From contig JAHDGU010000001.1 in NCBI GenBank assembly GCA_020627535.1, positions 476,670 through 540,669 on the forward strand: a stretch of 64,000 nucleotides of DNA. The letters are read 5' to 3'. The notes beneath the pieces are model-generated. The model had not been told where the DNA came from. It searched no databases and was given only the letters and a program-made list of their open reading frames with translations. Both the position numbers and the translations under genes were made by a program. The DNA is from Saprospiraceae bacterium. Lineage in GTDB: Bacteria > Bacteroidota > Bacteroidia > Chitinophagales > Saprospiraceae. Position 1 is the stretch's first letter; the number at the start of each line of letters is the position of its first letter. Positions 1 through 64,000 of this stretch are shown here, one piece after another.

Positions 1-1458
1 CAGAGACAAGCTACAAAAGAAGCTGGTGAGATTGCAGGCCTCAAGGTCAGTCGTATCATCAATGAGCCTACCGCAGCAGCATTGGCATTCGGACTCGATA
101 AAAAGAATGCTGATATGACCATCGCGGTCTATGATCTTGGTGGCGGAACATTTGATATCAGTATTCTGGAGCTTGGAGACGGTGTCTTTGAAGTAAAGTC
201 TACCAATGGTGATACCCATCTTGGTGGTGATGACTTTGATCGTGTGCTGATCAATCATCTTGCAGAGCATTTCCTCAGTCAAGAGAATATGGATCTGCGC
301 AAAGATCCGATGGCCCTTCAGCGATTGAAAGAGGCCGCTGAAAAGGCGAAAATTGAGTTGAGTTCCGCTACAGAGACTGAGGTCAATCTTCCATACATCA
401 CCGCCAAGGATGGGGTGCCAAAACACCTTGTGCTCAAGATTAGTAGAAGCAAATTTGAGCAGATGGTGGATGACCTTGTACAGCGCACACTCAAGCCATG
501 TGCAGAAGCTCTCAAGGACGCAGGACTTTCCAAGTCAGAAATTGATGAGGTCATCCTCGTAGGTGGATCCACAAGAATTCCACGAATCCAAGCGGCAGTC
601 GAAGAATTTTTTGGCAAAAAACCTAACAAAGGGGTCAATCCGGATGAGGTGGTAGCTGTAGGTGCGGCGATCCAAGGTGGTGTGCTGAGCGGAGATGTAC
701 AAGATGTCCTCCTGCTTGATGTCACTCCACTTTCACTGGGTATCGAAACCATGGGAGGCGTCTATGATGTTGTCATAGAGTCCAATAGTACCATTCCGAC
801 TAAAAAGTCCAAAGTCTACTCGACAGCGGCTGACAATCAGCCAAGTGTAGAAATCCACATTCTCCAAGGAGAAAGACCAATGGCGAGAGACAATCGTTCA
901 GTAGGAAGATTTATCCTCGATGGTATTCCACCTGCCCCACGAGGAGTACCACAAGTTGAAGTCACATTCGACATGGATGCCAACGGTATCCTCAGTGTGC
1001 ACGCAAAGGACAAGGGAACTGGCAAGGAACAGAACATCCGTATCGAAGCAAGCACCGGGCTCTCTCAAGACGAAATTGCAAAGATGAAAGCTGAGGCAGA
1101 AGCCAATGCCGATTCGGATAAAGCAGCTCGTGAGCGCGTAGATAAGATGAATGCTGCTGATACACTGATCTTCCAGACAGAAAAGCAGCTCACAGAATTT
1201 GGTGATAAGATTCCTGCTGAGAAAAAAGATGCTATCGAGACAGCTGTCTCAGATCTAAAGGAGGCTCACAAGTCAGAAGATCTTGATGCCATTGAAGACA
1301 AGACTGCAAAGCTCAATGAAGCTTGGCAAGCGGCTAGTCAAGATATGTACCAAGCATCTCAAGAAGCTCAGGCCAATGGAGATGCCGCAGAAGGAAGTAG
1401 TGCAGACTCTTCTGATCCAGAGACGACTGATGTAGAGTTTGAAGAAGTCAAAGAGTAG
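1..1458 (+). CDS. dnaK: Chaperone protein DnaK (Hsp70), 5' end cut by window edge
   Basis: ATP-driven cytosolic chaperone that works with DnaJ and GrpE in protein folding. The frame is open from base 1, so the gene starts before the window and 485 residues are visible. They begin in the nucleotide-binding domain at the segment ending [15 protein letters not shown], followed by the phosphate-loop [10 protein letters not shown], the adenosine motif [11 protein letters not shown], and the linker [16 protein letters not shown]. The substrate-binding beta domain and helical lid follow. The tail is acidic, with a run of Ser/Asp and the ending DVEFEEVKE, close to the usual DnaK ending. A strong terminator lies just after the stop. 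No dnaJ follows it here. Identification is certain. Confidence 0.98.
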
Positions 1459-1480
1459 AATCTTTGAAGAGAGATAGTTG

Positions 1481-1517
1481 ATGGTCTTGCTCCTTGCTGG
1501 AGTAAGGCCATTTTTTA
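1481..1517 (+). terminator. Rho-independent terminator of dnaK
   Basis: A 13-bp stem (1481-1493 with 1499-1511, two G-U pairs) closes a five-base loop and runs into six or seven T residues. It lies 22 bases after the dnaK stop codon. Confidence 0.85.
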
Positions 1518-1531
1518 TTATACATCATTTT

Positions 1532-1836
1532 ACCCAATTCGTGCATTAGGATTTTTTTGAGCATTCTACCATAGAGATAAGTCGCAGATATTGAATGTCT
1601 TGTACATATTAAAATGACATTTTTGTTTGTCACAGTTTGTTCCGGTTGAGAAGCCATTTCCCAAATGAGAAATCTCATAGAAAAGTTGGCTATGTCAAGT
1701 CTTCGAGTCTAGCGTATTTCTGCTTCATAATCAGGCACTTACTCTCCTCGCCATAGCTCGCTATGCCTCGTCTACCAAGCACCCGATTCTATTGCATAAA
1801 TCCACTATCCTTCGAAGCCTAATGCACGAATTGGGT
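1532..1836. repeat. 305-base non-coding element with 19-bp perfect terminal inverted repeats (MITE-like)
   Basis: The sequence ACCCAATTCGTGCATTAGG at 1532-1550 is repeated exactly in inverse orientation at 1818-1836. Short T runs flank both ends (TTTT before, TTT after), which could be a small target duplication but are too simple to prove one. The interior has no convincing gene; the only sizeable frame, a 76-codon minus-strand one, runs out of the element into the dnaK terminator. Near 1753-1775 there is a small palindrome with arms CATAGC and GCTATG. With the dnaK terminator this element fills most of the 477-base dnaK-pyrG gap. It could be a MITE or IS remnant, or a large RNA hairpin. Confidence 0.55.
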
Positions 1837-1914
1837 TTTGACGAAAGCCATCTTCAACAGACACTGTCAATTGAGCCACAGGCTGTACCTTTACACTCCG
1901 TGGCAATGACATGA

Positions 1915-4143
<2,229 letters not shown>

Positions 4144-4147
<4 letters not shown>

Positions 4148-5454
4148 AGACCAAGAGGCAACCGAAAAAAGTGAATGTCATTACGCTAGGCTGTAGCAAG
4201 AACCTGGTCGACTCCGAAAATCTAATGACACAGTTGAGCGGCAATCATTTTGAGGTAAGTCATGAGAGCACCCAGGCACAAGATGAGGTCGTGATCATCA
4301 ATACCTGCGGATTTATCGATCGTGCCAAAGAAGAATCAGTCAACACGATCTTGGAGTACAGTCAGCGCAAGACAGATGGACTTGTGTCAGAGCTTTATGT
4401 GATGGGATGTCTCAGTGAGAGGTATAAGCATGATCTTGTGACAGAGATCCCAGAGGTCGATGGTTACTTTGGTACACAAGACTTACCAGCTATTCTTAGT
4501 CGACTCGGCGGAGAATATCAGCATGAGCTGCTAGGCGAGAGACAGACCACGACCGCCAGTCACTTTGCCTATCTCAAGATTGCTGAGGGCTGTAATCGGA
4601 CATGTTCCTTCTGTGCTATACCTCTCATGCGAGGGAAACATCGCAGTCAATCCATAGAAGACTTGGTTTCGCAAGCCCAACATCACGCGCGCAATGGGGT
4701 GAAAGAATTGATTCTCATCAGTCAAGAACTCACGTACTATGGTCTTGACCTTTACAAGAAAAGAGCGCTCAGTGAGTTGCTCTATCAATTGGCAGATGTT
4801 GACGGTATTGAATGGATCAGACTCCACTATGCATATCCGTCGAAGTTTCCCCGAGATATCCTTACGGCAATGAAAGTGCTACCGACGGTATGCAACTATC
4901 TCGATATGCCCTTACAGCATATCAGCGATCCTGTACTTCGAGCCATGCGTAGACAGATCACGCGGAGCGAGACAGAAGATCTCATCAAATATGCTAAGGA
5001 CACAGTGCCCAATCTTTGTCTGCGCACCACCATGCTCGTGGGCCACCCAGGCGAGACCAATAGAGATTTTGATGAACTCTGTGAGTTCGTAGGGCAAGGA
5101 CACTTTGATAGACTCGGCGTATTTGAGTACAGCCATGAAGAAAATACTTCTGCACATCAGATGGAAGATGATGTGCCGCCGAGTCTCAAAAGCTTGAGAG
5201 CCAACACGCTCATGGATATTCAGCGAGAGATTTCCTTGCAAAAAAATGAGCGACTTGTTGGTCAGACCATGAAGGTTTTGGTAGAATCTCATGAAGGTGA
5301 GTACTACAGAGCTCGGACGGAGTACGACAGCCCAGAGGTGGACAATGAAGTATGGATCAAAGCCGAGTACTTGAGACTTGGAGATTTTGTAGATGTCGAG
5401 ATCACCGAGGCGACTGAGTATGATCTCTACGCTGTCGCGAAAATGGATGGCTAA
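4144..5454 (+). CDS. rimO: Ribosomal protein uS12 methylthiotransferase RimO
   Basis: Radical-SAM enzyme that adds a methylthio group to an aspartate of ribosomal protein S12. The 436-residue protein has the N-terminal UPF0004 domain with its own cluster cysteines (GCSKN, NTCGF, MGCLSE), then the radical-SAM triad CNRTCSFC (about residues 150-157) followed by IPLMRGKHRS, and a C-terminal TRAM RNA-binding domain. Six cluster cysteines and the short IPLMRG form favour RimO over MiaB. The start is GTG, overlapping the stop of the gene before it, and the protein begins with a basic stretch before the first conserved strand VNVITLGCSKN. Confidence 0.95.
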
Positions 5455-5487
5455 CAAACCTTATCGGCCTCTGCTAGTTGATATGTC

Positions 5488-5928
5488 ATGACGCAGAGCA
5501 CTTCCCAATCCTTATTCTATAAAGAAGTCAATCCCTTGATCTTAGCGGGAGCACTTCTAGTGGTATCTTGTCTTTCCATGCTCATTGCCTATGGCCGATA
5601 TGAGGGGGAAGAGCTCAAGAATATTTGGCTTGTATCAGGCTCTTTTGTCCTTTGCTATGTCATACTTAACAGTATTTTAAGCTACAACGCCGAGAACATC
5701 AACAGCTACTGGACTCGCGGTATCATTGGCTTTGTAGGATTGATCTTGCTCAGCAGTGTGGTCGCCACCAAGCTCTCAGGCGTCAGCATAGAAGATGCAG
5801 GAACTTACAAGTGGCTGTATGTGGTTTTCACCATATGCTTCATCATCTTTCTGGTCATAGTCCGGTTGATGAGGACAATCATCGACTTGGCTCAAAAACA
5901 GGACAAAAGATTGCGCAATGAACAGTAA
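5488..5928 (+). CDS. Small four-helix membrane protein, function unknown
   Basis: A 146-residue protein with about four hydrophobic helices (roughly residues 17-38, 46-66, 76-96 and 109-130) and a charged, basic C-terminal tail. I see no catalytic motif and do not recognise a named family with confidence; small four-helix proteins of this kind are common beside housekeeping genes in Bacteroidota. Its last 11 bases overlap the start of the msrB gene, so it probably belongs to the same transcript. Confidence 0.75.
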   Translation: MTQSTSQSLFYKEVNPLILAGALLVVSCLSMLIAYGRYEGEELKNIWLVSGSFVLCYVILNSILSYNAENINSYWTRGIIGFVGLILLSSVVATKLSGVSIEDAGTYKWLYVVFTICFIIFLVIVRLMRTIIDLAQKQDKRLRNEQ

Positions 5929-6424
5929 ACATATCTTGATGGTGCTTCTCCTCACACTATTGAGTCAAGGACTTTTTTGTCAAACACCTCCAGCGTCCAG
6001 TGATGATACAGCAAAGACCAGTTTTGAAATCCAAAAGTCTGCTGAAGAATGGAGGAGTCAGCTGACCGATTTTGAATATTTCGTATTGCGAGAGGCTGGT
6101 ACTGAGGGTTCTTTCTCTGGAGAATACTGGAACAATGAAGTGAAAGGGACTTACTCGTGTAAGGCTTGTAGTCTGCCGTTGTTCAGTTCTGCGGCCAAGT
6201 ACAAGTCAGGTACGGGCTGGCCTAGCTTCTTTGAGCCACTCAATGATGAGTGCATCGGTGAAGATGTGGATTATAAAATAGGCTACAAAAGAACAGAAGT
6301 ACATTGCGCCAGATGTGGTGGGCACCTTGGCCATGTCTTTCCTGACGGCCCTGAGCCCACTGGTCTTAGATACTGTATTAATTCTATTTCGCTCAACTTT
6401 GAGGCAGATTCCAAAGAATATTGA
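5918..6424 (+). CDS. msrB: Exported peptide-methionine (R)-S-oxide reductase MsrB
   Basis: Reduces the R form of methionine sulfoxide in damaged proteins. After a hydrophobic N-terminal signal (residues 5-21) the SelR domain begins near residue 45. The two zinc CxxC pairs are visible (CKACSLPLF and CARCGGHLGHVF), as is the catalytic Cys in RYCINSISLNF at the end. The signal sequence places it outside the cytoplasm; LFCQ at the end of the signal is a poor lipobox, so Sec cleavage or an N-terminal anchor are both possible. The stop overlaps the start of the thioredoxin-fold gene (TGATG), which could supply reducing power to the same compartment. Confidence 0.93.
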   Translation: MNSKHILMVLLLTLLSQGLFCQTPPASSDDTAKTSFEIQKSAEEWRSQLTDFEYFVLREAGTEGSFSGEYWNNEVKGTYSCKACSLPLFSSAAKYKSGTGWPSFFEPLNDECIGEDVDYKIGYKRTEVHCARCGGHLGHVFPDGPEPTGLRYCINSISLNFEADSKEY

Positions 6425-7848
6425 TGAACATGGTCAGAGTTCTCTCACTCCTCACATTACTTACTTTTTGTCTACATTCTACCTTCGCTCAAGCTTTTGA
6501 CATCCAAGTCAAATTGACAGATACCGTGGTATCTGAAATCTACCTTGGGTATCACTATGCAGATAAGCAGTACATCGTAGATACTGCCCAAGCTGATGGC
6601 GACTCCTATGTTTTCTCAGGAGAAGAAGAGCTATCGCCAGGTGTATATCTTCTTGTCTTTCCACCCAAGAATCTTTATCTGGAGATTTTGATCGACCAAG
6701 GCGATCAACGACTCAATATCGAAACGGCTCTCAGTGATCTCAGTGCCAATATCCAGGTGAAGACTCCTGGACAAAATGAAGCCTTCTACGAGTACATAGC
6801 ATTTTTGCGAAAGCAGAGGTCAGAAGCTGACAAGCTCAATGCCCAAAAGAAGGAAACTCAAGACAGTCTTTTGATTGCTAGCATTAATAAGGAGAGTGAA
6901 GAACTAGATCATCAGGTCAAGGCTCGGCAAGAATCGTTGATCGAGAATTATAGTGACAAGATGCTGAGCATCGTGATCAAATCAGGACTCCAAGTAGAGA
7001 TCCCTGAGATGCCTGATGTCAAGGGTCAGGCTCTCCGCAAGGCACAGTATCAATATTACAAAAAGCACTACTTCGACCATCTCGATCTCTCAGATGATCG
7101 ACTCATTCGTACGCCATTTATCGATGGTAAGATTGATTCTTACATCTCCAAGCTTACAGCACAGATTCCGGACTCGATATCAGCGAGTCTTGATCATGTA
7201 CTTGGCATGATGCCTGAGGGATCTGATCTGTACAAGCATTACCTCATCAAGTATGTCAATGCTTACAGTGCCAGTAAAATCGTAGGAATGGATGCAGTAT
7301 TTGTCCATCTTGCCGATAACTACTACCGCGAGGGCAAAGCAACTTGGACAGATGAAGAAAGTCTCAGCAAGATCCTCAAGCGATCCACTACGCTGAAGCC
7401 CTTATTACTCGGAAAGAAAGCTCCAGACTTTGAGTATGTAGATAAAGATGGGAATGCGAAGTCACTCTACGATACCAAGTCACCCTATACAGTGTTGATC
7501 TTTTGGGATCCTGACTGTGGAGTATGCAAGAAAGCCATGCCAGAAGCGGTCAAGTTTTCTGAGGCCAATGTAGACAATGGAGTTGCAATGGTGGGTATAT
7601 GCACCAAGAGAGAAAAAGATGTACAGGACTGCTGGGATGACATTGAAAACAAAAGACTACATGGCTGGACGGTAGGCTATGATCCATATGGTCGGTACAA
7701 GCCATTGTACGATGTCACATCCACTCCGATGATCTATATCCTAGATGAAGAGATGACCATCATCTCGAAAAAGATTGGGGCCAAACAGCTTACAGAGGTG
7801 ATGGACGTCCTTCGTGCAGATCTTGACAAGCCGGCCGCGACGGAGTAG
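6424..7848 (+). CDS. Exported TlpA-like thioredoxin-fold protein with DUF5106-type N-terminal region
   Basis: A 474-residue exported protein. The N-terminal signal (LSLLTLLTFCLHSTFAQ) is followed by a beta-rich DUF4369/DUF5106-like region with an acidic helical stretch (about residues 120-170), and a C-terminal TlpA/AhpC-like thioredoxin fold with the active-site pair CGVC (about 366-369) in FWDPDCGVCKKAMPE. The cis-Pro loop appears as STPMIYILD. An in-frame TTG lies three bases upstream, but ATG at 6424 overlaps the msrB stop as TGATG and is preferred. The likely role is thiol-disulfide exchange in the periplasm, possibly with MsrB; the partner is inferred. Confidence 0.88.
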   Translation: MNMVRVLSLLTLLTFCLHSTFAQAFDIQVKLTDTVVSEIYLGYHYADKQYIVDTAQADGDSYVFSGEEELSPGVYLLVFPPKNLYLEILIDQGDQRLNIETALSDLSANIQVKTPGQNEAFYEYIAFLRKQRSEADKLNAQKKETQDSLLIASINKESEELDHQVKARQESLIENYSDKMLSIVIKSGLQVEIPEMPDVKGQALRKAQYQYYKKHYFDHLDLSDDRLIRTPFIDGKIDSYISKLTAQIPDSISASLDHVLGMMPEGSDLYKHYLIKYVNAYSASKIVGMDAVFVHLADNYYREGKATWTDEESLSKILKRSTTLKPLLLGKKAPDFEYVDKDGNAKSLYDTKSPYTVLIFWDPDCGVCKKAMPEAVKFSEANVDNGVAMVGICTKREKDVQDCWDDIENKRLHGWTVGYDPYGRYKPLYDVTSTPMIYILDEEMTIISKKIGAKQLTEVMDVLRADLDKPAATE

Positions 7849-7864
7849 TCCACCGCCCAGCTGC

Positions 7865-7872
7865 TATCTTTG
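7865..7872 (+). promoter_or_regulatory. Bacteroidota -7 element before the BNR-repeat gene
   Basis: TATCTTTG matches TAnnTTTG exactly and ends eight bases before the ATG at 7881. No good -33 TTG is seen at the right spacing. If used, the 5' leader would be only about 3-4 bases. Confidence 0.5.
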
Positions 7873-7880
7873 CGCGCTCT

Positions 7881-10352
7881 ATGCGGCATATCTCAGTAAT
7901 ATCTGTTCTTTATCTGATGGCTGTCTGGCTGTTCACCTCTTGTGATAGCAGCAACGTAGTCAATGAATCAGAAGCTAAGAATCCATCATCGTGGATGACA
8001 CTCCAGCGAGCCTATCCGCATCAGCAGATAGATCATGATGCTATTGCAGTAGCTCATAAGCACTTTGCAAATCGTGAATCTCAGAGATCAGCCTACGATG
8101 AGTCATGGAGCTATCTCGGCCCTGATAACATTGGCGGAAGAATCACTGATATTGAAATGCCAGATGATGACCTCCGCACGATCTATGCAGGATCGGCCTC
8201 AGGAGGTATATTCCGCAGTCAAGATCAGGGTCTGTCTTGGAGGATCATCTTTGACAATCAGGCCAGTCTGGCGATTGGCGACATTGACATATATCGACAG
8301 GATCCATCAATCATCTATGTCGGTACTGGAGAGGCCAATGGTGGCGGCGGTTCACTCGCATATGATGGTGCAGGTGTGTTCAAGAGTTCTGATGCAGGTC
8401 AGAGCTGGCGCTCGATAGGGCTTGAGGGTGTAGGGAGTATAGGCCAGATCAAGATACATCCTACAGATCCTGATATCGTCTATGTCGCGGCTATGGGAAG
8501 ACTCTTTAGTAGTGGGCCTGATCGCGGAGTATATCGTACGCGAGATGGTGGTCAATCTTGGGAACAAGTGCTGTACGTCAATGATAGTGTAGGAGCCATA
8601 GATCTTGCGATACACCCGACCAATCCTGATAGGATCTGGGCTGCTACTTGGGAACGATCTCGTGTTCCCAATAATCTCAGATACGGCGGTGATGGAAGTA
8701 ACATTTACCGCAGTGATGATGGTGGAGACAACTGGGCTGTCATGGATCAAGGACTCCCAAGACTACCAGAAGAGAAGGGAAGGATTGCCCTTGCCGTGTC
8801 TCAATCAGATCCAGAGCGAGTCTATGCTTTCATAGCAAGACAAGACGGTAATATTCAGGGCTACTATGAGTCAGTGGATGGCGGGACAAGCTGGGACCTG
8901 CTTGCTTCAGATGGTGTCATTGATGTGCCATTTATGTGGTGGTTTGGTGAAATCGCGGTGGACCCGACGGATGCTGATCGAGTATTTCTAGCTGGTCTGG
9001 AGATCTATGAGCGCAATCCGATCAATGGCGATTGGTTACAAGCTTTCCAAGGAGCTCATGTGGATCAACATAGCATCTTTATCCATCCTCTTGATCGAGA
9101 TCTGGTAATCATCGGTAATGATGGTGGTGTTTACATCAGTCATGATGGAGGTCGCAATTATGTAAAACCAGGAGGTTTACCCAATATTCAATTCTACACT
9201 TGTGAGATTGATCAATCGCAGCCAGAGCGTGTCTATGGTGGTACGCAGGACAATGGCACTCTATGCAGCTCAGGTGGAGGTGTCAATGACTGGCGAGCCA
9301 TATCTGGTGGTGATGGGATGACTGTGCTGGTCGACCCAGTGGATAATCTCATCATCTACACGATGTCACAGAATGGCTTCATCAGGCGATCTTTTGACGG
9401 CGGCGATAACTTTATTACAGCTACTAGGGGCTTATTTGGTCGTTTCAACTGGAATAGTCCTCTCGAGATGGATCCATCCAATAGTGCTCGCTTGTACTTT
9501 GGGGGAAACATCCTTTATGAGTCCACATTTGGAGAAGAGTGGATACCCATCAGTGAAGACATGAGCAACGGTCCGTATGAAGGTAATCGAACATTCGGCA
9601 CGATCACCAGCATCAGTGTCTCACCGCTTGATCCCAATATCATCTACACAGGTACTGACGATGGAAATGTCTGGGTGACACTTGACAGAGGCAGCACATG
9701 GGACATCATCTCACAGTCCTTGCCTGATCGATGGGTAACGTCTGTAGAAGCTGATCATAGCGTCCGCAGTAGAGTCTTCGTTTCCTACAGCGGATATCGC
9801 TTTGGAGAGGATATAGGTCATGTGTACAGGAGTGATGACTTTGGTAGTAGTTGGACCAATATCAATGGGGATCTCCCTGATCTACCTGTGAATGATATCC
9901 AACTTCATCCGACGAGAGATGAGGTATACCTAGCTACCGATCTTGGCGTATACTATGCCGATCACCTCGGTCTAGAGTGGCGTCTATTGGGGCAAGGCAT
10001 GCCACGTGTGCCGGTCACGAGTCTTGATCATCATGACAATCTTGACTTCTTGATCGCTGCGACTTACGGGCGTTCGATGTATAAGTATGATTTTGACTTC
10101 GAAGTTGCTACGGAGGAGCCCGAGTCAGAGCGTATGGGTATATCGCCAAATCCTGTCATGACCGGAGATCAGCTTCAGATCTCAGGTGCAGAAGCTGGCC
10201 AGTTGATTTATTTCTATAGCCCTTCCGGGCAAATGATCCGAGAGCTGAGTATCGATGAATCTGGTAGAGTGAATATACCTGGTGATATATCCAGTGGCGT
10301 CTACCGAGCCAGAGTCGGACGACAATGCCTTCCAGTAGTCGTCAAAAACTGA
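7881..10352 (+). CDS. Secreted BNR/sortilin-type beta-propeller protein with T9SS type A sorting domain
   Basis: An 823-residue surface or secreted protein, called by family as a VPS10/sortilin-like or glycosyl-hydrolase-like BNR-repeat protein. Asp-box units (SxDxGxxW) recur, for example SQDQGLSW, SSDAGQSW, TRDGGQSW, SDDGGDNW, SVDGGTSW and SDDFGSSW, which is enough blades for two propellers. The last 70 residues form a T9SS type A sorting domain beginning MGISPNPV with the usual IYFYSPSGQMIREL and a basic ending. The N-terminal signal ends LFTSCDSS, a possible lipobox, which is unexpected in a T9SS client. The 3' end overlaps the convergent HhH gene by 11 bases. Its ligand or substrate is unknown. 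Confidence 0.88.
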   Translation: MRHISVISVLYLMAVWLFTSCDSSNVVNESEAKNPSSWMTLQRAYPHQQIDHDAIAVAHKHFANRESQRSAYDESWSYLGPDNIGGRITDIEMPDDDLRTIYAGSASGGIFRSQDQGLSWRIIFDNQASLAIGDIDIYRQDPSIIYVGTGEANGGGGSLAYDGAGVFKSSDAGQSWRSIGLEGVGSIGQIKIHPTDPDIVYVAAMGRLFSSGPDRGVYRTRDGGQSWEQVLYVNDSVGAIDLAIHPTNPDRIWAATWERSRVPNNLRYGGDGSNIYRSDDGGDNWAVMDQGLPRLPEEKGRIALAVSQSDPERVYAFIARQDGNIQGYYESVDGGTSWDLLASDGVIDVPFMWWFGEIAVDPTDADRVFLAGLEIYERNPINGDWLQAFQGAHVDQHSIFIHPLDRDLVIIGNDGGVYISHDGGRNYVKPGGLPNIQFYTCEIDQSQPERVYGGTQDNGTLCSSGGGVNDWRAISGGDGMTVLVDPVDNLIIYTMSQNGFIRRSFDGGDNFITATRGLFGRFNWNSPLEMDPSNSARLYFGGNILYESTFGEEWIPISEDMSNGPYEGNRTFGTITSISVSPLDPNIIYTGTDDGNVWVTLDRGSTWDIISQSLPDRWVTSVEADHSVRSRVFVSYSGYRFGEDIGHVYRSDDFGSSWTNINGDLPDLPVNDIQLHPTRDEVYLATDLGVYYADHLGLEWRLLGQGMPRVPVTSLDHHDNLDFLIAATYGRSMYKYDFDFEVATEEPESERMGISPNPVMTGDQLQISGAEAGQLIYFYSPSGQMIRELSIDESGRVNIPGDISSGVYRARVGRQCLPVVVKN

Positions 10353-12411
10353 GTCTCATCTGGACCTTGGCCTCAGATCTTCGATTAGAATCTATACGAT
10401 TGTTACCTGCACTGATAAATGTCCTGTCACTATAGTTCCATTCACTGTATCTAGCTTCTAGGGTGACAAGACTGCTCATCTTGTATCGCAGATTGAGGTA
10501 GTACCTTCTTCCACGTCCACTATATGGCGGAATGCTAAAGTTGTAGATGAGATCATTTTCAAATGCATAGAGGCGACTATCCCATCCGTCAGTATCAAAA
10601 AGCGCATAGCGAGCTGTAGCACTGATCTTACTGCCCACAGGCTTGAAGATGATATCCTGATAGATCAAGAAGCCATTTTCTTCTTCGATTTGATCTACTC
10701 GCCACCAAGAAAAGTCAATGCGGTTGCGCAATCGTAGAGATGGCGTGACATTGTAGTCTACATTGAATCTGAGCTGAGATCTTAATGTAGCATAGATCCG
10801 ATCGATCGTAATGCCATCAAGGTTTTCTGTACGATACTTGGTCTCAGACCTGTATCGGCAGTATACTTCCCACTGTCGCTTTTTGCGATATCCGATCTTG
10901 AAGTAATATTCACTCCCTGTACTTGGCGCATCGATGCGAAATCTTGCCCACCGATGCTTCCAAAGATCCACATAGGCCTGAACCAACCAGCCATAGTCAG
11001 GTCTAAACTCAAGACCAGCATAGATGCCCTCCTCATTGTTGGTACGGCTTGTCTCTCCAAGGCCGTTGCTCCAGAGACTGACATAATCTGGATCATATTT
11101 GCGGTAGAAGACAGCTGCATCTAGCTTGGTGGATAGTGAGCTCAATACGCCAGTTGCTATCGCCCGACCTCCTGGCATTGACTGTGCGACCTCACCGAAT
11201 ACATTCACAGATCCCAAGTGGATATTGTAATTGAGTCCAAGATGATGGACCTCCGATCCTCCAAATTCAAAGAGAAGATATGGTGCGTCACCCCTGCGCA
11301 GCTCTCGATCAAAACGATTGGTCATTCCTGTCGCGCCGACGGTGACTCTTCCTGCCTCATAGGAGAGATGAGCTCCAGCTGTGAGCAAGCCAAGTGAGCC
11401 TTCATCTTCGATCTCAGTAGCGGTACGATGAAGTCCGCTCAGCTGAAGGGAACTGACAAAACGATCCTCTTGATCTAGGGAGTCAGGCTCTACCACATTG
11501 GCATCTCTTCTGCGATAGGAACCGAAAGCTGTCAATTCGAGGCGATCAGAAAGCGCATATTGGAGTGCTCCTCCGCGTAGAAAGTTACTCTCTGAGACAG
11601 AGCGGTAAGAGCGCATTTTGCGAAAGCTCTTTTTCACATCCTTGATAAATCCGCTTTTGCCATAGCCAAAGTCGGAGTGCATCACCAGTCCCTCCCCAAA
11701 GCTAAGAGTGTAATCCCCGAGCGCAACTTGCTTGAGCTTCGCATCTGGAGTCTTCCACCACAGATGGCCTGAGTAGTAGTCAAATCCCTGACGATTGCTA
11801 GCTCTGAAAAAAGCTTCTCCTGCATCTTTCTCAGCGGTCAGACCATAGCTGAGATTATTGCCATGTCGATGGAGAAACCTCATGTAGAGCTTATTGGCAT
11901 CTCCTTCAAATGGGGTTTTACCCTCACTATTGGGCAAAAAGCCTCTTTGATCTTGAAGGTTGCGCGTCCAGCGCAAAAAAAGAAGTCGATCACCTTCAGT
12001 GAGTCTTTTACCAAGAGGGGCCACTGTGCCAGAATTTCCTCGCACTTCGCAAATGCTTGCCAGTAGCTTGGCCACAGGCACTCCTATACCAGGCACTGCT
12101 TGCAGTTCGATCATGGAGATAAAGTCACCGGCATATTGCCGATGTGCTACGATGTTTTGTATCTGTAATTCACTGAGAATGCCCAGTGCTCTCAGATCCT
12201 CTACTGTTGCTGCATTGATGTCTAGCGGACTTCCCAGAAAGTACTCCAGATCTTCTCGGATATTATCAAAGTCAAAGTCCTCTTGACCTTCATCAAGCTC
12301 CAGTATCTCCTCGATGTCGGTGAGATCCAGATCAGCGCTCTTCTTTTGCGCGAAAGCGCCCAGACCTGCTAGAAGTCCTAGAGTCACCATCAGCATGCGA
12401 CATGTCATCAT
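10342..12411 (-). CDS. Exported helix-hairpin-helix protein with predicted beta-barrel C-terminus
   Basis: A 689-residue protein with a signal peptide (LGLLAGLGAFAQ), an acidic linker, and one or two ComEA-like HhH units: DINAATVEDLRALGIL and YAGDFISMIELQAVPGIG, about residues 57-110. The remainder is rich in alternating polar/aromatic strands and ends with a phenylalanine (VQMRLSF), as outer-membrane beta-barrels do. HhH motifs bind DNA in ComEA and other proteins, but in this Bacteroidota family the role is not established. The start overlaps the stop of the upstream hydrolase gene by four bases, so the two are one transcript. Confidence 0.8.
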   Translation of the reverse strand: MMTCRMLMVTLGLLAGLGAFAQKKSADLDLTDIEEILELDEGQEDFDFDNIREDLEYFLGSPLDINAATVEDLRALGILSELQIQNIVAHRQYAGDFISMIELQAVPGIGVPVAKLLASICEVRGNSGTVAPLGKRLTEGDRLLFLRWTRNLQDQRGFLPNSEGKTPFEGDANKLYMRFLHRHGNNLSYGLTAEKDAGEAFFRASNRQGFDYYSGHLWWKTPDAKLKQVALGDYTLSFGEGLVMHSDFGYGKSGFIKDVKKSFRKMRSYRSVSESNFLRGGALQYALSDRLELTAFGSYRRRDANVVEPDSLDQEDRFVSSLQLSGLHRTATEIEDEGSLGLLTAGAHLSYEAGRVTVGATGMTNRFDRELRRGDAPYLLFEFGGSEVHHLGLNYNIHLGSVNVFGEVAQSMPGGRAIATGVLSSLSTKLDAAVFYRKYDPDYVSLWSNGLGETSRTNNEEGIYAGLEFRPDYGWLVQAYVDLWKHRWARFRIDAPSTGSEYYFKIGYRKKRQWEVYCRYRSETKYRTENLDGITIDRIYATLRSQLRFNVDYNVTPSLRLRNRIDFSWWRVDQIEEENGFLIYQDIIFKPVGSKISATARYALFDTDGWDSRLYAFENDLIYNFSIPPYSGRGRRYYLNLRYKMSSLVTLEARYSEWNYSDRTFISAGNNRIDSNRRSEAKVQMRLSF

Positions 12412-13433
12412 TGATCCTGCGACTTTTGCATGTGCCGCGTGAGAGGCTGAATGAGCTCAGTACAGCGATCATGAGGTAAGAAGTGGCCCAGATCATTCAG
12501 GAGGACGAGCTCTGAACCAGGTATATACTTGTGCAACTTCTCGGCATGGTCAGTGCCAAATATGGGGTCGATCGTGCCGTGTACAATCAGACATGGCTGC
12601 TTGATATCTTGTAGCTGATCCCATCTACCACCACGCTTTTTCATCGCCTCTGTATGCTGAGGCGCACAAGCAAAGTTCCAGCCACCACGATCGCTGTATT
12701 CGAATTTGGTGATTTTAGCCAATTCTTCTACCTCTGCTGTCAATTTTTTGCGACTCAAGATATTTGCAAACGCGACATTGATACGAGGGGCCGTTTCAGC
12801 ATTGAGTTGTCCCTTGTTCTGTGCCATGATCCTCAGGACATTAGTGATGAAGTATGCGCTAGGTCTTGAGAGTCCTTTGCCGAATAATTCTCCTGTCGTC
12901 ATGGCCAATGTCAGGGTCCGTACACGCGATGGGTGGTCCATGGCTACATCCTGAGCGATCATTCCTCCCATAGAGACGCCGACGATATGTGCGGCATCTA
13001 TATTGAGGTGATCAAGAATGGCTATGCCATCATTGGCCATATCTCTGGTGCTGTATGCCTCAGACTTCGTCCACTTGATCATGCGTGTGGATAGTCCTAG
13101 TCCGCGGTTATCATATCTGATGACGCGGTATCCCTCGTCCACGAGAGGTTGGACGAAATAATTTGGCCAAGAAAGTGCTGTGAAGCTGTGCCCCATGATC
13201 AAAAGGACGGCTGGATCGGACGGGTCACCAATATCTTCATACCAGATCTTTACCCCAGAGTCACTCATGGCAAAGCCAGGAGTGCCGAGATAGGGATTGT
13301 AGTCCTTTTGCATCAATGCAGAAGCGATTTGAGATTTTTGAGACTTGGATAGGACGCTTTTCCAGAATAGCATGATGATCAAGACTATGATGAGGCTCAA
13401 GAAGCCCAGTAGGAGCCGTTTTAAGATCTTCAT
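12408..13433 (-). CDS. Alpha/beta hydrolase, membrane-anchored or exported
   Basis: A 341-residue alpha/beta-hydrolase fold protein. The nucleophile elbow is GVSMGGM (Ser about residue 155), the acid lies in HGTIDPIFG and the catalytic His in NDLGHFLPHD near the end. The oxyanion region is LLIMGHSFTALSW. An N-terminal hydrophobic helix (residues 8-25) with basic residues before it suggests a signal anchor. The sequence resembles esterase and epoxide-hydrolase-like members; the substrate cannot be assigned. It is upstream of, and overlaps, the HhH/barrel gene. Confidence 0.9.
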   Translation of the reverse strand: MKILKRLLLGFLSLIIVLIIMLFWKSVLSKSQKSQIASALMQKDYNPYLGTPGFAMSDSGVKIWYEDIGDPSDPAVLLIMGHSFTALSWPNYFVQPLVDEGYRVIRYDNRGLGLSTRMIKWTKSEAYSTRDMANDGIAILDHLNIDAAHIVGVSMGGMIAQDVAMDHPSRVRTLTLAMTTGELFGKGLSRPSAYFITNVLRIMAQNKGQLNAETAPRINVAFANILSRKKLTAEVEELAKITKFEYSDRGGWNFACAPQHTEAMKKRGGRWDQLQDIKQPCLIVHGTIDPIFGTDHAEKLHKYIPGSELVLLNDLGHFLPHDRCTELIQPLTRHMQKSQDQ

Positions 13434-13482
13434 CTACCTTAAAGCTACTATGTGCAGGGACTAAGTAGCGATTCTTGTCCGT

Positions 13483-13490
13483 TACATTTG
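13483..13490 (+). promoter_or_regulatory. -7 element before the DUF5686 gene
   Basis: TACATTTG matches TAnnTTTG and lies 27 bases before the TTG start at 13518. No good -33 box is visible. Confidence 0.4.
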
Positions 13491-13517
13491 CACTAGACCT
13501 ATGGACACTCGTAACTC

Positions 13518-15992
13518 TTGAAGACAATAAGATCAATTTACAGCTCCTTCTGCCTCATACTCATTGGCCACTTTGTCACAGCCCAGGTAGTCGGAACGAT
13601 CACAGATGAAAGTGGACAGCCGCTGTCCTTCGCCAATGTGTATCTCGAGGATGCCCTACAGGGAACGTCAGCCAATATTGAGGGCTATTATGAATTTTAT
13701 CTGAAACCAGGGACATATGATTTGCACTTTCAGTACCTAGGCTACAGTACTGTGATCAGGACCGTCAAGGTGGTTGATAGCCTCGTACGACTGGATGTGG
13801 CACTCACACCAGAGCAACTTGAGCTCGCCGAGCTTGAAGTGTCTGCAGATCGTGAAGATCCCGCATATGCGATCATACGTAAGGCCATGGAGCGCAGACA
13901 GGCTATCCTTGATCGTATGAGTCCCTATACCTGTAGTGTGTACGTCAAAGGGTCAATCCGACTCAAAGACGCTCCTGAGCAGATCATGGGGCAAGAAGTA
14001 GGAAATATGGGTGGTGTGCTTGACTCCAATCGTCAAGGTATCATCTATCTCAGCGAGACTGTGAGCTCCTATCATTATCGTGGGAAGGATGACTTCAAAG
14101 AAATCATTCACTCGAGCATAGTCTCAGGCAGAGATCAAGGCGTGAGCTTCAATCGTGCAGGATACACCGACTTCAATGTTTATGACAAGACGATCAAGCT
14201 TGACAGAGACATTGTGACCCCGATAGCTCCCAATGCTATGGCATATTATCGCTACGAGTATCTGGGGACAGTGTATCAAGATGCTGTCGAACTACATAAG
14301 ATCAAGGTCATTCCTAGACGAGCAGAGTTGCCTGCAAGCTTTGGCGTCATCTACATCATAGAAGGGGAGTGGGTAGTCAGTGAATTGGAGCTCGGCCTTA
14401 CTGGTAAGTCCGTCAATAATGAGATCTATGACACGATGCATATACGTCAGCAATATCTGTACATAGATTCACTTGAGTCATGGCATAGGTCTAGTCAATT
14501 GATTTCTTTTGGCTTGAAGTTTTTCGGTTTTCGAGCTCAGGGTGAGTTTGTCAATATTTACTCACAGTACCGTGATCTGGAGGAGGCTTTCGCCCAAAAG
14601 GATCGAGAAGTAGTTGTCGTAGATTCTACAGCCATTAGGAAGGATTCTGCCTTTTGGGAAAGGACACGCCCCATTCCTTTGCTCGAAGAAGAGAAGCGTG
14701 ACTATCAAGAAAAAGATAGTCTGCGGCAAATATGGGAGTCCAAAGAGTTTCTTGATAGCGTTGACGCTGTCAACAACAAGTTTAAGCCCATCGATCTACT
14801 AGCAGGATATGACTATGAACGATCCTATCGCAAAGAGACCTGGTCCGTACTATCACCTCTAGAATCTGTACAGTACAATACAGTCCAAGGACTTAATCTA
14901 GGTTTGGATGCACGATACACGAGTTATACGAATAGAGGTCGTTACTTTCTCGCCGGTGTGAAAGGTGAGTATGGTGTCGCGGATCGAAAGTTCTATCCTA
15001 CCTTGGACATACGACATCAAAAAGATAGAAAGTCGTATAGACTCTGGGCCATAAGAGCGGGTCGTGAAATCCGTCAGTTCAACCGAGCTGAGCCTGTGAC
15101 CGAGTGGCTCAATACGAGCAATAGTGTGCTAGCCAAGAGGAATGTCTGGCGTGTCTATGAAGCTGACTTTGCAGAGATCCGCTATTTCAGAATTTTAAAG
15201 GCCGGTCTCAATATGTCTGTCAGACTCCAGTGGGAGGATGCTCGAGCAAGAGTCAATAGAGCTAGCTGGAGCCTGCGAAATACTGATCGACCATGGGCCG
15301 AAAATATCCCATCTCATGAGCTCTTCAGCACAGCACAAATGCCATCTGAATATGTAGAGCGACAGACTACATTGGCCGAGCTTGAATTTGCATGGAGACC
15401 TGGAGAACGATATGAGAGACTACCGGACAGGATCCGATACCTTGGTACCAAAGCACCAACAATCAGATTGAGAATACGGCAGTCCCTAAAGTTGCGATCT
15501 GAGGACTCTCAGTTGAGTCAACTAGAGCTCAGTATATCTGACCGCTTGGATTTTGGAGCAGCTGGATATAGTCGATGGTTTGTCCGAGCTGGCGACTTTT
15601 TTGGAGAAACCGATGCACCTTTTCAGCATTATCGCCATTGGTTTGGCAATGAAAATACCTTTCATCTCAAGCATGGTATATCAGAGTTTTATGCCTTGCC
15701 ATTTTATGAATATAGCACCACTGAGGCCTATGTAGATGCGCATTGGCAACATAGATTTGAGGGCTTTCTGCTCGATCGGCTGCCGTTGATGAGAAAACTC
15801 AAGTGGACATCAGGATTTGGTACTTCACTGCTCTACTCAGCAGAGCATGGCTACTATCAAGAACTCAATCTTGGTCTACAAAACATTGGTTGGGGTATCT
15901 TCAGGATATTTCAAGTGGATATCGTGGGAAGTGTGGATGAGGAAGGCTGGAGAGGAGTAGACTTGCGGATTGGTGTGGAGGATGTATTCTAA
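13518..15992 (+). CDS. DUF5686 / carboxypeptidase-regulatory-like outer-membrane protein
   Basis: An 824-residue exported protein. It has a signal sequence (residues 6-22, ending VTAQ), then a carboxypeptidase-regulatory-like beta-sandwich (VVGTITDESGQPLSFANVYL to about residue 110), then the DUF5686 region beginning about residue 117 (DPAYAIIRKAMERR) and running to the end, rich in barrel-like strands and ending EDVF. Such proteins are common in Bacteroidota outer membranes and have no firmly established function. No ATG is available in frame before the signal peptide; TTG at 13518 is the only start that keeps the whole signal. Confidence 0.85.
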   Translation: MKTIRSIYSSFCLILIGHFVTAQVVGTITDESGQPLSFANVYLEDALQGTSANIEGYYEFYLKPGTYDLHFQYLGYSTVIRTVKVVDSLVRLDVALTPEQLELAELEVSADREDPAYAIIRKAMERRQAILDRMSPYTCSVYVKGSIRLKDAPEQIMGQEVGNMGGVLDSNRQGIIYLSETVSSYHYRGKDDFKEIIHSSIVSGRDQGVSFNRAGYTDFNVYDKTIKLDRDIVTPIAPNAMAYYRYEYLGTVYQDAVELHKIKVIPRRAELPASFGVIYIIEGEWVVSELELGLTGKSVNNEIYDTMHIRQQYLYIDSLESWHRSSQLISFGLKFFGFRAQGEFVNIYSQYRDLEEAFAQKDREVVVVDSTAIRKDSAFWERTRPIPLLEEEKRDYQEKDSLRQIWESKEFLDSVDAVNNKFKPIDLLAGYDYERSYRKETWSVLSPLESVQYNTVQGLNLGLDARYTSYTNRGRYFLAGVKGEYGVADRKFYPTLDIRHQKDRKSYRLWAIRAGREIRQFNRAEPVTEWLNTSNSVLAKRNVWRVYEADFAEIRYFRILKAGLNMSVRLQWEDARARVNRASWSLRNTDRPWAENIPSHELFSTAQMPSEYVERQTTLAELEFAWRPGERYERLPDRIRYLGTKAPTIRLRIRQSLKLRSEDSQLSQLELSISDRLDFGAAGYSRWFVRAGDFFGETDAPFQHYRHWFGNENTFHLKHGISEFYALPFYEYSTTEAYVDAHWQHRFEGFLLDRLPLMRKLKWTSGFGTSLLYSAEHGYYQELNLGLQNIGWGIFRIFQVDIVGSVDEEGWRGVDLRIGVEDVF

Positions 15993-16036
15993 GATTCGAA
16001 TTCACCTGCCATAATCAAGCCTTTGAATCGTTTGGT

Positions 16037-16044
16037 TATATTTG
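16037..16044 (+). promoter_or_regulatory. -7 element before the 16063 gene
   Basis: TATATTTG matches TAnnTTTG and ends 18 bases before the ATG. A TTTG at 16022 is too close (11 bases) to be the paired -33 box. Confidence 0.4.
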
Positions 16045-16062
16045 GTTTAAAGTGTAATTCAC

Positions 16063-16872
16063 ATGAGAAAGTATCCCCTGATTACAATCCTGGCTCTAGT
16101 TGTCTCTTTCCTTTCTGCACAGAATCAAAAGAAGATCGACGCCATTCTGGCTGAAGGCAAGCTCCTATACTATTCGGAGATGGCGTCATGGCTTGGAACA
16201 GATTTGTTTCTGAGCGAGTATACCCAAAGAGAAAACATTGGTGGATACTTGTCTTACTCTGAAGACCACACAGCTCGCTGTATCTTCTTCGATCACTCTG
16301 CAGAACAAAAAGTCCTAGGAACAGTCACATTTGATCTCTCATTTGGCAGAGAAGCAGCTGTGATTGACATTCAGCCTAGATTGATGTCCGAAAAGGAGTC
16401 TACTCTGCTACAGTTAAGAAACAGAGCAGCGAAAGTAATTAGTGAGGGCTCATTTGTTGTGTCTTATGAGAATACTGGATTGAATATTATTCCACTTTCA
16501 GATCGTGATGGGCACAGAGTCTATATACTTACTGCCCCGAAAGATCATGGAGTAGTGCTTTTTGGCAACGACTACCTGTTGGAATTTGATAGCAAACTGA
16601 GATTGAAATCAAAAAAGAAGCTACACCAGAATCTTATCCCTGTCGGATATCAAAGTGAATCTGATGCATCCAGCTCTGTTCATTCTCATCTCCCAGAAAC
16701 GGGCCACTACATCACCGCTACCGACGTCTGCACACTGATGCTGTATTGTAGGTACACCGATTGGGAAAGTCACCATGTGATTTCAGATAAATACTTGAAC
16801 ATGTGGGATTGTGCTACGAATCGTCTATCAGTGGTGAGTACCAAGGCGATTATGAAGATCAAAGATCAATGA
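16063..16872 (+). CDS. Exported protein of unknown function
   Basis: A 269-residue protein with a clear N-terminal signal (LITILALVVSFLSAQ). I recognise no domain. The mature part is mixed alpha/beta with a short lysine-rich segment (about residues 180-190), a histidine-containing stretch near residue 205, and four Cys residues spread through it. It stands alone behind its own -7 element, between the DUF5686 gene and another unknown gene, and could be lineage-specific. Confidence 0.7.
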   Translation: MRKYPLITILALVVSFLSAQNQKKIDAILAEGKLLYYSEMASWLGTDLFLSEYTQRENIGGYLSYSEDHTARCIFFDHSAEQKVLGTVTFDLSFGREAAVIDIQPRLMSEKESTLLQLRNRAAKVISEGSFVVSYENTGLNIIPLSDRDGHRVYILTAPKDHGVVLFGNDYLLEFDSKLRLKSKKKLHQNLIPVGYQSESDASSSVHSHLPETGHYITATDVCTLMLYCRYTDWESHHVISDKYLNMWDCATNRLSVVSTKAIMKIKDQ

Positions 16873-16904
16873 GAACAGTCAGCTTGCGGTTTCTTTATTG
16901 AAAT

Positions 16905-17582
16905 ATGGTTCGCGCTATATTCGAGTTATACACGATTATGAGGCTACAAGCTTTCGGCAACTATAGACCTAGTCGATTAAAATCTCAAGGTTCGGGAAAA
17001 GTACTTCTTCCTGTACATAGTAATAAATTCCCAAGTGATTCCAGCATTAAACTGATAGAGTCAAGGTCAAACCAGAGAACTGATTTGATCTTGTTTTCAT
17101 TATTTATTGTCACTCCTCTATTGTTTGTCCTTTTGGACAAATTGAATGTGCTTGTTGTTAATCATGAGAATGGCACTAGCCGTATTGTGTTCGGTATTCT
17201 AGGTGTTTGTTGTGTTATCCTAGGATTGATCCTTCTTCCAGAAAAACTTAGAAAGGTAATTTCTCCTGAAATGAGGGCGACTTTGGAAGTGGGAACCTCT
17301 GGAATAACATATACTGATTTGGGGGTTGAGAAAGTTAGACTGAATTGGCCAGATATAGCTGATATAGCAGTAAAACGATTCCCAGAAAGCTATGGATATT
17401 CATCTTACCTACTGATCTACGAAAGTAATTCTCATCTCATTGATATTGACATATCGCTATTATACGATGAGAGTCCTGATGTTGAGCCTGGTGGCATCTT
17501 GAAGAGAGCCTATATCGGAGAGAAGCCTGAATACTTAAAATTAAGGGCGATATTAAAGCATAATCTCTGTGCGAAAAGATAA
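16905..17582 (+). CDS. Membrane protein with two N-terminal helices and a PH-like cytosolic domain, function unknown
   Basis: A 225-residue protein with two hydrophobic helices (about residues 64-83 and 96-114), followed by a roughly 110-residue soluble domain. The layout (helix pair, then strands ending in WPDIADIAV and a C-terminal YLKLRAILKHN) resembles the STM3941-like family of uncharacterised bacterial membrane proteins; this is a low-confidence family guess. ATG at 16938 is an alternative start. Codon use looks somewhat richer in A/T than in neighbouring genes. Confidence 0.65.
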   Translation: MVRAIFELYTIMRLQAFGNYRPSRLKSQGSGKVLLPVHSNKFPSDSSIKLIESRSNQRTDLILFSLFIVTPLLFVLLDKLNVLVVNHENGTSRIVFGILGVCCVILGLILLPEKLRKVISPEMRATLEVGTSGITYTDLGVEKVRLNWPDIADIAVKRFPESYGYSSYLLIYESNSHLIDIDISLLYDESPDVEPGGILKRAYIGEKPEYLKLRAILKHNLCAKR

Positions 17583-17618
17583 AACGGCCTATAACTAGGT
17601 CTAGTAAGCCAAGCCGTT
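17583..17618. other. Nested inverted repeat after the 16905 gene
   Basis: Arms AACGGC (17583-17588) and GCCGTT (17613-17618) enclose a second palindrome with arms ACTAG (17594-17598) and CTAGT (17601-17605). It starts directly after the stop codon. There is no T tract, so it may protect the 3' end of the mRNA rather than end transcription. Confidence 0.4.
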
Positions 17619-17737
17619 AATAAGAGCATGTTGACTTGCTTTTTCAAGGGTAACGTATAGTTTTAGTCAAAAGATCGGCGCTCCGACGCCTACACACCTC
17701 CCATAAGTTGCCGCGCGAGATCGAATAGTGCTGCTAT

Positions 17738-17947
17738 TCACTCATCATCTCCCATGCGACTCACATAGACCATTGCAATACCAAATACGATCATCAAGAT
17801 CTTGATGGCAAAACTGAGCAACTGTGGTATAGACTCTAGCCATCTGAGATAGGTGAGATTGGCACCGATGAGGCTCAAGACTAGGCTGACACCTCCAAGG
17901 ATAAAAAGTAGAAAGCCAATGATGCTGATGATCGTCTTTGAATTCAT
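17738..17947 (-). CDS. Small two-helix membrane protein, function unknown
   Basis: A 69-residue protein with two hydrophobic helices (about residues 5-27 and 42-63) joined by a short polar loop (NLTYLRWLESIPQ) and ending in an acidic tail. It reads as a real gene because of the clean hydrophobic pattern, the ATG start and the empty sequence around it. It lies 42 bases after the metalloprotease gene on the same strand and may share that transcript. No function can be assigned. Confidence 0.65.
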   Translation of the reverse strand: MNSKTIISIIGFLLFILGGVSLVLSLIGANLTYLRWLESIPQLLSFAIKILMIVFGIAMVYVSRMGDDE

Positions 17948-17989
17948 ACCCTTACAACATCATTGGCTTCGATAAGATCAAATGTTCTT

Positions 17990-20446
17990 CTATGACTTTG
18001 GCTTCAAGATGTCTTTGATTCTAGCTCTAGCGTCTTCATAGTGCGCCTTTTGCAAGCCACTACCTCCGGCCGAACTTAATGCACGATCAAGATCATTCAA
18101 AGCAGCTCTTGCATAGACCTTGATATCGCTCAGGTCATAGCTAGGATTTTCGATCATCATCAACTTTCCAAGCTCGTGGATGTGAGCTCTTTGCAGATTA
18201 CGTCTGTAGGTATCAACTGAGCCTGCGCCTCTCATCTCAGACCAGATTCCATCAGACATATCGCTCATGTAATCCATCACAGAGTAAGCCGATGATCCAT
18301 TGAGTGTTTCATTTTCGATCATACGCTTGAGCTTATCTGGCTCGAGCATTGATCGCAAGGTACCTACTTGAAGAGAAGTGATTCTATCGACCATCCCATT
18401 GCTCTCTATTCGCGATAGGATGTCTTTGTCAATCATCCATGTCGGCGTGCGAAATAGCTGTTGCTGAATGAAGTCATGCGCAGCCTTTTGCTTACTGCGC
18501 TCGACGTGAGTGAAAACCGCGCCTTCTTCATCTGCGGTCTTGCGATACTCATAGACGCCACCGATATTGGTGCGTACGTGGCGCATATATCGACTATACT
18601 GATTGAGCACTTGGCTGTAAAGCTCTCTCAGGGTCTGGTAGTCTTGCGCATCCTCTCGACTCCAGTCAATAAGATTAGGAACTATGCGCTTCAGATTTCT
18701 GATGCCTAGCTCACTTGCTTTCACAGCATCATCACCAAGATCTTCAGTTTGAGACGTCGGATCTGATGGATTGAATCTCTGTTGACCAAATCGATAGATC
18801 GGATCTCCGGCCTTTGCTTTGATCCAGTCATTGAGCGTCAAGCGCTCCGCTTCGTAGCTATCAGCGTCAGGTATCGGCTTGTAGCCATACTCAATAGACC
18901 AGTCGTCATATGGCCCTATACCTGGATATAGTGCTGTGACACCGTCCTCGGGCTGAGCGATGTAGTTGAACCTCGCATAGTCCATGATACTAGGAGCAGT
19001 ACCGCCCATGCGACTCGTGAAGCTAGGTGATCTGAGTGAGTCAACGGGGTAGGCCACGCTTGATCCCATGTTGTGTGGTAATCCCAGTGTGTGACCGACT
19101 TCGTGAGCTGCCACAAATCTGATGAGCTCACCCATGACCTCATCTTCAAACTTGGGCTTCTGAGCATCCGCATTGATGGCAGCAGTCTGCACGAAAAACC
19201 AGTTTCTCAAGAGATTCATCACATTGTGATACCACATGATGTCAGACTCCAGGATCTCTCCAGTTCTAGGATCATGTACATGAGGTCCCATGGCATTTTG
19301 TATATCTGTAGTAATGTATCTGATCACGCTATAGCGCACATCCTCAGGGCTCCATTCTGGGTCTTCTTCAGGTGTCGGAGCTTCTTTGGCCACGATGGCA
19401 TTTTTGAAGCCAATCTTCTCAAAACATCTTTGCCAGTCATTGACACCTTGCATCAGATAAGGTACCCACTTGGTAGGAGTGGCAGGGTCGATGTAGTAAA
19501 CGATCTGCTTTTTGGGCTCTACGAGCTCACCACGCTTCCATGCTTCCATATCACTTGGCTCGAGATTCCACCTTGTAATGAAGCGACGTGACTCAGTGCG
19601 CTGAGCATCAAGGCTGTAGTCAGTTTGAGATAAGCTGAAATACGCAACGCGACCATCATAGAGTCGAGGTTGCATTGGCTCTTCAGGGAGCATAATGAAG
19701 CTTTGATTCATCTCCACTGACAGTGCGCCTGTGATTCGGTTGTCAGGGAGTTTGTCACCTCCTTGGTAAGTCAGGATGTGTCGTACCTCAAGATTCTCTG
19801 GATAGCTGTTGGTGTAGTTGATGAAGCTCCGCTTGGTATCCAGACCTTTGAGTCCAAAGGCCTTCTGCTGAAAACTGCTGACTGCTCCGATCATCGGTAC
19901 ATCAGTGCTAAAAAGAGGATTGATCTCGATCAAGTAACCTGTCGTATCAGCGTTGTGAGCCTGGATGTCAAACTTCATGATGATCGGCTCAAAGTTGTTG
20001 TTCTTCACAGATCTGTAGATCGGATCCTCTTCACTCGCAACACTATTATACGTGACTTCACGAAGGAGGATGTTGTTGTCATGCTTCTGCCAGCGAATGA
20101 CCTGTTGTGGTCTGGATTTGATCCCAGCACCTCCAAAGTTGAGCCCCTTCACGAAGCCTGAAACTCTGCTGACTACAAGAATTTCCTTCTCGAGGACATC
20201 ATTGGTCAGTTCAAAATAGTACTTGTCATCTACCTTATGCACTGGAATAAGTCCATCATCACTGACAGCGTCATCTCCCTTGACGATCTCCTTGAATGCC
20301 TTGATCTTGGGTTTATCCTTCTTTGGAGGCTTTTTGGCGGAAGCCTCTGCAGCTTGCTTTTTCTTCTTGCCAAAGATCTGTGCATCACCATATGGTGCTA
20401 GGCCCAGCATCAAGATCAGGACGATCAGTAATCTCGTGAATTTCAT
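17990..20446 (-). CDS. Zinc-dependent metalloprotease (DUF5117/DUF5118, metzincin type)
   Basis: An 818-residue exported protein with a signal peptide (LIVLILMLGLAPYGDAQ) and a lysine-rich segment after it. The N-terminal DUF5118/DUF5117 regions are followed by the extended zinc site HEVGHTLGLPHN (about residues 445-456) and a Met-turn SIMDY (about 493-497), which define a metzincin. A helical C-terminal region of about 200 residues follows. Family members are common in Bacteroidota; the physiological substrate is unknown. It starts ten bases after the acyl-CoA dehydrogenase stop on the same strand. Confidence 0.92.
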   Translation of the reverse strand: MKFTRLLIVLILMLGLAPYGDAQIFGKKKKQAAEASAKKPPKKDKPKIKAFKEIVKGDDAVSDDGLIPVHKVDDKYYFELTNDVLEKEILVVSRVSGFVKGLNFGGAGIKSRPQQVIRWQKHDNNILLREVTYNSVASEEDPIYRSVKNNNFEPIIMKFDIQAHNADTTGYLIEINPLFSTDVPMIGAVSSFQQKAFGLKGLDTKRSFINYTNSYPENLEVRHILTYQGGDKLPDNRITGALSVEMNQSFIMLPEEPMQPRLYDGRVAYFSLSQTDYSLDAQRTESRRFITRWNLEPSDMEAWKRGELVEPKKQIVYYIDPATPTKWVPYLMQGVNDWQRCFEKIGFKNAIVAKEAPTPEEDPEWSPEDVRYSVIRYITTDIQNAMGPHVHDPRTGEILESDIMWYHNVMNLLRNWFFVQTAAINADAQKPKFEDEVMGELIRFVAAHEVGHTLGLPHNMGSSVAYPVDSLRSPSFTSRMGGTAPSIMDYARFNYIAQPEDGVTALYPGIGPYDDWSIEYGYKPIPDADSYEAERLTLNDWIKAKAGDPIYRFGQQRFNPSDPTSQTEDLGDDAVKASELGIRNLKRIVPNLIDWSREDAQDYQTLRELYSQVLNQYSRYMRHVRTNIGGVYEYRKTADEEGAVFTHVERSKQKAAHDFIQQQLFRTPTWMIDKDILSRIESNGMVDRITSLQVGTLRSMLEPDKLKRMIENETLNGSSAYSVMDYMSDMSDGIWSEMRGAGSVDTYRRNLQRAHIHELGKLMMIENPSYDLSDIKVYARAALNDLDRALSSAGGSGLQKAHYEDARARIKDILKPKS

Positions 20447-20455
20447 ATACGCTGA

Positions 20456-21598
20456 TTAGTTTTTGAGTATTTGTCTTGATATGACCAGCTTCTGGATTTC
20501 AGAAGTTCCTTCACCGATCGTACATAGCTTTGAATCTCGATAGAACTTCTCGACAGGGTAATCCTTGGTATAGCCATATCCTCCAAAGATCTGAACTGCA
20601 TCAGTAGAGACTTCCACACAGATTTCAGAAGCATAGTACTTGGCGACGGCCGAGTTCTTTGTCATCTTCATTTTGTTGTCTTTCATCCAGCCTGCCTTGC
20701 GAGTAAGAAGCTCTGCTGCCTCGATTTTGGTGTTCATGTCTGCAAGCTTAAAAGCTATCGCCTGAAAATTGCTGATTGGCTGGCCAAACTGCTCACGCTC
20801 TTGCGCATACTTTACACTTGCTTCGTAGGCACCCTTGGCAATTCCGAGTGAAAGCGCTGCGATACTGATTCTACCACCGTCCAGAATCTTGAGCGCTTGG
20901 ATAAAGCCATCACCTTCGTTTCCTAGCATCTGACTTTTATGCACTCTACAGTTCTCGAAGATCATTTCCGCAGTTTCAGAGGCACGCATTCCTAGTTTGT
21001 TCTCCTTCTTTCCAGCATTGAAGCCTTCTGTACCCCTCTCTACGATAAATGCCGTCATGCCATGACTATCCCCGACCTCTCCAGTCCGTGTCATCACCAC
21101 TGCGACGTGTCCAGACTTACCATGAGTTATCCAGTTTTTTGCACCATTGATGACGTAGTAGTCACCATCTTTCTCGGCTACACACTTCATGCGACCAGCA
21201 TCTGATCCTGTATTGGGTTCTGTCAATCCCCAAGCACCGATCCACTCGCCACTAGCTAGGAGTGGGAGGTACTTTTTCTTTTGCTCCTCAGTGCCAAATT
21301 GCATGATATGTCCCGTGCAGAGTGAATTGTGAGCCGCTACTGACAGCCCGATAGAGCCACATACCTTGGCAATCTCTGTGATGATAGTAATGTACTCTTG
21401 ATACCCTAGGCCAGAGCCTCCATACTCCTCTGGCACGAGTACTCCGAGGAATCCTTGCTGTCCCATTTCGTGCATCAGGTCCATCGGGAAATGTTGCGAT
21501 TCATCCCATTCCATGACATGTGGAGCAATGCGTTGCTGGGCAAAACTTCTGGCGCTGTCCGCCACCATTTCTGTTGATTCTGATAGGCTTAAATTCAT
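20456..21598 (-). CDS. Acyl-CoA dehydrogenase
   Basis: FAD enzyme that introduces the alpha-beta double bond in acyl-CoA, in fatty-acid or branched-chain amino-acid breakdown, passing electrons to ETF. The 380-residue length is typical. FAD-binding signatures [13 protein letters not shown] and WITHG are present, then [19 protein letters not shown], and the C-terminal catalytic-base region [15 protein letters not shown]. An in-frame TTG at 21640 would add 14 residues, but ATG at 21598 matches the family start ([11 protein letters not shown]) and is preferred. The chain-length or branched specificity is not readable by eye; short-chain (butyryl-type) is most likely. Confidence 0.93.
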
Positions 21599-21650
21599 TG
21601 TGTTTGAGCTTGGTTTTTGACCTACTACTGATGTATTCAACGGGAGCCAC

Positions 21651-21658
21651 CAAAGATA
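21651..21658 (-). promoter_or_regulatory. -7 element for the acyl-CoA dehydrogenase gene
   Basis: On the minus strand TATCTTTG matches TAnnTTTG, 52 bases before the ATG at 21598. No clear -33 box. Confidence 0.4.
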
Positions 21659-21724
21659 GTTTTTCTCGCGTCCACCATTGAGTTCGCCCCTAGGTCTTAA
21701 GGAAGATTAACCAGGATTGAGCGC

Positions 21725-22996
21725 TTAATAATTGTAAAACTCTTTCCAGTGCTCCTTGAGGAATTTTTGATATTTCATTTCGGTGGCATTGGTAGCTGGA
21801 TGATAGAATATGTTGCCTGATAGGCCTTCCGGCAAAAAGTCCTGAGCTCCTGTGCTTCCTGCATAGTCGTGACTATACTTGTAGTCTTTGCCATAGTTGA
21901 GCTCTTTCATGAGTTTGGTCGGAGCATTTCTCAAGTGCAGTGGTACTGGCTGGTTGCCACTTTTCTTGACTTCTGCTTGAGCCATACCGATGCCGACATA
22001 GGATGCATTGCTCTTAGGGCTGAGAGCGAGATATACTGCGGCTTGCGCCAAAATGATCCGCGCCTCAGGCATCCCTATGGCATGTACGGCTTGCATACTT
22101 GTAGTGGCCATCAAGAGTGCATTGGGATTGGCAAGTCCGATATCTTCACTCGCACTGATGATCATCCTGCGACAAATAAACTTGACATCCTCTCCTCCAT
22201 CAATCATACGCGCGAGCCAGTACAGGGCTGCATTGGGATCAGATCCTCGTATGCTCTTGATAAATGCAGAGATGATATCGTAGTGCTGTTCACCAGACTT
22301 GTCATAGCGGACGATATTCTGCTGGATTACAGACTCTACGAGTTGGTCATTGATCTCCGCATCCTTATCTACATTGAGACTCAGCATCTCTAAGATATTG
22401 TAGAGCTTCCTTGCATCTCCTCCAGACAATCGTAGGATGGCATCTGTCTCTGTGATCCGAAGATTCTTTGCTTTGAGGATAGAATCTTTCTCAATGGCAT
22501 CGTGAATGAGCTGTTCGAGTTGTTCTTTGCCTAGGGCCTCCAGCACAAATACTTGTGCGCGAGAAAGCAGGGCGGAGTTCACCTCAAAGGAAGGATTCTC
22601 TGTAGTGGCACCTATGAGTACGACAGTCCCGTTCTCGACAGCCTTTAAGAGTGAATCTTGCTGTGACTTGTTGAAACGATGAATCTCATCGATGAATAGG
22701 ATGGGAGATGGAGTATCAAAGAAGTCGCTTCTTCTCGCTTTGTCGAGCACTTCTCTGATTTGCTTGACGCCTGCTTCCACAGCGCTCAAAGCAAAGAATG
22801 GTCTTTCACACATCTCTGCGATGATGGTGGCAAGTGTGGTCTTGCCAGTGCCAGGAGGTCCCCAAAGGATCATGGAAGGAATCTGAGCAGATTCAATGGC
22901 TTTGCGAAGAAACCCATCAGGCCCTACCAGTTGTTCTTGACCAATGTAGTCATCGAGGTGTCGAGGTCGGAGCCTTTCGGCCAAAGGTTTTTGCAT
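21725..22996 (-). CDS. rarA: Replication-associated recombination protein A (RarA/MgsA), AAA+ ATPase
   Basis: AAA+ ATPase related to clamp loaders that acts at stalled replication forks. In 423 residues it has the N-terminal RPRHLDDYIGQEQL box, Walker A GPPGTGKTTL (about residues 46-55), Walker B ILFIDEIHRFNKSQQD (about 98-113), sensor 1 GATTENPSFEVN and the Arg-finger region LLSRAQVF. The C-terminal tetramerisation region includes WLARMIDGGEDVKFICRR and ends with the usual KFLKEHWK. It is 36 bases downstream of the RES toxin gene on the same strand, and may be read through from it. Confidence 0.95.
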   Translation of the reverse strand: MQKPLAERLRPRHLDDYIGQEQLVGPDGFLRKAIESAQIPSMILWGPPGTGKTTLATIIAEMCERPFFALSAVEAGVKQIREVLDKARRSDFFDTPSPILFIDEIHRFNKSQQDSLLKAVENGTVVLIGATTENPSFEVNSALLSRAQVFVLEALGKEQLEQLIHDAIEKDSILKAKNLRITETDAILRLSGGDARKLYNILEMLSLNVDKDAEINDQLVESVIQQNIVRYDKSGEQHYDIISAFIKSIRGSDPNAALYWLARMIDGGEDVKFICRRMIISASEDIGLANPNALLMATTSMQAVHAIGMPEARIILAQAAVYLALSPKSNASYVGIGMAQAEVKKSGNQPVPLHLRNAPTKLMKELNYGKDYKYSHDYAGSTGAQDFLPEGLSGNIFYHPATNATEMKYQKFLKEHWKEFYNY

Positions 22997-23032
22997 ATTC
23001 GAATGTACGATGCTTTATGTATGCCAATTTGA

Positions 23033-23497
23033 CTAGATGAGTCTGGTGTCAAATCTTAGTGTCTCCGTAGACGTCACCGCGATTTTGCTTGCCAAAGGAT
23101 GCATTGGATTGATCAGGTAATTATACTCCTGAGGCACTATCGCACTTGGTACCCTCAAGATAGGAGATTCCAGATTCGTCAAGAATGCATCACCGATCAA
23201 TTGCGTAGTTCTGATAGATGGATAGCTATTCCATCTTGCAGGTAGTTGTGATTTGCCGATGGCCAGGATCGGGATCTCTTCCGGAATATCAATCTCGAGA
23301 AAAACTCTATCAGTAGGCAGGTCTTCATGTGGCGAAAGATGTACGATGATCTCCAACATGGCAAGTGCTCTGGAAGCGGAGGTATACACAATACGCCTGT
23401 GTTGACTATTCCATCGCGAGTGTTTTGAAAGTGCAGACCCAATGCCAGAAAGTGCTGTGTCAAGATGCTTGATGCGAGAAATTCGATAAACTTTCAT
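23033..23497 (-). CDS. RES-domain toxin of a type II toxin-antitoxin pair
   Basis: A 154-residue RES-domain protein. Known members degrade cellular NAD+ and stop growth. The features are an N-terminal YRISR with early Arg, the segment RIVYTSASRALAMLEIIVH with Tyr and Glu of the pocket (about residues 35-52), and the conserved ending SPILRVPSAIVPQEYNYLINP (about 112-132) with the Ser and Asn of the family; the full length is normal. It begins three bases after the stop of the Xre-type gene, the usual antitoxin-first order. No truncation is visible, so the toxin should be intact. Confidence 0.9.
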   Translation of the reverse strand: MKVYRISRIKHLDTALSGIGSALSKHSRWNSQHRRIVYTSASRALAMLEIIVHLSPHEDLPTDRVFLEIDIPEEIPILAIGKSQLPARWNSYPSIRTTQLIGDAFLTNLESPILRVPSAIVPQEYNYLINPMHPLASKIAVTSTETLRFDTRLI

Positions 23498-23500
23498 TCA

Positions 23501-23983
23501 CTAGGCGAGATTGCCATACTCAAGCGCATAGAGCACATCTCTTACGCGCTCTATACCTGTGATCGAGTCAAATAAGCTAAGAGGTGTCACCCCACCGAGA
23601 GAAATTATAGGTTTATCTAACCAGTGCTGGTACTTTCCAATCTCATCATTGAAGACTTCCAGGCCGAATCTCAAGGTCTGCTCCATGTAGATAGTAAGCT
23701 CAGTGTCTCGTGTTCCCATGAGCTGTGCTTCGCGCTTTCGCTTGTTGTAGGTGGTCTGAGGTATATCAAATAAGCTTAGGACTCGGTGAATAGGTACACC
23801 TGCAAGCTCAGCAATCTCATCCAACTTGGTGTACAAGACACCAGCTCTGATCTCATCTACTTTTATATGGTCTTCATATACGATAGATTGAGGAGCAGAT
23901 GCATACTCCGCTTGGAAATCATGCACGACATTGACCTTGTCTTTGTCGTCTTCTGATCCATCTAGATAAGGCTTAATCACCAT
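23501..23983 (-). CDS. Xre/MbcA/ParS-type antitoxin (DUF2384) paired with RES toxin
   Basis: A 160-residue antitoxin. The middle (about residues 50-95) has a helix-turn-helix layout (IAELAGVPIHRVLSLFDI), and the C-terminal toxin-binding domain reads FGLEVFNDEIGKYQHWLDKP followed by GGVTPLSLFDSITGIERV and ALEYG, all hallmarks of DUF2384. By family it neutralises the RES toxin and represses its own promoter. A perfect inverted repeat sits just before its start codon. Confidence 0.9.
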   Translation of the reverse strand: MVIKPYLDGSEDDKDKVNVVHDFQAEYASAPQSIVYEDHIKVDEIRAGVLYTKLDEIAELAGVPIHRVLSLFDIPQTTYNKRKREAQLMGTRDTELTIYMEQTLRFGLEVFNDEIGKYQHWLDKPIISLGGVTPLSLFDSITGIERVRDVLYALEYGNLA

Positions 23984-23988
23984 TAAAG

Positions 23989-24018
23989 CATATTTGCTAC
24001 TAATTTACAGCAAATATG
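23989..24018 (-). promoter_or_regulatory. Operator-like inverted repeat upstream of the Xre-RES pair
   Basis: CATATTTGCT (23989-23998) and AGCAAATATG (24009-24018) are perfect inverse copies separated by ten bases, five bases before the antitoxin ATG. On the minus strand a TTGACA lies just upstream. Position and symmetry fit an autoregulatory operator for the HTH antitoxin. It might also act as a weak terminator for ettA, but no T tract follows. Confidence 0.65.
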
Positions 24019-24046
24019 TCGCATTGTCAAGTTTAATCTAGATTCA

Positions 24047-25723
24047 CTACCCAATAAGACTCTTGAACCTCGGCCTCTTTGGCTTGAATTCTCCGAATTC
24101 CTCACGCTTTTTGGCCTCAAATGCGCTGAAGTTTCCTTCAAACCATCTCACTTGTCCCTCATCTTCAAAGCTCAGTATGTGCGTAGCTAGACGATCAATA
24201 AACCAGCGATCGTGACTGATCATCAGCACACATCCCGCAAAGGAGTCTATTGCATCTTCCAGCGCACGAAGTGTATTGACATCGATGTCATTGGTAGGCT
24301 CATCGAGTAGCAGGACATTGCCACCTTCTTTGAGTGTGATGGCAAGGTGCACTCGATTGCGCTCACCCCCAGATAAGACACCGAGCTTCTTTTGCTGATC
24401 GCTTCCTCCGAAGTTGAACTTGCTGATATAGGCTCTCACATTGATCTCCTTACCACCTACTTCGATCAGATCATTCCCTTGTCCGATAATCTCAAAGATG
24501 TTTTTCTCGGGCAATAGATCCTCATGAGATTGATCTACATAGCTGAGCTGCACAGTATCACCCACTGTGATAGTTCCAGAATCTGGCTGCTGCTGACCCA
24601 TGATCATACGGAATAAGGTAGACTTACCCACACCATTGGCTCCTATAATCCCTACAATGGCGTTTTTGGGTACGGAGAAGCTCAAGTTATCGATCAGTAG
24701 GCGCTGATCAAAGCCCTTGCTGACGCCATCAAACTCAATGACCTTGTCTCCAAGTCTAGGTCCAGGAGGGATGAAGAGTTCTAAGCGTGCTTCTCTTTCT
24801 TTTTGCTCTTCACCAGCAAGCTTTTCATAGGCATTGAGCCTCGCTTTTCCCTTGGATTGCTTGGCTTTTTGAGACATACGGACCCACTCGAGTTCACGCT
24901 TGAGAGTCTTTGCTCGTTTACTAGCGGCTTTGTCTTCTTGCTCTAAACGCTTGTTTTTTTGCTCAAGCCAGGTACTATAGTTGCCTTCCCACGGAATGCC
25001 TTCTCCTCGATCTAGTTCCAGGATCCATCCAGCCACGTTGTCCAAGAAGTAGCGATCGTGTGTGACGGCAATGACGGTGCCAGGAAAGTTCTTGAGATAT
25101 TGCTCAAGCCAGTGCACAGATTCTGCATCCAGGTGGTTTGTGGGCTCATCCAGTAGGAGAATGTCTGGTTGACTCAGGAGCAGTCGGCATAGGGCAACAC
25201 GGCGTCTTTCTCCACCCGAGAGCACATCGACCTTTTGATCTTCAGGCGGTAGTCTCAGAGAGTCCATGGCCTGCTCTAGCTTGTTGTCTAGGTCCCAGGC
25301 ATTGTACTGATCCATCTTATCGAGCAACTTGCCTTGTTCCTCGATGACTTTCATCATTTCATCATCTCCCATCGGCTCAGCAAGTTTGAGGTTGATCTCT
25401 TCGTAAGCCTTGACAATGTTGACGATTTCTTGTACTCCTTCCTGGACGACCTCTTTCACGGTTTTATTGGGATCAAGATCTGGCTCTTGAGCCAGATAGC
25501 CAATCTTGTAGTCACCATCAAAGTAGACCTTCCCCTCATAGTTGTCATCGATGCCTGCTATAATCTTGAGCAGACTTGACTTTCCTGAACCATTGAGTCC
25601 GAGCACTCCGATCTTGGCTCCATAGAAAAATGAAAGCCAAATATTATTGAGAACCTTCTTAGCCGGAGGATAAGTCTTTGAGACTCTCTCCATAGAGAAT
25701 ATAACCTTGTTATCCATTGCCAT
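24047..25723 (-). CDS. ettA: Energy-dependent translational throttle protein EttA (ABC-F ATPase)
   Basis: ABC-F protein that binds the ribosomal E site and tunes early elongation to the ATP/ADP level. At 558 residues it has two ATP-binding domains: Walker A GLNGSGKSS (about residues 42-50) with signature LSGGERRRVALCR and Walker B LLLDEPTNHLD, and a second set GANGVGKST, LSGGERNRVHLA and LLLDEPTNDID. The linker between them is rich in Lys/Glu (coiled-coil P-site tether). The family-specific start VIFSMERVSKTYPP is clear. No membrane segments are present. ATG codons at 25723 and 25717 are both possible. Confidence 0.96.
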   Translation of the reverse strand: MAMDNKVIFSMERVSKTYPPAKKVLNNIWLSFFYGAKIGVLGLNGSGKSSLLKIIAGIDDNYEGKVYFDGDYKIGYLAQEPDLDPNKTVKEVVQEGVQEIVNIVKAYEEINLKLAEPMGDDEMMKVIEEQGKLLDKMDQYNAWDLDNKLEQAMDSLRLPPEDQKVDVLSGGERRRVALCRLLLSQPDILLLDEPTNHLDAESVHWLEQYLKNFPGTVIAVTHDRYFLDNVAGWILELDRGEGIPWEGNYSTWLEQKNKRLEQEDKAASKRAKTLKRELEWVRMSQKAKQSKGKARLNAYEKLAGEEQKEREARLELFIPPGPRLGDKVIEFDGVSKGFDQRLLIDNLSFSVPKNAIVGIIGANGVGKSTLFRMIMGQQQPDSGTITVGDTVQLSYVDQSHEDLLPEKNIFEIIGQGNDLIEVGGKEINVRAYISKFNFGGSDQQKKLGVLSGGERNRVHLAITLKEGGNVLLLDEPTNDIDVNTLRALEDAIDSFAGCVLMISHDRWFIDRLATHILSFEDEGQVRWFEGNFSAFEAKKREEFGEFKPKRPRFKSLIG

Positions 25724-25745
25724 CTACTTCTTTGTTTTGGTGGGA

Positions 25746-25774
25746 CAAAGGTAGACTATGACTACTTGCTTCAA
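25746..25774 (-). promoter_or_regulatory. Promoter of ettA
   Basis: On the minus strand TTG (25772-25774), an 18-base spacer, and TACCTTTG (25746-25753) match the Bacteroidota -33/-7 promoter. The leader to the ATG would be about 15-20 bases. Confidence 0.65.
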
Positions 25775-25809
25775 GGCATTTGGGCGAAAGCCCTATAGAA
25801 ACAAAATCG

Positions 25810-26730
25810 CTACTCCTGTACTATATGCTCCATGCTTGAAACACTGGCAATATTGAAGTGTCCAAGGATTCGCTCACCAAGCTCATCATTGCCCAAATCC
25901 CTGAAGATATTTCCCTCTGTATTGATCAGAGGTAGGGCAAAAATGCCATTGAAACTATTGAGCAATTGGTCCTGGATTGTCCCCATATACGTAAAGCCAT
26001 CAAGAGACATGGAATGGAGTTCTACACGGATGGTATCACCTGGATCATATGGGCTAGGCACTTCTTCATCCATCTCTACAGGATCAGGAATCGGATTGAT
26101 GTTTTGTCGGATAGGAGGTATGAAGATCAGGCCATCAGTATTTCCGCTCTGATCAAAGCCTGCATCCAGAGCAAGATTGATTTCTTCTGGCTTGTTGAGA
26201 TAGACATTATTCTTAAATGTTTTGATCCAATATGCGTCCGTACGTCCTGCAATATCTCTTGCAAAAAACTCAGCATTGTAGCCTTCATCGTACTGGATAT
26301 CTTCCTGTCTGAATTGGGACTCAATGCGATCGATCTCTGGGACTGGATTGATCTCTGCAAGTGCAATATACTCGAGACCATCTACGGTTACTCGCAGGGC
26401 AAAGCCATCTCCTGGCTCTCCTAGACTTGGCCGATCATCAGGGCGCCATACATAGTTGCCATCTGCTTCATAGCTGAAGTCAAAGACCTCTAAGTCATCT
26501 CTAATCAGCAAAACCTGCGCATTTTCTTCACCGCGGAGTGGCTCTGCTTCAAAGTAAGGTTGAGACCAAATAACTCTGATGGTCTGAGCTTGATCTCTGT
26601 CGTCTACCCATGCATCGACGACAAGTAGAGGCTCGGCTTCCGCCAAAGTGACATCAATAGGGTCCTCACATGCGCTGAGGCCAAGTATAAGTGTAGCCAG
26701 GCAAAGTATGTGTTGATATCTTGTGTGCAT
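25810..26730 (-). CDS. DUF4249 family lipoprotein, partner of the adjacent TonB receptor
   Basis: A 306-residue predicted outer-membrane lipoprotein. The signal peptide ends with a good lipobox (LGLSAC, Cys about residue 21). The mature part starts with the DUF4249 pattern PLLVVDAWV and has alternating strands throughout. DUF4249 proteins typically follow a TonB-dependent receptor, as here with a one-base gap, and may help ligand capture in a SusD-like way; that role is inference. The ligand is unknown. Confidence 0.85.
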   Translation of the reverse strand: MHTRYQHILCLATLILGLSACEDPIDVTLAEAEPLLVVDAWVDDRDQAQTIRVIWSQPYFEAEPLRGEENAQVLLIRDDLEVFDFSYEADGNYVWRPDDRPSLGEPGDGFALRVTVDGLEYIALAEINPVPEIDRIESQFRQEDIQYDEGYNAEFFARDIAGRTDAYWIKTFKNNVYLNKPEEINLALDAGFDQSGNTDGLIFIPPIRQNINPIPDPVEMDEEVPSPYDPGDTIRVELHSMSLDGFTYMGTIQDQLLNSFNGIFALPLINTEGNIFRDLGNDELGERILGHFNIASVSSMEHIVQE

Positions 26731-26731
26731 C

Positions 26732-29095
26732 TTATTTGAATTTGAAATTGTAGGAAACTGAAGGAATGAAGTTGCCTATGACGGAAAGCCGAGTGGCTTG
26801 GGTGATGGTATTTGCACCTGGTTGAACTCGATCTCTTTCCTGACCAAAATAAATCGTGAATGGGTTTCGTCGGCTGTAGATATTGTAAATACCAAATACC
26901 CATTCACCATCCCATCTTTTTTCTTCATGCTTCTTCCCCTTGATGGTGACAGAAGCATCCAGTCGATGATAGACTGGAATTCTCACATTGTTTCTCATGT
27001 CCTCGGCATTATGCGGAATGACATATCCCTGAAACTCAAATCTTGATGTGGGAAAGGTGGCCGGAGTTCCACTGATCAGAGTAAAATTGGCACTTGCTGA
27101 TACCCGATCATTGAAGGCATAGATACCCGTCAAGCTGAGATTGTGAGTCTGATCAAATCGAGATGGATACCAGTTGCCCTGATTGATGCCCTCTATGAGT
27201 CGCTCTGATCGGGATAGGGTGTAGCTGACCCATCCGGTCAGATCACCTTTCTTCTTCTCAAGCATGACCTCCCATCCGTACGCACGACCGTCTCCGCTGA
27301 CGACCTGTGATTCTAGCTGTGGATTGAGGATAAGGTCTGCTTCATCGATATAGTCGATGAGATCATCGTATTCCTTGTAGTAGAGCTCAGTGGTCAGCTC
27401 ATAGGTATTGTTCTTGAAGTTGCGGAAATATCCGAGAGCGACCTGATTGGCCATTTGAGGCTTGATATTGTTGGTGGAGGGCGTCCAGACATCTACCGGC
27501 GTACTCGCTGTGGTATTGGAGAGTAGATGTATGTACTGAGCCATACGATTGTAGCTCGCTTTGAGGGATGAGGTTTCGTTGAGCTGATACTTGATGGAGA
27601 ACCTTGGCTCAAAATTGCTGTAGTTAGCGATAGACTCTCCACTACCCACTCTTTCTACGTCTATGATAGGTCTCTCTTCACCAGCCGCTGGTGCTTCTCC
27701 GAGGATGTAACGATCACCAGCTCCCAGATAGTCAAACCGACTCCAGCGCAAGCCATAGTTCAGTTTGATCTTGCTTGAGATGTCTTGTTCATTCTCGACA
27801 TACACCGATGTCTCAAGAGCAAATTTCTTTTCGACAGAGAAGTCTGTCACTTCACCTTCGCTGACGCCCACTGCATTTCCAGGCTCAAAATCATAAAAGA
27901 TGCCTTGTGCGCCAAAGCGAAGTTGATTTTGGGGATTGAGGAAGTAATTGAAATCCAGCTTGGTGGAGAGATTCTCTATCTGAGCATCCCAGTCAAACTT
28001 GTTGGCAGCATCGTCACCGAAGTTGATCTTGTAATCATAGTCGCTATAGAAGAAAGTCAGATTGCTAAATAGTTTCTCACCAAAGACATGATTCCATCTC
28101 ATGCTCGCCGTACTATTTCCCCAGTTGAATCCTGCAGCTGCACCAAATCCAAAATTGTCTCTGCCAAAGTATCCAGAGGCGTAGATTCTATTATTGTCGT
28201 TGATGGTATAATTGGTCTTGAGAGTAAGATCATAGAAGTTGAGCACATTGTCATCACCTTCAAGAAATGGTCCAGCGAGGACATCGATGTATGAGCGTCT
28301 CGCGGCAGCAACAAAGGACATCTTGTCCTTAATGATGGGCGCCTCGACACTTAATCTGCTAAAAATCAAGCCAACACCACCATTGATCTCCAATTGTCGG
28401 GCATTACCTTCCTTCATACGTACATCAAGAATCGATGATAGTCGACCGCCGTATCTCGCAGGGATTCCACCCTTGTAGAGTTTGACGTCTTTTACTGCAT
28501 CGGGATTGAACACGGAGAAGAATCCAAAGAGGTGCGAAGAATTGTAGACAGGTGCCTCGTCAAGTAGTACGAGATTTTGATCGATAGATCCTCCACGCAC
28601 ATTGAAACCTGTAGCACCTTCTCCGACAGAAGTTACACCTGGCAGCAGCTGTATGCTTCTGATAATTTCTACTTCACCAAGAAGGGATGGGAGACTCTTG
28701 ATCTTATTGATGTCAAGCTTATTGACAGACATCTCTATGTCCTTGACATTTTGGTCTTCGGCTTCTGCCAAGACGACGACTTCTTCTATTTGTGTAGACG
28801 CTAGGGAGAGTTCTACGTCTAGCTTGGTATTTTCCGAGAGCTCGAGCTTTTTGACGACAGTCTCAAATCCCAAATAGGAAAACTCGACTTCATATTCTCC
28901 GGGGTCTAAGCTGATGCTGTAAAAGCCATATTCATTACTCGAAGCACCGATAGCATCAGCATAAATGTAGGCTGTAGCACCGATGAGAGTTTCTGCACTC
29001 GAGGCATCTTTAATGTAGCCTGATAGCGTGACCTTTTGGCCAAAGGACGATATTGAAATGATCGTGGCCAAAAGCAGCAAGAGAGATTTTTGCAT
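26732..29095 (-). CDS. TonB-dependent receptor with carboxypeptidase-regulatory-like N-terminal domain
   Basis: A 787-residue outer-membrane transporter. After the signal peptide (ending SSFGQ) comes a CarboxypepD_reg-like domain (VTLSGYIKDASSAETLIGAT, to about residue 105), a plug domain (SIQLLPGVTSVGEGATGFNVRGG, about 148-170, then YKGGIPARYGGRLSSILDVR), and a 22-strand-type barrel ending YNFKFK. It is transcribed together with the DUF4249 lipoprotein. This receptor/lipoprotein pairing is typical of Bacteroidota uptake systems for peptides or metal ligands, but the substrate cannot be told here. Confidence 0.92.
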   Translation of the reverse strand: MQKSLLLLLATIISISSFGQKVTLSGYIKDASSAETLIGATAYIYADAIGASSNEYGFYSISLDPGEYEVEFSYLGFETVVKKLELSENTKLDVELSLASTQIEEVVVLAEAEDQNVKDIEMSVNKLDINKIKSLPSLLGEVEIIRSIQLLPGVTSVGEGATGFNVRGGSIDQNLVLLDEAPVYNSSHLFGFFSVFNPDAVKDVKLYKGGIPARYGGRLSSILDVRMKEGNARQLEINGGVGLIFSRLSVEAPIIKDKMSFVAAARRSYIDVLAGPFLEGDDNVLNFYDLTLKTNYTINDNNRIYASGYFGRDNFGFGAAAGFNWGNSTASMRWNHVFGEKLFSNLTFFYSDYDYKINFGDDAANKFDWDAQIENLSTKLDFNYFLNPQNQLRFGAQGIFYDFEPGNAVGVSEGEVTDFSVEKKFALETSVYVENEQDISSKIKLNYGLRWSRFDYLGAGDRYILGEAPAAGEERPIIDVERVGSGESIANYSNFEPRFSIKYQLNETSSLKASYNRMAQYIHLLSNTTASTPVDVWTPSTNNIKPQMANQVALGYFRNFKNNTYELTTELYYKEYDDLIDYIDEADLILNPQLESQVVSGDGRAYGWEVMLEKKKGDLTGWVSYTLSRSERLIEGINQGNWYPSRFDQTHNLSLTGIYAFNDRVSASANFTLISGTPATFPTSRFEFQGYVIPHNAEDMRNNVRIPVYHRLDASVTIKGKKHEEKRWDGEWVFGIYNIYSRRNPFTIYFGQERDRVQPGANTITQATRLSVIGNFIPSVSYNFKFK

Positions 29096-29135
29096 GTCTT
29101 AGGTTTGATTAGTGAGAGAACGTAAGATTAGATAA

Positions 29136-29163
29136 TTGGTTACATGGAACTCGATTAAATTTG
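29136..29163 (+). promoter_or_regulatory. Promoter of the CoA-transferase subunit A gene
   Basis: TTG (29136-29138), a 17-base spacer and TAAATTTG (29156-29163) match the Bacteroidota -33/-7 consensus. The start codon at 29229 is about 60 bases downstream of the expected transcription start. Confidence 0.6.
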
Positions 29164-29228
29164 ACTAGTGGCACGAATGCCATGACAAGAGTCCAGAGTG
29201 ACTTGATAGAACGGAATAAAATCGGTAC

Positions 29229-29924
29229 ATGGATAAGCGAGTTACTAGTGCGAAAGAAGCCATAGCAGGAATCAGTAGTGGAATGACGCTGATGCTTGGT
29301 GGTTTTGGCTTGTGTGGTATACCAGAGAATTGCATTCGGGCTCTTCAGCAGAGCGAGGTGACCGATCTCACCTGCATCTCCAATAATGCAGGGGTTGACG
29401 ACTTTGGGCTTGGCCTATTGCTGCAAAGAAAGCAGATCAAGAAAATGATCTCTAGCTACGTCGGAGAGAATGATGAGTTTGAAAGGCAAATGCTTTCGGG
29501 GGAGCTCGAGGTGGATCTTATTCCTCAAGGTACTCTTGCTGCGAGATGCTATGCGGCTGGAGCCGGGATGCCGGCATTTTATACGCCTGCTGGATATGGC
29601 ACGGAGGTGGCAGAAGGCAAAGAAGTGCGGTGGTTTGATGGTAAGCCACATCTCATGGAACATGCCTTTGAGGCGGACTATGCGATCGTCAAAGCTTGGA
29701 AAGGTGATCATGCCGGCAATCTCATTTTCAAAGGCACAGCACGCAATTTCAATCCACTCATGGCGATGGCGGGAAGAATCACCATTGCTGAGGTTGAGGA
29801 ACTCGTAGAGCCCGGCGCACTAGATCCGAATCATATTCATACAGCGGGAATTTTTGTGCAGAGGATATTCCAAGGGACAGATTACGAAAAGCGTATAGAA
29901 CAAAGGACCGTGACCAACAAGTAG
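29229..29924 (+). CDS. scoA: 3-oxoacid (succinyl-CoA:acetoacetate) CoA-transferase subunit A
   Basis: Alpha subunit of a CoA-transferase, which moves CoA between succinyl-CoA and acetoacetate or a related acid. The family signature GGFGLCGIPENCI appears at about residues 23-35, followed by SNNAGVDDFGLGLLL and the C-terminal EVEELVEPGALDPNHIHT. The 231-residue length is normal for subunit A. The catalytic glutamate lies in subunit B, which is not beside this gene: the neighbours on both sides are on the opposite strand. The enzyme needs a subunit B encoded elsewhere. Confidence 0.92.
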   Translation: MDKRVTSAKEAIAGISSGMTLMLGGFGLCGIPENCIRALQQSEVTDLTCISNNAGVDDFGLGLLLQRKQIKKMISSYVGENDEFERQMLSGELEVDLIPQGTLAARCYAAGAGMPAFYTPAGYGTEVAEGKEVRWFDGKPHLMEHAFEADYAIVKAWKGDHAGNLIFKGTARNFNPLMAMAGRITIAEVEELVEPGALDPNHIHTAGIFVQRIFQGTDYEKRIEQRTVTNK

Positions 29925-29941
29925 CCACAGTCCTTCGTATT
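29903..29941 (+). terminator. Possible terminator overlapping the scoA stop codon
   Basis: Arms 29903-29912 and 29926-29935 pair with one mismatch around a loop holding the TAG stop, followed by CGTATTTT. The T run is short, so this is a tentative call. Confidence 0.4.
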
Positions 29942-29959
29942 TTAAATCTTTGACGGTAA

Positions 29960-32317
29960 TCAGTCTCTCTCTTCGCTGATTTGCCCTTCGTTATCGTTTT
30001 GAGAACCCAACATTGCTTTGATTTCTTCCAAGTCAGACTTGATTGAGCTCATTTCTTTGCGGTATGTATGATTCTCTTCTTGCAATTCTTGAACTGCAGC
30101 GATCAAGAGAGGAATCAGCTCCATATAGTTGACTGACTTAAGAGCCTCTTCAGTATCTGCCGTGCTTACTAGGGCTGGAAGTATTTTCTCAAGCTCTTGT
30201 GCAATGAGGCCCATCTTTTGCCCTTCTGCCAATCGCATATCACTAAACTCGTCTGTACGGAACTCGTAGCTCACTGCGCGTAGCTGTGCAATCAGCGATG
30301 ATGCATTTTGAATGGTGGAGATGTTTTTCTTAAGTCGCTGATCGGATGCAGCTGTTAATTCTCCAGTTACGTCTAGATCTCCATCTACTTGCATGTCATA
30401 TGCTGGAGAATTTGTGCCTACACCTACTTTGCCAGCGTCAAAGTATATGTCCGCCCCATTTTCACTCCACTTGCTACCAGCTGGCAGGACAGCAAAGCCG
30501 CCGCCTGTAAGGTACAATGTGTCATTGGAGACACTCAGGACTTGAATCTCATTCGTCGGGTCATTGTCGGCATCATTGACGTCATCACCATCAGCGAGAT
30601 CTGTAGGGACATCTGCCAAGTCATTCCAGCTTCCGCTAAAATCATCTGTAGAGTCCGTATCAATATTGGCAGGAATACCTGCTAGGGTAGCCCACGTCTC
30701 AATTTCATTCGTCGGGTCATTGTCCGCATCATTGACGTCGTCACCATCGGCTAGATCTGCCGGGACATCTGTCAAGTCATTCCAGCTTCCGCTAAAATCA
30801 TCAGTAGCATCGGTATCCAGATTGGCAGGAACATCCGTCAGGTCATTCCAACTCCCGCTAAAGTCATCCGTAGAGTCGGTATCAATATTGACCGGGATAC
30901 CAGCGAGGGTCGCCCAAGTCTCAATCTCATTGGTCGGATCATTGTCGGCATCATTGACGTCATCCCCATCAGCGAGATCTGCCGGGACATCTGTCAAGTC
31001 ATTCCAGCTTCCGCTAAAATCATCAGTAGCATCGGTATCCAGATTGGCAGGAACATCCGTCAGGTCATTCCAACTCCCGCTAAAGTCATCCGTAGAGTCG
31101 GTATCAATATTGACCGGGATACCAGCGAGGGTCGCCCAAGTCTCAATCTCATTGGTCGGATCATTGTCGGCATCATTGACGTCATCCCCATCAGCGAGAT
31201 CTGCCGGGACATCTGTCAAGTCATTCCAGCTTCCGCTAAAATCATCAGTAGCATCGGTATCCAGATTGGCAGGAACATCCGTCAGGTCATTCCAACTCCC
31301 GCTAAAGTCATCCGTAGAGTCGGTATCAATATTGACCGGGATACCAGCGAGGGTCGCCCAAGTCTCAATCTCATTGGTCGGATCATTGTCGGCATCATTG
31401 ACGTCATCCCCATCAGCGAGATCTGCCGGGACATCTGTCAAGTCATTCCAGCTTCCAGAGAAGTCATCTGTAGCATCGGTATCCAGATTGGCAGGAACAT
31501 CCGTCAGGTCATTCCAACTCCCGCTAAAGTCATCCGTAGAGTCGGTATCAATATTGACCGGGATACCAGCGAGGGTCGCCCAAGTCTCAATCTCATTGGT
31601 CGGATCATTGTCGGCATCATTGACGTCATCCCCATCAGCGAGATCTGCCGGGACATCTGTCAAGTCATTCCAGCTTCCAGAGAAGTCATCAGTAGCATCG
31701 GTATCCAGATTGGTAGGAACATCCGTCAGGTCATTCCAACTCCCGCTAAAGTCATCTGTAGAGTCGGTATCAATATTGACTGGGATACCGGCGAGGGTCG
31801 CCCAAGTCTCAATTTCATTGGTCGGATCATTGTCGGCATCATTGACGTCATCCCCATCAGCGAGATCTGCCGGGACATCTGTCAAGTCATTCCAGCTTCC
31901 GCTAAAATCATCAGTAGCATCGGTATCCAGATTGGCAGGAACATCCGTCAGGTCATTCCAACTCCCGCTAAAGTCATCTGTAGAGTCGGTGTCAATATTG
32001 ACTGGGATACCGGCGAGGGTCGCCCAAGTTTCAATTTCATTGGTCGGATCATTGTCCGCATCTGCGGTATCGGTGAGCGAGATCCATGCTGAACCGTCGT
32101 ATCCTTCAAAATCCGCACCGTTCCATCTGATGGATCCGGCATGCAAAAAATTGGTGTTGGCAAGTCTGATTGCACCGTTGACGTCAAGTCTTTGCAATGC
32201 AGTATCTCGATCAAGTCCGGTCATACCGTTAGAAAAGACCCGAAGTGGCGCGTTTTGGGCGATGCTTAATCCGAGTGAAAAAGCAAATAAGGCAAGTGTA
32301 ATTCCAAATCTTTGCAT
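29960..32317 (-). CDS. Secreted tandem-repeat protein with C-terminal S74 endosialidase-type chaperone
   Basis: A 785-residue exported protein. It has a signal peptide (ITLALFAFSLGLSIAQ), an N-terminal region ending YDGSAWISLTDTA, six 74-residue repeats plus a shortened seventh, then a tail with SDQRLKKNI (about residue 655) and MGLIAQELEKILP, which are signatures of the Peptidase_S74 intramolecular chaperone, and a final coiled coil. In phage tail spikes this chaperone helps trimer formation and then cuts itself off. In Bacteroidota such proteins are common as predicted surface fibres. The repeats are acidic (DADNDPTNEIE, DTDSTDDFSGSWND), possibly binding calcium. A trimeric surface fibre is the likely role (inference). 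Confidence 0.85.
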   Translation of the reverse strand: MQRFGITLALFAFSLGLSIAQNAPLRVFSNGMTGLDRDTALQRLDVNGAIRLANTNFLHAGSIRWNGADFEGYDGSAWISLTDTADADNDPTNEIETWATLAGIPVNIDTDSTDDFSGSWNDLTDVPANLDTDATDDFSGSWNDLTDVPADLADGDDVNDADNDPTNEIETWATLAGIPVNIDTDSTDDFSGSWNDLTDVPTNLDTDATDDFSGSWNDLTDVPADLADGDDVNDADNDPTNEIETWATLAGIPVNIDTDSTDDFSGSWNDLTDVPANLDTDATDDFSGSWNDLTDVPADLADGDDVNDADNDPTNEIETWATLAGIPVNIDTDSTDDFSGSWNDLTDVPANLDTDATDDFSGSWNDLTDVPADLADGDDVNDADNDPTNEIETWATLAGIPVNIDTDSTDDFSGSWNDLTDVPANLDTDATDDFSGSWNDLTDVPADLADGDDVNDADNDPTNEIETWATLAGIPVNIDTDSTDDFSGSWNDLTDVPANLDTDATDDFSGSWNDLTDVPADLADGDDVNDADNDPTNEIETWATLAGIPANIDTDSTDDFSGSWNDLADVPTDLADGDDVNDADNDPTNEIQVLSVSNDTLYLTGGGFAVLPAGSKWSENGADIYFDAGKVGVGTNSPAYDMQVDGDLDVTGELTAASDQRLKKNISTIQNASSLIAQLRAVSYEFRTDEFSDMRLAEGQKMGLIAQELEKILPALVSTADTEEALKSVNYMELIPLLIAAVQELQEENHTYRKEMSSIKSDLEEIKAMLGSQNDNEGQISEERD
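30575..32062 (-). repeat. 222-base tandem repeat array, six full copies plus one 156-base copy
   Basis: Within the S74-chaperone gene, a 222-base (74-codon) unit repeats with very few differences; spacing was checked on the anchor TGACCGGGAT at 30889 and 31111. Each unit contains two 22-residue inner repeats (core FSGSWNDLTDVP). The last copy, nearest the C-terminus, is exactly 66 bases shorter, having lost one inner repeat. Because the unit is a multiple of three, copy-number change would keep the frame. Confidence 0.95.
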
Positions 32318-32411
32318 GCTATATTGGTTTTGCGGATGAAGTTAAGACGAGATCAGCTATTGCTTAAAGCAAAATTTGGCAATATGCTACTATCTGTTAT
32401 AGATTAGACCC

Positions 32412-32846
32412 ATGAGACTTGGCGAGATAGGATTTTGTACGGCAGACTACGAAGAGATGATCTACTTGCGTGATCTTGTATTGCGAAAGCCACTTGGCCT
32501 AGCCTTCTCAGCGGATGATCTTGCAAAAGAGTATCATCTCACTCATCTAGGACTTTGGATCAATGATCACTTGATCGCTTGTCTTGTGTTGCAAGATCTA
32601 GGCAGTGATGTGATCAAAATGCGTCAGGTGGCTGTACATCCAGACACTCAAGGCCAAGGACTTGGTGCCCGGTTGGTTTCGTTCAGCGAAGCATTTGCGC
32701 GAAAGCGCCAATACAAAACCATGACACTCAACGCACGTGACACGGCCATCAAATTTTACACAAAGCTTGGATATGCTATCGTTGGAGAAGGATTCACTGA
32801 AGTGGGAATCCCTCATCACAAGATGTCTAAGACTCTTGGCCTATAG
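32412..32846 (+). CDS. GNAT family N-acetyltransferase
   Basis: A 144-residue single-domain acetyltransferase using acetyl-CoA. Motif A is clear as MRQVAVHPDTQGQGLGARLV (about residues 71-90), containing the QxxGxG pyrophosphate loop. Motif B is TMTLNARDTAIKFYTKLGY (about 106-124). The start at 32412 gives the usual N-terminal strand. It is similar to ElaA-like small GNATs but its substrate is unknown. Its stop overlaps the convergent lpdA by six bases. Confidence 0.88.
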   Translation: MRLGEIGFCTADYEEMIYLRDLVLRKPLGLAFSADDLAKEYHLTHLGLWINDHLIACLVLQDLGSDVIKMRQVAVHPDTQGQGLGARLVSFSEAFARKRQYKTMTLNARDTAIKFYTKLGYAIVGEGFTEVGIPHHKMSKTLGL

Positions 32847-34241
32847 GTGGATAACCTCTCCGTAGGCGGCCGCAGTTGCCTCCATCACGGCTTCACTCAT
32901 AGTAGGGTGAGGGTGCACGGCTTTGAGGATTTCGTGACCAGTGGTTTCTAGTTTCCTAGCTGCTACGATTTCTGCAATCATCTCTGTCACATTATAGCCT
33001 ATCATGTGTGCGCCTAGAAGCTCTCCATACTTTGCATCATAGATGACTTTGACAAAGCCCTCTTTGGCACCGGCAGCACTGGCTTTTCCACTAGCCGAGA
33101 ATGGAAACTTGCCGATCTTGAGCTGGTACCCAGCTTCTTTCGCGCTTGCCTCCGTATGACCTACACTTGCGATCTCTGGCGAGCAATAGGTACAGCCAGG
33201 GATATTGTTGTAGTCGATAGGCTCTGGTTGGTGACCTTTGATGGCCTCCACACAGGTAATGCCCTCTGCAGTCGCTACGTGCGCAAGCGCCTGGCCTTTG
33301 GTCACATCGCCGATCGCATAGATTCCTGGCACATTGGTACGATAGTATTCGTCCACTTCGATCAGGCCACGATCAGTCTTGACGCCTAGTGACTCGAGGC
33401 CAATGTTTTCGGTATTAGGTGTCACACCTACAGCACTAAGCACGACGTCACACTTGATCACTTCCTCTTGGTCGTCTTTGCGAGACTTGACAGTCACTTT
33501 GATCTCTTTGCCACTGGTGTCTACCTTCTCCACGGCTGTATTGCCCAGTACATTGATGCCCTTTTTCTTGAAGACCTTGTTGAGCTCTTTGGAGACATCT
33601 CTATCCTCTCTTGGGACGAGTCCATTCTCCATGAATTCGACCACTGTCACTTCGGTGCCAATTGAATTGTAGAAATAGGCAAACTCAACACCGATAGCTC
33701 CTGCTCCGATGACCACCATGCGCTTAGGCTGTTTCTTAAGCGTCATCGCTTCTCGGTAGCCAATGACTTTCTCTCCATCGATAGGCACATTGGGCAAGGC
33801 TCTAGCACGTCCACCGGTCGCGACGATGATATGATCTGCCAGATATCTTGTGGCATTTCCCTCAGCATCTGTGACCGATACGCTTTTGCCTCTCTCAAGT
33901 TTGCCCTCTCCCATGATCACATTGATCTTATTTTTTTTCATGAGAAACTGGACTCCTTTGCTCATTCCGCCAGCAACATCTCTACTCCTGCTGATCATTT
34001 TGTCAAAGTCCACTTTGGATGATCCAATAGAAATACCGTAGTCCTCTGCATGGGAGATATATTCAAACACTTGTGCACTCTTGAGGAGTGCCTTGGTAGG
34101 GATACAGCCCCAATTGAGACAAATACCTCCGAGAGATTCTCGCTCGATGATGGCTACATTCATTCCTAGCTGTGAAGCTCTGATGGCTGCTGGATATCCT
34201 CCAGGTCCAGATCCTACTACGATGAGATCAAATTTGGTCAT
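32841..34241 (-). CDS. lpdA: Dihydrolipoyl dehydrogenase (E3)
   Basis: FAD/NAD flavoprotein that reoxidises dihydrolipoamide in the pyruvate, 2-oxoglutarate and branched-chain dehydrogenase complexes and the glycine cleavage system. The 466-residue protein has the FAD motif VVGSGPGGYPAA (about residues 6-17), the redox pair in GGICLNWGCIPTKAL (about 37-51), the NAD motif VVIGAGAIGVEFAYF (about 176-190), and the C-terminal catalytic motif HPHPTMSEAVMEA. No other subunit of these complexes is nearby, so it stands as an independent gene. Confidence 0.96.
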   Translation of the reverse strand: MTKFDLIVVGSGPGGYPAAIRASQLGMNVAIIERESLGGICLNWGCIPTKALLKSAQVFEYISHAEDYGISIGSSKVDFDKMISRSRDVAGGMSKGVQFLMKKNKINVIMGEGKLERGKSVSVTDAEGNATRYLADHIIVATGGRARALPNVPIDGEKVIGYREAMTLKKQPKRMVVIGAGAIGVEFAYFYNSIGTEVTVVEFMENGLVPREDRDVSKELNKVFKKKGINVLGNTAVEKVDTSGKEIKVTVKSRKDDQEEVIKCDVVLSAVGVTPNTENIGLESLGVKTDRGLIEVDEYYRTNVPGIYAIGDVTKGQALAHVATAEGITCVEAIKGHQPEPIDYNNIPGCTYCSPEIASVGHTEASAKEAGYQLKIGKFPFSASGKASAAGAKEGFVKVIYDAKYGELLGAHMIGYNVTEMIAEIVAARKLETTGHEILKAVHPHPTMSEAVMEATAAAYGEVIHL

Positions 34242-34263
34242 ATTTTGCTGTCTTTAGCGGCTG

Positions 34264-34271
34264 CAAAGATA
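34264..34271 (-). promoter_or_regulatory. -7 element for lpdA
   Basis: On the minus strand TATCTTTG matches TAnnTTTG, 22 bases before the ATG at 34241. Confidence 0.45.
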
Positions 34272-34283
34272 GCCAGCCAAGGT

Positions 34284-35465
34284 CTAAAACCCCTTTTTGA
34301 GTTGCACTCTCGCAAGACCTTCATGAAAGTCCCTCGCTTCAAAATACTTGGTACTGAAGGCATGATTACCCGCTGTGTCAATGTAGCTGATACCTGCTCG
34401 ATTGATCACACGAGCAAGACCTTCACTGTAATCCCACGCTAGCGGATAGAGCGGAGGCTCGACATATTCACCATTTGTATCGATCAGTCCCCAGGCATCA
34501 CCTTGTGCTGCTGTCGCTCGTTTCTCGTTGAATCTTCCTAGCATATCAAATGATCGATCTGAAATCCTCTTTCCGTCATTATCATGTAGGTAGAGTTTTT
34601 GATCTTGATGAATGATCCACATTCCTTCACCTCCTGCTCTGACACGATCTGCATCAATAGATGCTACGTCAGATAGATTTTCATCAATGAGCTTCCATGT
34701 CTTGCCATCATACACTGCTGCCCTGTCCCCTTGGAATCCGGTAGCTTTCCTGAAGGGCTCGGAGATAGTCGCGGACTTGATGTCGTAGAAGTATTTGTTT
34801 CCTGATTTGCTCAAAAGATACTTTCCCGATGCCGCTTGCTGTATCCGGTCGTACTCAAAAGGCACTAAGTTTTCACCTTGGAGATCTATGATCCCATAGC
34901 CAGTGATCATTTTGGCGAAAGCCGTAGAAGAGACAACATCTCCCAGTGCTAGATAGCGTGGTGCTAGTACTTCCGTTCCGTCCATCTTGCTCAGGCCGTA
35001 AACCGATTCCTGTCTTGTTCGCAGGATGGATTCTCTTGGCTGATATGGCTCCAGAGTCTCAGATTGCCATATCATCTTGCCTTGTTTGTCAATCAGGGCA
35101 TAGCTGTCATCAAATCGTCGAACTTTTGCTGTCCCATCGACAAAATCCCATGCTGACCGATACTCTGGCGCTATCGCGAAATCTCCAGATTTGTCAATAT
35201 ATCCCCATTTGCCAGACTGATTGGCGACTGCCAATCCATCAGAAAAGTCTCGGCAATCATCATAGGATCCCGAGATGACCAATTTCCCCGATCTGTCGAG
35301 GTAACCCCATTTGTGCTTTGGTTTTTGATAATCCTCGAAGTAGGCTTGCTCACTGGTGATGGGATCACCAGTCTCAAGCTGACTATTTTCCTTCTGACAA
35401 GACGTACAGAGTAGGAGAACTATCACAATTCGGCAAGCTATGATATAAAATCGCGTTAAGGACAT
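34284..35465 (-). CDS. WG-repeat lipoprotein
   Basis: A 393-residue predicted lipoprotein. The signal peptide ends LLLCTSCQKEN, a lipobox with Cys near residue 23. The body is made of WG repeats of about 45-50 residues, each with a WGYxDxxG core: WGYLDRSGKLVI, WGYIDKSGDFAI, YALIDKQGKMIW, YGIIDLQGENLV, WGLIDTNGEYVE and ISYIDTAGNHAF. The repeat is thought to form a beta-propeller-like or solenoid surface; its function is not known. The frame extends to a TTG at 35471, but ATG at 35465 is the better start. Confidence 0.85.
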   Translation of the reverse strand: MSLTRFYIIACRIVIVLLLCTSCQKENSQLETGDPITSEQAYFEDYQKPKHKWGYLDRSGKLVISGSYDDCRDFSDGLAVANQSGKWGYIDKSGDFAIAPEYRSAWDFVDGTAKVRRFDDSYALIDKQGKMIWQSETLEPYQPRESILRTRQESVYGLSKMDGTEVLAPRYLALGDVVSSTAFAKMITGYGIIDLQGENLVPFEYDRIQQAASGKYLLSKSGNKYFYDIKSATISEPFRKATGFQGDRAAVYDGKTWKLIDENLSDVASIDADRVRAGGEGMWIIHQDQKLYLHDNDGKRISDRSFDMLGRFNEKRATAAQGDAWGLIDTNGEYVEPPLYPLAWDYSEGLARVINRAGISYIDTAGNHAFSTKYFEARDFHEGLARVQLKKGF

Positions 35466-35506
35466 ATGCAATTGCTAGATCTGATGGCAAAGTTGGTTTA
35501 GTTTGT

Positions 35507-36064
35507 ATGACAATGAGAGGATCGATTTGTTTGGTACTGACATTAGGACTGTTGTCAAGTATTCCTCACAGGGCTTTCGCCCAAAAGGAACTTGGAGAAT
35601 GGACTCATATGGTCTTTGAGCAATACGGCTTCAGTGTGATGGCATCCCAAGAGTTTAGCGAGACGATGTATACCGATAGTCTCGATGCGCAATACTCCGT
35701 GCGGACGATCAGCTATGTCGAGACGTACAAGGACGAGAATGTCGTGAGTTACATCAGCATGTATGAGCTGCCAGCCTACAATGAACTTCCACAAGGCAGA
35801 GCCAGAGATGAAGTCCTTGAAGCAGCGCTCACAGATCTCGCAGTCAACAGTAGGGCAGAGATTGTCTACCAAAATGTGATAAATCTCCCAAGTTGGGATC
35901 AATTGAGCTTTCGACTCAATAGTATCGCGAGTAGCAAGGCACTCAAAGGTCGATTTGTACTACAAGGAAGTCGTATGTATCTGATAGCCATGTACTACGA
36001 ACCTTCCATGCGCCTAAATAAGAAGAGCAATTACTTCATAGAGTCCTTTCGGCTGCTATTGTAG
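35507..36064 (+). CDS. Exported protein of unknown function
   Basis: A 185-residue protein with a good signal peptide (LVLTLGLLSSIPHRAFAQ). The mature part starts HMVFEQYGFSVMASQEF and continues as an alternating strand/helix fold of about 160 residues. This layout is like small exported proteins that resemble the C-terminal part of PsbP or DUF1795 folds, but I see no diagnostic residue and leave it unassigned. It diverges from the WG lipoprotein and converges on the decarboxylase, overlapping it by nine bases. ATG at 35513 is an alternative start. Confidence 0.7.
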   Translation: MTMRGSICLVLTLGLLSSIPHRAFAQKELGEWTHMVFEQYGFSVMASQEFSETMYTDSLDAQYSVRTISYVETYKDENVVSYISMYELPAYNELPQGRARDEVLEAALTDLAVNSRAEIVYQNVINLPSWDQLSFRLNSIASSKALKGRFVLQGSRMYLIAMYYEPSMRLNKKSNYFIESFRLLL

Positions 36065-37507
36065 CCATTCTCGCTGAAGAGTCTCACTATGCTCACGCAG
36101 CATCTCGATCGCGCGATCTATCGTGGATCTGTGTGTGCGGAAACTAAGAATGGCCATGCGTAGCCATGTGTCACCATTGATTGTAGTAGATGAGATGAAT
36201 ACTCGGCCATCCTCATGAAGTCGCTTGATCAAAGCAGCATTGAACTCCTCAGTCCGCTCTGCAGCCTGATATCTATAGATGCAGACCGATAGCTCTGGTG
36301 AAGGGCCGATTTCAAAGCCATATTGTCCTATTTCATGATAAAAATATTGGCACAGGAGCTTTTTTTCTCTGAGTGCATCTTTGAATACATTGAGACCAAA
36401 ATACTTCATGCTCATCCACATCCGAAGTCCTCTGAAGTGCTTGGTCAACTCTGGACTGAAATCGGCAGGACTCGGTTCCATCTCATGAAGCGAGTCTTGC
36501 ATGTAATTTGCCTTATAGAAGTGACTATTGTGGAGTGCTTGCCTGTCTTTGATCAATAGTGCGCCGATGCCATAGGAGAGAAAAAATCCTTTGTGCGGAT
36601 CTATCACACATGAATCACTGCGCTCGATACCTGCGAAGAGCTCACGATATTCATCCACCAGTATGAAGCCGCCTCCATAGGCAGCATCGACATGAAACCA
36701 CAATCCTTCCGCTTCACAGATGTCAGCAATCTCATCGAGCGGATCGATGGCACCAGTATCGGTGGTGCCAGCAGAGGCGACGACCATAAATGGTATCAGA
36801 CCCTGGGCCCTGTCTGCTTTCACACTCTGATCCAAGGCGGCAGCGCGAATACGAAATCTATCGTCTAAAGGCACTTCTCGGATGATGGCATGACCCAATC
36901 CAGCAACTCTCAGTGCTTTGTGCACGCAATGATGTGTCTGTGCGCTGAGGTAAATGACCAGGCGATCGTAGTCTTTCGGTAGCCAAGCACCTTGATCACG
37001 AGCAGTGCAAACAGCCATAAGATTGGCGATGCTTCCTCCACTACTGAGATTACCATAGGCCGTATCAGGATATCCAATCAGATTACAGAGCCAAGCGATC
37101 ATAGCATTTTCCAGACGGACGGCTCCAGGACTGGCAAAGTGCATACCAGCATAGACATTGTAGACTGCAGCTAGGAGGTCTGCTAGGGCGCCTGTCCTCA
37201 GTCCTCCACCTGGAATATAGCCCAAGTGCCCTTCTGATGCACAGAGGATCCCATTGCGGGATACATTGTCTTTCAACTCTTGGATGATGATAGACCAAGC
37301 CGTTCCTTGATCACTGAACCGAAATACAGCGTCATTGATTTCATAGGAGCCAAAAAACGCCTCTTGAGGCAAAATCTCGGAGACAAAGTGATTGGCTTCT
37401 TGGACGGATTCCTTCGCAAGTTTAGAGAATTCACTAGAGTCTAATTCGAGGATACGACTCGATTGTTCTAGTTCAGTAAGGCGATCAGTGATATTGCTTG
37501 TTTCCAT
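36056..37507 (-). CDS. PLP-dependent group II decarboxylase (aromatic-L-amino-acid type)
   Basis: A 483-residue pyridoxal-phosphate enzyme of the group II decarboxylase family (aromatic amino acid, tyrosine, histidine, glutamate and 2,4-diaminobutyrate decarboxylases). The PLP-stacking region is AQTHHCVHKALRVAGLG (about residues 190-206), the ring-binding Asp is in WFHVDAAYGGGF (about 271-282), and the Schiff-base Lys is in DPHKGFFLSYG (about 303-313). The best family fit is the aromatic-L-amino-acid decarboxylase group, but specificity is not decidable by eye. Its 5' end is 29 bases from coaD on the other strand. Confidence 0.9.
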   Translation of the reverse strand: METSNITDRLTELEQSSRILELDSSEFSKLAKESVQEANHFVSEILPQEAFFGSYEINDAVFRFSDQGTAWSIIIQELKDNVSRNGILCASEGHLGYIPGGGLRTGALADLLAAVYNVYAGMHFASPGAVRLENAMIAWLCNLIGYPDTAYGNLSSGGSIANLMAVCTARDQGAWLPKDYDRLVIYLSAQTHHCVHKALRVAGLGHAIIREVPLDDRFRIRAAALDQSVKADRAQGLIPFMVVASAGTTDTGAIDPLDEIADICEAEGLWFHVDAAYGGGFILVDEYRELFAGIERSDSCVIDPHKGFFLSYGIGALLIKDRQALHNSHFYKANYMQDSLHEMEPSPADFSPELTKHFRGLRMWMSMKYFGLNVFKDALREKKLLCQYFYHEIGQYGFEIGPSPELSVCIYRYQAAERTEEFNAALIKRLHEDGRVFISSTTINGDTWLRMAILSFRTHRSTIDRAIEMLREHSETLQREWLQ

Positions 37508-37508
37508 C

Positions 37509-37516
37509 TACATTTG
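37509..37516 (+). promoter_or_regulatory. -7 element for coaD
   Basis: TACATTTG matches TAnnTTTG and ends 20 bases before the ATG at 37537. It lies at the very start of the divergent decarboxylase gene. Confidence 0.45.
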
Positions 37517-37536
37517 CTGATATAGCTTTCGCGAAA

Positions 37537-38007
37537 ATGAACAAAATTGCCGTCTTTCCTGGATCGTTTGACCCTATCACATTGGGACACGTGGATATTG
37601 TCAGAAGGGCAGCCAAGATCTTTGATGAAGTAATCGTCGCTGTGGGTGTCAATAGTCAGAAGAAATACCTCTACAGCCTGGACCACCGACTAGATATGCT
37701 GGAGGCGGTGTTCTCCTCTGATGACAAGGTGTCAGTCGACCATTTCAAAGGATTGACCGTCAATTATTGTAAGGAGAAAGCCGCGCATTTTTTGTTACGT
37801 GGAATCAGAAGCTCGGGGGACTTTGACTATGAGAAGACCATCTCTCAGCTCAACCACGTGATTGGTGATGAGCTCGAGACCGTATTCTTGATTACAAGAC
37901 CAGAGTACTCCTTCATCAGCAGTACCATTGTGAGAGAAATCATCAAGGGCAAGGGCGATGTGAGTGCCTTTGTACCAGCTGAGGTGAATAGTATGTTGAA
38001 TATCTAG
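37537..38007 (+). CDS. coaD: Pantetheine-phosphate adenylyltransferase (PPAT)
   Basis: Transfers AMP from ATP to 4'-phosphopantetheine, the next-to-last step of coenzyme A synthesis. The 156-residue length is typical. The nucleotidyltransferase motif is GSFDPITLGH (about residues 8-17), and the second is ISSTIVREI (about 127-135). RGIRSSGDFDYE matches the PPAT consensus. A longer frame from TTG at 37498 would add 13 residues inside the -7 element and the neighbouring gene; ATG at 37537 fits the family. Confidence 0.96.
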   Translation: MNKIAVFPGSFDPITLGHVDIVRRAAKIFDEVIVAVGVNSQKKYLYSLDHRLDMLEAVFSSDDKVSVDHFKGLTVNYCKEKAAHFLLRGIRSSGDFDYEKTISQLNHVIGDELETVFLITRPEYSFISSTIVREIIKGKGDVSAFVPAEVNSMLNI

Positions 38008-38092
38008 TTGAGAGTTGGCAGCAGATTCTTTACCCAAAGAGTCGAGCTAGAACTTATTTCATTCGACGCGTTTGAATCTTGGTAAGATCTTA

Positions 38093-39619
38093 TCAATCAG
38101 GCAATCTGATCGAGATCACATGTTCTGGCAAGTCAAATGTATTTCCGTTAGTGCTGTGACCCCTGACTGTATCGTCAACATATATACCATAGACTGAAGT
38201 CCTGTATCGATCTGGGTCATTGCTGTAGGGTACTGATTCGTTTTCTTCAACATAGTTGCGCAGAATCTTGATCCCGTCAGTATGGTCAACTGAAATGCCG
38301 GCACGAGCCCATTCTGCTCTAGCAAGTTCGTCCCGATTTCTCGCTGGATTTATGATGAGATTGTCTCTGACCACGATATTGCTCACCGTTCCGTCATTTT
38401 GCCTGTTGCCGACATATATGGCAGCTATATCAACAGCTGAGATAAAGTTCTTGATGACCTTCCCATTTTGACATCCTCGGACGACCATGATGCCTGATTC
38501 GCCTCCGTTGTAGAGGCAATTGTTCATCACGACAAACTCGCTCACTTCGTGGAGGGATATTTGATCTGCAGTGCCACGGTTGCTTTCTGGTTCATACTTG
38601 ATATGTGGCTCTCCACTACCCATGATGTAATTATTTCTCACATGCACATGCGAAGCACCAGGACTATTCGCTGTCCGTTGGATGGCCACGGGCTGTTTGA
38701 TAGGTCCCTTTTTGGGAGGATTGATCCTATTGTTGTTTATAAAGATCCTCTCACTCCCACGAGCGCCTGCGCTGATATAGATTCCTCTTACTCTCCACTC
38801 TGAGATTCGATTGTAGTTGAGGTGCACATTGGTCGTATTGTCAGCTGTGACAATGATCCCTGAGCTTACATGTACAAAAAAGTTATTGTCTACGTAGACT
38901 CGATTGACATCTTTGGAGATTCTGACGCCTGCGAGATTATCCACATGGCCATCTTGGTCACGGACACCATGAGGCAATTCATTACGAAAACTATTGTTGT
39001 AGATCAAGACGGCCTGACAATTGGGTTTGACTTGAACCAAGCCTGACTCGACCCTCTCGGTTCCATAGAGTATCGTATTGAAAACACCGACACTTTTTGC
39101 ACCTTTTTTGATCTCTATGAGGCTTTCGCCCAAATGTGAGCCAGATGCCCTCAGCTCTTGACCATTGCCATTGAGCATGACGCCAGTTTCTAGTTGAATG
39201 GTCTCGTCTATTAAGTATGGACCTGCTTTTACAGGCATAACGAGCATGAAATAGTTTGTGTCTACACTTTGCTCCAAGTTGGCCCAGGCGGCCCATCTCC
39301 GATGTGCATCATCGATACAGTCTTGGATATCCTCTGCTTCGATCGCGCCGCTATCGTTGCGATCATTGATCACCATGACTCTCGTAGCGATGTATTCTGG
39401 ACGTGTGGCGATATCCTCTTGGCTGGCTAGATAGCAGCTTGAGAACTCTGTACGTTCTTGAGGCAGCTCAAATCTGCCTTTGTATACTTGTCCTGGAGTG
39501 TATCGCTCATACACAGCATCAGGGCCCAGGGCTTGGCCGATGAGCTGAAAATAGATACCGAGCATTAATGCTGCAGAAAGTAGAATTCTAGTGTTTGATT
39601 TCATTTTGTTCATATACAT
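38093..39619 (-). CDS. Exported right-handed parallel beta-helix protein
   Basis: A 508-residue secreted protein with an N-terminal signal (ILLSAALMLGIYFQLIGQ). The central part (about residues 150-470) has the asparagine-rich short strands of PbH1/pectate-lyase-like helices: VYVDNNFF, VHLNYNRI, IFINNNRI, VHVRNNYI, FVVMNNCLY and IVVRDNLI. Near residue 85 DRNDSGAIEAED resembles an EF-hand or dockerin calcium loop. No sorting domain is seen at the C-terminus. It could be a polysaccharide lyase, glycosidase or a non-catalytic fibre; no catalytic triad is recognisable. Starts at 39619, 39613 and 39604 are all possible. Confidence 0.82.
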   Translation of the reverse strand: MYMNKMKSNTRILLSAALMLGIYFQLIGQALGPDAVYERYTPGQVYKGRFELPQERTEFSSCYLASQEDIATRPEYIATRVMVINDRNDSGAIEAEDIQDCIDDAHRRWAAWANLEQSVDTNYFMLVMPVKAGPYLIDETIQLETGVMLNGNGQELRASGSHLGESLIEIKKGAKSVGVFNTILYGTERVESGLVQVKPNCQAVLIYNNSFRNELPHGVRDQDGHVDNLAGVRISKDVNRVYVDNNFFVHVSSGIIVTADNTTNVHLNYNRISEWRVRGIYISAGARGSERIFINNNRINPPKKGPIKQPVAIQRTANSPGASHVHVRNNYIMGSGEPHIKYEPESNRGTADQISLHEVSEFVVMNNCLYNGGESGIMVVRGCQNGKVIKNFISAVDIAAIYVGNRQNDGTVSNIVVRDNLIINPARNRDELARAEWARAGISVDHTDGIKILRNYVEENESVPYSNDPDRYRTSVYGIYVDDTVRGHSTNGNTFDLPEHVISIRLPD

Positions 39620-39776
39620 CGTAAATGTAAGACTCAGCCATCTGTAAGTAAGTCACTCATTGGCATCTTGGATGCAATATTTGGAATAGATTCTCAGACT
39701 TAGAATACCGATCTCAATGCCAAATATCTCGGTGTCGAGGTGGCATATAGTTGCTATGTATGACTTACGAGAATCT

Positions 39777-39784
39777 TACTTTTG
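39777..39784 (+). promoter_or_regulatory. -7 element for pruA
   Basis: TACTTTTG matches TAnnTTTG and ends 30 bases before the preferred ATG at 39815. A TTG at 39751-39753 is 23 bases upstream, slightly too far. Confidence 0.5.
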
Positions 39785-39814
39785 CGCTCATTTCTAGACC
39801 AAAGCAACACCATC

Positions 39815-41440
39815 ATGTCCAACGCATTCTTTGAAATTCCCATTGCTGCCAATGAGCCAGTACTCTCTTATGCTCCAGGTTCATCTGAAAGAGCTGAAGT
39901 CGAGACTGAATTACAAAAGCTTTTGGGTCAAAAGCGCAAGGTGCACATGGTGATTGGAGGTAAGAAAATCTCTAGTGGAATAGAGAAAGATCTAATACAA
40001 CCGCATGATCTAAGTCATAAGCTTGGGAGTTTTTATGAAGGTGGGGCAGAGCATGTCCAACAAGCGATTGACGCGGCTCTTGCCGCAAAGGAAAAGTGGG
40101 CTGCCATGCCATGGCAAGAAAGAGCGGCCATCTTCTTGAAAGCAGCAGATCTCCTGAGCGGACCTTACCGTGCCAGAATGAATGCGGCTACGATGCTCGC
40201 ACAGTCCAAAAATATCTACCAGGCAGAGATTGACAGTGTAGCAGAGATGTGTGACTTCTTCCGGTACAATGTGCAATACATGACGGAGATCTATGCGCAG
40301 CAGCCAGAGAGCGTAGACGGCATTTGGAATAGACTAGAGTATAGACCGCTTGAGGGATTCATCTTTGCCTTGACACCATTCAATTTTACCTCTATTGCTG
40401 CCAATCTATGTGCAGCTCCTGCGATGCTAGGCAATGTCGTGGTATGGAAGCCAAGTGACAGTCAGATTTACAGTGCGGAGGTCATTATGGACCTCTTTGA
40501 AGAAGCTGGACTACCGGCAGGTGTGATCAACTTGGTATTTGTTGATGGACCAGTGGCAGGTGATGTGATTTTCAATCACAAAGATTTTGCTGGACTGCAT
40601 TTCACTGGGAGCACAGGCGTATTTCAGAAACTCTGGCAGATCATCGGTAACAATATCACTAAGTATCGCAGCTACCCGCGCATCGTCGGTGAGACTGGTG
40701 GTAAGGACTTTGTGATCGCTCATCCAAGCGCCAATGCCGCTCAGGTATCGACTGCCTTGGTGAGAGGAGCTTTTGAATATCAGGGACAGAAGTGTAGTGC
40801 TGCCAGTAGAGCGTACATCCCAAAGAGTATGTGGCAAGATGTCAAGGAGATGATGGGTAAGGATCTCGCGTCCATCAAGATGGGATCTCCCATAGACTTT
40901 GGCAACTTTATCAATGCGGTCATCACTGAGGCGTCTTTTGACAAAATCAGCTCTTATATTGAGTCTGCCAAGTCTGATGCCAAGGCCAAAGTTATTTTTG
41001 GCGGAAGCCATAGCAAAGACAAGGGATACTTCATCGAGCCCACGGTGATAGAGACATCAGATCCCAAATACACGACCATGTGTACGGAGCTATTTGGACC
41101 AGTATTGACGATCTATGTCTATGAAGATGATCAGTGGAGTGAGACGCTCAAGATCCTGGACGAGACATCGGAGTATGCCTTGACGGGAGCAGTATTCAGC
41201 CGAGATCGTTATGCTGTGAAGGAGGCTACGGATACATTGCGCAATTCTGCGGGCAACTTCTACATCAATGACAAGCCCACAGGTGCTGTAGTCGGTCAAC
41301 AACCCTTTGGCGGAGCGAGAGCATCTGGGACCAATGATAAGGCCGGATCCATCCTCAATCTCTACCGCTGGCTATCACCCAGGACCATTAAAGAAAACTT
41401 CAATCCTCCGACGGATTATCGCTATCCGTTTTTAGGGTAA
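39815..41440 (+). CDS. pruA: L-glutamate gamma-semialdehyde dehydrogenase (P5C dehydrogenase)
   Basis: NAD-dependent aldehyde dehydrogenase that turns glutamate semialdehyde/P5C into glutamate, the second step of proline breakdown. The 541-residue, single-function form fits the Bacteroidota/eukaryotic type. The catalytic Glu is in VGETGGKDF (about residue 293), the nucleophile Cys in FEYQGQKCSAASRAY (about 327), and the family-specific tail PTGAVVGQQPFGGARASGTNDK is partly visible near the end. An in-frame ATG-like start at 39782 lies inside the promoter, so 39815 is preferred. No proline dehydrogenase gene is adjacent. Confidence 0.95.
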   Translation: MSNAFFEIPIAANEPVLSYAPGSSERAEVETELQKLLGQKRKVHMVIGGKKISSGIEKDLIQPHDLSHKLGSFYEGGAEHVQQAIDAALAAKEKWAAMPWQERAAIFLKAADLLSGPYRARMNAATMLAQSKNIYQAEIDSVAEMCDFFRYNVQYMTEIYAQQPESVDGIWNRLEYRPLEGFIFALTPFNFTSIAANLCAAPAMLGNVVVWKPSDSQIYSAEVIMDLFEEAGLPAGVINLVFVDGPVAGDVIFNHKDFAGLHFTGSTGVFQKLWQIIGNNITKYRSYPRIVGETGGKDFVIAHPSANAAQVSTALVRGAFEYQGQKCSAASRAYIPKSMWQDVKEMMGKDLASIKMGSPIDFGNFINAVITEASFDKISSYIESAKSDAKAKVIFGGSHSKDKGYFIEPTVIETSDPKYTTMCTELFGPVLTIYVYEDDQWSETLKILDETSEYALTGAVFSRDRYAVKEATDTLRNSAGNFYINDKPTGAVVGQQPFGGARASGTNDKAGSILNLYRWLSPRTIKENFNPPTDYRYPFLG

Positions 41441-41463
41441 TTATTAGAAAAAGTTACATCTGT

Positions 41464-41498
41464 AAAGCCCTCATTGCGACTGCGTGAGGGCTTTTTTT
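41464..41498 (+). terminator. Rho-independent terminator of pruA
   Basis: A perfect 10-bp stem (41464-41473 with 41485-41494), 11-base loop, and a run of seven T. It lies 23 bases after the stop. Confidence 0.9.
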
Positions 41499-41607
41499 AT
41501 GCTCAACTTCTGCACTTGTTTACAATAAGGTAACATAGGCATAACACAGCGATAAAAGCACGAAAATACTTTCGCGGTATAAAGCAAAAACCAAAACCGC
41601 AAAGTAG

Positions 41608-43251
41608 ATGAAACAAAGCTTACTCTCTATCTTATTTTCCTTCTTCACTCTGGGCGCTTTCGCGCAAATCACTATTACCGATGCTGACATCAATGCCGGT
41701 GACAATGTCACTTGGTCGCCAGGACAAGAGTACATTCTTGATGGCTATGTGTTTGTAGAAGAAGGTGCTACTCTGACAATCGAGCCAGGAACTATTGTCA
41801 AAGGAAAATCAACACCAACGAATGGAGAAGCGACATCAGCACTCATCATTGCGAGAGGAGGAAAGATCATCGCAGAAGGTACTGCCGAGGCTCCGATCAT
41901 CTTCACGGCAGAATTTGACATCATTGACATCATCCCAGATCTGACGAAGAACAACAAAGGACTTTGGGGTGGCCTGATCATACTAGGTAACGCCGTAGTC
42001 GGAGAAGATGGTGGCACAGACAATGTAGAGGGAATACCGTCAAGTGAAGGGAGAGCTCAATATGGTGGTACTGACGATGCTGATGATTCTGGAGTGCTCA
42101 AGTATGTTTCGATCCGCCATGCAGGTTCTGCGCTAGAGGCCAATAATGAGATCAATGGATTGACACTCGCTGGCGTCGGGTCAGGAACTGAGATCGACTA
42201 CATCGAGATCTTCGCCAACCTAGACGATGGTATAGAGTTTTTCGGAGGTACGGTCGCAGTGAAGCATGCAGCCATTTCATTTTGCGGAGACGACAGCTTC
42301 GACTATGATGAATCATACAGAGGAAAAGGACAGTTCTGGTTTTCCGTCCAAGATGATCTCAGCAATAGAGCAGGCGAGTGGGATGGATCAGAGTCTACAG
42401 ACCTTCTACCAAAGACAGAAGTATCTCTATCCAATATGACATTTATCGGTGCTGGTACAGAGTCCATGAATGCCGATGGAAATGATGCTCTTCGGATCAG
42501 AGATGCTGCTGCAGCGAATGTATGGAGTTCTGTCTTTGTTGGATTTGCTGATAGAGCCATCAATCTGGACAATGACTTTGCTGGCGATTCTTATGATGAG
42601 TTTCTGGATGGCAACATCAACTTCGTCGCCAATGCTTTTTTCGATTTCGGTGCGGGCAGCAGCTTCGCTGATATCGTCAATACCGATGGAGGTGATGACA
42701 ATTTACTCATCACTCATCTCATGGAAAATGCCAATGACACTCAAGATCCACAGCTAGGGGGCATCAGTCGTGAGGCGGATGGCGGACTTGATCCAAGACT
42801 GGATGCAGGATCTCCCTACCTCAGTTCTGCTCAGGTCCCTGAGGATCCTTTCTTTGATCAAGTAGATTATATCGGAGCCTTCTCCAATGAGCAAGACGGC
42901 AACTGGATGCTTGGATGGACGGCATTGGATGCCTATGGGTTTCTCGGTGATTTCATTGTCACCAGCACCTTTGATCAGGCTGCGGTCGATGTGACTCAAG
43001 CAGAAATCAATCCTAACCCTGCCACTGATATAAGCAATCTTTCCATCACACTGGAAGAGGCTACACAAATCGATGTGGACATCATGAGTATAGATGGACG
43101 CATGATCGCATCTCCTATAAGCATGCTCAGTCTCGAAGCTGGAAGACATACCTTACAGATCGATCTTTCATCAGCCAAGTCTGGACCGCTGATGCTCATC
43201 GTGACGGGTGATGGTGAGCTTATAGCTCGAGAGATGATCATCAAAAAATAG
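41608..43251 (+). CDS. Secreted beta-helix-like protein with T9SS type A sorting domain
   Basis: A 547-residue exported protein. After a signal peptide (FFTLGAFAQ) it opens with ITITDADINAGDNVTWSPGQ and a series of short strands around ILDGYVFVEEGATLTIEPG and IFTAEFD, a parallel beta-helix-like layout found in many uncharacterised Bacteroidota cargo proteins. The last 80 residues form a T9SS sorting domain (INPNPATDISNLSI, then IDVDIMSIDGRMI and REMIIKK). It is followed after 101 bases by a TonB-dependent receptor on the same strand, with a hairpin between. The pairing suggests surface capture feeding the receptor (inference). Substrate unknown. Confidence 0.87.
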   Translation: MKQSLLSILFSFFTLGAFAQITITDADINAGDNVTWSPGQEYILDGYVFVEEGATLTIEPGTIVKGKSTPTNGEATSALIIARGGKIIAEGTAEAPIIFTAEFDIIDIIPDLTKNNKGLWGGLIILGNAVVGEDGGTDNVEGIPSSEGRAQYGGTDDADDSGVLKYVSIRHAGSALEANNEINGLTLAGVGSGTEIDYIEIFANLDDGIEFFGGTVAVKHAAISFCGDDSFDYDESYRGKGQFWFSVQDDLSNRAGEWDGSESTDLLPKTEVSLSNMTFIGAGTESMNADGNDALRIRDAAAANVWSSVFVGFADRAINLDNDFAGDSYDEFLDGNINFVANAFFDFGAGSSFADIVNTDGGDDNLLITHLMENANDTQDPQLGGISREADGGLDPRLDAGSPYLSSAQVPEDPFFDQVDYIGAFSNEQDGNWMLGWTALDAYGFLGDFIVTSTFDQAAVDVTQAEINPNPATDISNLSITLEEATQIDVDIMSIDGRMIASPISMLSLEAGRHTLQIDLSSAKSGPLMLIVTGDGELIAREMIIKK

Positions 43252-43261
43252 CAAGAACAAT

Positions 43262-43296
43262 GAGTCGATTAGGCCTTAAAGGAGCCTGGTCGACTC
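43262..43296 (+). other. Intercistronic hairpin between the T9SS protein and TonB receptor genes
   Basis: Arms GAGTCGA (43262-43268) and TCGACTC (43290-43296) with inner arms AGGC (43271-43274) and GCCT (43284-43287). It is followed by TCTTAGG rather than a T tract, so it may stabilise or process the mRNA or weaken read-through rather than fully terminate. Confidence 0.5.
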
Positions 43297-43352
43297 TCTT
43301 AGGATATAATAAGCAACAACAAGGAAATTCATAAAACTAGGATTAAGCAAGC

Positions 43353-46235
43353 ATGAAATCTTTACTTCACATCATGGCCTTGATGCTCTTTGGAGTGGCT
43401 CTCTCCGCACAAGGCACGGTATCTGGGAAAGTCTACGACAAAGAAAGCTCAGAAGGTCTTATCGCGGCCTTCGTAGAGGTCGTTGGGACTGAGATCATTG
43501 AGTCGACAGACTTTGACGGTAACTATGTCCTCACTCTCCCAGATGGTACACACAGTATCAAAGTCACCTATATTGGATACCAAGACAAAATTGTCGAGGA
43601 AGTCATTGTCACCAAAGGAAGCTCCGATATTCTCGATATCGCTATGGGTACTGACCTGGAAGTCTTGACTGAGGTGGTAGTGACGGCAAGAGCCGTGAAA
43701 AACACCGAGAACTATGTTCTTCTTGAACGGAAGAAGTCTGACAAGATTCAGGACGGTATTGGTCGCCAAGAGCTCAAGCGTCTTGGAGTATCCAATGTCG
43801 CATCGGCAATGACCAAGGTAACTGGAACATCCGTCACAGATGGTAAGTACGTATACGTGAGAGGTCTAGGAGACAGGTACTCTGTCACACAACTCAATGG
43901 AATGAATCTTCCGAGTATCGATCCTTATCGCAATTCTGCGCAGCTAGATCTCATTCCTGCCAATCTGGTAGAAAACCTGATCGTCAACAAGACCTTCACG
44001 CCAGATCTACCAGGAACATTCACAGGAGGTCTTCTGGATATAAAGACCAAGGACTATCCTGAAGCTGAGACATTCTCAGTATCTGTATCGGCTAGCTACA
44101 ATGATCAGACCACAGGCAATGGTGACTTCTTGACATTTACAGATGAAGGAGCCAATACAGATTGGCTAGGCTATGGTACGAAGGCGAGAGCGATTCCTGA
44201 TGTTTTGCAAGATCCTAATATTCAGAGCACGCTCAATCGTGATGCCCCAATTCTCATGCAGTGGGGCCGACTTTCGCCAGAAGCGACGCAAGAATTCGTC
44301 AATGGAATCGATGATGCATCCAATGCACTTGACTACAATTTTCAGGCGCAAAGACAAGCACCTACATACAATCATGGCATCTCTCTGTCTTACGGAAATA
44401 CTTACAATCTAGGGAAAATGGATCTTGGCCTGATCCTAAGTGCGGGATACAAGAAGAATTACAGACACGTTGGTGACAGAAATTTGGAGTTGGACAATAA
44501 CACTGGGTCTTTGATTGGGAACTGGGAGCTTCAGTCAACATCAGTTGATCACTTGATAAACCGTGGCAAGTACGTACAGCAGCGCAGCACAGAGACCCCA
44601 ATTGTCAATGGTCTTGCTGGGCTCGCCCTCAAGATTAATGAGCTTAATAGTATTGATTTCAAGGTGATGTACAACCACAATGCTACAAAGCAAGCAAGAC
44701 TTCTTTGGGGTGAAAATGGCCAGGACATAGAAAATGGCAGATTTAAGAGGTCTAGTAATCTTTCATTTATAGAAAGAGAGATGCTGAATCTTCAGCTCAG
44801 TGGAAAGCATGTCTTGAGCAATGTGAACAATCTAGAGGTGACATGGAATATGTCCAAAGTGAGTTCAAGCCTTGATGCCCCGCGATTGAGATATTTCAAC
44901 AGTCAAGTCGACGTGAACACGGGTATCGAGGAAATCCCACTTTCTAATCTGAACAGACCCTTCTATTTCTGGCGTGATCTCAACGATGATATATACAATG
45001 GTAAAGTGGACATCAAATTGCCATTCGATTTCTTCGGTCGTGATGGCGCGAGCTTCAAGGTAGGCTACAACTATAGCGACAAGACTCGAATCTTCACAGA
45101 GGATCGATACATCGTCGAGTCTCCTACTGAGAGTGGTATAGCCTTTAGGGGAAGCTTCGAAGAGTTCTTCAACGAGCAGAACTACGGCATCATAGGTGTC
45201 GAGACCTACCAGAATTTTACAAATTATCAGCTAGGAATTTATCCTGAATTTGCCTCTGTTCTTGAAAATAGCTACGATGGCCAAGCAACAGTTCATGGTG
45301 CCTATGGGATGACCACATTACCCATATCATCGAGACTAAAGCTCATCGCTGGAGCTCGAATGGAAATCACAAGCATAGGCATCCAATCAGCTGATACTAG
45401 TTTGTCTTCTCTTCTAGAATCTACTGATATCCTGCCATCTGCCAATCTCATCTATAATTTGGGCAATAATATGAATCTCCGTGCAAGCTACTCTCGCACG
45501 ATTGCAAGACCTAGTCTCAGAGAGATTGCTCCATATTGCACATTCGATCCAGATCTAGATGTCTTCTACTGTGGAAATCCTGAGCTGGTCACTACCAATA
45601 TTTCAAATTATGACTTGAGATGGGAGTGGTTTTTCGCGCCAGGTGAAATTATCGCAGTGAGCGCATATCACAAGTCTTTTGATAATCCGATCACCCTACA
45701 ATATCGACCTTCCACCAATCTAGAGTTGCAATATGTCAATGTGCCAACAGGTGAGGTGTCAGGAATTGAATTGGAATTCAGGAAGAACTTGAGCTTCATT
45801 GGCTCCGCTTTGGAGAATTTCAAGATTGGTGCGAATATGACCCTATTGGATAGTAGAATGGACGCGCCAGAAGACCGAGCTGCAAGCAGCGTTACGGAAC
45901 GACCATTTGAAGGTCAATCAGATATCCTGCTCAATGGATCACTGTCATACGTAAATCGGGACCTTGGGCTCAACGCGACGATGAGTCTTGGTCATTTTGG
46001 AGATCGTCTGAACAATATCTCTAGAGATGGCACGCCTGACATTTTCGAACAAGGACGAACCACACTGGACTTCGTCGCATCCAAAAAACTGGGAAGATTC
46101 TCCGTCGGCATATCAGGAAAGAACCTTCTCAATGCTGTATATCAAACATCCTCTACCTATAGAGGCAATGAGTACATCTATGAGAGATACACCATAGGAA
46201 GAGAATTTGGCATGTCACTATCATATACGATGTAG
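43353..46235 (+). CDS. TonB-dependent receptor with carboxypeptidase-regulatory-like N-terminal domain
   Basis: A 960-residue outer-membrane transporter. After the signal (ALSAQ) comes a CarboxypepD_reg-like domain (GTVSGKVYDKESSEGLIAAF, to about residue 105), then a plug with YVRGLGDRYSVTQLNGMNLP (about 168-187) and FTPDLPGTFTGGLLDIKT, and a large barrel ending GMSLSYTM. The RGLGDRY plug wording belongs to a distinct TonB-receptor group in Bacteroidota and Proteobacteria that includes TonB-like cargo receptors of unknown ligand. It is linked to the preceding T9SS protein gene. No lipoprotein partner of SusD or DUF4249 type is present. Confidence 0.9.
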   Translation: MKSLLHIMALMLFGVALSAQGTVSGKVYDKESSEGLIAAFVEVVGTEIIESTDFDGNYVLTLPDGTHSIKVTYIGYQDKIVEEVIVTKGSSDILDIAMGTDLEVLTEVVVTARAVKNTENYVLLERKKSDKIQDGIGRQELKRLGVSNVASAMTKVTGTSVTDGKYVYVRGLGDRYSVTQLNGMNLPSIDPYRNSAQLDLIPANLVENLIVNKTFTPDLPGTFTGGLLDIKTKDYPEAETFSVSVSASYNDQTTGNGDFLTFTDEGANTDWLGYGTKARAIPDVLQDPNIQSTLNRDAPILMQWGRLSPEATQEFVNGIDDASNALDYNFQAQRQAPTYNHGISLSYGNTYNLGKMDLGLILSAGYKKNYRHVGDRNLELDNNTGSLIGNWELQSTSVDHLINRGKYVQQRSTETPIVNGLAGLALKINELNSIDFKVMYNHNATKQARLLWGENGQDIENGRFKRSSNLSFIEREMLNLQLSGKHVLSNVNNLEVTWNMSKVSSSLDAPRLRYFNSQVDVNTGIEEIPLSNLNRPFYFWRDLNDDIYNGKVDIKLPFDFFGRDGASFKVGYNYSDKTRIFTEDRYIVESPTESGIAFRGSFEEFFNEQNYGIIGVETYQNFTNYQLGIYPEFASVLENSYDGQATVHGAYGMTTLPISSRLKLIAGARMEITSIGIQSADTSLSSLLESTDILPSANLIYNLGNNMNLRASYSRTIARPSLREIAPYCTFDPDLDVFYCGNPELVTTNISNYDLRWEWFFAPGEIIAVSAYHKSFDNPITLQYRPSTNLELQYVNVPTGEVSGIELEFRKNLSFIGSALENFKIGANMTLLDSRMDAPEDRAASSVTERPFEGQSDILLNGSLSYVNRDLGLNATMSLGHFGDRLNNISRDGTPDIFEQGRTTLDFVASKKLGRFSVGISGKNLLNAVYQTSSTYRGNEYIYERYTIGREFGMSLSYTM

Positions 46236-46270
46236 ACTGCCAGCAAGATTTGCTTATTAATCCTTTTAAG

Positions 46271-46308
46271 AAGGGGCTTGGAGACGTTCAGGCCCCTTTC
46301 TTTTTATT
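46271..46308 (+). terminator. Terminator after the TonB receptor
   Basis: AAGGGGC (46271-46277) pairs with GCCCCTT (46292-46298) around a 14-base loop, followed by TCTTTTTATT. It lies 35 bases after the stop and almost touches the convergent rhomboid gene. Confidence 0.85.
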
Positions 46309-46309
46309 C

Positions 46310-46963
46310 TCAGTTCAAGAATGGAGGACTTGTTACCTGTGCCAGAAAGATTTCCAATAGTTCAAACTTGGTCATGACTATAGCAATCACGCCACCTGCA
46401 ATTGCTCCCCAATAGTGTGCGTCGTGACCAATGTTATCTCTGTTTTGCTTAGCAGCCCATTGGCTGTATGCCAAATACAAAATCATAGCAACGACTGCAT
46501 ATATGTTGAAAAACGGTAAGAATATAAATTGAATTGTAGCCCAAGGAGAGATCAAGGTCCATACCATCAAGACGCCGGACACTGCTCCTGATGCACCGAT
46601 GGCGCTATAATATGCATTATCCTTATGCTTGAGCAAACTAGGGACACTCGCGAGAGAAGTGGTCGCAATGTATAAGAGGAGGTACAATATACTTCCAATG
46701 GGCGCCATAAATAATTGACCAAAAGCATGCTCCACACTCTTCCCAAACATGTAAAGCACGAACATATTCAATCCGAGATGTACGTAGTCCGCGTGGATAA
46801 ATCCAGAAGATACCAGACGATACCATTCTTTGTTCCGCGTCTCGCTGTAGGGATGATGCTTCAGTCGATCAAAAAGCGCTCGATTGTTGAATGAGGCCAA
46901 ACTAGCGATCACCGTCACGATGATGATCATGAAGGTGACAGGAAACATCATTATCTCAGTCAT
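46310..46963 (-). CDS. Rhomboid family intramembrane serine protease
   Basis: A 217-residue membrane protein with about six hydrophobic helices. The catalytic serine lies in IGASGAVSGVLM (GxSG, about residue 118), the partner His in HYWGAIAGGVIAI near residue 184, and the helix-2 motif HADYVHLGLNMFVLYMFG (about 52-69) has the Asn and His of the family. It should cleave membrane proteins within the bilayer. It is the last gene of the ribF-rlmH transcript, after a 30-base gap. Confidence 0.92.
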   Translation of the reverse strand: MTEIMMFPVTFMIIIVTVIASLASFNNRALFDRLKHHPYSETRNKEWYRLVSSGFIHADYVHLGLNMFVLYMFGKSVEHAFGQLFMAPIGSILYLLLYIATTSLASVPSLLKHKDNAYYSAIGASGAVSGVLMVWTLISPWATIQFIFLPFFNIYAVVAMILYLAYSQWAAKQNRDNIGHDAHYWGAIAGGVIAIVMTKFELLEIFLAQVTSPPFLN

Positions 46964-46993
46964 GTCAAAGTATTTTGGACAAAGTACGGATTA

Positions 46994-47458
46994 TCAATCA
47001 TTGTGATAAGGCTCACCTCGTAAGATGGTCATCGCGCGATACAGCTGCTCTAGTAAGATCAGACGGCTCATGTCATGTGTAAAGGTGAAATCACTCATGC
47101 TCAAGCTAGCATTGGCACGATTGCGTAGAGCATCACCGTGCCCAAATGCACCGCCTATGACGAAAACTAGACGACGCGTACTATGCAGCCTATGAGATTC
47201 GATCATTTTGGCGAAAGCCCGAGATGCGTAGCGCTTGCCTTTCTCGTCCAATAAGATCAACACATCACTTGGCTGTAACTGTTGAAGAATGAGCTCTTGA
47301 TCACGAGAGATCTGGGCCTTGGGATCAGATAGGCCCTTGACTTTATACTCTTGGTAGTCGAGCTTGGTGTAGTGCTTCAACTTTGATAGATATTGCTCGA
47401 TACCTGCCTGCAGGTACTTATCCTTCGTCTTACCGATGCTCCATACACTGATCGTCAT
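46994..47458 (-). CDS. rlmH: 23S rRNA (pseudouridine(1915)-N(3))-methyltransferase RlmH
   Basis: SPOUT methyltransferase that adds a methyl group to pseudouridine 1915 of 23S rRNA in helix 69. The 154-residue length is typical. The SAM-binding knot is FVIGGAFGHGD (about residues 98-108), and the conserved C-terminal block is DMSRLILLEQLYRAMTI followed by GEPYHND. The start overlaps the stop of the pseudouridine-synthase gene by four bases, so the two rRNA/RNA-modifying enzymes are translated together. Confidence 0.96.
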   Translation of the reverse strand: MTISVWSIGKTKDKYLQAGIEQYLSKLKHYTKLDYQEYKVKGLSDPKAQISRDQELILQQLQPSDVLILLDEKGKRYASRAFAKMIESHRLHSTRRLVFVIGGAFGHGDALRNRANASLSMSDFTFTHDMSRLILLEQLYRAMTILRGEPYHND

Positions 47459-48177
47459 CCTTGCTTATTCATTTGCTTGATGCACGCACTCATATCCTTG
47501 TGCAAGGGGGAATGATAGCTTTGCTGCTCCCCGCGCCACTCAAAGCTCAAAGAAGACGCATGCAGCGGTGTCCGCTGGAGAAGCGCCCTTTCTTCATGCC
47601 CTTTGGCAAGACGATATTTCTTACCCATGATAGACGAGAGAAAAAATGCCTCTTGACCGCCATACTGCTCATCTACGAGCAATGGATGGCCACTATCCTG
47701 TAAGTGTACTCTGATCTGGTGAGTCCGCCCTGTGTGTGGGCAAGCCTCCACGAGCGCATGGTACTTATACCTTTCGATGACGCTAAAGCCCGTCTTCGAT
47801 TTCTTTCCCCTTGGATGTATACACATCTTGGATTTGCTCTGTGGATCATGAGCTATCGGCGATTCATTGGTCCATGTATCTGGAGGTGCACCGTGGACGA
47901 TTGCGAGATAGCTCTTTTGGATCTGCCTTTCGGCAAAAAGCGCATTGAAATCCCTGTGAGCTCCGGCATTGAGGGCAAATAGCATCAGACCTGATGTGCC
48001 TCGATCAAGACGATGAACAGGAAAGAGCTCTGGTTCATTTTTGCCAAAAAAGTCCAGCATATTGGGTTTCTCTGGATCATATCGATCGGCGATACTGAGC
48101 CAACCGGCAGGTTTGTCTACCACGAGATAGTCCTCTGTACGCTGTAAGATCTGAGGTTTGACGCGTTTCATCCTCAT
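47455..48177 (-). CDS. RluA-family RNA pseudouridine synthase
   Basis: Converts specific uridines in RNA to pseudouridine. The catalytic motif is HRLDRGTSGLMLFAL (Asp about residue 57), with HPHTGRTHQIRVHL (partly seen as ACPHTGRTHQIRVH, about 166-180) as motif III. It is 240 residues long, with no S4 domain at the N-terminus, so it resembles RluA/TruC rather than RluC/RluD. The exact target cannot be decided. It overlaps genes on both sides by four bases. Confidence 0.9.
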   Translation of the reverse strand: MRMKRVKPQILQRTEDYLVVDKPAGWLSIADRYDPEKPNMLDFFGKNEPELFPVHRLDRGTSGLMLFALNAGAHRDFNALFAERQIQKSYLAIVHGAPPDTWTNESPIAHDPQSKSKMCIHPRGKKSKTGFSVIERYKYHALVEACPHTGRTHQIRVHLQDSGHPLLVDEQYGGQEAFFLSSIMGKKYRLAKGHEERALLQRTPLHASSLSFEWRGEQQSYHSPLHKDMSACIKQMNKQG

Positions 48178-49205
48178 GATTTGACCAAATCAGCCACTGT
48201 TTTGATCCCCTTGATGTAATAGTGCCATATGATGGATTGGCCGGATCTGCCGATATGTGCTCTACTGGCGTGCCCAGATTGCTTGACCAGCACCTTGAGG
48301 TCCTTGCGCACGGCTAGGAGTCGACCGATCTGCGCATACACATATCCATGTGCCTTGAGCACTGAAAGACAATGTCGAGCTTGACCTGATAGGAGAAATT
48401 TGAGACCAGCAATTCCGTCTAGTACCATTCGCCACAGTAGCTTGAAGAATAGGGGAGAATCCTCATTCTTAATCATCATCAGCAGACTATTCCGAAAATT
48501 GAGATAGGTCTTGAAGGGAGACCCATAGCTCAAAGTGCCACCACCAAGATGGTATACGGTCTGCTGAGGATAGCTCATGACCTTGTAGCCAGCGCGCTTG
48601 AGTCTCCAGCAGAGGTCGATCTCTTCTTGATGTGCAAAAAACATCTCGTCCAGTCCTCCTAGCTCATGATAGCTACGTGCTCGCACGATCATAGCCGCAC
48701 CCGTAGCCCAAAACACCTCTTGATGCTCATCATACTGTCCTTCATCTACCTCACAATGGTCAAATATCCTTCCTCTGCAGTAGGGATATGCCCATCGATC
48801 GAGGAGTCCTCCTGCTGCTCCGGCATATTCAAACTTCTCTGGCTGATTCATTGAGAGCACTTTGGGCTGCGCTGCAGCAATCTCAGGCTCCTCCTCCATA
48901 GCCGAGATGATAGGGCGATACCAGCAGCTGGTGAATTTCAAGTCACTATTGATCAGTACGAAGTACTCAGCCTCTATGGACTCCAAGGCACGTTTGTATC
49001 CTCCGGCAAAGCCGTGGTTTTTCTCAAGCAGAATGAGCTCGACTTCAGGATGATGATCTCGCAGCCAGTTGACACTGCCATCTTCAGATGCATTGTCCGC
49101 TATATAGAGCCGATCATCCTCATGGATGTGCTGCTTGATCTCCGTCAGATAAGCCTGCAGGTGCTTGATACCATTGTAGTTGAGTATGACGAGAGCTATT
49201 CTCAT
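48174..49205 (-). CDS. Glycosyltransferase family 2
   Basis: A 343-residue GT-A fold enzyme. The nucleotide-sugar region begins VILNYNGIKHLQAYL, the DxD-like metal motif is ILINSDLKF-type (VLINSDLKF, about residues 83-91), and the catalytic ED region is HQEEIDLCWRLKRAGY (about 193-208). The C-terminal part has hydrophobic stretches but no clear multi-span membrane domain. This type (rhamnosyl- or mannosyl-transferase-like, WbbL-related) usually builds surface polysaccharide or glycoprotein sugars. It overlaps ribF and the RluA-like gene by four bases each. Confidence 0.9.
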   Translation of the reverse strand: MRIALVILNYNGIKHLQAYLTEIKQHIHEDDRLYIADNASEDGSVNWLRDHHPEVELILLEKNHGFAGGYKRALESIEAEYFVLINSDLKFTSCWYRPIISAMEEEPEIAAAQPKVLSMNQPEKFEYAGAAGGLLDRWAYPYCRGRIFDHCEVDEGQYDEHQEVFWATGAAMIVRARSYHELGGLDEMFFAHQEEIDLCWRLKRAGYKVMSYPQQTVYHLGGGTLSYGSPFKTYLNFRNSLLMMIKNEDSPLFFKLLWRMVLDGIAGLKFLLSGQARHCLSVLKAHGYVYAQIGRLLAVRKDLKVLVKQSGHASRAHIGRSGQSIIWHYYIKGIKTVADLVKS

Positions 49206-50140
49206 TGGGCTGTCCCCAGTATCTTACGCACGGCTTCTTCATCCCGCTCGAGTTGCAGTCTGAGTGCTTCGAGATCTGACAAATTCATATCACCTCTGAC
49301 ATGCTGATCGAAGTATAAAGTCATTTCATGTCCGTAGATGTCAGCATCAAAATCCAGGATATATGTCTCGATGCGTGTCGTATCATCCCCATCGATGACG
49401 GGGCGATCACCGATATAGCTCATGGCAGGGTAGATCTCCCTATCAAGACGGACACGCGTGGCGTAGACCCCATGTGCTGGGATCAACTTTGTAATTTGAT
49501 CCGCGCTGAGATTGGCAGTGGGATAGCCGATGGTCCGACCGTATTGATCACCTTTTTGGATGATACCGCTGAGCGAGTAGGCTCTGCCGAGCAAATGTAA
49601 CGCCCCTTGTACATCACCCGATAATAGTTTCTTACGCACTGCTGTACTGCTGACTTTGATGTCGTCAAGCGCTTTTTTGCTGATGATCTCTAGCTCGTAG
49701 CCTTGATCCCCTGCCATGGACTCCAAGAGCTCTAGATCTCCAGCTCTCCGATGGCCAAACTTGTGATCAAAACCCACAAAGAGGACCTTTACCTGCAGCT
49801 TCTCTACTAGAAACTCCTTGATGTATGCCTCAGGGCTCATTTGGGCGAAAGCCTGATTAAAAGGGACGATCACGACATGATCGATACCAAGTTGCTCAAG
49901 GACCTCAAGCTTCTCCGAAGTGGTGCTGAGAAGTTGGATCGGTGGACGATCAGATACGATAACCTGTCTGGGATGAGGATCAAAAGTCACCAAGACAGAC
50001 TCGCCTGAGATTTCTTCAGCTCGACTGACCAGCTGGCCAATGAGCTTCTGATGACCTAAATGCAACCCATCAAATGAGCCTACCGTCACAACAGCATTGC
50101 GAAAGCTCGATAATCGGTCCCATCCGTGATGACATATCAT
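49202..50140 (-). CDS. ribF: Bifunctional riboflavin kinase / FAD synthetase
   Basis: Makes FMN and FAD from riboflavin and ATP. The N-terminal FAD-synthetase half has VTVGSFDGLHLGHQKLI (about residues 19-35) and FDHKFGHRRAGD (about 124-135). The C-terminal riboflavin-kinase half has GRTIGYPTANL (about 201-211) and ends with the usual LRLQLERDEEAVR. The start gives the normal lead-in (RLSSFRNAVVTVG). First gene of a five-gene minus-strand operon with the glycosyltransferase, RluA, RlmH and rhomboid genes. Its -7 element lies four bases before the ATG. Confidence 0.96.
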   Translation of the reverse strand: MICHHGWDRLSSFRNAVVTVGSFDGLHLGHQKLIGQLVSRAEEISGESVLVTFDPHPRQVIVSDRPPIQLLSTTSEKLEVLEQLGIDHVVIVPFNQAFAQMSPEAYIKEFLVEKLQVKVLFVGFDHKFGHRRAGDLELLESMAGDQGYELEIISKKALDDIKVSSTAVRKKLLSGDVQGALHLLGRAYSLSGIIQKGDQYGRTIGYPTANLSADQITKLIPAHGVYATRVRLDREIYPAMSYIGDRPVIDGDDTTRIETYILDFDADIYGHEMTLYFDQHVRGDMNLSDLEALRLQLERDEEAVRKILGTAQ

Positions 50141-50144
50141 ACAT

Positions 50145-50152
50145 CAAAATTA
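50145..50152 (-). promoter_or_regulatory. -7 element of ribF, predicted leaderless
   Basis: On the minus strand TAATTTTG is followed by four bases and then the ribF ATG. Transcription starts 4-7 bases after this element in known cases, so the mRNA would begin at or next to the A of ATG. No good -33 box. Confidence 0.5.
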
Positions 50153-50227
50153 TTTATAATATCTATCTATGCACTAAGCATATTCATGGCCAACAGATCG
50201 AGGCCGACAACTGTTATAACCGGTACT

Positions 50228-51295
50228 ATGAACAAAGACAGTATACTCAATGCGCTCAAGGGTATCAAAGATCCTGACACGGGTCTGGACATCACTGCCT
50301 CTGGCATCATCGCCGATCTCGTCGTGGATGGCAATCTGGTGCGCCTTACATTGAGCCTGAGAGAGCTTAATGTAGGCTATAAGGCCGAGCTCAATCAAAG
50401 TATTCAAAAGCGCATCTTCGAGAGTTTTCCTCAGGCCATGACGGATGTGCACTTTGGTCAGGTCGATAAGGAAAGCAAACAAAATCGTGTCCTCCCTCAA
50501 GTCAAGCACATCATCGCAGTCGCGAGTGGTAAAGGAGGTGTCGGCAAGTCTACCATCAGCACCGCATTGGCGAGGACGCTCGTAGATCAAGGTTATCGAA
50601 CGGGTCTGATGGACGCTGATCTGTACGGTCCATCTGTACCGATACTCCTTGGTATGGAAGGTGCAAAGCCCAAAGTCGAAAAGATCATGGGCGTCAATAA
50701 GATCATTCCGATTAGACACGAAGGCTTGCAGGTCATGAGTATCGGATTTATCATAGACAAGGAGCAAGCTGTGGTGCTTAGAGGTCCGAGACTGGCTGGC
50801 ATCATCAAGCAATTTGTGCATGATACGAGCTGGCCTGAGCTAGACTATCTGATCATAGATCTTCCACCAGGGACAGGAGATATACAGCTGACTCTCGTAC
50901 AGACGGTGCCTCTCACAGGTGTAGTCATGGTGACCACACCTCAGGAACTAGCCGTAGCAGATGCCATTAAAGCCATGAACATGTTTATGCTGCCCAATGT
51001 CAACGTACCAATTCTTGGAGTGGTGGAGAATATGAGCGGCTTTGTACCAGCAGATGCACCAGATAAGAAGTATGACATCTTTGGTCAAGGAGGAGGAGAG
51101 TCGCTCGCCACGTATGGCAAGACAGCCTTGCTCTCTCAAGTACCTCTTCTCAAGGCCATGAATGATGATGAACTTGAATGGGTGACGAGCCGAAGAAATT
51201 ACCACTTCACAGAAATGACAACACATATCCTTGAACGCTTGCAGTGGAGGCTTGACCATATGGCTGAGACAGAGGTCGTGCAGGTGGATCGATGA
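50228..51295 (+). CDS. Mrp/ApbC/NBP35-type Fe-S cluster carrier ATPase
   Basis: P-loop ATPase that binds and transfers iron-sulfur clusters. The 355-residue protein has a DUF59 (MIP18-like) N-terminal domain (about residues 1-85), then the ParA-like ATPase with deviant Walker A GKGGVGKSTISTALA (about 102-116), switch DADLYGPSVP, and IDLPPGTGD (about 221-229). I see no CxxC pair in the C-terminal part. A longer frame from 50126 would run through the ribF promoter area; ATG at 50228 begins MNKDSILNAL, as the family does. It is followed by a NifU-like gene of the same pathway. Confidence 0.93.
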   Translation: MNKDSILNALKGIKDPDTGLDITASGIIADLVVDGNLVRLTLSLRELNVGYKAELNQSIQKRIFESFPQAMTDVHFGQVDKESKQNRVLPQVKHIIAVASGKGGVGKSTISTALARTLVDQGYRTGLMDADLYGPSVPILLGMEGAKPKVEKIMGVNKIIPIRHEGLQVMSIGFIIDKEQAVVLRGPRLAGIIKQFVHDTSWPELDYLIIDLPPGTGDIQLTLVQTVPLTGVVMVTTPQELAVADAIKAMNMFMLPNVNVPILGVVENMSGFVPADAPDKKYDIFGQGGGESLATYGKTALLSQVPLLKAMNDDELEWVTSRRNYHFTEMTTHILERLQWRLDHMAETEVVQVDR

Positions 51296-51303
51296 TAGAT
51301 GAC

Positions 51304-51311
51304 TAATTTTG
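51304..51311 (+). promoter_or_regulatory. -7 element of the NifU-like gene, predicted leaderless
   Basis: TAATTTTG is followed by four bases (ATAT) and then ATG at 51316, the same geometry as at ribF. It would give the NifU-like gene and pyrF their own leaderless transcript. Confidence 0.45.
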
Positions 51312-51315
51312 ATAT

Positions 51316-51582
51316 ATGACACAGAGCATCTCCCAAGAGCTATATCAAAAAGTCGAGGCAGCACTGGATACGATGCGACCGCATCTGGCAGTCGACGGCG
51401 GAAATGTAGAGCTCGTGGACATCAGTCCCGATCATGTTGTGAGTGTCAGATGGCTAGGAAATTGTGAGAGCTGTAAGATGTCGATCATGACACTCAGAGC
51501 TGGAATCGAGCAAGCCATCAAGAGTGCTGTACCAGAGATCAAAGAGGTCAAAGCACTCAATGGCCTATCTGTAGATTCATAG
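51316..51582 (+). CDS. NifU C-terminal-like Fe-S scaffold protein
   Basis: An 88-residue NifU-like domain that holds a labile Fe-S cluster for transfer. It has the family opening VEAALDTMRPHLAVDGGNVELV (shown in part: RPHLAVDGGNVELV, about residues 22-35) and the cluster-binding pair WLGNCESCKMS (Cys about 53 and 56). No N-terminal IscU-like or Fdx-like domain is present. It follows the Mrp-type gene by 20 bases and precedes pyrF by four bases, consistent with a joint role in Fe-S assembly. Confidence 0.93.
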   Translation: MTQSISQELYQKVEAALDTMRPHLAVDGGNVELVDISPDHVVSVRWLGNCESCKMSIMTLRAGIEQAIKSAVPEIKEVKALNGLSVDS

Positions 51583-51586
51583 CACT

Positions 51587-52399
51587 ATGAAAAACTACGA
51601 TCGCCTCGTCAAGTTGATTCATGATAAGCAGAGTTTTCTCTGTATCGGTCTGGACCCTGACTTGGATCGTCTTCCTGATCATCTGCCTCGATCCATACAG
51701 GGGGTAGAGGAGTTTTGTCAGGAGATCATACAGGCTACTTCAAGGATTGCAGTTTGCTACAAGATCAATCTAGCATTTTTTGAGGCGCTCGGGCTCGGTG
51801 GCTACGACTGCTTTTTGCGTGTTGCCAAGATGGTACCTGATGATTGTTTGTTGATGGCTGATGCCAAAAGGGGAGACATTGGGAATAGTTCTCGTATGTA
51901 TGCTAAGGCCTTTTTTGAGCAGGCCGGCTGTGATGCCCTTACGGTAGCGCCTTATATGGGTAAAGATTCTGTCACAGCGTTTCTTGATCATCAGGATAAG
52001 TGGACGGTACTATTGGCACTGACGAGCAATGAAGGAAGCTCAGACTTCCAGCTTCGTGAGTTGCGCAATGGGATTCGACTCTATGAGCACGTGTTAAAAG
52101 AGTCTACGAGCTGGGCAGGGCTGGATCAATTGATGTACGTGGTCGGTGCTACGCATCCGGGTCAGCTTGCACAGATCCGCGATCTCATCCCAGATCACTT
52201 TCTTCTCGTACCAGGTGTCGGAGCACAAGGAGGTACAGTGGCTGGTGTTTGTGAGCACGGTCTCGCTCGAAATGGCAAGATCGGCCTTTTGATCAATAGC
52301 AGTAGGTCTATCATTTATGCCTCTACAAGAGATGATTTTGCAGAGGCTGCCGCCAAAAAGGCTCGTGAGCTGCAGGTACAGATGCAGGTATATCTGTAG
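51587..52399 (+). CDS. pyrF: Orotidine 5'-phosphate decarboxylase (type 2)
   Basis: Decarboxylates OMP to UMP, the last step of de novo UMP synthesis. The 270-residue size and the motif LMADAKRGDIGNSS (catalytic Asp/Lys, about residues 89-102) define the type 2 (longer) family. The opening FLCIGLDPDLDRLPDHL and the phosphate-binding PGVGAQGG are also present. It lies four bases after the NifU-like gene. pyrG is elsewhere in this window, but no other pyrimidine genes are near. Confidence 0.95.
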   Translation: MKNYDRLVKLIHDKQSFLCIGLDPDLDRLPDHLPRSIQGVEEFCQEIIQATSRIAVCYKINLAFFEALGLGGYDCFLRVAKMVPDDCLLMADAKRGDIGNSSRMYAKAFFEQAGCDALTVAPYMGKDSVTAFLDHQDKWTVLLALTSNEGSSDFQLRELRNGIRLYEHVLKESTSWAGLDQLMYVVGATHPGQLAQIRDLIPDHFLLVPGVGAQGGTVAGVCEHGLARNGKIGLLINSSRSIIYASTRDDFAEAAAKKARELQVQMQVYL

Positions 52400-52413
52400 C
52401 TCAGAAAGCCGGA

Positions 52414-53112
52414 CTACTGAGACAATAATCGCTTGGATATTTTGAGCATCCCAGAGCTTGCTTTCTCCTTGATGACTTCTATGTGTGATCCTAGCCGCGA
52501 GATCTCTGGTCTTGGATCGATGTAGTAGATCTTACAATGCTGTGGAGCATAGTGATGCAATGAGGCAGCAGGGTAGACTTGCAATGAAGTGCCAACGATG
52601 ATCATGACGTCCGCGTTTGCGCATAGACGTGCTGCTTCCTCTAACATCGGCACAGCCTCGCCAAACCAAACGATATCTGGGCGCAGCTGTGAGCCATCAG
52701 CTGCAAGATCACCGAGATTGATATCTTCTGTCCATCTGAGCTTGTGGTCATCGACAGTAGAACTTCTAGCACTGAAGAGCTGACCATGCAGATGGAGGAC
52801 ATTATTACTTCCAGCTCTTTCGTGCAAATCATCTACATTTTGAGTAATGATCCTTACGTCATACTTCTCCTCAAGGTCTTTGCAGTACTTGTGAGCATCA
52901 TTGGGCTTGACTGTGCGGAGCTGCCTGCGTCGCTGATTGTAGAAGTCAAGCACCAATGAAGGGTTGGTCCGCCATCCCTGAGGCGAAGCGACCTCCATCA
53001 CGTCATGTCCTTCCCAGAGTCCATCCGCATCTCTGAAGGTAGCTATACCGCTTTCTTGGCTAATTCCAGCACCAGATAGGATCACAATTCTCTCGATGTT
53101 TTTCACCATCAT
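52414..53112 (-). CDS. cobB: Sir2-family NAD-dependent protein deacylase, zinc-site cysteines absent
   Basis: Sirtuin that removes acyl groups from lysines using NAD+. The 232-residue protein has GAGISQESGIATFRDADGLW (about residues 14-33), TQNVDDLHERAG (about 96-107), and the catalytic His in HLHGQLFSARSS (about 114-125). The structural zinc-binding cysteines normally found after that His are missing; the segment up to LRPDIVWFGE contains none. A zinc-free variant is common among Bacteroidota sirtuins (recollection). The class (deacetylase versus desuccinylase) is open. Two ATG codons compete at the start. Confidence 0.92.
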   Translation of the reverse strand: MMVKNIERIVILSGAGISQESGIATFRDADGLWEGHDVMEVASPQGWRTNPSLVLDFYNQRRRQLRTVKPNDAHKYCKDLEEKYDVRIITQNVDDLHERAGSNNVLHLHGQLFSARSSTVDDHKLRWTEDINLGDLAADGSQLRPDIVWFGEAVPMLEEAARLCANADVMIIVGTSLQVYPAASLHHYAPQHCKIYYIDPRPEISRLGSHIEVIKEKASSGMLKISKRLLSQ

Positions 53113-53265
53113 GTAAGAAAAAAAATCGTGTTAATTTTTTGACAAAATCAAAGATAATTTTTACTGATTTGGCTTGATTGTTGTCTTTTGTATCGTCCTG
53201 AGGCCCTATTAACTTATATATTGTGATATTAATAATTTGTCTAATACATAAATTACCCTGTATCA

Positions 53266-53297
53266 TTTGTTTTAGAAGCAACAATGAGTTAGTTTTG
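53266..53297 (+). promoter_or_regulatory. Promoter of the PorP/SprF-adhesin operon
   Basis: TTTG (53266-53269), a 20-base spacer, and TAGTTTTG (53290-53297) match the Bacteroidota -33/-7 promoter fully. It lies in an A/T-rich stretch (53113-53393) with no gene. The leader to the TTG start would be about 90 bases. Confidence 0.7.
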
Positions 53298-53311
53298 CAT
53301 CAGCCTGATGT

Positions 53312-53328
53312 GTGTAGTGACGCTACAC
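53312..53328 (+). other. Short hairpin in the 5' leader of the PorP operon
   Basis: GTGTAG and CTACAC (53312-53317, 53323-53328) form a six-base stem with loop TGACG right at the predicted start of the transcript. It may stabilise the mRNA 5' end. Confidence 0.4.
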
Positions 53329-53393
53329 CTATATTCGCGTCTATATACCTGTAAGGCTATCAAGAACAATAATCGAAGCCAAAATTTCGGATT

Positions 53394-54446
53394 TTGAAAA
53401 GAACATTTACTCCTTTAGCAATCCTGTTACTCTTCTTGAGCACCTTAGTGCCTGGTAAGTCTCAGGATATTCACTTTTCTCAGTTCTACCATGCATTTCC
53501 TATCGTCAATCCAGCATTGACGGGAATATTCAATGGTGATATGAGATTTTCTGGTAATTACCGTAGCCAGTGGAGTGCGGTACCCGTAGACTATCAGACA
53601 TTCAATCTTTTCTTTGATATCAAAGCGCTGAGTAAGAGGATCGACTCTAGAAATTTTGCTGGATTCGGAATTATGCTCGATTACGACAGGGCTGGTGATT
53701 CGCAACTCAGTTTAGCCTCTTTGGGCTTGAACGGTAGTTATACTTTAGGTCTCACCGAAAGAATGCTACTGACGGGTGGAGTATCGCTGGTCGGATCGCA
53801 GAGGAGATATGATTTCAATGAGTTAGAGTTTATCTCGACCACAAACAGTCAAGGACAGCAAGTGGTAGAGGCTCCAACGTTTAATGAGGACTTCAATAGG
53901 ACTTCTTTCTTTTTCTTTGACATCAATGCTGGTCTGAATCTTCGTCTTCAGAGAAGCTGGAGAACTAAGATTGACTTGGGCGTTGCAGCTTATCACCTCA
54001 ATACTCCAGAGCAACGCTTTGATGAAGACGACAACATCAAAGTGGATCGAAGATTTGCGGTCACAGCACTTGGTAGCCTCAAGCTTACAGAGAAGTTTGA
54101 TCTTAAGCTCCATGGATTAGGGCAGTTTCAAGGAAAGTATGATGAGCTTGTAGGTCAATTGATGGGTAAACTCTACCTCAATCAAGAATTTGCCAAGGAG
54201 CTGGCTTTGTCCCTCGGTATCGCCTATAGATTTGCGAATAACAATTTTGGCAATTCAAGAGGTGACGCTTTTTATCCAGCTCTGCAATTGGATTACCGGA
54301 CTTTGACCGTCGGATTGAGCTATGATATCAATGCCTTTGACTTCAATATTGCGACTGATAATAGAGGTGGACCAGAGATCAGCGTGATCTACATTATCCG
54401 CAAGGTCAAGCCTTTGAACCAGTTCAAAAACTGCCCCATTTACTAA
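53394..54446 (+). CDS. PorP/SprF family type IX secretion system membrane protein
   Basis: A 350-residue outer-membrane beta-barrel protein. The signal peptide (LAILLLFLSTLVPGKSQ) leads to the family opening DIHFSQFYHAFPIVNPALTG, and barrel-like strands follow with a final segment GGPEISVIYIIRK. SprF supports delivery of the gliding adhesin SprB to the surface in Flavobacterium, and family members are often encoded with one large type B sorting-domain protein, as here. Only TTG at 53394 gives the full signal peptide. It is the first gene of a three-gene unit with promoter and terminator visible. Confidence 0.92.
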   Translation: MKRTFTPLAILLLFLSTLVPGKSQDIHFSQFYHAFPIVNPALTGIFNGDMRFSGNYRSQWSAVPVDYQTFNLFFDIKALSKRIDSRNFAGFGIMLDYDRAGDSQLSLASLGLNGSYTLGLTERMLLTGGVSLVGSQRRYDFNELEFISTTNSQGQQVVEAPTFNEDFNRTSFFFFDINAGLNLRLQRSWRTKIDLGVAAYHLNTPEQRFDEDDNIKVDRRFAVTALGSLKLTEKFDLKLHGLGQFQGKYDELVGQLMGKLYLNQEFAKELALSLGIAYRFANNNFGNSRGDAFYPALQLDYRTLTVGLSYDINAFDFNIATDNRGGPEISVIYIIRKVKPLNQFKNCPIY

Positions 54447-54480
54447 TTGAATCTCTCTTGCCGAGCTATATAAGACGATT

Positions 54481-56928
54481 ATGAGAAAAACGATACTATC
54501 CTTAAGCCTTCTTCTTTTGACAGCCAGCCTTACTTGGGGGCAGTCATTCAAGGCTTTTATGGAGGCTGCATCAGAAGCTGCTGATGGTAACAACCACTTC
54601 GCGGCGATGACATATTATGACTACGCACTTCAGTTTGATGACGAAAATCTCGATGTGAGATATAAACTTGCGGAAGCTGCGAGAGGTCTCAATGCTCATA
54701 CTGAAGCCATAGCGCAGTACGAGTACATCCTGGAGAACGATGCTGATGGTCAGTATTCTGATGCGATGTATCACCTAGCTAGAAGCTACCAGCAAAAAGG
54801 TGAGTACAATACTGCCAAGGAATACTATCAGCAATACATCAGCCAGTATTCTGGAGATAATGCTTACTACACTGCCAGAGCTCAGAAAGAAATAGATGCT
54901 TGTGACTGGTCAATGAGCAGCACCATGGATCGCTCGGATGAGTTTAATCTAATGCATCTTGACAACAATATCAATACGCCATACTCTGAGTTTGGTGCTG
55001 TACAGCAAGGAGATGAGCTCTTTTACTCTTCACTACAGTTTGCAGAAGAAACAGATGGCATAAGACGCAAGTCACTCCAACCAAATAAGAACATCTCCAA
55101 AGTCCTCAAGAGTGACAATGGAAGATCTGGAGAACTCATTGAAGGGGACTTCAATAGTGATGATATGCTTACGGCGCACAATGCTTTCAATGCTGACGGT
55201 AGTATGGTTTACTATACTATCTGTGAATACATCAATGCTGATGACATTCGTTGTGACCTGTACGTCCGTTCTGTAGGAGAGGATGGAAGTTTTGGTTCTG
55301 CCAGTAAGCTTCCGGATTATATTAATGTATCTGGTACTACCTCCACGCAGCCTAATGTCGGATCACTCAATGGAGACGAGGTACTCTACTTTGTATCCGA
55401 TCGAGACGGAGGTAAAGGAAAATTGGACATCTGGTATACCACGATCAATAATGGTCAGTACTCTCAGCCACAGAATCTTTCTGGCATCAATACCTCAGAA
55501 GATGACATCACTCCATTTTACAACAGAGAAGAGAATAATCTCTACTTCTCATCTGAAGGATACATAGGTCACGGAGGTTTTGATGTGTACGAGTCTAAGT
55601 ATCGAGGTGGTTCCTTTGAGAGTCCCGAGAATATGGGTACTCCTGTCAATAGCAGCTACAACGACATCTACTTCAACATTAATCCTGAAACAAACAAGGG
55701 ACATCTAAGTAGTAATAGAATAGGTTCTCAGTTTCTTGAAGAAAGCAAAGAGGCATGTTGCTATGATGTATATGCATTTGACTACACACCTCTCAAAGTA
55801 AGATTGATAGTGCATACACTTGACAAGATCAGTCTTGACTCCCTACCGGGCACCAATGTTAAGTTGATTAATGTGGCCGACGGAGAAGAAGCCGCACAGC
55901 TACAATATGATCCTGTCACTAGCACGTACTACTTTGAGGTAGAACGTGGCAATGACTACATCGTCAGAGCAGAAAAAGATGGTTACACATCCGATGAAGC
56001 CGCTTTCAATACCAATGATATCAAGGCAGGAGAGGACATCGTCAAGAAGCTCTACCTGGAATCAGACGAAATCGAGCTTACAGTGCTCACTTTCAACGAA
56101 GAGACCAAGGCCGAGTTGAATAAGGTTACTGTTGATTTGATCTGTACTATGAACGGAAAGTCAGATACCATCAGACGTGTTAACCTATTTGGCAATAGCA
56201 ATAAGTATACGATCAAGCGTGGAGCAGAGTATGTGATCATTGGAAATCGTCCAGGATTCCGTACTGCAGTTACAACATTGACTGCAGAAGAATTGGCAAA
56301 TGTTCAAGGATCCATCACCAAGGAGCTTTTCCTCGGTCTCAACGATCTCAATGGAATGCTGCCGATAGTCGTCTACTTTGATAATGACTATCCGGATCCA
56401 GATGTATGGTCATACAGCACCAACAAGCGCTACAGTGAGACATATCCTCCATACTATGCCAAGAAACAGGAGTTTATGACGCAGTACAGCGCACCTCTGT
56501 CAGGCAATGCTCGCCTTGATGCATCCAACAAGGTTGCCAATTTCTTCGAAGAAGAAGTCAGAGTAGGAAATGATGATTTGAATCTATTCTTGAAGCTGCT
56601 TCGTGTAGAGCTCAATAAAGGAAAAGACATTGATGTCTATCTCTCTGGTTTTACGAGTCCGAGGTATACCTCTGCATATAACTACAGACTGGGTACTAGA
56701 AGGATCAGATCTGTAAGAAACGAGCTTAGAGAATTCTCTGGCGGTATCTACCAGGACTTTTTCGATAGTAAGCAATTAGAAGTGAAGCTTAAGTCATTTG
56801 GCGAAAGCGAGGCACCAGAAGGTATCATCTCTGATCTTCAAGATGAGAGAAACTCCATCTACAGTGTAGAGGCTTCTCGTGAAAGACGTACAGAGATCTC
56901 TGAAGTACGCATCAATCAAGACAATTAA
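54481..56928 (+). CDS. TPR / PD40 / OmpA-like envelope protein of the PorP operon
   Basis: An 815-residue exported protein. Signal peptide (SLLLLTASLTWGQ), then TPR-type helical repeats (about residues 35-140: AMTYYDYALQF, AIAQYEYILEND, AKEYYQQYISQY), then PD40/WD40-like propeller strands (YFVSDRDGGKGKLDIWYT, LYFSSEGYIGHGGFDVYES), carboxypeptidase-like sandwiches, and a C-terminal OmpA-like domain (VVYFDNDYPDP to VRNELREF). The peptidoglycan-binding motif of classical OmpA (GHTD) reads SGFTSPR, so the usual Asp is replaced, and a long insert separates the first strand. It probably anchors the PorP-adhesin complex to the cell wall. Confidence 0.85.
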   Translation: MRKTILSLSLLLLTASLTWGQSFKAFMEAASEAADGNNHFAAMTYYDYALQFDDENLDVRYKLAEAARGLNAHTEAIAQYEYILENDADGQYSDAMYHLARSYQQKGEYNTAKEYYQQYISQYSGDNAYYTARAQKEIDACDWSMSSTMDRSDEFNLMHLDNNINTPYSEFGAVQQGDELFYSSLQFAEETDGIRRKSLQPNKNISKVLKSDNGRSGELIEGDFNSDDMLTAHNAFNADGSMVYYTICEYINADDIRCDLYVRSVGEDGSFGSASKLPDYINVSGTTSTQPNVGSLNGDEVLYFVSDRDGGKGKLDIWYTTINNGQYSQPQNLSGINTSEDDITPFYNREENNLYFSSEGYIGHGGFDVYESKYRGGSFESPENMGTPVNSSYNDIYFNINPETNKGHLSSNRIGSQFLEESKEACCYDVYAFDYTPLKVRLIVHTLDKISLDSLPGTNVKLINVADGEEAAQLQYDPVTSTYYFEVERGNDYIVRAEKDGYTSDEAAFNTNDIKAGEDIVKKLYLESDEIELTVLTFNEETKAELNKVTVDLICTMNGKSDTIRRVNLFGNSNKYTIKRGAEYVIIGNRPGFRTAVTTLTAEELANVQGSITKELFLGLNDLNGMLPIVVYFDNDYPDPDVWSYSTNKRYSETYPPYYAKKQEFMTQYSAPLSGNARLDASNKVANFFEEEVRVGNDDLNLFLKLLRVELNKGKDIDVYLSGFTSPRYTSAYNYRLGTRRIRSVRNELREFSGGIYQDFFDSKQLEVKLKSFGESEAPEGIISDLQDERNSIYSVEASRERRTEISEVRINQDN

Positions 56929-56950
56929 AACATTGCAAATTATTTTTGGT

Positions 56951-59900
56951 ATGTCATATCCAAATCTCAATAAGAATTACATCACGAGAGGAATTAGTAA
57001 AGCCTTCTTTGCTGTACTCGTCACTCTCGGATGCTTGTATCCTGATACCCTCAGTGCCACTCACATCGTGGGTGGAGATCTCTCGTATAGAGCACTCGGC
57101 GGTGATGCGTATGAGCTTACTCTCCGGATCCGCAGAGACTGTGAAAATGCCGCTGAAGAAGCTGATTTTGACGATCCCGCGATCATCGGAATTTTCGATA
57201 AAGAAGGGAACTGGCTTTTTAACTACGGTTTCGGTGGACAGTTCCTTCTGGACTTTCAGGGAGCCACTGTGATCGAGGATGAGCTCGCTAGTGAGTGTCT
57301 GCTTGCGCAAGGAGAACTTTGTGTCGAAGAAGCAATATACACCGATACAATCTGGATCCCTATCCAAGATGAAGGTTACATCTTCGCTTATCAGAGATGC
57401 TGTCGTAATATCTTGCTGAACAACATTGTGGATCCATTGAATACCGGTGTGATCTACAAGACTTGTATCGAGCCTGAGTCCATGGATGGTGGCAATAAAT
57501 CAGCACAGTTTTCCCAGCACACTCCTCTGTATGTCTGTATCAATGAGCCATGGGTATTTGACCATAGTGCAACTGACGAGGATGGTGATGACCTGGTATA
57601 CTCATTGTACACGCCGTTTCAGTCTGGTACAGCAGATGATCCGATCCCGACGCCTCCATTTGGTAATCCGCTGGATCGAGAAGTAGAGTGGTTGTCACCG
57701 ACTTACAGCGAAACAAATATGCTTGGTGGCTCCAGTCCATTGACCATAGACCCCAATACTGGTATCTTGACAGCAACTCCTGAGATTACTGGGGTCTTCT
57801 TGATTGGTGTCAAAGTGGAAGAATTTCGTAATGGTGAATTGATCAATACTGTCTATAGAGATATGGAGATTGACATCAGAGCATGTGGCGATATTCCCAC
57901 TGCAAGCTTTGAGGTAGAGACCTATAACTGTGATGGATTTGATGTGACATTTGACAATACTTCAGAGGGAGCTAACTTTTACAACTGGATATTTGACTTT
58001 CCAGAAGGAACAATTACCTCCAATCTTGAAGAGCCTGGAACCATTACATTTCCTGGGCCTGGTGCTTACACCGTTCTTCTTCAGGCATTTGCTGATGACA
58101 GTTGTAGAGCTGAAGCAGTGCAAGTGATATTCGTCAATGACTTTGATGCCGTACCAGATTTTTCCAGTGAAGTCGAGTCTTGTGAAGAAGAGATTGTGAT
58201 CACACTGAATGATGAGAGCACTGGTGATATAGAGAGTTATGAATGGTTGGTTGAAACAGCAGATAGCACAATATCTGGAGAAGGAGATCCATTCACTTTT
58301 GTGCTCGAAGAATCTGCACTAGCAACCGTAACGCTTTTTGTCTATGATTCTATCGGTTGTAGACAATCAATCACAAAAGAGATTCAATACAATCGCCTCA
58401 ATCTTGAGTTTAATATTGAAAATGAGGGTGATACGCTTCGTGCATGTTTGGATGAGCCGACACAACTCTTGCTTAATGGTAACCCAGATTGGGATTACAC
58501 GTGGTCTCCAGAAGACGGCCTAGATGATCCTAATTCACACAATCCGCTTGCCACTCCGCAAGAGAATACAACTTACAGTGTAACGGTTACAGACGGTCTC
58601 TGCGAGGTCACTGGATCTGTAGATGTATTCGTCGTGATAGAGGAAGGAAGTATCGAAGCTGTCATAGAAAGCATAGACTGTGAGGGCAATGCTGTATTGA
58701 CCAGTACCAATAGTGAAGGAGCAGACGTAGAATGGTCAGATGAAGCTGACTTCAGCAATATCATTGGGAACACTGAGACAATCAGTGTAACTGTAGACGA
58801 GATTGAAGACTTCTATGTGAGAATTGTTGATGGCGTCTTTGAGTGTATTGATGTCATTGATACGATCACAGTAGAAAATCCAGATGTAGATCCTGACATC
58901 AATATAGATTTAGATAATTCAGGTACTGTTGGCGGTGGCTCTGGTGATTCAGAAGATGATAGAGCTATTGTATGCAGAGGTGAGACTCTGACTCTGGTAC
59001 TAGAAGGTGACCTCAGCGGTGAAGATCTGACAATCGTATGGTCTCCAGAAGAGTGTATCCTTGAAGGTCAAGGTACGACATCAGTAATCATCGATACGGA
59101 CAATCCTGAATGTACTGATTTCTCTGTCTCTGTTGTCAATGAGTTTGACTGTTCTGGTGAAACAGAGTTCTTCATTGAAATTGACACTACACCTAGCATA
59201 GCAGGAGATTTTGATTACCTGGTCTGTGGCGATGGTGACGTTGATTTTACAGTCGACAATCCAAGCGAGGTCGACGTCATGTGGGACTTCGGTGATGGAA
59301 ATATGTCTATGGAGCAAAACCCGTCTCACGAGTATGAAGAATCTGGGACTTACACAGTCATCGTTTCTTCAAAAGGACTCTGCGTAGGATCAGATACACT
59401 CACTGTAGATGTACTAGTAGTAGATGACATATCACCCAATGGCACCAGTGAAGTCGTGAACTGTAGCGCAGACAATATCATCCTCAATGAAGGTGGTGAT
59501 CCTGATCTTGACTATATGTGGTCTCCGGCAGAAAAGTTTGATGATCCGACTGCTCCTACACAGGAAATCAGTCCTGACAGTACTTGCCTCGTGACCGTAG
59601 TGATCACTGATCCCAACAATCCTTTCTGCGAGTTACTGGACACCGTCAATATCATAGTGCCTGAACGAATCGATCTAGAACTGACTACTGAGCAGCCTAT
59701 CAATAACTGTGAGCCAGAAGAAGAGATACTAGAAGTGACGACCAATATCACAGAAGGAGTGACCATAGAGTGGTTTGATGAAGATGGAAACTCTATCGGA
59801 ACAGGCAATAGTGTTAATGTGACTCCTGCGGATACAACTTGTTATACCGCCGTAGCTACGGATAGTCTAGGCTGTACCGAGGAAGTGGAAGTATGTGTGA

Positions 59901-60721
59901 ATGTCGTCGGACCTATGGAGACAAGAATCACAGTCTTTGATGATCCAAATGACCAAGGTCCAGATGATGCTTTCTGTCCAGACGAGGAAGGTATGATAGT
60001 CATTGAAGATATAGACGATGATCAAGACTTTACCTACATGTGGGGACCAGATGAGTGTATCGAAGATGGTACTGAGAATACCGACATGCCAATCATTTCA
60101 TCCCCAACCACTAAGACATACACGGTTACCATCACGGATCCTGTGAGTGGCTGTGAAGTCATCAGAGAGGTCACGATCGAGATTTCTGATCCGAGCTGTG
60201 ATATCGAAGCTGACATGGATACTGTCTTTATAGGAAATGGTGGCACGACGCTCAATAGTCTTTGTGGATCTGATAATATCACTGACTATGAGTGGACAGA
60301 TGAAAATGGTAATGTCATTGGTACTGGTGAGACAGTCGATGTCGACCCAATGGAAACGACCGTGTATACGTTGACGACTACAGATGAGAATGGATGTAGC
60401 TCGACGACCATGATCACCATTACAGTCATCCCTGCGATGTGCAACGAGAGTGACATATTTGTTCCTAATGCCTTCACTCCAGATGGTGATGGTAGAAATG
60501 ATGAACTCATTGTTCGCTCAGTATTTGTGGATGAGTTTTATTTCATCATCTACAATCGATGGGGTGAGCAGGTCTTTGAAAGCAGAGATATTAATGTTCA
60601 TTGGGATGGCACATTTGAAGGAGAGCTAGCTAGACCAGATGTATATGGCTGGTATCTGGAGGCTACTTGTTTTGGGGGATTGACCTACCAAGCACAAGGT
60701 AATGTGAGTGTATTGAGATAA
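56951..60721 (+). CDS. Large T9SS type B sorting-domain adhesin with PKD-like domains
   Basis: A 1256-residue exported protein. The signal segment (ISKAFFAVLVTLGCLYPDTLSA) is followed by THIVGGDLSYRALGGDAYELTL, a conserved start of CHU-type surface proteins, a cysteine-containing region and several PKD/Ig-like sandwiches (for example WDFGDGNMS with HEYEESGTYTVIV, and YMWSPAEKFDDP). The C-terminus is the gliding-motility CHU_C type B sorting domain (IFVPNAFTPDGDGRNDEL and YNRWGEQVFES). The architecture resembles SprB-type adhesins. The longer frame from 56879 overlaps the preceding gene; ATG at 56951 is preferred. Confidence 0.9.
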   Translation: MSYPNLNKNYITRGISKAFFAVLVTLGCLYPDTLSATHIVGGDLSYRALGGDAYELTLRIRRDCENAAEEADFDDPAIIGIFDKEGNWLFNYGFGGQFLLDFQGATVIEDELASECLLAQGELCVEEAIYTDTIWIPIQDEGYIFAYQRCCRNILLNNIVDPLNTGVIYKTCIEPESMDGGNKSAQFSQHTPLYVCINEPWVFDHSATDEDGDDLVYSLYTPFQSGTADDPIPTPPFGNPLDREVEWLSPTYSETNMLGGSSPLTIDPNTGILTATPEITGVFLIGVKVEEFRNGELINTVYRDMEIDIRACGDIPTASFEVETYNCDGFDVTFDNTSEGANFYNWIFDFPEGTITSNLEEPGTITFPGPGAYTVLLQAFADDSCRAEAVQVIFVNDFDAVPDFSSEVESCEEEIVITLNDESTGDIESYEWLVETADSTISGEGDPFTFVLEESALATVTLFVYDSIGCRQSITKEIQYNRLNLEFNIENEGDTLRACLDEPTQLLLNGNPDWDYTWSPEDGLDDPNSHNPLATPQENTTYSVTVTDGLCEVTGSVDVFVVIEEGSIEAVIESIDCEGNAVLTSTNSEGADVEWSDEADFSNIIGNTETISVTVDEIEDFYVRIVDGVFECIDVIDTITVENPDVDPDINIDLDNSGTVGGGSGDSEDDRAIVCRGETLTLVLEGDLSGEDLTIVWSPEECILEGQGTTSVIIDTDNPECTDFSVSVVNEFDCSGETEFFIEIDTTPSIAGDFDYLVCGDGDVDFTVDNPSEVDVMWDFGDGNMSMEQNPSHEYEESGTYTVIVSSKGLCVGSDTLTVDVLVVDDISPNGTSEVVNCSADNIILNEGGDPDLDYMWSPAEKFDDPTAPTQEISPDSTCLVTVVITDPNNPFCELLDTVNIIVPERIDLELTTEQPINNCEPEEEILEVTTNITEGVTIEWFDEDGNSIGTGNSVNVTPADTTCYTAVATDSLGCTEEVEVCVNVVGPMETRITVFDDPNDQGPDDAFCPDEEGMIVIEDIDDDQDFTYMWGPDECIEDGTENTDMPIISSPTTKTYTVTITDPVSGCEVIREVTIEISDPSCDIEADMDTVFIGNGGTTLNSLCGSDNITDYEWTDENGNVIGTGETVDVDPMETTVYTLTTTDENGCSSTTMITITVIPAMCNESDIFVPNAFTPDGDGRNDELIVRSVFVDEFYFIIYNRWGEQVFESRDINVHWDGTFEGELARPDVYGWYLEATCFGGLTYQAQGNVSVLR

Positions 60722-60751
60722 TATCACAAAACGCTCAAGCATGATATATTT

Positions 60752-60784
60752 AAGAGGCCTGTGCTCACGCACGGGCCTCTTTTG
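60752..60784 (+). terminator. Terminator of the PorP operon
   Basis: AAGAGGCC (60752-60759) pairs with GGCCTCTT (60774-60781), with inner arms GTGC and GCAC, followed by TTTGTT. It lies 30 bases after the stop of the adhesin gene. Confidence 0.9.
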
Positions 60785-60815
60785 TTAGAATGGAGTGAGC
60801 ACCAACTAGTAAGAC

Positions 60816-61262
60816 ATGATTGATCTCATCGATATCATGAGAGTCTTTGGCTTCGCAGCTGAAATTGCTTCTCATTGCGACGATCCAGAGAGTTGGGCCA
60901 TAGGATTCAGAGAATCCGGCATATCTGTGAATGGTATGGATCAAAAGAGCCTCGAATTTTACAATCCTCTGAGTACTTGGATCGAGCTACTGATTTTGGG
61001 TCATCACGTGAGCCGAAGACCAGATGGACTTTATGATATCAAACCTTTTCAGCAGACCACAACAAAGGAAATCAAGAAAGAAGCCAATAGCTCCAAGTCA
61101 AACGAAGAATGTCTGAAGGTCTACAAAGACGAGATGATAGTCGTTAGATCATACGAGACAATCTCGTTACAAGCAGTGTCCGAGCTCAAGGTGATAAACT
61201 ACATCTACCGACTCAAGAAGCACCGAGGAGCGGTAATAAGATCAAGTGACCGTCTAGAGTGA
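60816..61262 (+). CDS. Uncharacterised 148-residue protein
   Basis: A 148-residue soluble protein with a Cys/His-containing N-terminal helix (residues 1-30) and a Lys/Glu-rich middle segment (about 78-95). No signal, no membrane helix and no recognised domain. The segment PLSTWIELLILGHHVSRRPDGLY is the most structured part (in pieces: STWIELLILGHH). It sits alone between the PorP operon terminator and the convergent yajC gene. Probably real given length, but function unknown. Confidence 0.55.
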   Translation: MIDLIDIMRVFGFAAEIASHCDDPESWAIGFRESGISVNGMDQKSLEFYNPLSTWIELLILGHHVSRRPDGLYDIKPFQQTTTKEIKKEANSSKSNEECLKVYKDEMIVVRSYETISLQAVSELKVINYIYRLKKHRGAVIRSSDRLE

Positions 61263-61308
61263 CACTGACTAAGGCGTGAGATCAGTTTTGGACTATGCTA
61301 GACTCAAC

Positions 61309-61590
61309 TTATTCAGATGCATTAATCTGATCAGTCATCTCCTTGGATATCGCACTGATCATGACATCCATGACTGCTTTATCTGATATCTTCAGAGTTA
61401 CAGTTTTTTCGTCGAGCTTGGTAATCGTGCCGATAATGCCAGAACTCGTCACTACACGGTCACCTTTTTTGAGCAAACCCAGAAAGTTGCCCTGCTCCTT
61501 TTGCTTTTTGGCTTGTGGTCTGATAAAGAAAAAATAGAAGACTATGATGATTCCTCCAAGAAATAAGAGATTGAGTGTTCCTTCTCCCAT
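61309..61590 (-). CDS. yajC: Preprotein translocase subunit YajC
   Basis: Small single-helix partner of SecDF in the Sec translocon. A 93-residue protein with one transmembrane helix (about residues 5-24: LLFLGGIIIVFYFFFIRPQ) followed by the conserved QAKKQKEQGNFLGLLKKGD and VVTSSGIIGTI blocks. The C-terminal extension ends VMISAISKEMTDQ. It follows the DUF1573 lipoprotein gene on the same strand after 38 bases. Confidence 0.93.
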   Translation of the reverse strand: MGEGTLNLLFLGGIIIVFYFFFIRPQAKKQKEQGNFLGLLKKGDRVVTSSGIIGTITKLDEKTVTLKISDKAVMDVMISAISKEMTDQINASE

Positions 61591-61628
61591 AATGATTGGC
61601 TTGTACTGCTTGAGATGATTAGTTGATG

Positions 61629-62243
61629 TTAATTTCTAGGGGTATCCACCACACCGACGAGCTTGACCACATTATTCTTAGGAATTGTGTTTGCGATCAC
61701 GGTGATAGGTTTGGTTTGTCGACCGATCTTTCCTTTGGTCTCAAATCTCGCTTTGATGGTGTCAGTTTGTCCAGGCTCTATTGGATACTTTGGCCATTCC
61801 GGTATCGTACAACCACAGGTCGAACGCGCCTCACTGATGATGAGCACCGACTTACCAGTATTGGTGAAGATGAAATCATGGTGGACTGTATCACCTTCCA
61901 TGACCCACCCAAAATCAAAGCTCTCTTGTTGAAAACTCATTTTGGGCACCTTCGTTTGCTCCTTGGGTTTAGGCTTGGCGCTCACCGGGTTCTTGATAAT
62001 TTCTGATATGTCCTCGACCTCCACGATTTGCATCTCTTTGGAGTCATCCTTTTTGCTTGATTCACTAACTTGATTGTTTGTAGCTGGAACACTTTCGGAC
62101 TCTAGCGAGCTGTCATCCGAGGCATGAGCCACCTTATCAGATGACCGAGATTCAGAATCACTATACGACTCGACATCACTTCCACATGCACTACACATCA
62201 GAATCCCGATTAGAAGTAAGCCGTACCTAGACATATCATTCAT
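61629..62243 (-). CDS. DUF1573 lipoprotein
   Basis: A 204-residue predicted lipoprotein. The signal ends ILMCSACGSD, with the lipid-bearing Cys near residue 19-20. A Ser/Asp/Lys-rich linker of about 90 residues follows, then a DUF1573 (Ig-like) domain with FDFGWVMEGDTVHHDFIFTN in part (FDFGWVMEGDTV) and the STCGCTIPEWPK signature. DUF1573 proteins are common in Bacteroidota and of unknown function. A longer frame starting at 62315 would cover the promoter; ATG at 62243 (or 62234) is preferred. Confidence 0.88.
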   Translation of the reverse strand: MNDMSRYGLLLIGILMCSACGSDVESYSDSESRSSDKVAHASDDSSLESESVPATNNQVSESSKKDDSKEMQIVEVEDISEIIKNPVSAKPKPKEQTKVPKMSFQQESFDFGWVMEGDTVHHDFIFTNTGKSVLIISEARSTCGCTIPEWPKYPIEPGQTDTIKARFETKGKIGRQTKPITVIANTIPKNNVVKLVGVVDTPRN

Positions 62244-62255
62244 GAATTTGCTATA

Positions 62256-62263
62256 CAAACGTA
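62256..62263 (-). promoter_or_regulatory. -7 element of the DUF1573 gene
   Basis: On the minus strand TACGTTTG matches TAnnTTTG and ends 12 bases before the ATG at 62243. It lies inside the longer possible frame and so argues for the shorter start. Confidence 0.5.
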
Positions 62264-62356
62264 CGCTAAATGACGCATGTGATCGAGGAGTTGAACATTT
62301 CGCAGTCTTTAGCACTTTGAGCTTCGGTGTCAGCTACCCAGCTGATGGAATACCAG

Positions 62357-62364
62357 TAATTTTG
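62357..62364 (+). promoter_or_regulatory. -7 element of trxB
   Basis: TAATTTTG matches TAnnTTTG and ends 19 bases before the trxB ATG at 62384. Confidence 0.5.
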
Positions 62365-62383
62365 CACTCACTTAATCGCACAC

Positions 62384-63316
62384 ATGGAAAGACACAAATG
62401 CGTCATCATAGGCTCAGGACCTGCAGGATATACAGCAGCGATCTATGCCGCTAGAGCCAATCTAGCACCTATACTTTATACCGGAAGTGACCCAGGAGGA
62501 CAGCTCATGATCACTACGGATGTTGAAAATTATCCGGGTTATCCTGACGGTATCATGGGACCACAGATGATGGAAGACTTCAAGAAGCAGGCGGAGAGAT
62601 TTGGTACTGACGTCAGGTATGAGATGATTGCCTCAGTCGACTTCACTGGGCCTGTACACCAGTTGACGACTGAGGGTGGTACTGTCCTTGAGGCTGACTC
62701 TGTGATCATTAGTACAGGGGCTTCCGCCAAATGGCTTGGTATAGAATCAGAGCAAAAACTGATGAATAAAGGTGTATCAGCCTGTGCAGTATGTGATGGA
62801 TTCTTCTTTAAAGGGACTCCAGTAGCCATCGTAGGTGGTGGAGATACGGCTTGTGAAGAAGCTTCTTATCTCAGTAAGATTTGTACGGAAGTACACATGC
62901 TAGTACGGCGTGATGAAATGCGGGCTTCAAAGATCATGCAAGAGCGTGTCAAGAATACAGACAACATCACTATCCACTGGAATACGAGTACCGTTGAGAT
63001 TCTTGGCCAAGATGAAGTTACCGGAGCCTTGGTGGAAGACACGCGCACCGGAGAAAGACGGGAGATCTCAGTCAATGCATTTTTTGTAGCGATAGGTCAT
63101 AAGCCCAATACTGATATCTTCAAAGGCTGGCTTGATCTCAATCCTGCAGGATACATCTTGACCAAAGCCGATAGCACACATACCAAAGTAGAAGGTGTCT
63201 TTGCCTCAGGCGATGCACAAGATTTCACCTATCGACAGGCTGTCACAGCTGCTGGTACTGGATGTATGGCTGCACTTGATGCTGAGCGCTATCTCACAGA
63301 AAAAGGAATCATATAA
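62384..63316 (+). CDS. trxB: Thioredoxin reductase
   Basis: FAD enzyme that reduces thioredoxin with NADPH. The 310-residue low-molecular-weight type has the FAD motif IIGSGPAGYTAAIYAAR (about residues 6-22), the redox pair CAVC in SACAVCDGFFFKG (about 134-146), the NADPH motif VAIVGGGDTACEEASYL (about 148-164), and FASGDAQDFTYRQAVTAAGTG (in part: SGDAQDFTYRQAV) at the C-terminus. It is followed by fbaA on the same strand after 26 bases. It could supply the exported thiol proteins of the window only through thioredoxin and a membrane carrier. Confidence 0.97.
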   Translation: MERHKCVIIGSGPAGYTAAIYAARANLAPILYTGSDPGGQLMITTDVENYPGYPDGIMGPQMMEDFKKQAERFGTDVRYEMIASVDFTGPVHQLTTEGGTVLEADSVIISTGASAKWLGIESEQKLMNKGVSACAVCDGFFFKGTPVAIVGGGDTACEEASYLSKICTEVHMLVRRDEMRASKIMQERVKNTDNITIHWNTSTVEILGQDEVTGALVEDTRTGERREISVNAFFVAIGHKPNTDIFKGWLDLNPAGYILTKADSTHTKVEGVFASGDAQDFTYRQAVTAAGTGCMAALDAERYLTEKGII

Positions 63317-63342
63317 CAAATCCCCAAAATCAAACAATAGAT

Positions 63343-64000
63343 ATGTCAAAGTTTAGAGCAGGAGTCCTCCACGGTGATGAGGTCACAGAACTATTCAACT
63401 ATGCCAATGAAAATGACTTCGCGATCCCAGCAGTCAATGTCGTCGGGACCAATTCAGTCAATGCCGTACTGGAAACAGCCAAAGAACTCAATAGTCCTGT
63501 AATCGTGCAGTTTTCCAATGGGGGGGCATCTTTCTACGCTGGAAAATCATTGAGCAATGATGGGCAGAAGGCCGCGATTCTCGGTGGCATATCTGGTGCT
63601 CTCCATGTACACGCTATGGCAGAAGCTTATGGAGTGACTGTAGTCTTGCATACAGATCACTGCGCCAAGAAGATTTTACCTTGGGTGGAAGGCTTGGTGG
63701 ACTTTGGTGAGAAGTTTCACAAAGAGAGAGGCTATCCTCTCTACTCGAGTCACATGCTTGACTTCAGCGAAGAGAGTCTAGAAGAAAATCTAGAGCTCTG
63801 CGAAAAGATGTTTCAGCGAATGAGCAAAATCGGTATGACACTTGAGATGGAACTCGGTGTCACTGGTGGCGAAGAAGATGGTGTTGACAATACTGACATC
63901 GACAATAGTAAGCTCTACACACAGCCTGAAGAGGTGGCAGAGTCGTATGAAAGACTCATGAAAATTAGCCCAAGATTTACCATTGCAGCAGCATTTGGAA
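63343..64000 (+). CDS. fbaA: Class II fructose-bisphosphate aldolase, 3' end cut by window edge
   Basis: Zinc-dependent glycolytic enzyme splitting fructose 1,6-bisphosphate into DHAP and glyceraldehyde 3-phosphate. The first 219 residues are visible, beginning with ATG at 63343. They include VIVQFSNGGASFYAGK (about residues 47-62), the zinc-binding HTDHCAKK (about 103-110), YSSHMLDFSEESLEENL (partly), and MELGVTGGEEDG (about 169-180). The FBA class IIA subtype is suggested by the FSNGGA and GVTGGEEDG wording. The frame stays open to the window end. Lies in a likely operon with trxB. Confidence 0.97.
   Translation, partial: MSKFRAGVLHGDEVTELFNYANENDFAIPAVNVVGTNSVNAVLETAKELNSPVIVQFSNGGASFYAGKSLSNDGQKAAILGGISGALHVHAMAEAYGVTVVLHTDHCAKKILPWVEGLVDFGEKFHKERGYPLYSSHMLDFSEESLEENLELCEKMFQRMSKIGMTLEMELGVTGGEEDGVDNTDIDNSKLYTQPEEVAESYERLMKISPRFTIAAAFG

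Follow-up and report, generated by a model that had tools for sequence, protein, structure and literature searches.

The window analysed here is a stretch of 64,000 nucleotides from a Saprospiraceae bacterium (contig JAHDGU010000001.1 of assembly GCA_020627535.1). Its minus strand carries a gene for a 785-residue protein in which an apparent signal peptide and a short N-terminal domain are followed by a tandem array of acidic repeats, a short beta region and a C-terminal Peptidase_S74 chaperone domain. The features and the means by which they were assigned are as follows.

29960..32317, minus strand: whole gene for the putative S74-ended fibre protein, 785 residues, stop codon counted (open reading frame and Pfam)
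32255..32317, minus strand: apparent Sec signal peptide, about residues 1–21, ending ...LSIAQ (by eye from the translation)
32063..32254, minus strand: short N-terminal domain, about 64 residues, carrying GSIRWNGADFEGYDGSAW (translation and sequence search)
30575..32062, minus strand: repeat array, 496 residues, 6 x 74 + 1 x 52 (Tandem Repeats Finder and in-frame units)
31841..32062, minus strand: full unit 1, N-terminal (unit alignment)
31619..31840, minus strand: full unit 2, with the sole amino-acid change among the full units, A to T
31397..31618, minus strand: full unit 3 (unit alignment)
31175..31396, minus strand: full unit 4, same as unit 5 (unit alignment)
30953..31174, minus strand: full unit 5, same as unit 4 (unit alignment)
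30731..30952, minus strand: full unit 6 (unit alignment)
30575..30730, minus strand: short unit 7, 52 residues, most diverged copy (unit alignment)
30404..30427, minus strand: VGVGTNSP loop preceding the chaperone, pairing with VGVGTTAP of the Bdellovibrio chain 8ojn (PDB sequence alignment)
30326..30346, minus strand: SDQRLKK, with Ser658 and Lys663 paired with MyRF S587 and K592 (alignment)
29963..30346, minus strand: Peptidase_S74 chaperone domain and C-terminal helix, a single long helix in the model (Pfam, AlphaFold2, Foldseek)

Stretches resembling the N-terminal domain, with GSIRWNGADFEGYDGSAW, are present elsewhere in the same genome. Opposite the array, a plus-strand open frame of 591 residues (30564–32339) was taken as an echo of the repeat and has no support as a gene. 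A promoter and terminator scan found no terminator-like sites; of seven promoter-like sites, five fall within the array on its plus strand, and these sites were given no weight.

Structure and divergence of the repeat array

Tandem Repeats Finder reported a period of 222, 6.6 copies and 96% matches at 30605–32062 (score 2587), and the in-frame array occupies exactly 30575–32062, with six units of 222 nt and one of 156 nt. A tandem array of this kind is far beyond chance. The two methods confirm the near-identical 222-base repeats, six full and one short, that the initial annotation had described, and the unit lengths of 74 and 52 residues agree with its statement that the short unit is smaller by exactly one 22-residue sub-repeat. 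The 52-residue unit lies at the C-terminal (low-coordinate) edge of the array. The six full units differ pairwise at 0–14 of 222 bases (93.7–100% alike), units 4 and 5 being identical in DNA, and the longest exact tandem repeat in the array is 482 nt at a shift of 222. In the table of variable sites unit 2 is a mosaic, with left-hand markers common to unit 1 and right-hand markers common to unit 3, which fits tandem duplication or conversion.

Eighteen sites vary among the full units, of which 17 are silent and one changes an amino acid. So strong a bias towards silent change shows that selection acts on the repeat protein, and the near-identity of the units reflects selection plus copying. 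Under a model in which changes are spread evenly, with about 174 non-silent sites of 222, the chance of at most one amino-acid change comes to about 7e-11 with 18 changes and to 1.3e-09 with 16. A single Ser codon swapped for another Ser codon accounts for three of the silent sites. In pairwise comparison dN between units was at most 0.0175 and dS reached 0.275; dN exceeds zero where Ser codons differ because the codon path runs via other residues. Since dS is this high while the protein is kept, several units have had time for silent divergence. A second gene of this genome, L053, has related repeats, the nearest of which is 71.8–73.7% identical in DNA to the full units minus the extra sub-repeat; the short unit is 88.5–90.4% identical to them. 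The full units are thus far more alike than they are to the L053 repeat, so that homogenisation or expansion took place within this gene. To this extent the earlier claim of recent expansion or gene conversion stands; the silent divergence indicates that the copies are not all very recent.

The short unit is the most diverged: with a 66-nt gap placed optimally, it differs at 16–19 of 156 bases from the six full units, and it is therefore not a fresh deletion product. Its Trp motifs are spaced by 22 and 30 residues, compared with 22, 22 and 30 in the full units, 22, 30 and 30 in L053, and 30 and 22 in L050, a gene of the other genome of the genus. The 22/30 spacings of the short unit, L053 and L050 make us lean to the 52-residue (22+30) layout as the older one, in which case the 74-residue unit may be derived and the short unit would not be a truncated full unit. 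Alternatively, the edge unit may long ago have undergone a deletion between two of its sub-repeats, because the sub-repeat of the short unit is mixed and resembles both types (7–12 differences to A-type and 11–13 to S-type sub-repeats). If the 52-residue layout came first, such a unit perhaps gained an extra 22-residue sub-repeat to give 74 residues, and in-frame amplification would have followed. Whole units could be gained or lost through unequal recombination with the reading frame intact, so that the length of the stalk could change; that its copy number may vary between strains is a reasonable idea.

The unit count could in principle be an artefact of assembly, by collapse or false expansion. 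Single short reads cannot span the exact 482-nt tandem repeat, and exact repeats in 14 other loci (L045 and L055 being one contig) reach 101 nt at most. Moreover, arrays or array edges lie at contig ends or 100-N gaps in L049, L050, L055 and L070; in L050 the 100-N gap falls within the related array and the flanking 55-nt words recur in the array, as expected of an assembly halted by the repeat. However, units 1, 2, 3, 6 and 7 have markers of their own, so that only units 4 and 5 are indistinguishable, and the frame is unbroken through the whole array. We consider an artefactual count unlikely. A 16S search of the genome gave no match, but five of 14 control genomes were also silent and the result says little on the assembly.

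The S74 chaperone domain and its relatives

The chaperone domain was assessed with profile, sequence and structure searches. Peptidase_S74 was matched in Pfam at 53.1 bits (cut-off 22) and at 58.1 bits in the genome-wide search, for which one of 14 named control genomes, that of E. coli, was also matched. A single-sequence search of the PDB returned 6f45 (phage long tail fibre, 1.1e-10), 7dc3 (MyRF, 9.8e-09) and 8jov (tail fibre), whereas the Bdellovibrio fibre chains 8ojn (E 0.17) and 8ol4 (E 0.31) were not significant. With a 27-row profile the best match was 7dc3 (3.7e-21), and 8ond (Bd2133, 2.9e-08), 8ojn (4.5e-05), 8hqz and 3gud were matched as well. Most of the best PHROGs matches of the fibre protein were tail families. 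In an AlphaFold2 model of the C-terminal 256 residues the S74 part was mostly above a pLDDT of 90 and nearly all of the first 60 residues were below 50; residues 202–255 of this single-chain model form a single long helix, mostly at high confidence. Foldseek against the PDB gave three matches at E ≤0.001, all to chains of 7dc3 (best 4.4e-07), and weak matches to 3gw6 (E 0.013) and 3gud (E 0.014), whose large rmsd perhaps comes from modelling the chain outside its trimer; against viral models there were 399 matches at E ≤0.001. By sequence criteria, membership of the S74 family is firm. The Pfam score, the PDB matches, the intact Ser-Lys motif and Foldseek agree on the fusion to an endosialidase-type S74 chaperone that had been proposed, and homology lends support to the trimeric fibre proposed with it.

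The SDxxxK cutting motif is intact (S658 and K663). S, D, K and G are invariant across 27 aligned S74 sequences, made up of the window's own and 26 of 35 S74 segments; the nine omitted are a duplicate of the window, the second copy of L031 and seven others. The pattern used to find the segments demanded K or R at the Lys position but allowed any residue in place of the Ser; all 35, the window's own counted, have Ser at the cutting position. The conserved Gly (of GLIAQE) is present, invariant in the 27 rows and aligned to the Gly of MyRF; counted along the MyRF alignment, it is equivalent to G956 of K1F. MyRF (7dc3) has the same S, D, R and K positions, with Ala for Ser in the crystallised chain, but it is a eukaryotic membrane-bound transcription factor and only the S74 domain and a piece of stalk are common to it and the fibre. 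For MyRF, S587A and K592A are reported as wholly uncut (PMC8326128), and D579A and G626A, in other numbering, as markedly reduced in processing (PMC3742443). By analogy, a cut would be expected just before Ser658.

The nearest bacterial relatives of known behaviour are the S74-ended MAT fibres of Bdellovibrio. Those of Bdellovibrio bacteriovorus, as described for Bd3182 in passages of PMC10769870, are likewise chromosomal and have a signal peptide and the SDxxxK motif. The same source reports self-cutting for Bd3182 and places the MAT fibres on the surface of the predator, the surface element that they bind being described as not yet identified (PMC10769870). The stretch preceding the S74 domain is alike, reading VGVGTNSP here and VGVGTTAP in the Bd3182 chain 8ojn; it aligns with VGVGTTAPTSAL of 8ojn, and the capping-loop feature of MAT fibres is thus present. 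As we read it, VGVGTTAPTSAL fits the length and ends of the capping loop printed for Bd3182 (R656–H669), although the match to the printed consensus is not letter for letter. There are 10 S74 matches over the cut-off in this genome (G000) and five in its sister genome (G001), compared with 13 S74 MATs given for Bdellovibrio (PMC10769870), and the repertoires thus appear similar in size. In contrast to the MAT fibres, the stalk here consists of near-identical acidic tandem units. Furthermore, the beta-rich N-terminal domain of the MAT fibres has about 130 residues and only about 64 are found here between the signal peptide and the array; the fibre is not filed as a MAT because such a domain cannot fit by length.

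The phage tail-fibre and endosialidase chaperones (6f45, 8jov, 8hqz, 3gud and 3gw6) have the S74 domain and the cutting motif in common with the fibre, but the gene described here, judged from the neighbours scanned, lies outside a phage cluster, its product would be exported and its stalk is different. Another comparison is offered by length-variable trimeric adhesins such as Bartonella adhesin A, which has a trimeric stalk built of repeats, autotransporter anchoring and a sequence unrelated to that of the fibre. This surface adhesin is described as having been compared across isolates by long reads (PMC8859334); the likeness is noted and membership is not claimed.

The acidic stalk and its distribution

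The array contains 127 Asp and 14 Glu (141 acidic residues of 496, or 28%), whereas Lys, Arg and His are absent from it. Three frames of the window, the fibre protein included, share the lowest computed pI (4.05), against a median of 5.55; the values cover 41 of the 51 frames, overlapping ones omitted, and 4.05 seems to be the lowest value that the method can give, which leaves these three unranked. The stalk motif W..L..[IV]P recurs at spacings of 22, 22 and 30, with the Asp-rich loops DADNDPTNE and DTDxTDDFSG between. We take DADNDPTNE merely to resemble DxDxDGxxD, and Pfam (E ≤0.1) showed no calcium-binding repeat family (RTX or thrombospondin type 3); that the acidic loops depend on calcium is our guess.

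The AlphaFold2 model of the repeats did not reach a confident fold (mean pLDDT 39, and the short unit below 50 in the C-terminal model), as would be expected either from a disordered chain or from a fold that forms in the trimer alone. Three repeat units searched against PDB sequences matched nothing at E up to 1, and matches of the repeat profile to ankyrin designs in the PDB (E 0.086 and worse) were rejected. DUF4283 (Pfam, 35.7 bits, cut-off 27.2) and a transaldolase (NCBIfam, far below cut-off) both rest on the repeats with no single stretch passing, and were set aside as repeat noise. The array could thus be a flexible, largely unstructured polyacidic linker, with the S74 part trimerising the end only. 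Such a linker would agree with the 28% of acidic residues, the lack of basic ones and the low model confidence across the repeats. However, the modules of other genera retain regularly spaced Trp, Leu, Ile and Pro residues (19 invariant columns in 10 rows, hand-picked for having the module), and the purifying selection on the units would be unusual in a mere linker; on balance we find this account doubtful. For a stalk, rough length scaling from Bd3182, whose fold may differ, would give about 44–52 Å for a unit and 300–350 Å for the array. The full length of Bd3182 is given as modelled at 550 Å, for 782–922 residues (PMC10769870).

The 30–31-residue module W..L..IP..IADGDDV.DADxDPTNE was found at E ≤1e-6 in 17 of 398 genomes of the same family, its own included, and in one of 296 genomes sampled across the phylum, again its own; at least five genomes of the family in that phylum sample had no repeat match. 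The whole fibre protein was matched in 104 of 150 family genomes at E 0.001, mostly via its S74 end. The module is joined to varied partners, S74 in this gene and a weak Lcl_C-like stretch in L053 (26.8 bits, cut-off 34.9). Pattern searches of genome contigs gave 21 stretches, of which one was confirmed, a Cyclobacteriaceae MAG with related DADxDP motifs. Other near-identical arrays, with a 105-nt period and the sequence DADADATNEIQDISTDATAGNITLSDGSTLTLNV and variants, were seen in L055 and L082 (genomes G010 and G304), that of L055 running to the contig end. Among viral contigs one of 34 pattern matches was confirmed, namely L097 (IMGVR_UViG_3300000976_000028), where a 719-residue frame at 3–2162 has a DxDPTNEIETWSTLxGIP module and a GTIRYDGNQFQGHDG stretch resembling the N-terminal domain of the fibre. 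PHROGs gave no phage support among the neighbours in L097, despite a phage-like gene layout, and the link of the stalk module to phages through this contig is suggestive. The literature searched gave no match for four motif strings. Among the S74 papers listed, no title dealt with such fibres except in Bdellovibrio, and two concerned injection systems; for endosialidase chaperones together with Bacteroidetes the literature searched returned a single paper, on jumbo phages.

Genomic neighbourhood and proposed role

An alternative is that the protein is a tail fibre, belonging to a chromosomal prophage or an extracellular contractile injection system. Domains of the S74 type are characteristic of tail fibres in phages, to which the PHROGs matches also point. 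Among 50,697 phage records 736 gave a match at E 1e-5, with identity always under 60% and never more than 80% of the query covered, and viral contig L097 has the same stalk module. S74 fibres are also described in injection systems, one of them from Microscilla marina (PMC12923769). The surroundings of the gene argue against a prophage. Among 11 neighbours scanned between 21.7 and 39.6 kb, Pfam assigned a family to ten and none to one, with no phage structural family; the ten are AAA ATPase, ABC ATPase, DUF4249, TonB receptor, CoA transferase, GNAT, pyridine-nucleotide oxidoreductase, WG repeats, decarboxylase and right-handed beta helix. PHROGs searches on ten nearby proteins returned acetyltransferases and families of unknown function, none phage structural. 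In addition, the N terminus of the fibre has an apparent signal peptide, which is not known from phage fibres, and synteny at the locus extends to the other genome of the genus. Taken together, we regard an origin in a prophage or injection system as very improbable.

The CoA-transferase family protein (29229–29924, plus strand, 231 residues) has no second CoA-transferase subunit in either adjacent gene. On the minus strand, a DUF4249 protein and a TonB receptor lie side by side at 25810–29095, and a WG-repeat protein, with five repeats that pass individually (Pfam E 1.2e-43), lies at 34284–35471.

In the sister genome the CoA transferase is matched at 84% identity at G001:C310:3755-4441 and is adjoined on the opposite strand by an S74 gene at 4437–5006, in synteny with the window. 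Beside this S74 gene, frames of 303 and 798 residues, similar in length and order to the DUF4249 protein and TonB receptor, suggest wider synteny. The contig stops at 5006, at the array edge and reading DADPTNEIQ, and because of this break the copy number is not comparable between the two genomes. A dehydrogenase match (83%) starts a separate contig, C29, from base 3; the GNAT gene has only a 33% match, elsewhere in G001, and the N-terminal part of the fibre had no match in G001 at E up to 10.

Searches of the fibre protein with Pfam and NCBIfam detected neither a type IX sorting domain nor another sorting signal for crossing the outer membrane. Elsewhere in the window, an acidic protein of 1280 residues (56879–60721, plus strand) has PKD, Ig-like and CHU_C type IX secretion domains; its type B sorting match, at 34.7 bits, falls just under the cut-off of 35. 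The CHU_C and type IX domains, like the TonB receptor, point to Bacteroidota.

Overall, the gene probably encodes an exported, S74-ended trimeric fibre that cuts off its own chaperone and carries an amplified acidic stalk; here we infer the trimer, the cut, the surface location and the order of the array events. The S74 domain and the long C-terminal helix would gather three chains, and the S74 domain would help the preceding beta region, with its VGVGTxxP loop, to fold. After folding, the chain would be cut just before Ser658 and the chaperone released, leaving a mature fibre of about residues 22–657 in which a short N-terminal base is followed by the acidic stalk of 496 residues and then by a small beta tip. 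Judged by homology, the fibre would work like an S74 MAT or phage fibre; adhesion as its role is a guess. More tentatively, and with rather low confidence, it may represent a Bacteroidota-type family of chromosomal fibres with one interchangeable acidic stalk module that is traded with phages, varied by recombination under the S74 domain, stiffened by calcium and adjustable in length, the diversity being hidden by breaks in short-read assemblies.

If the reading as an exported fibre is right, there would be a blind spot in that the lengths of such arrays are missing from databases, because several arrays or array edges sit at contig ends or gaps in other assemblies. It would also add a repeat module for which neither a named family nor a confident fold was found here, and it would widen the range of self-cutting S74 fibres, known from phages and Bdellovibrio, to include a bacterium whose genome has ten S74 matches.
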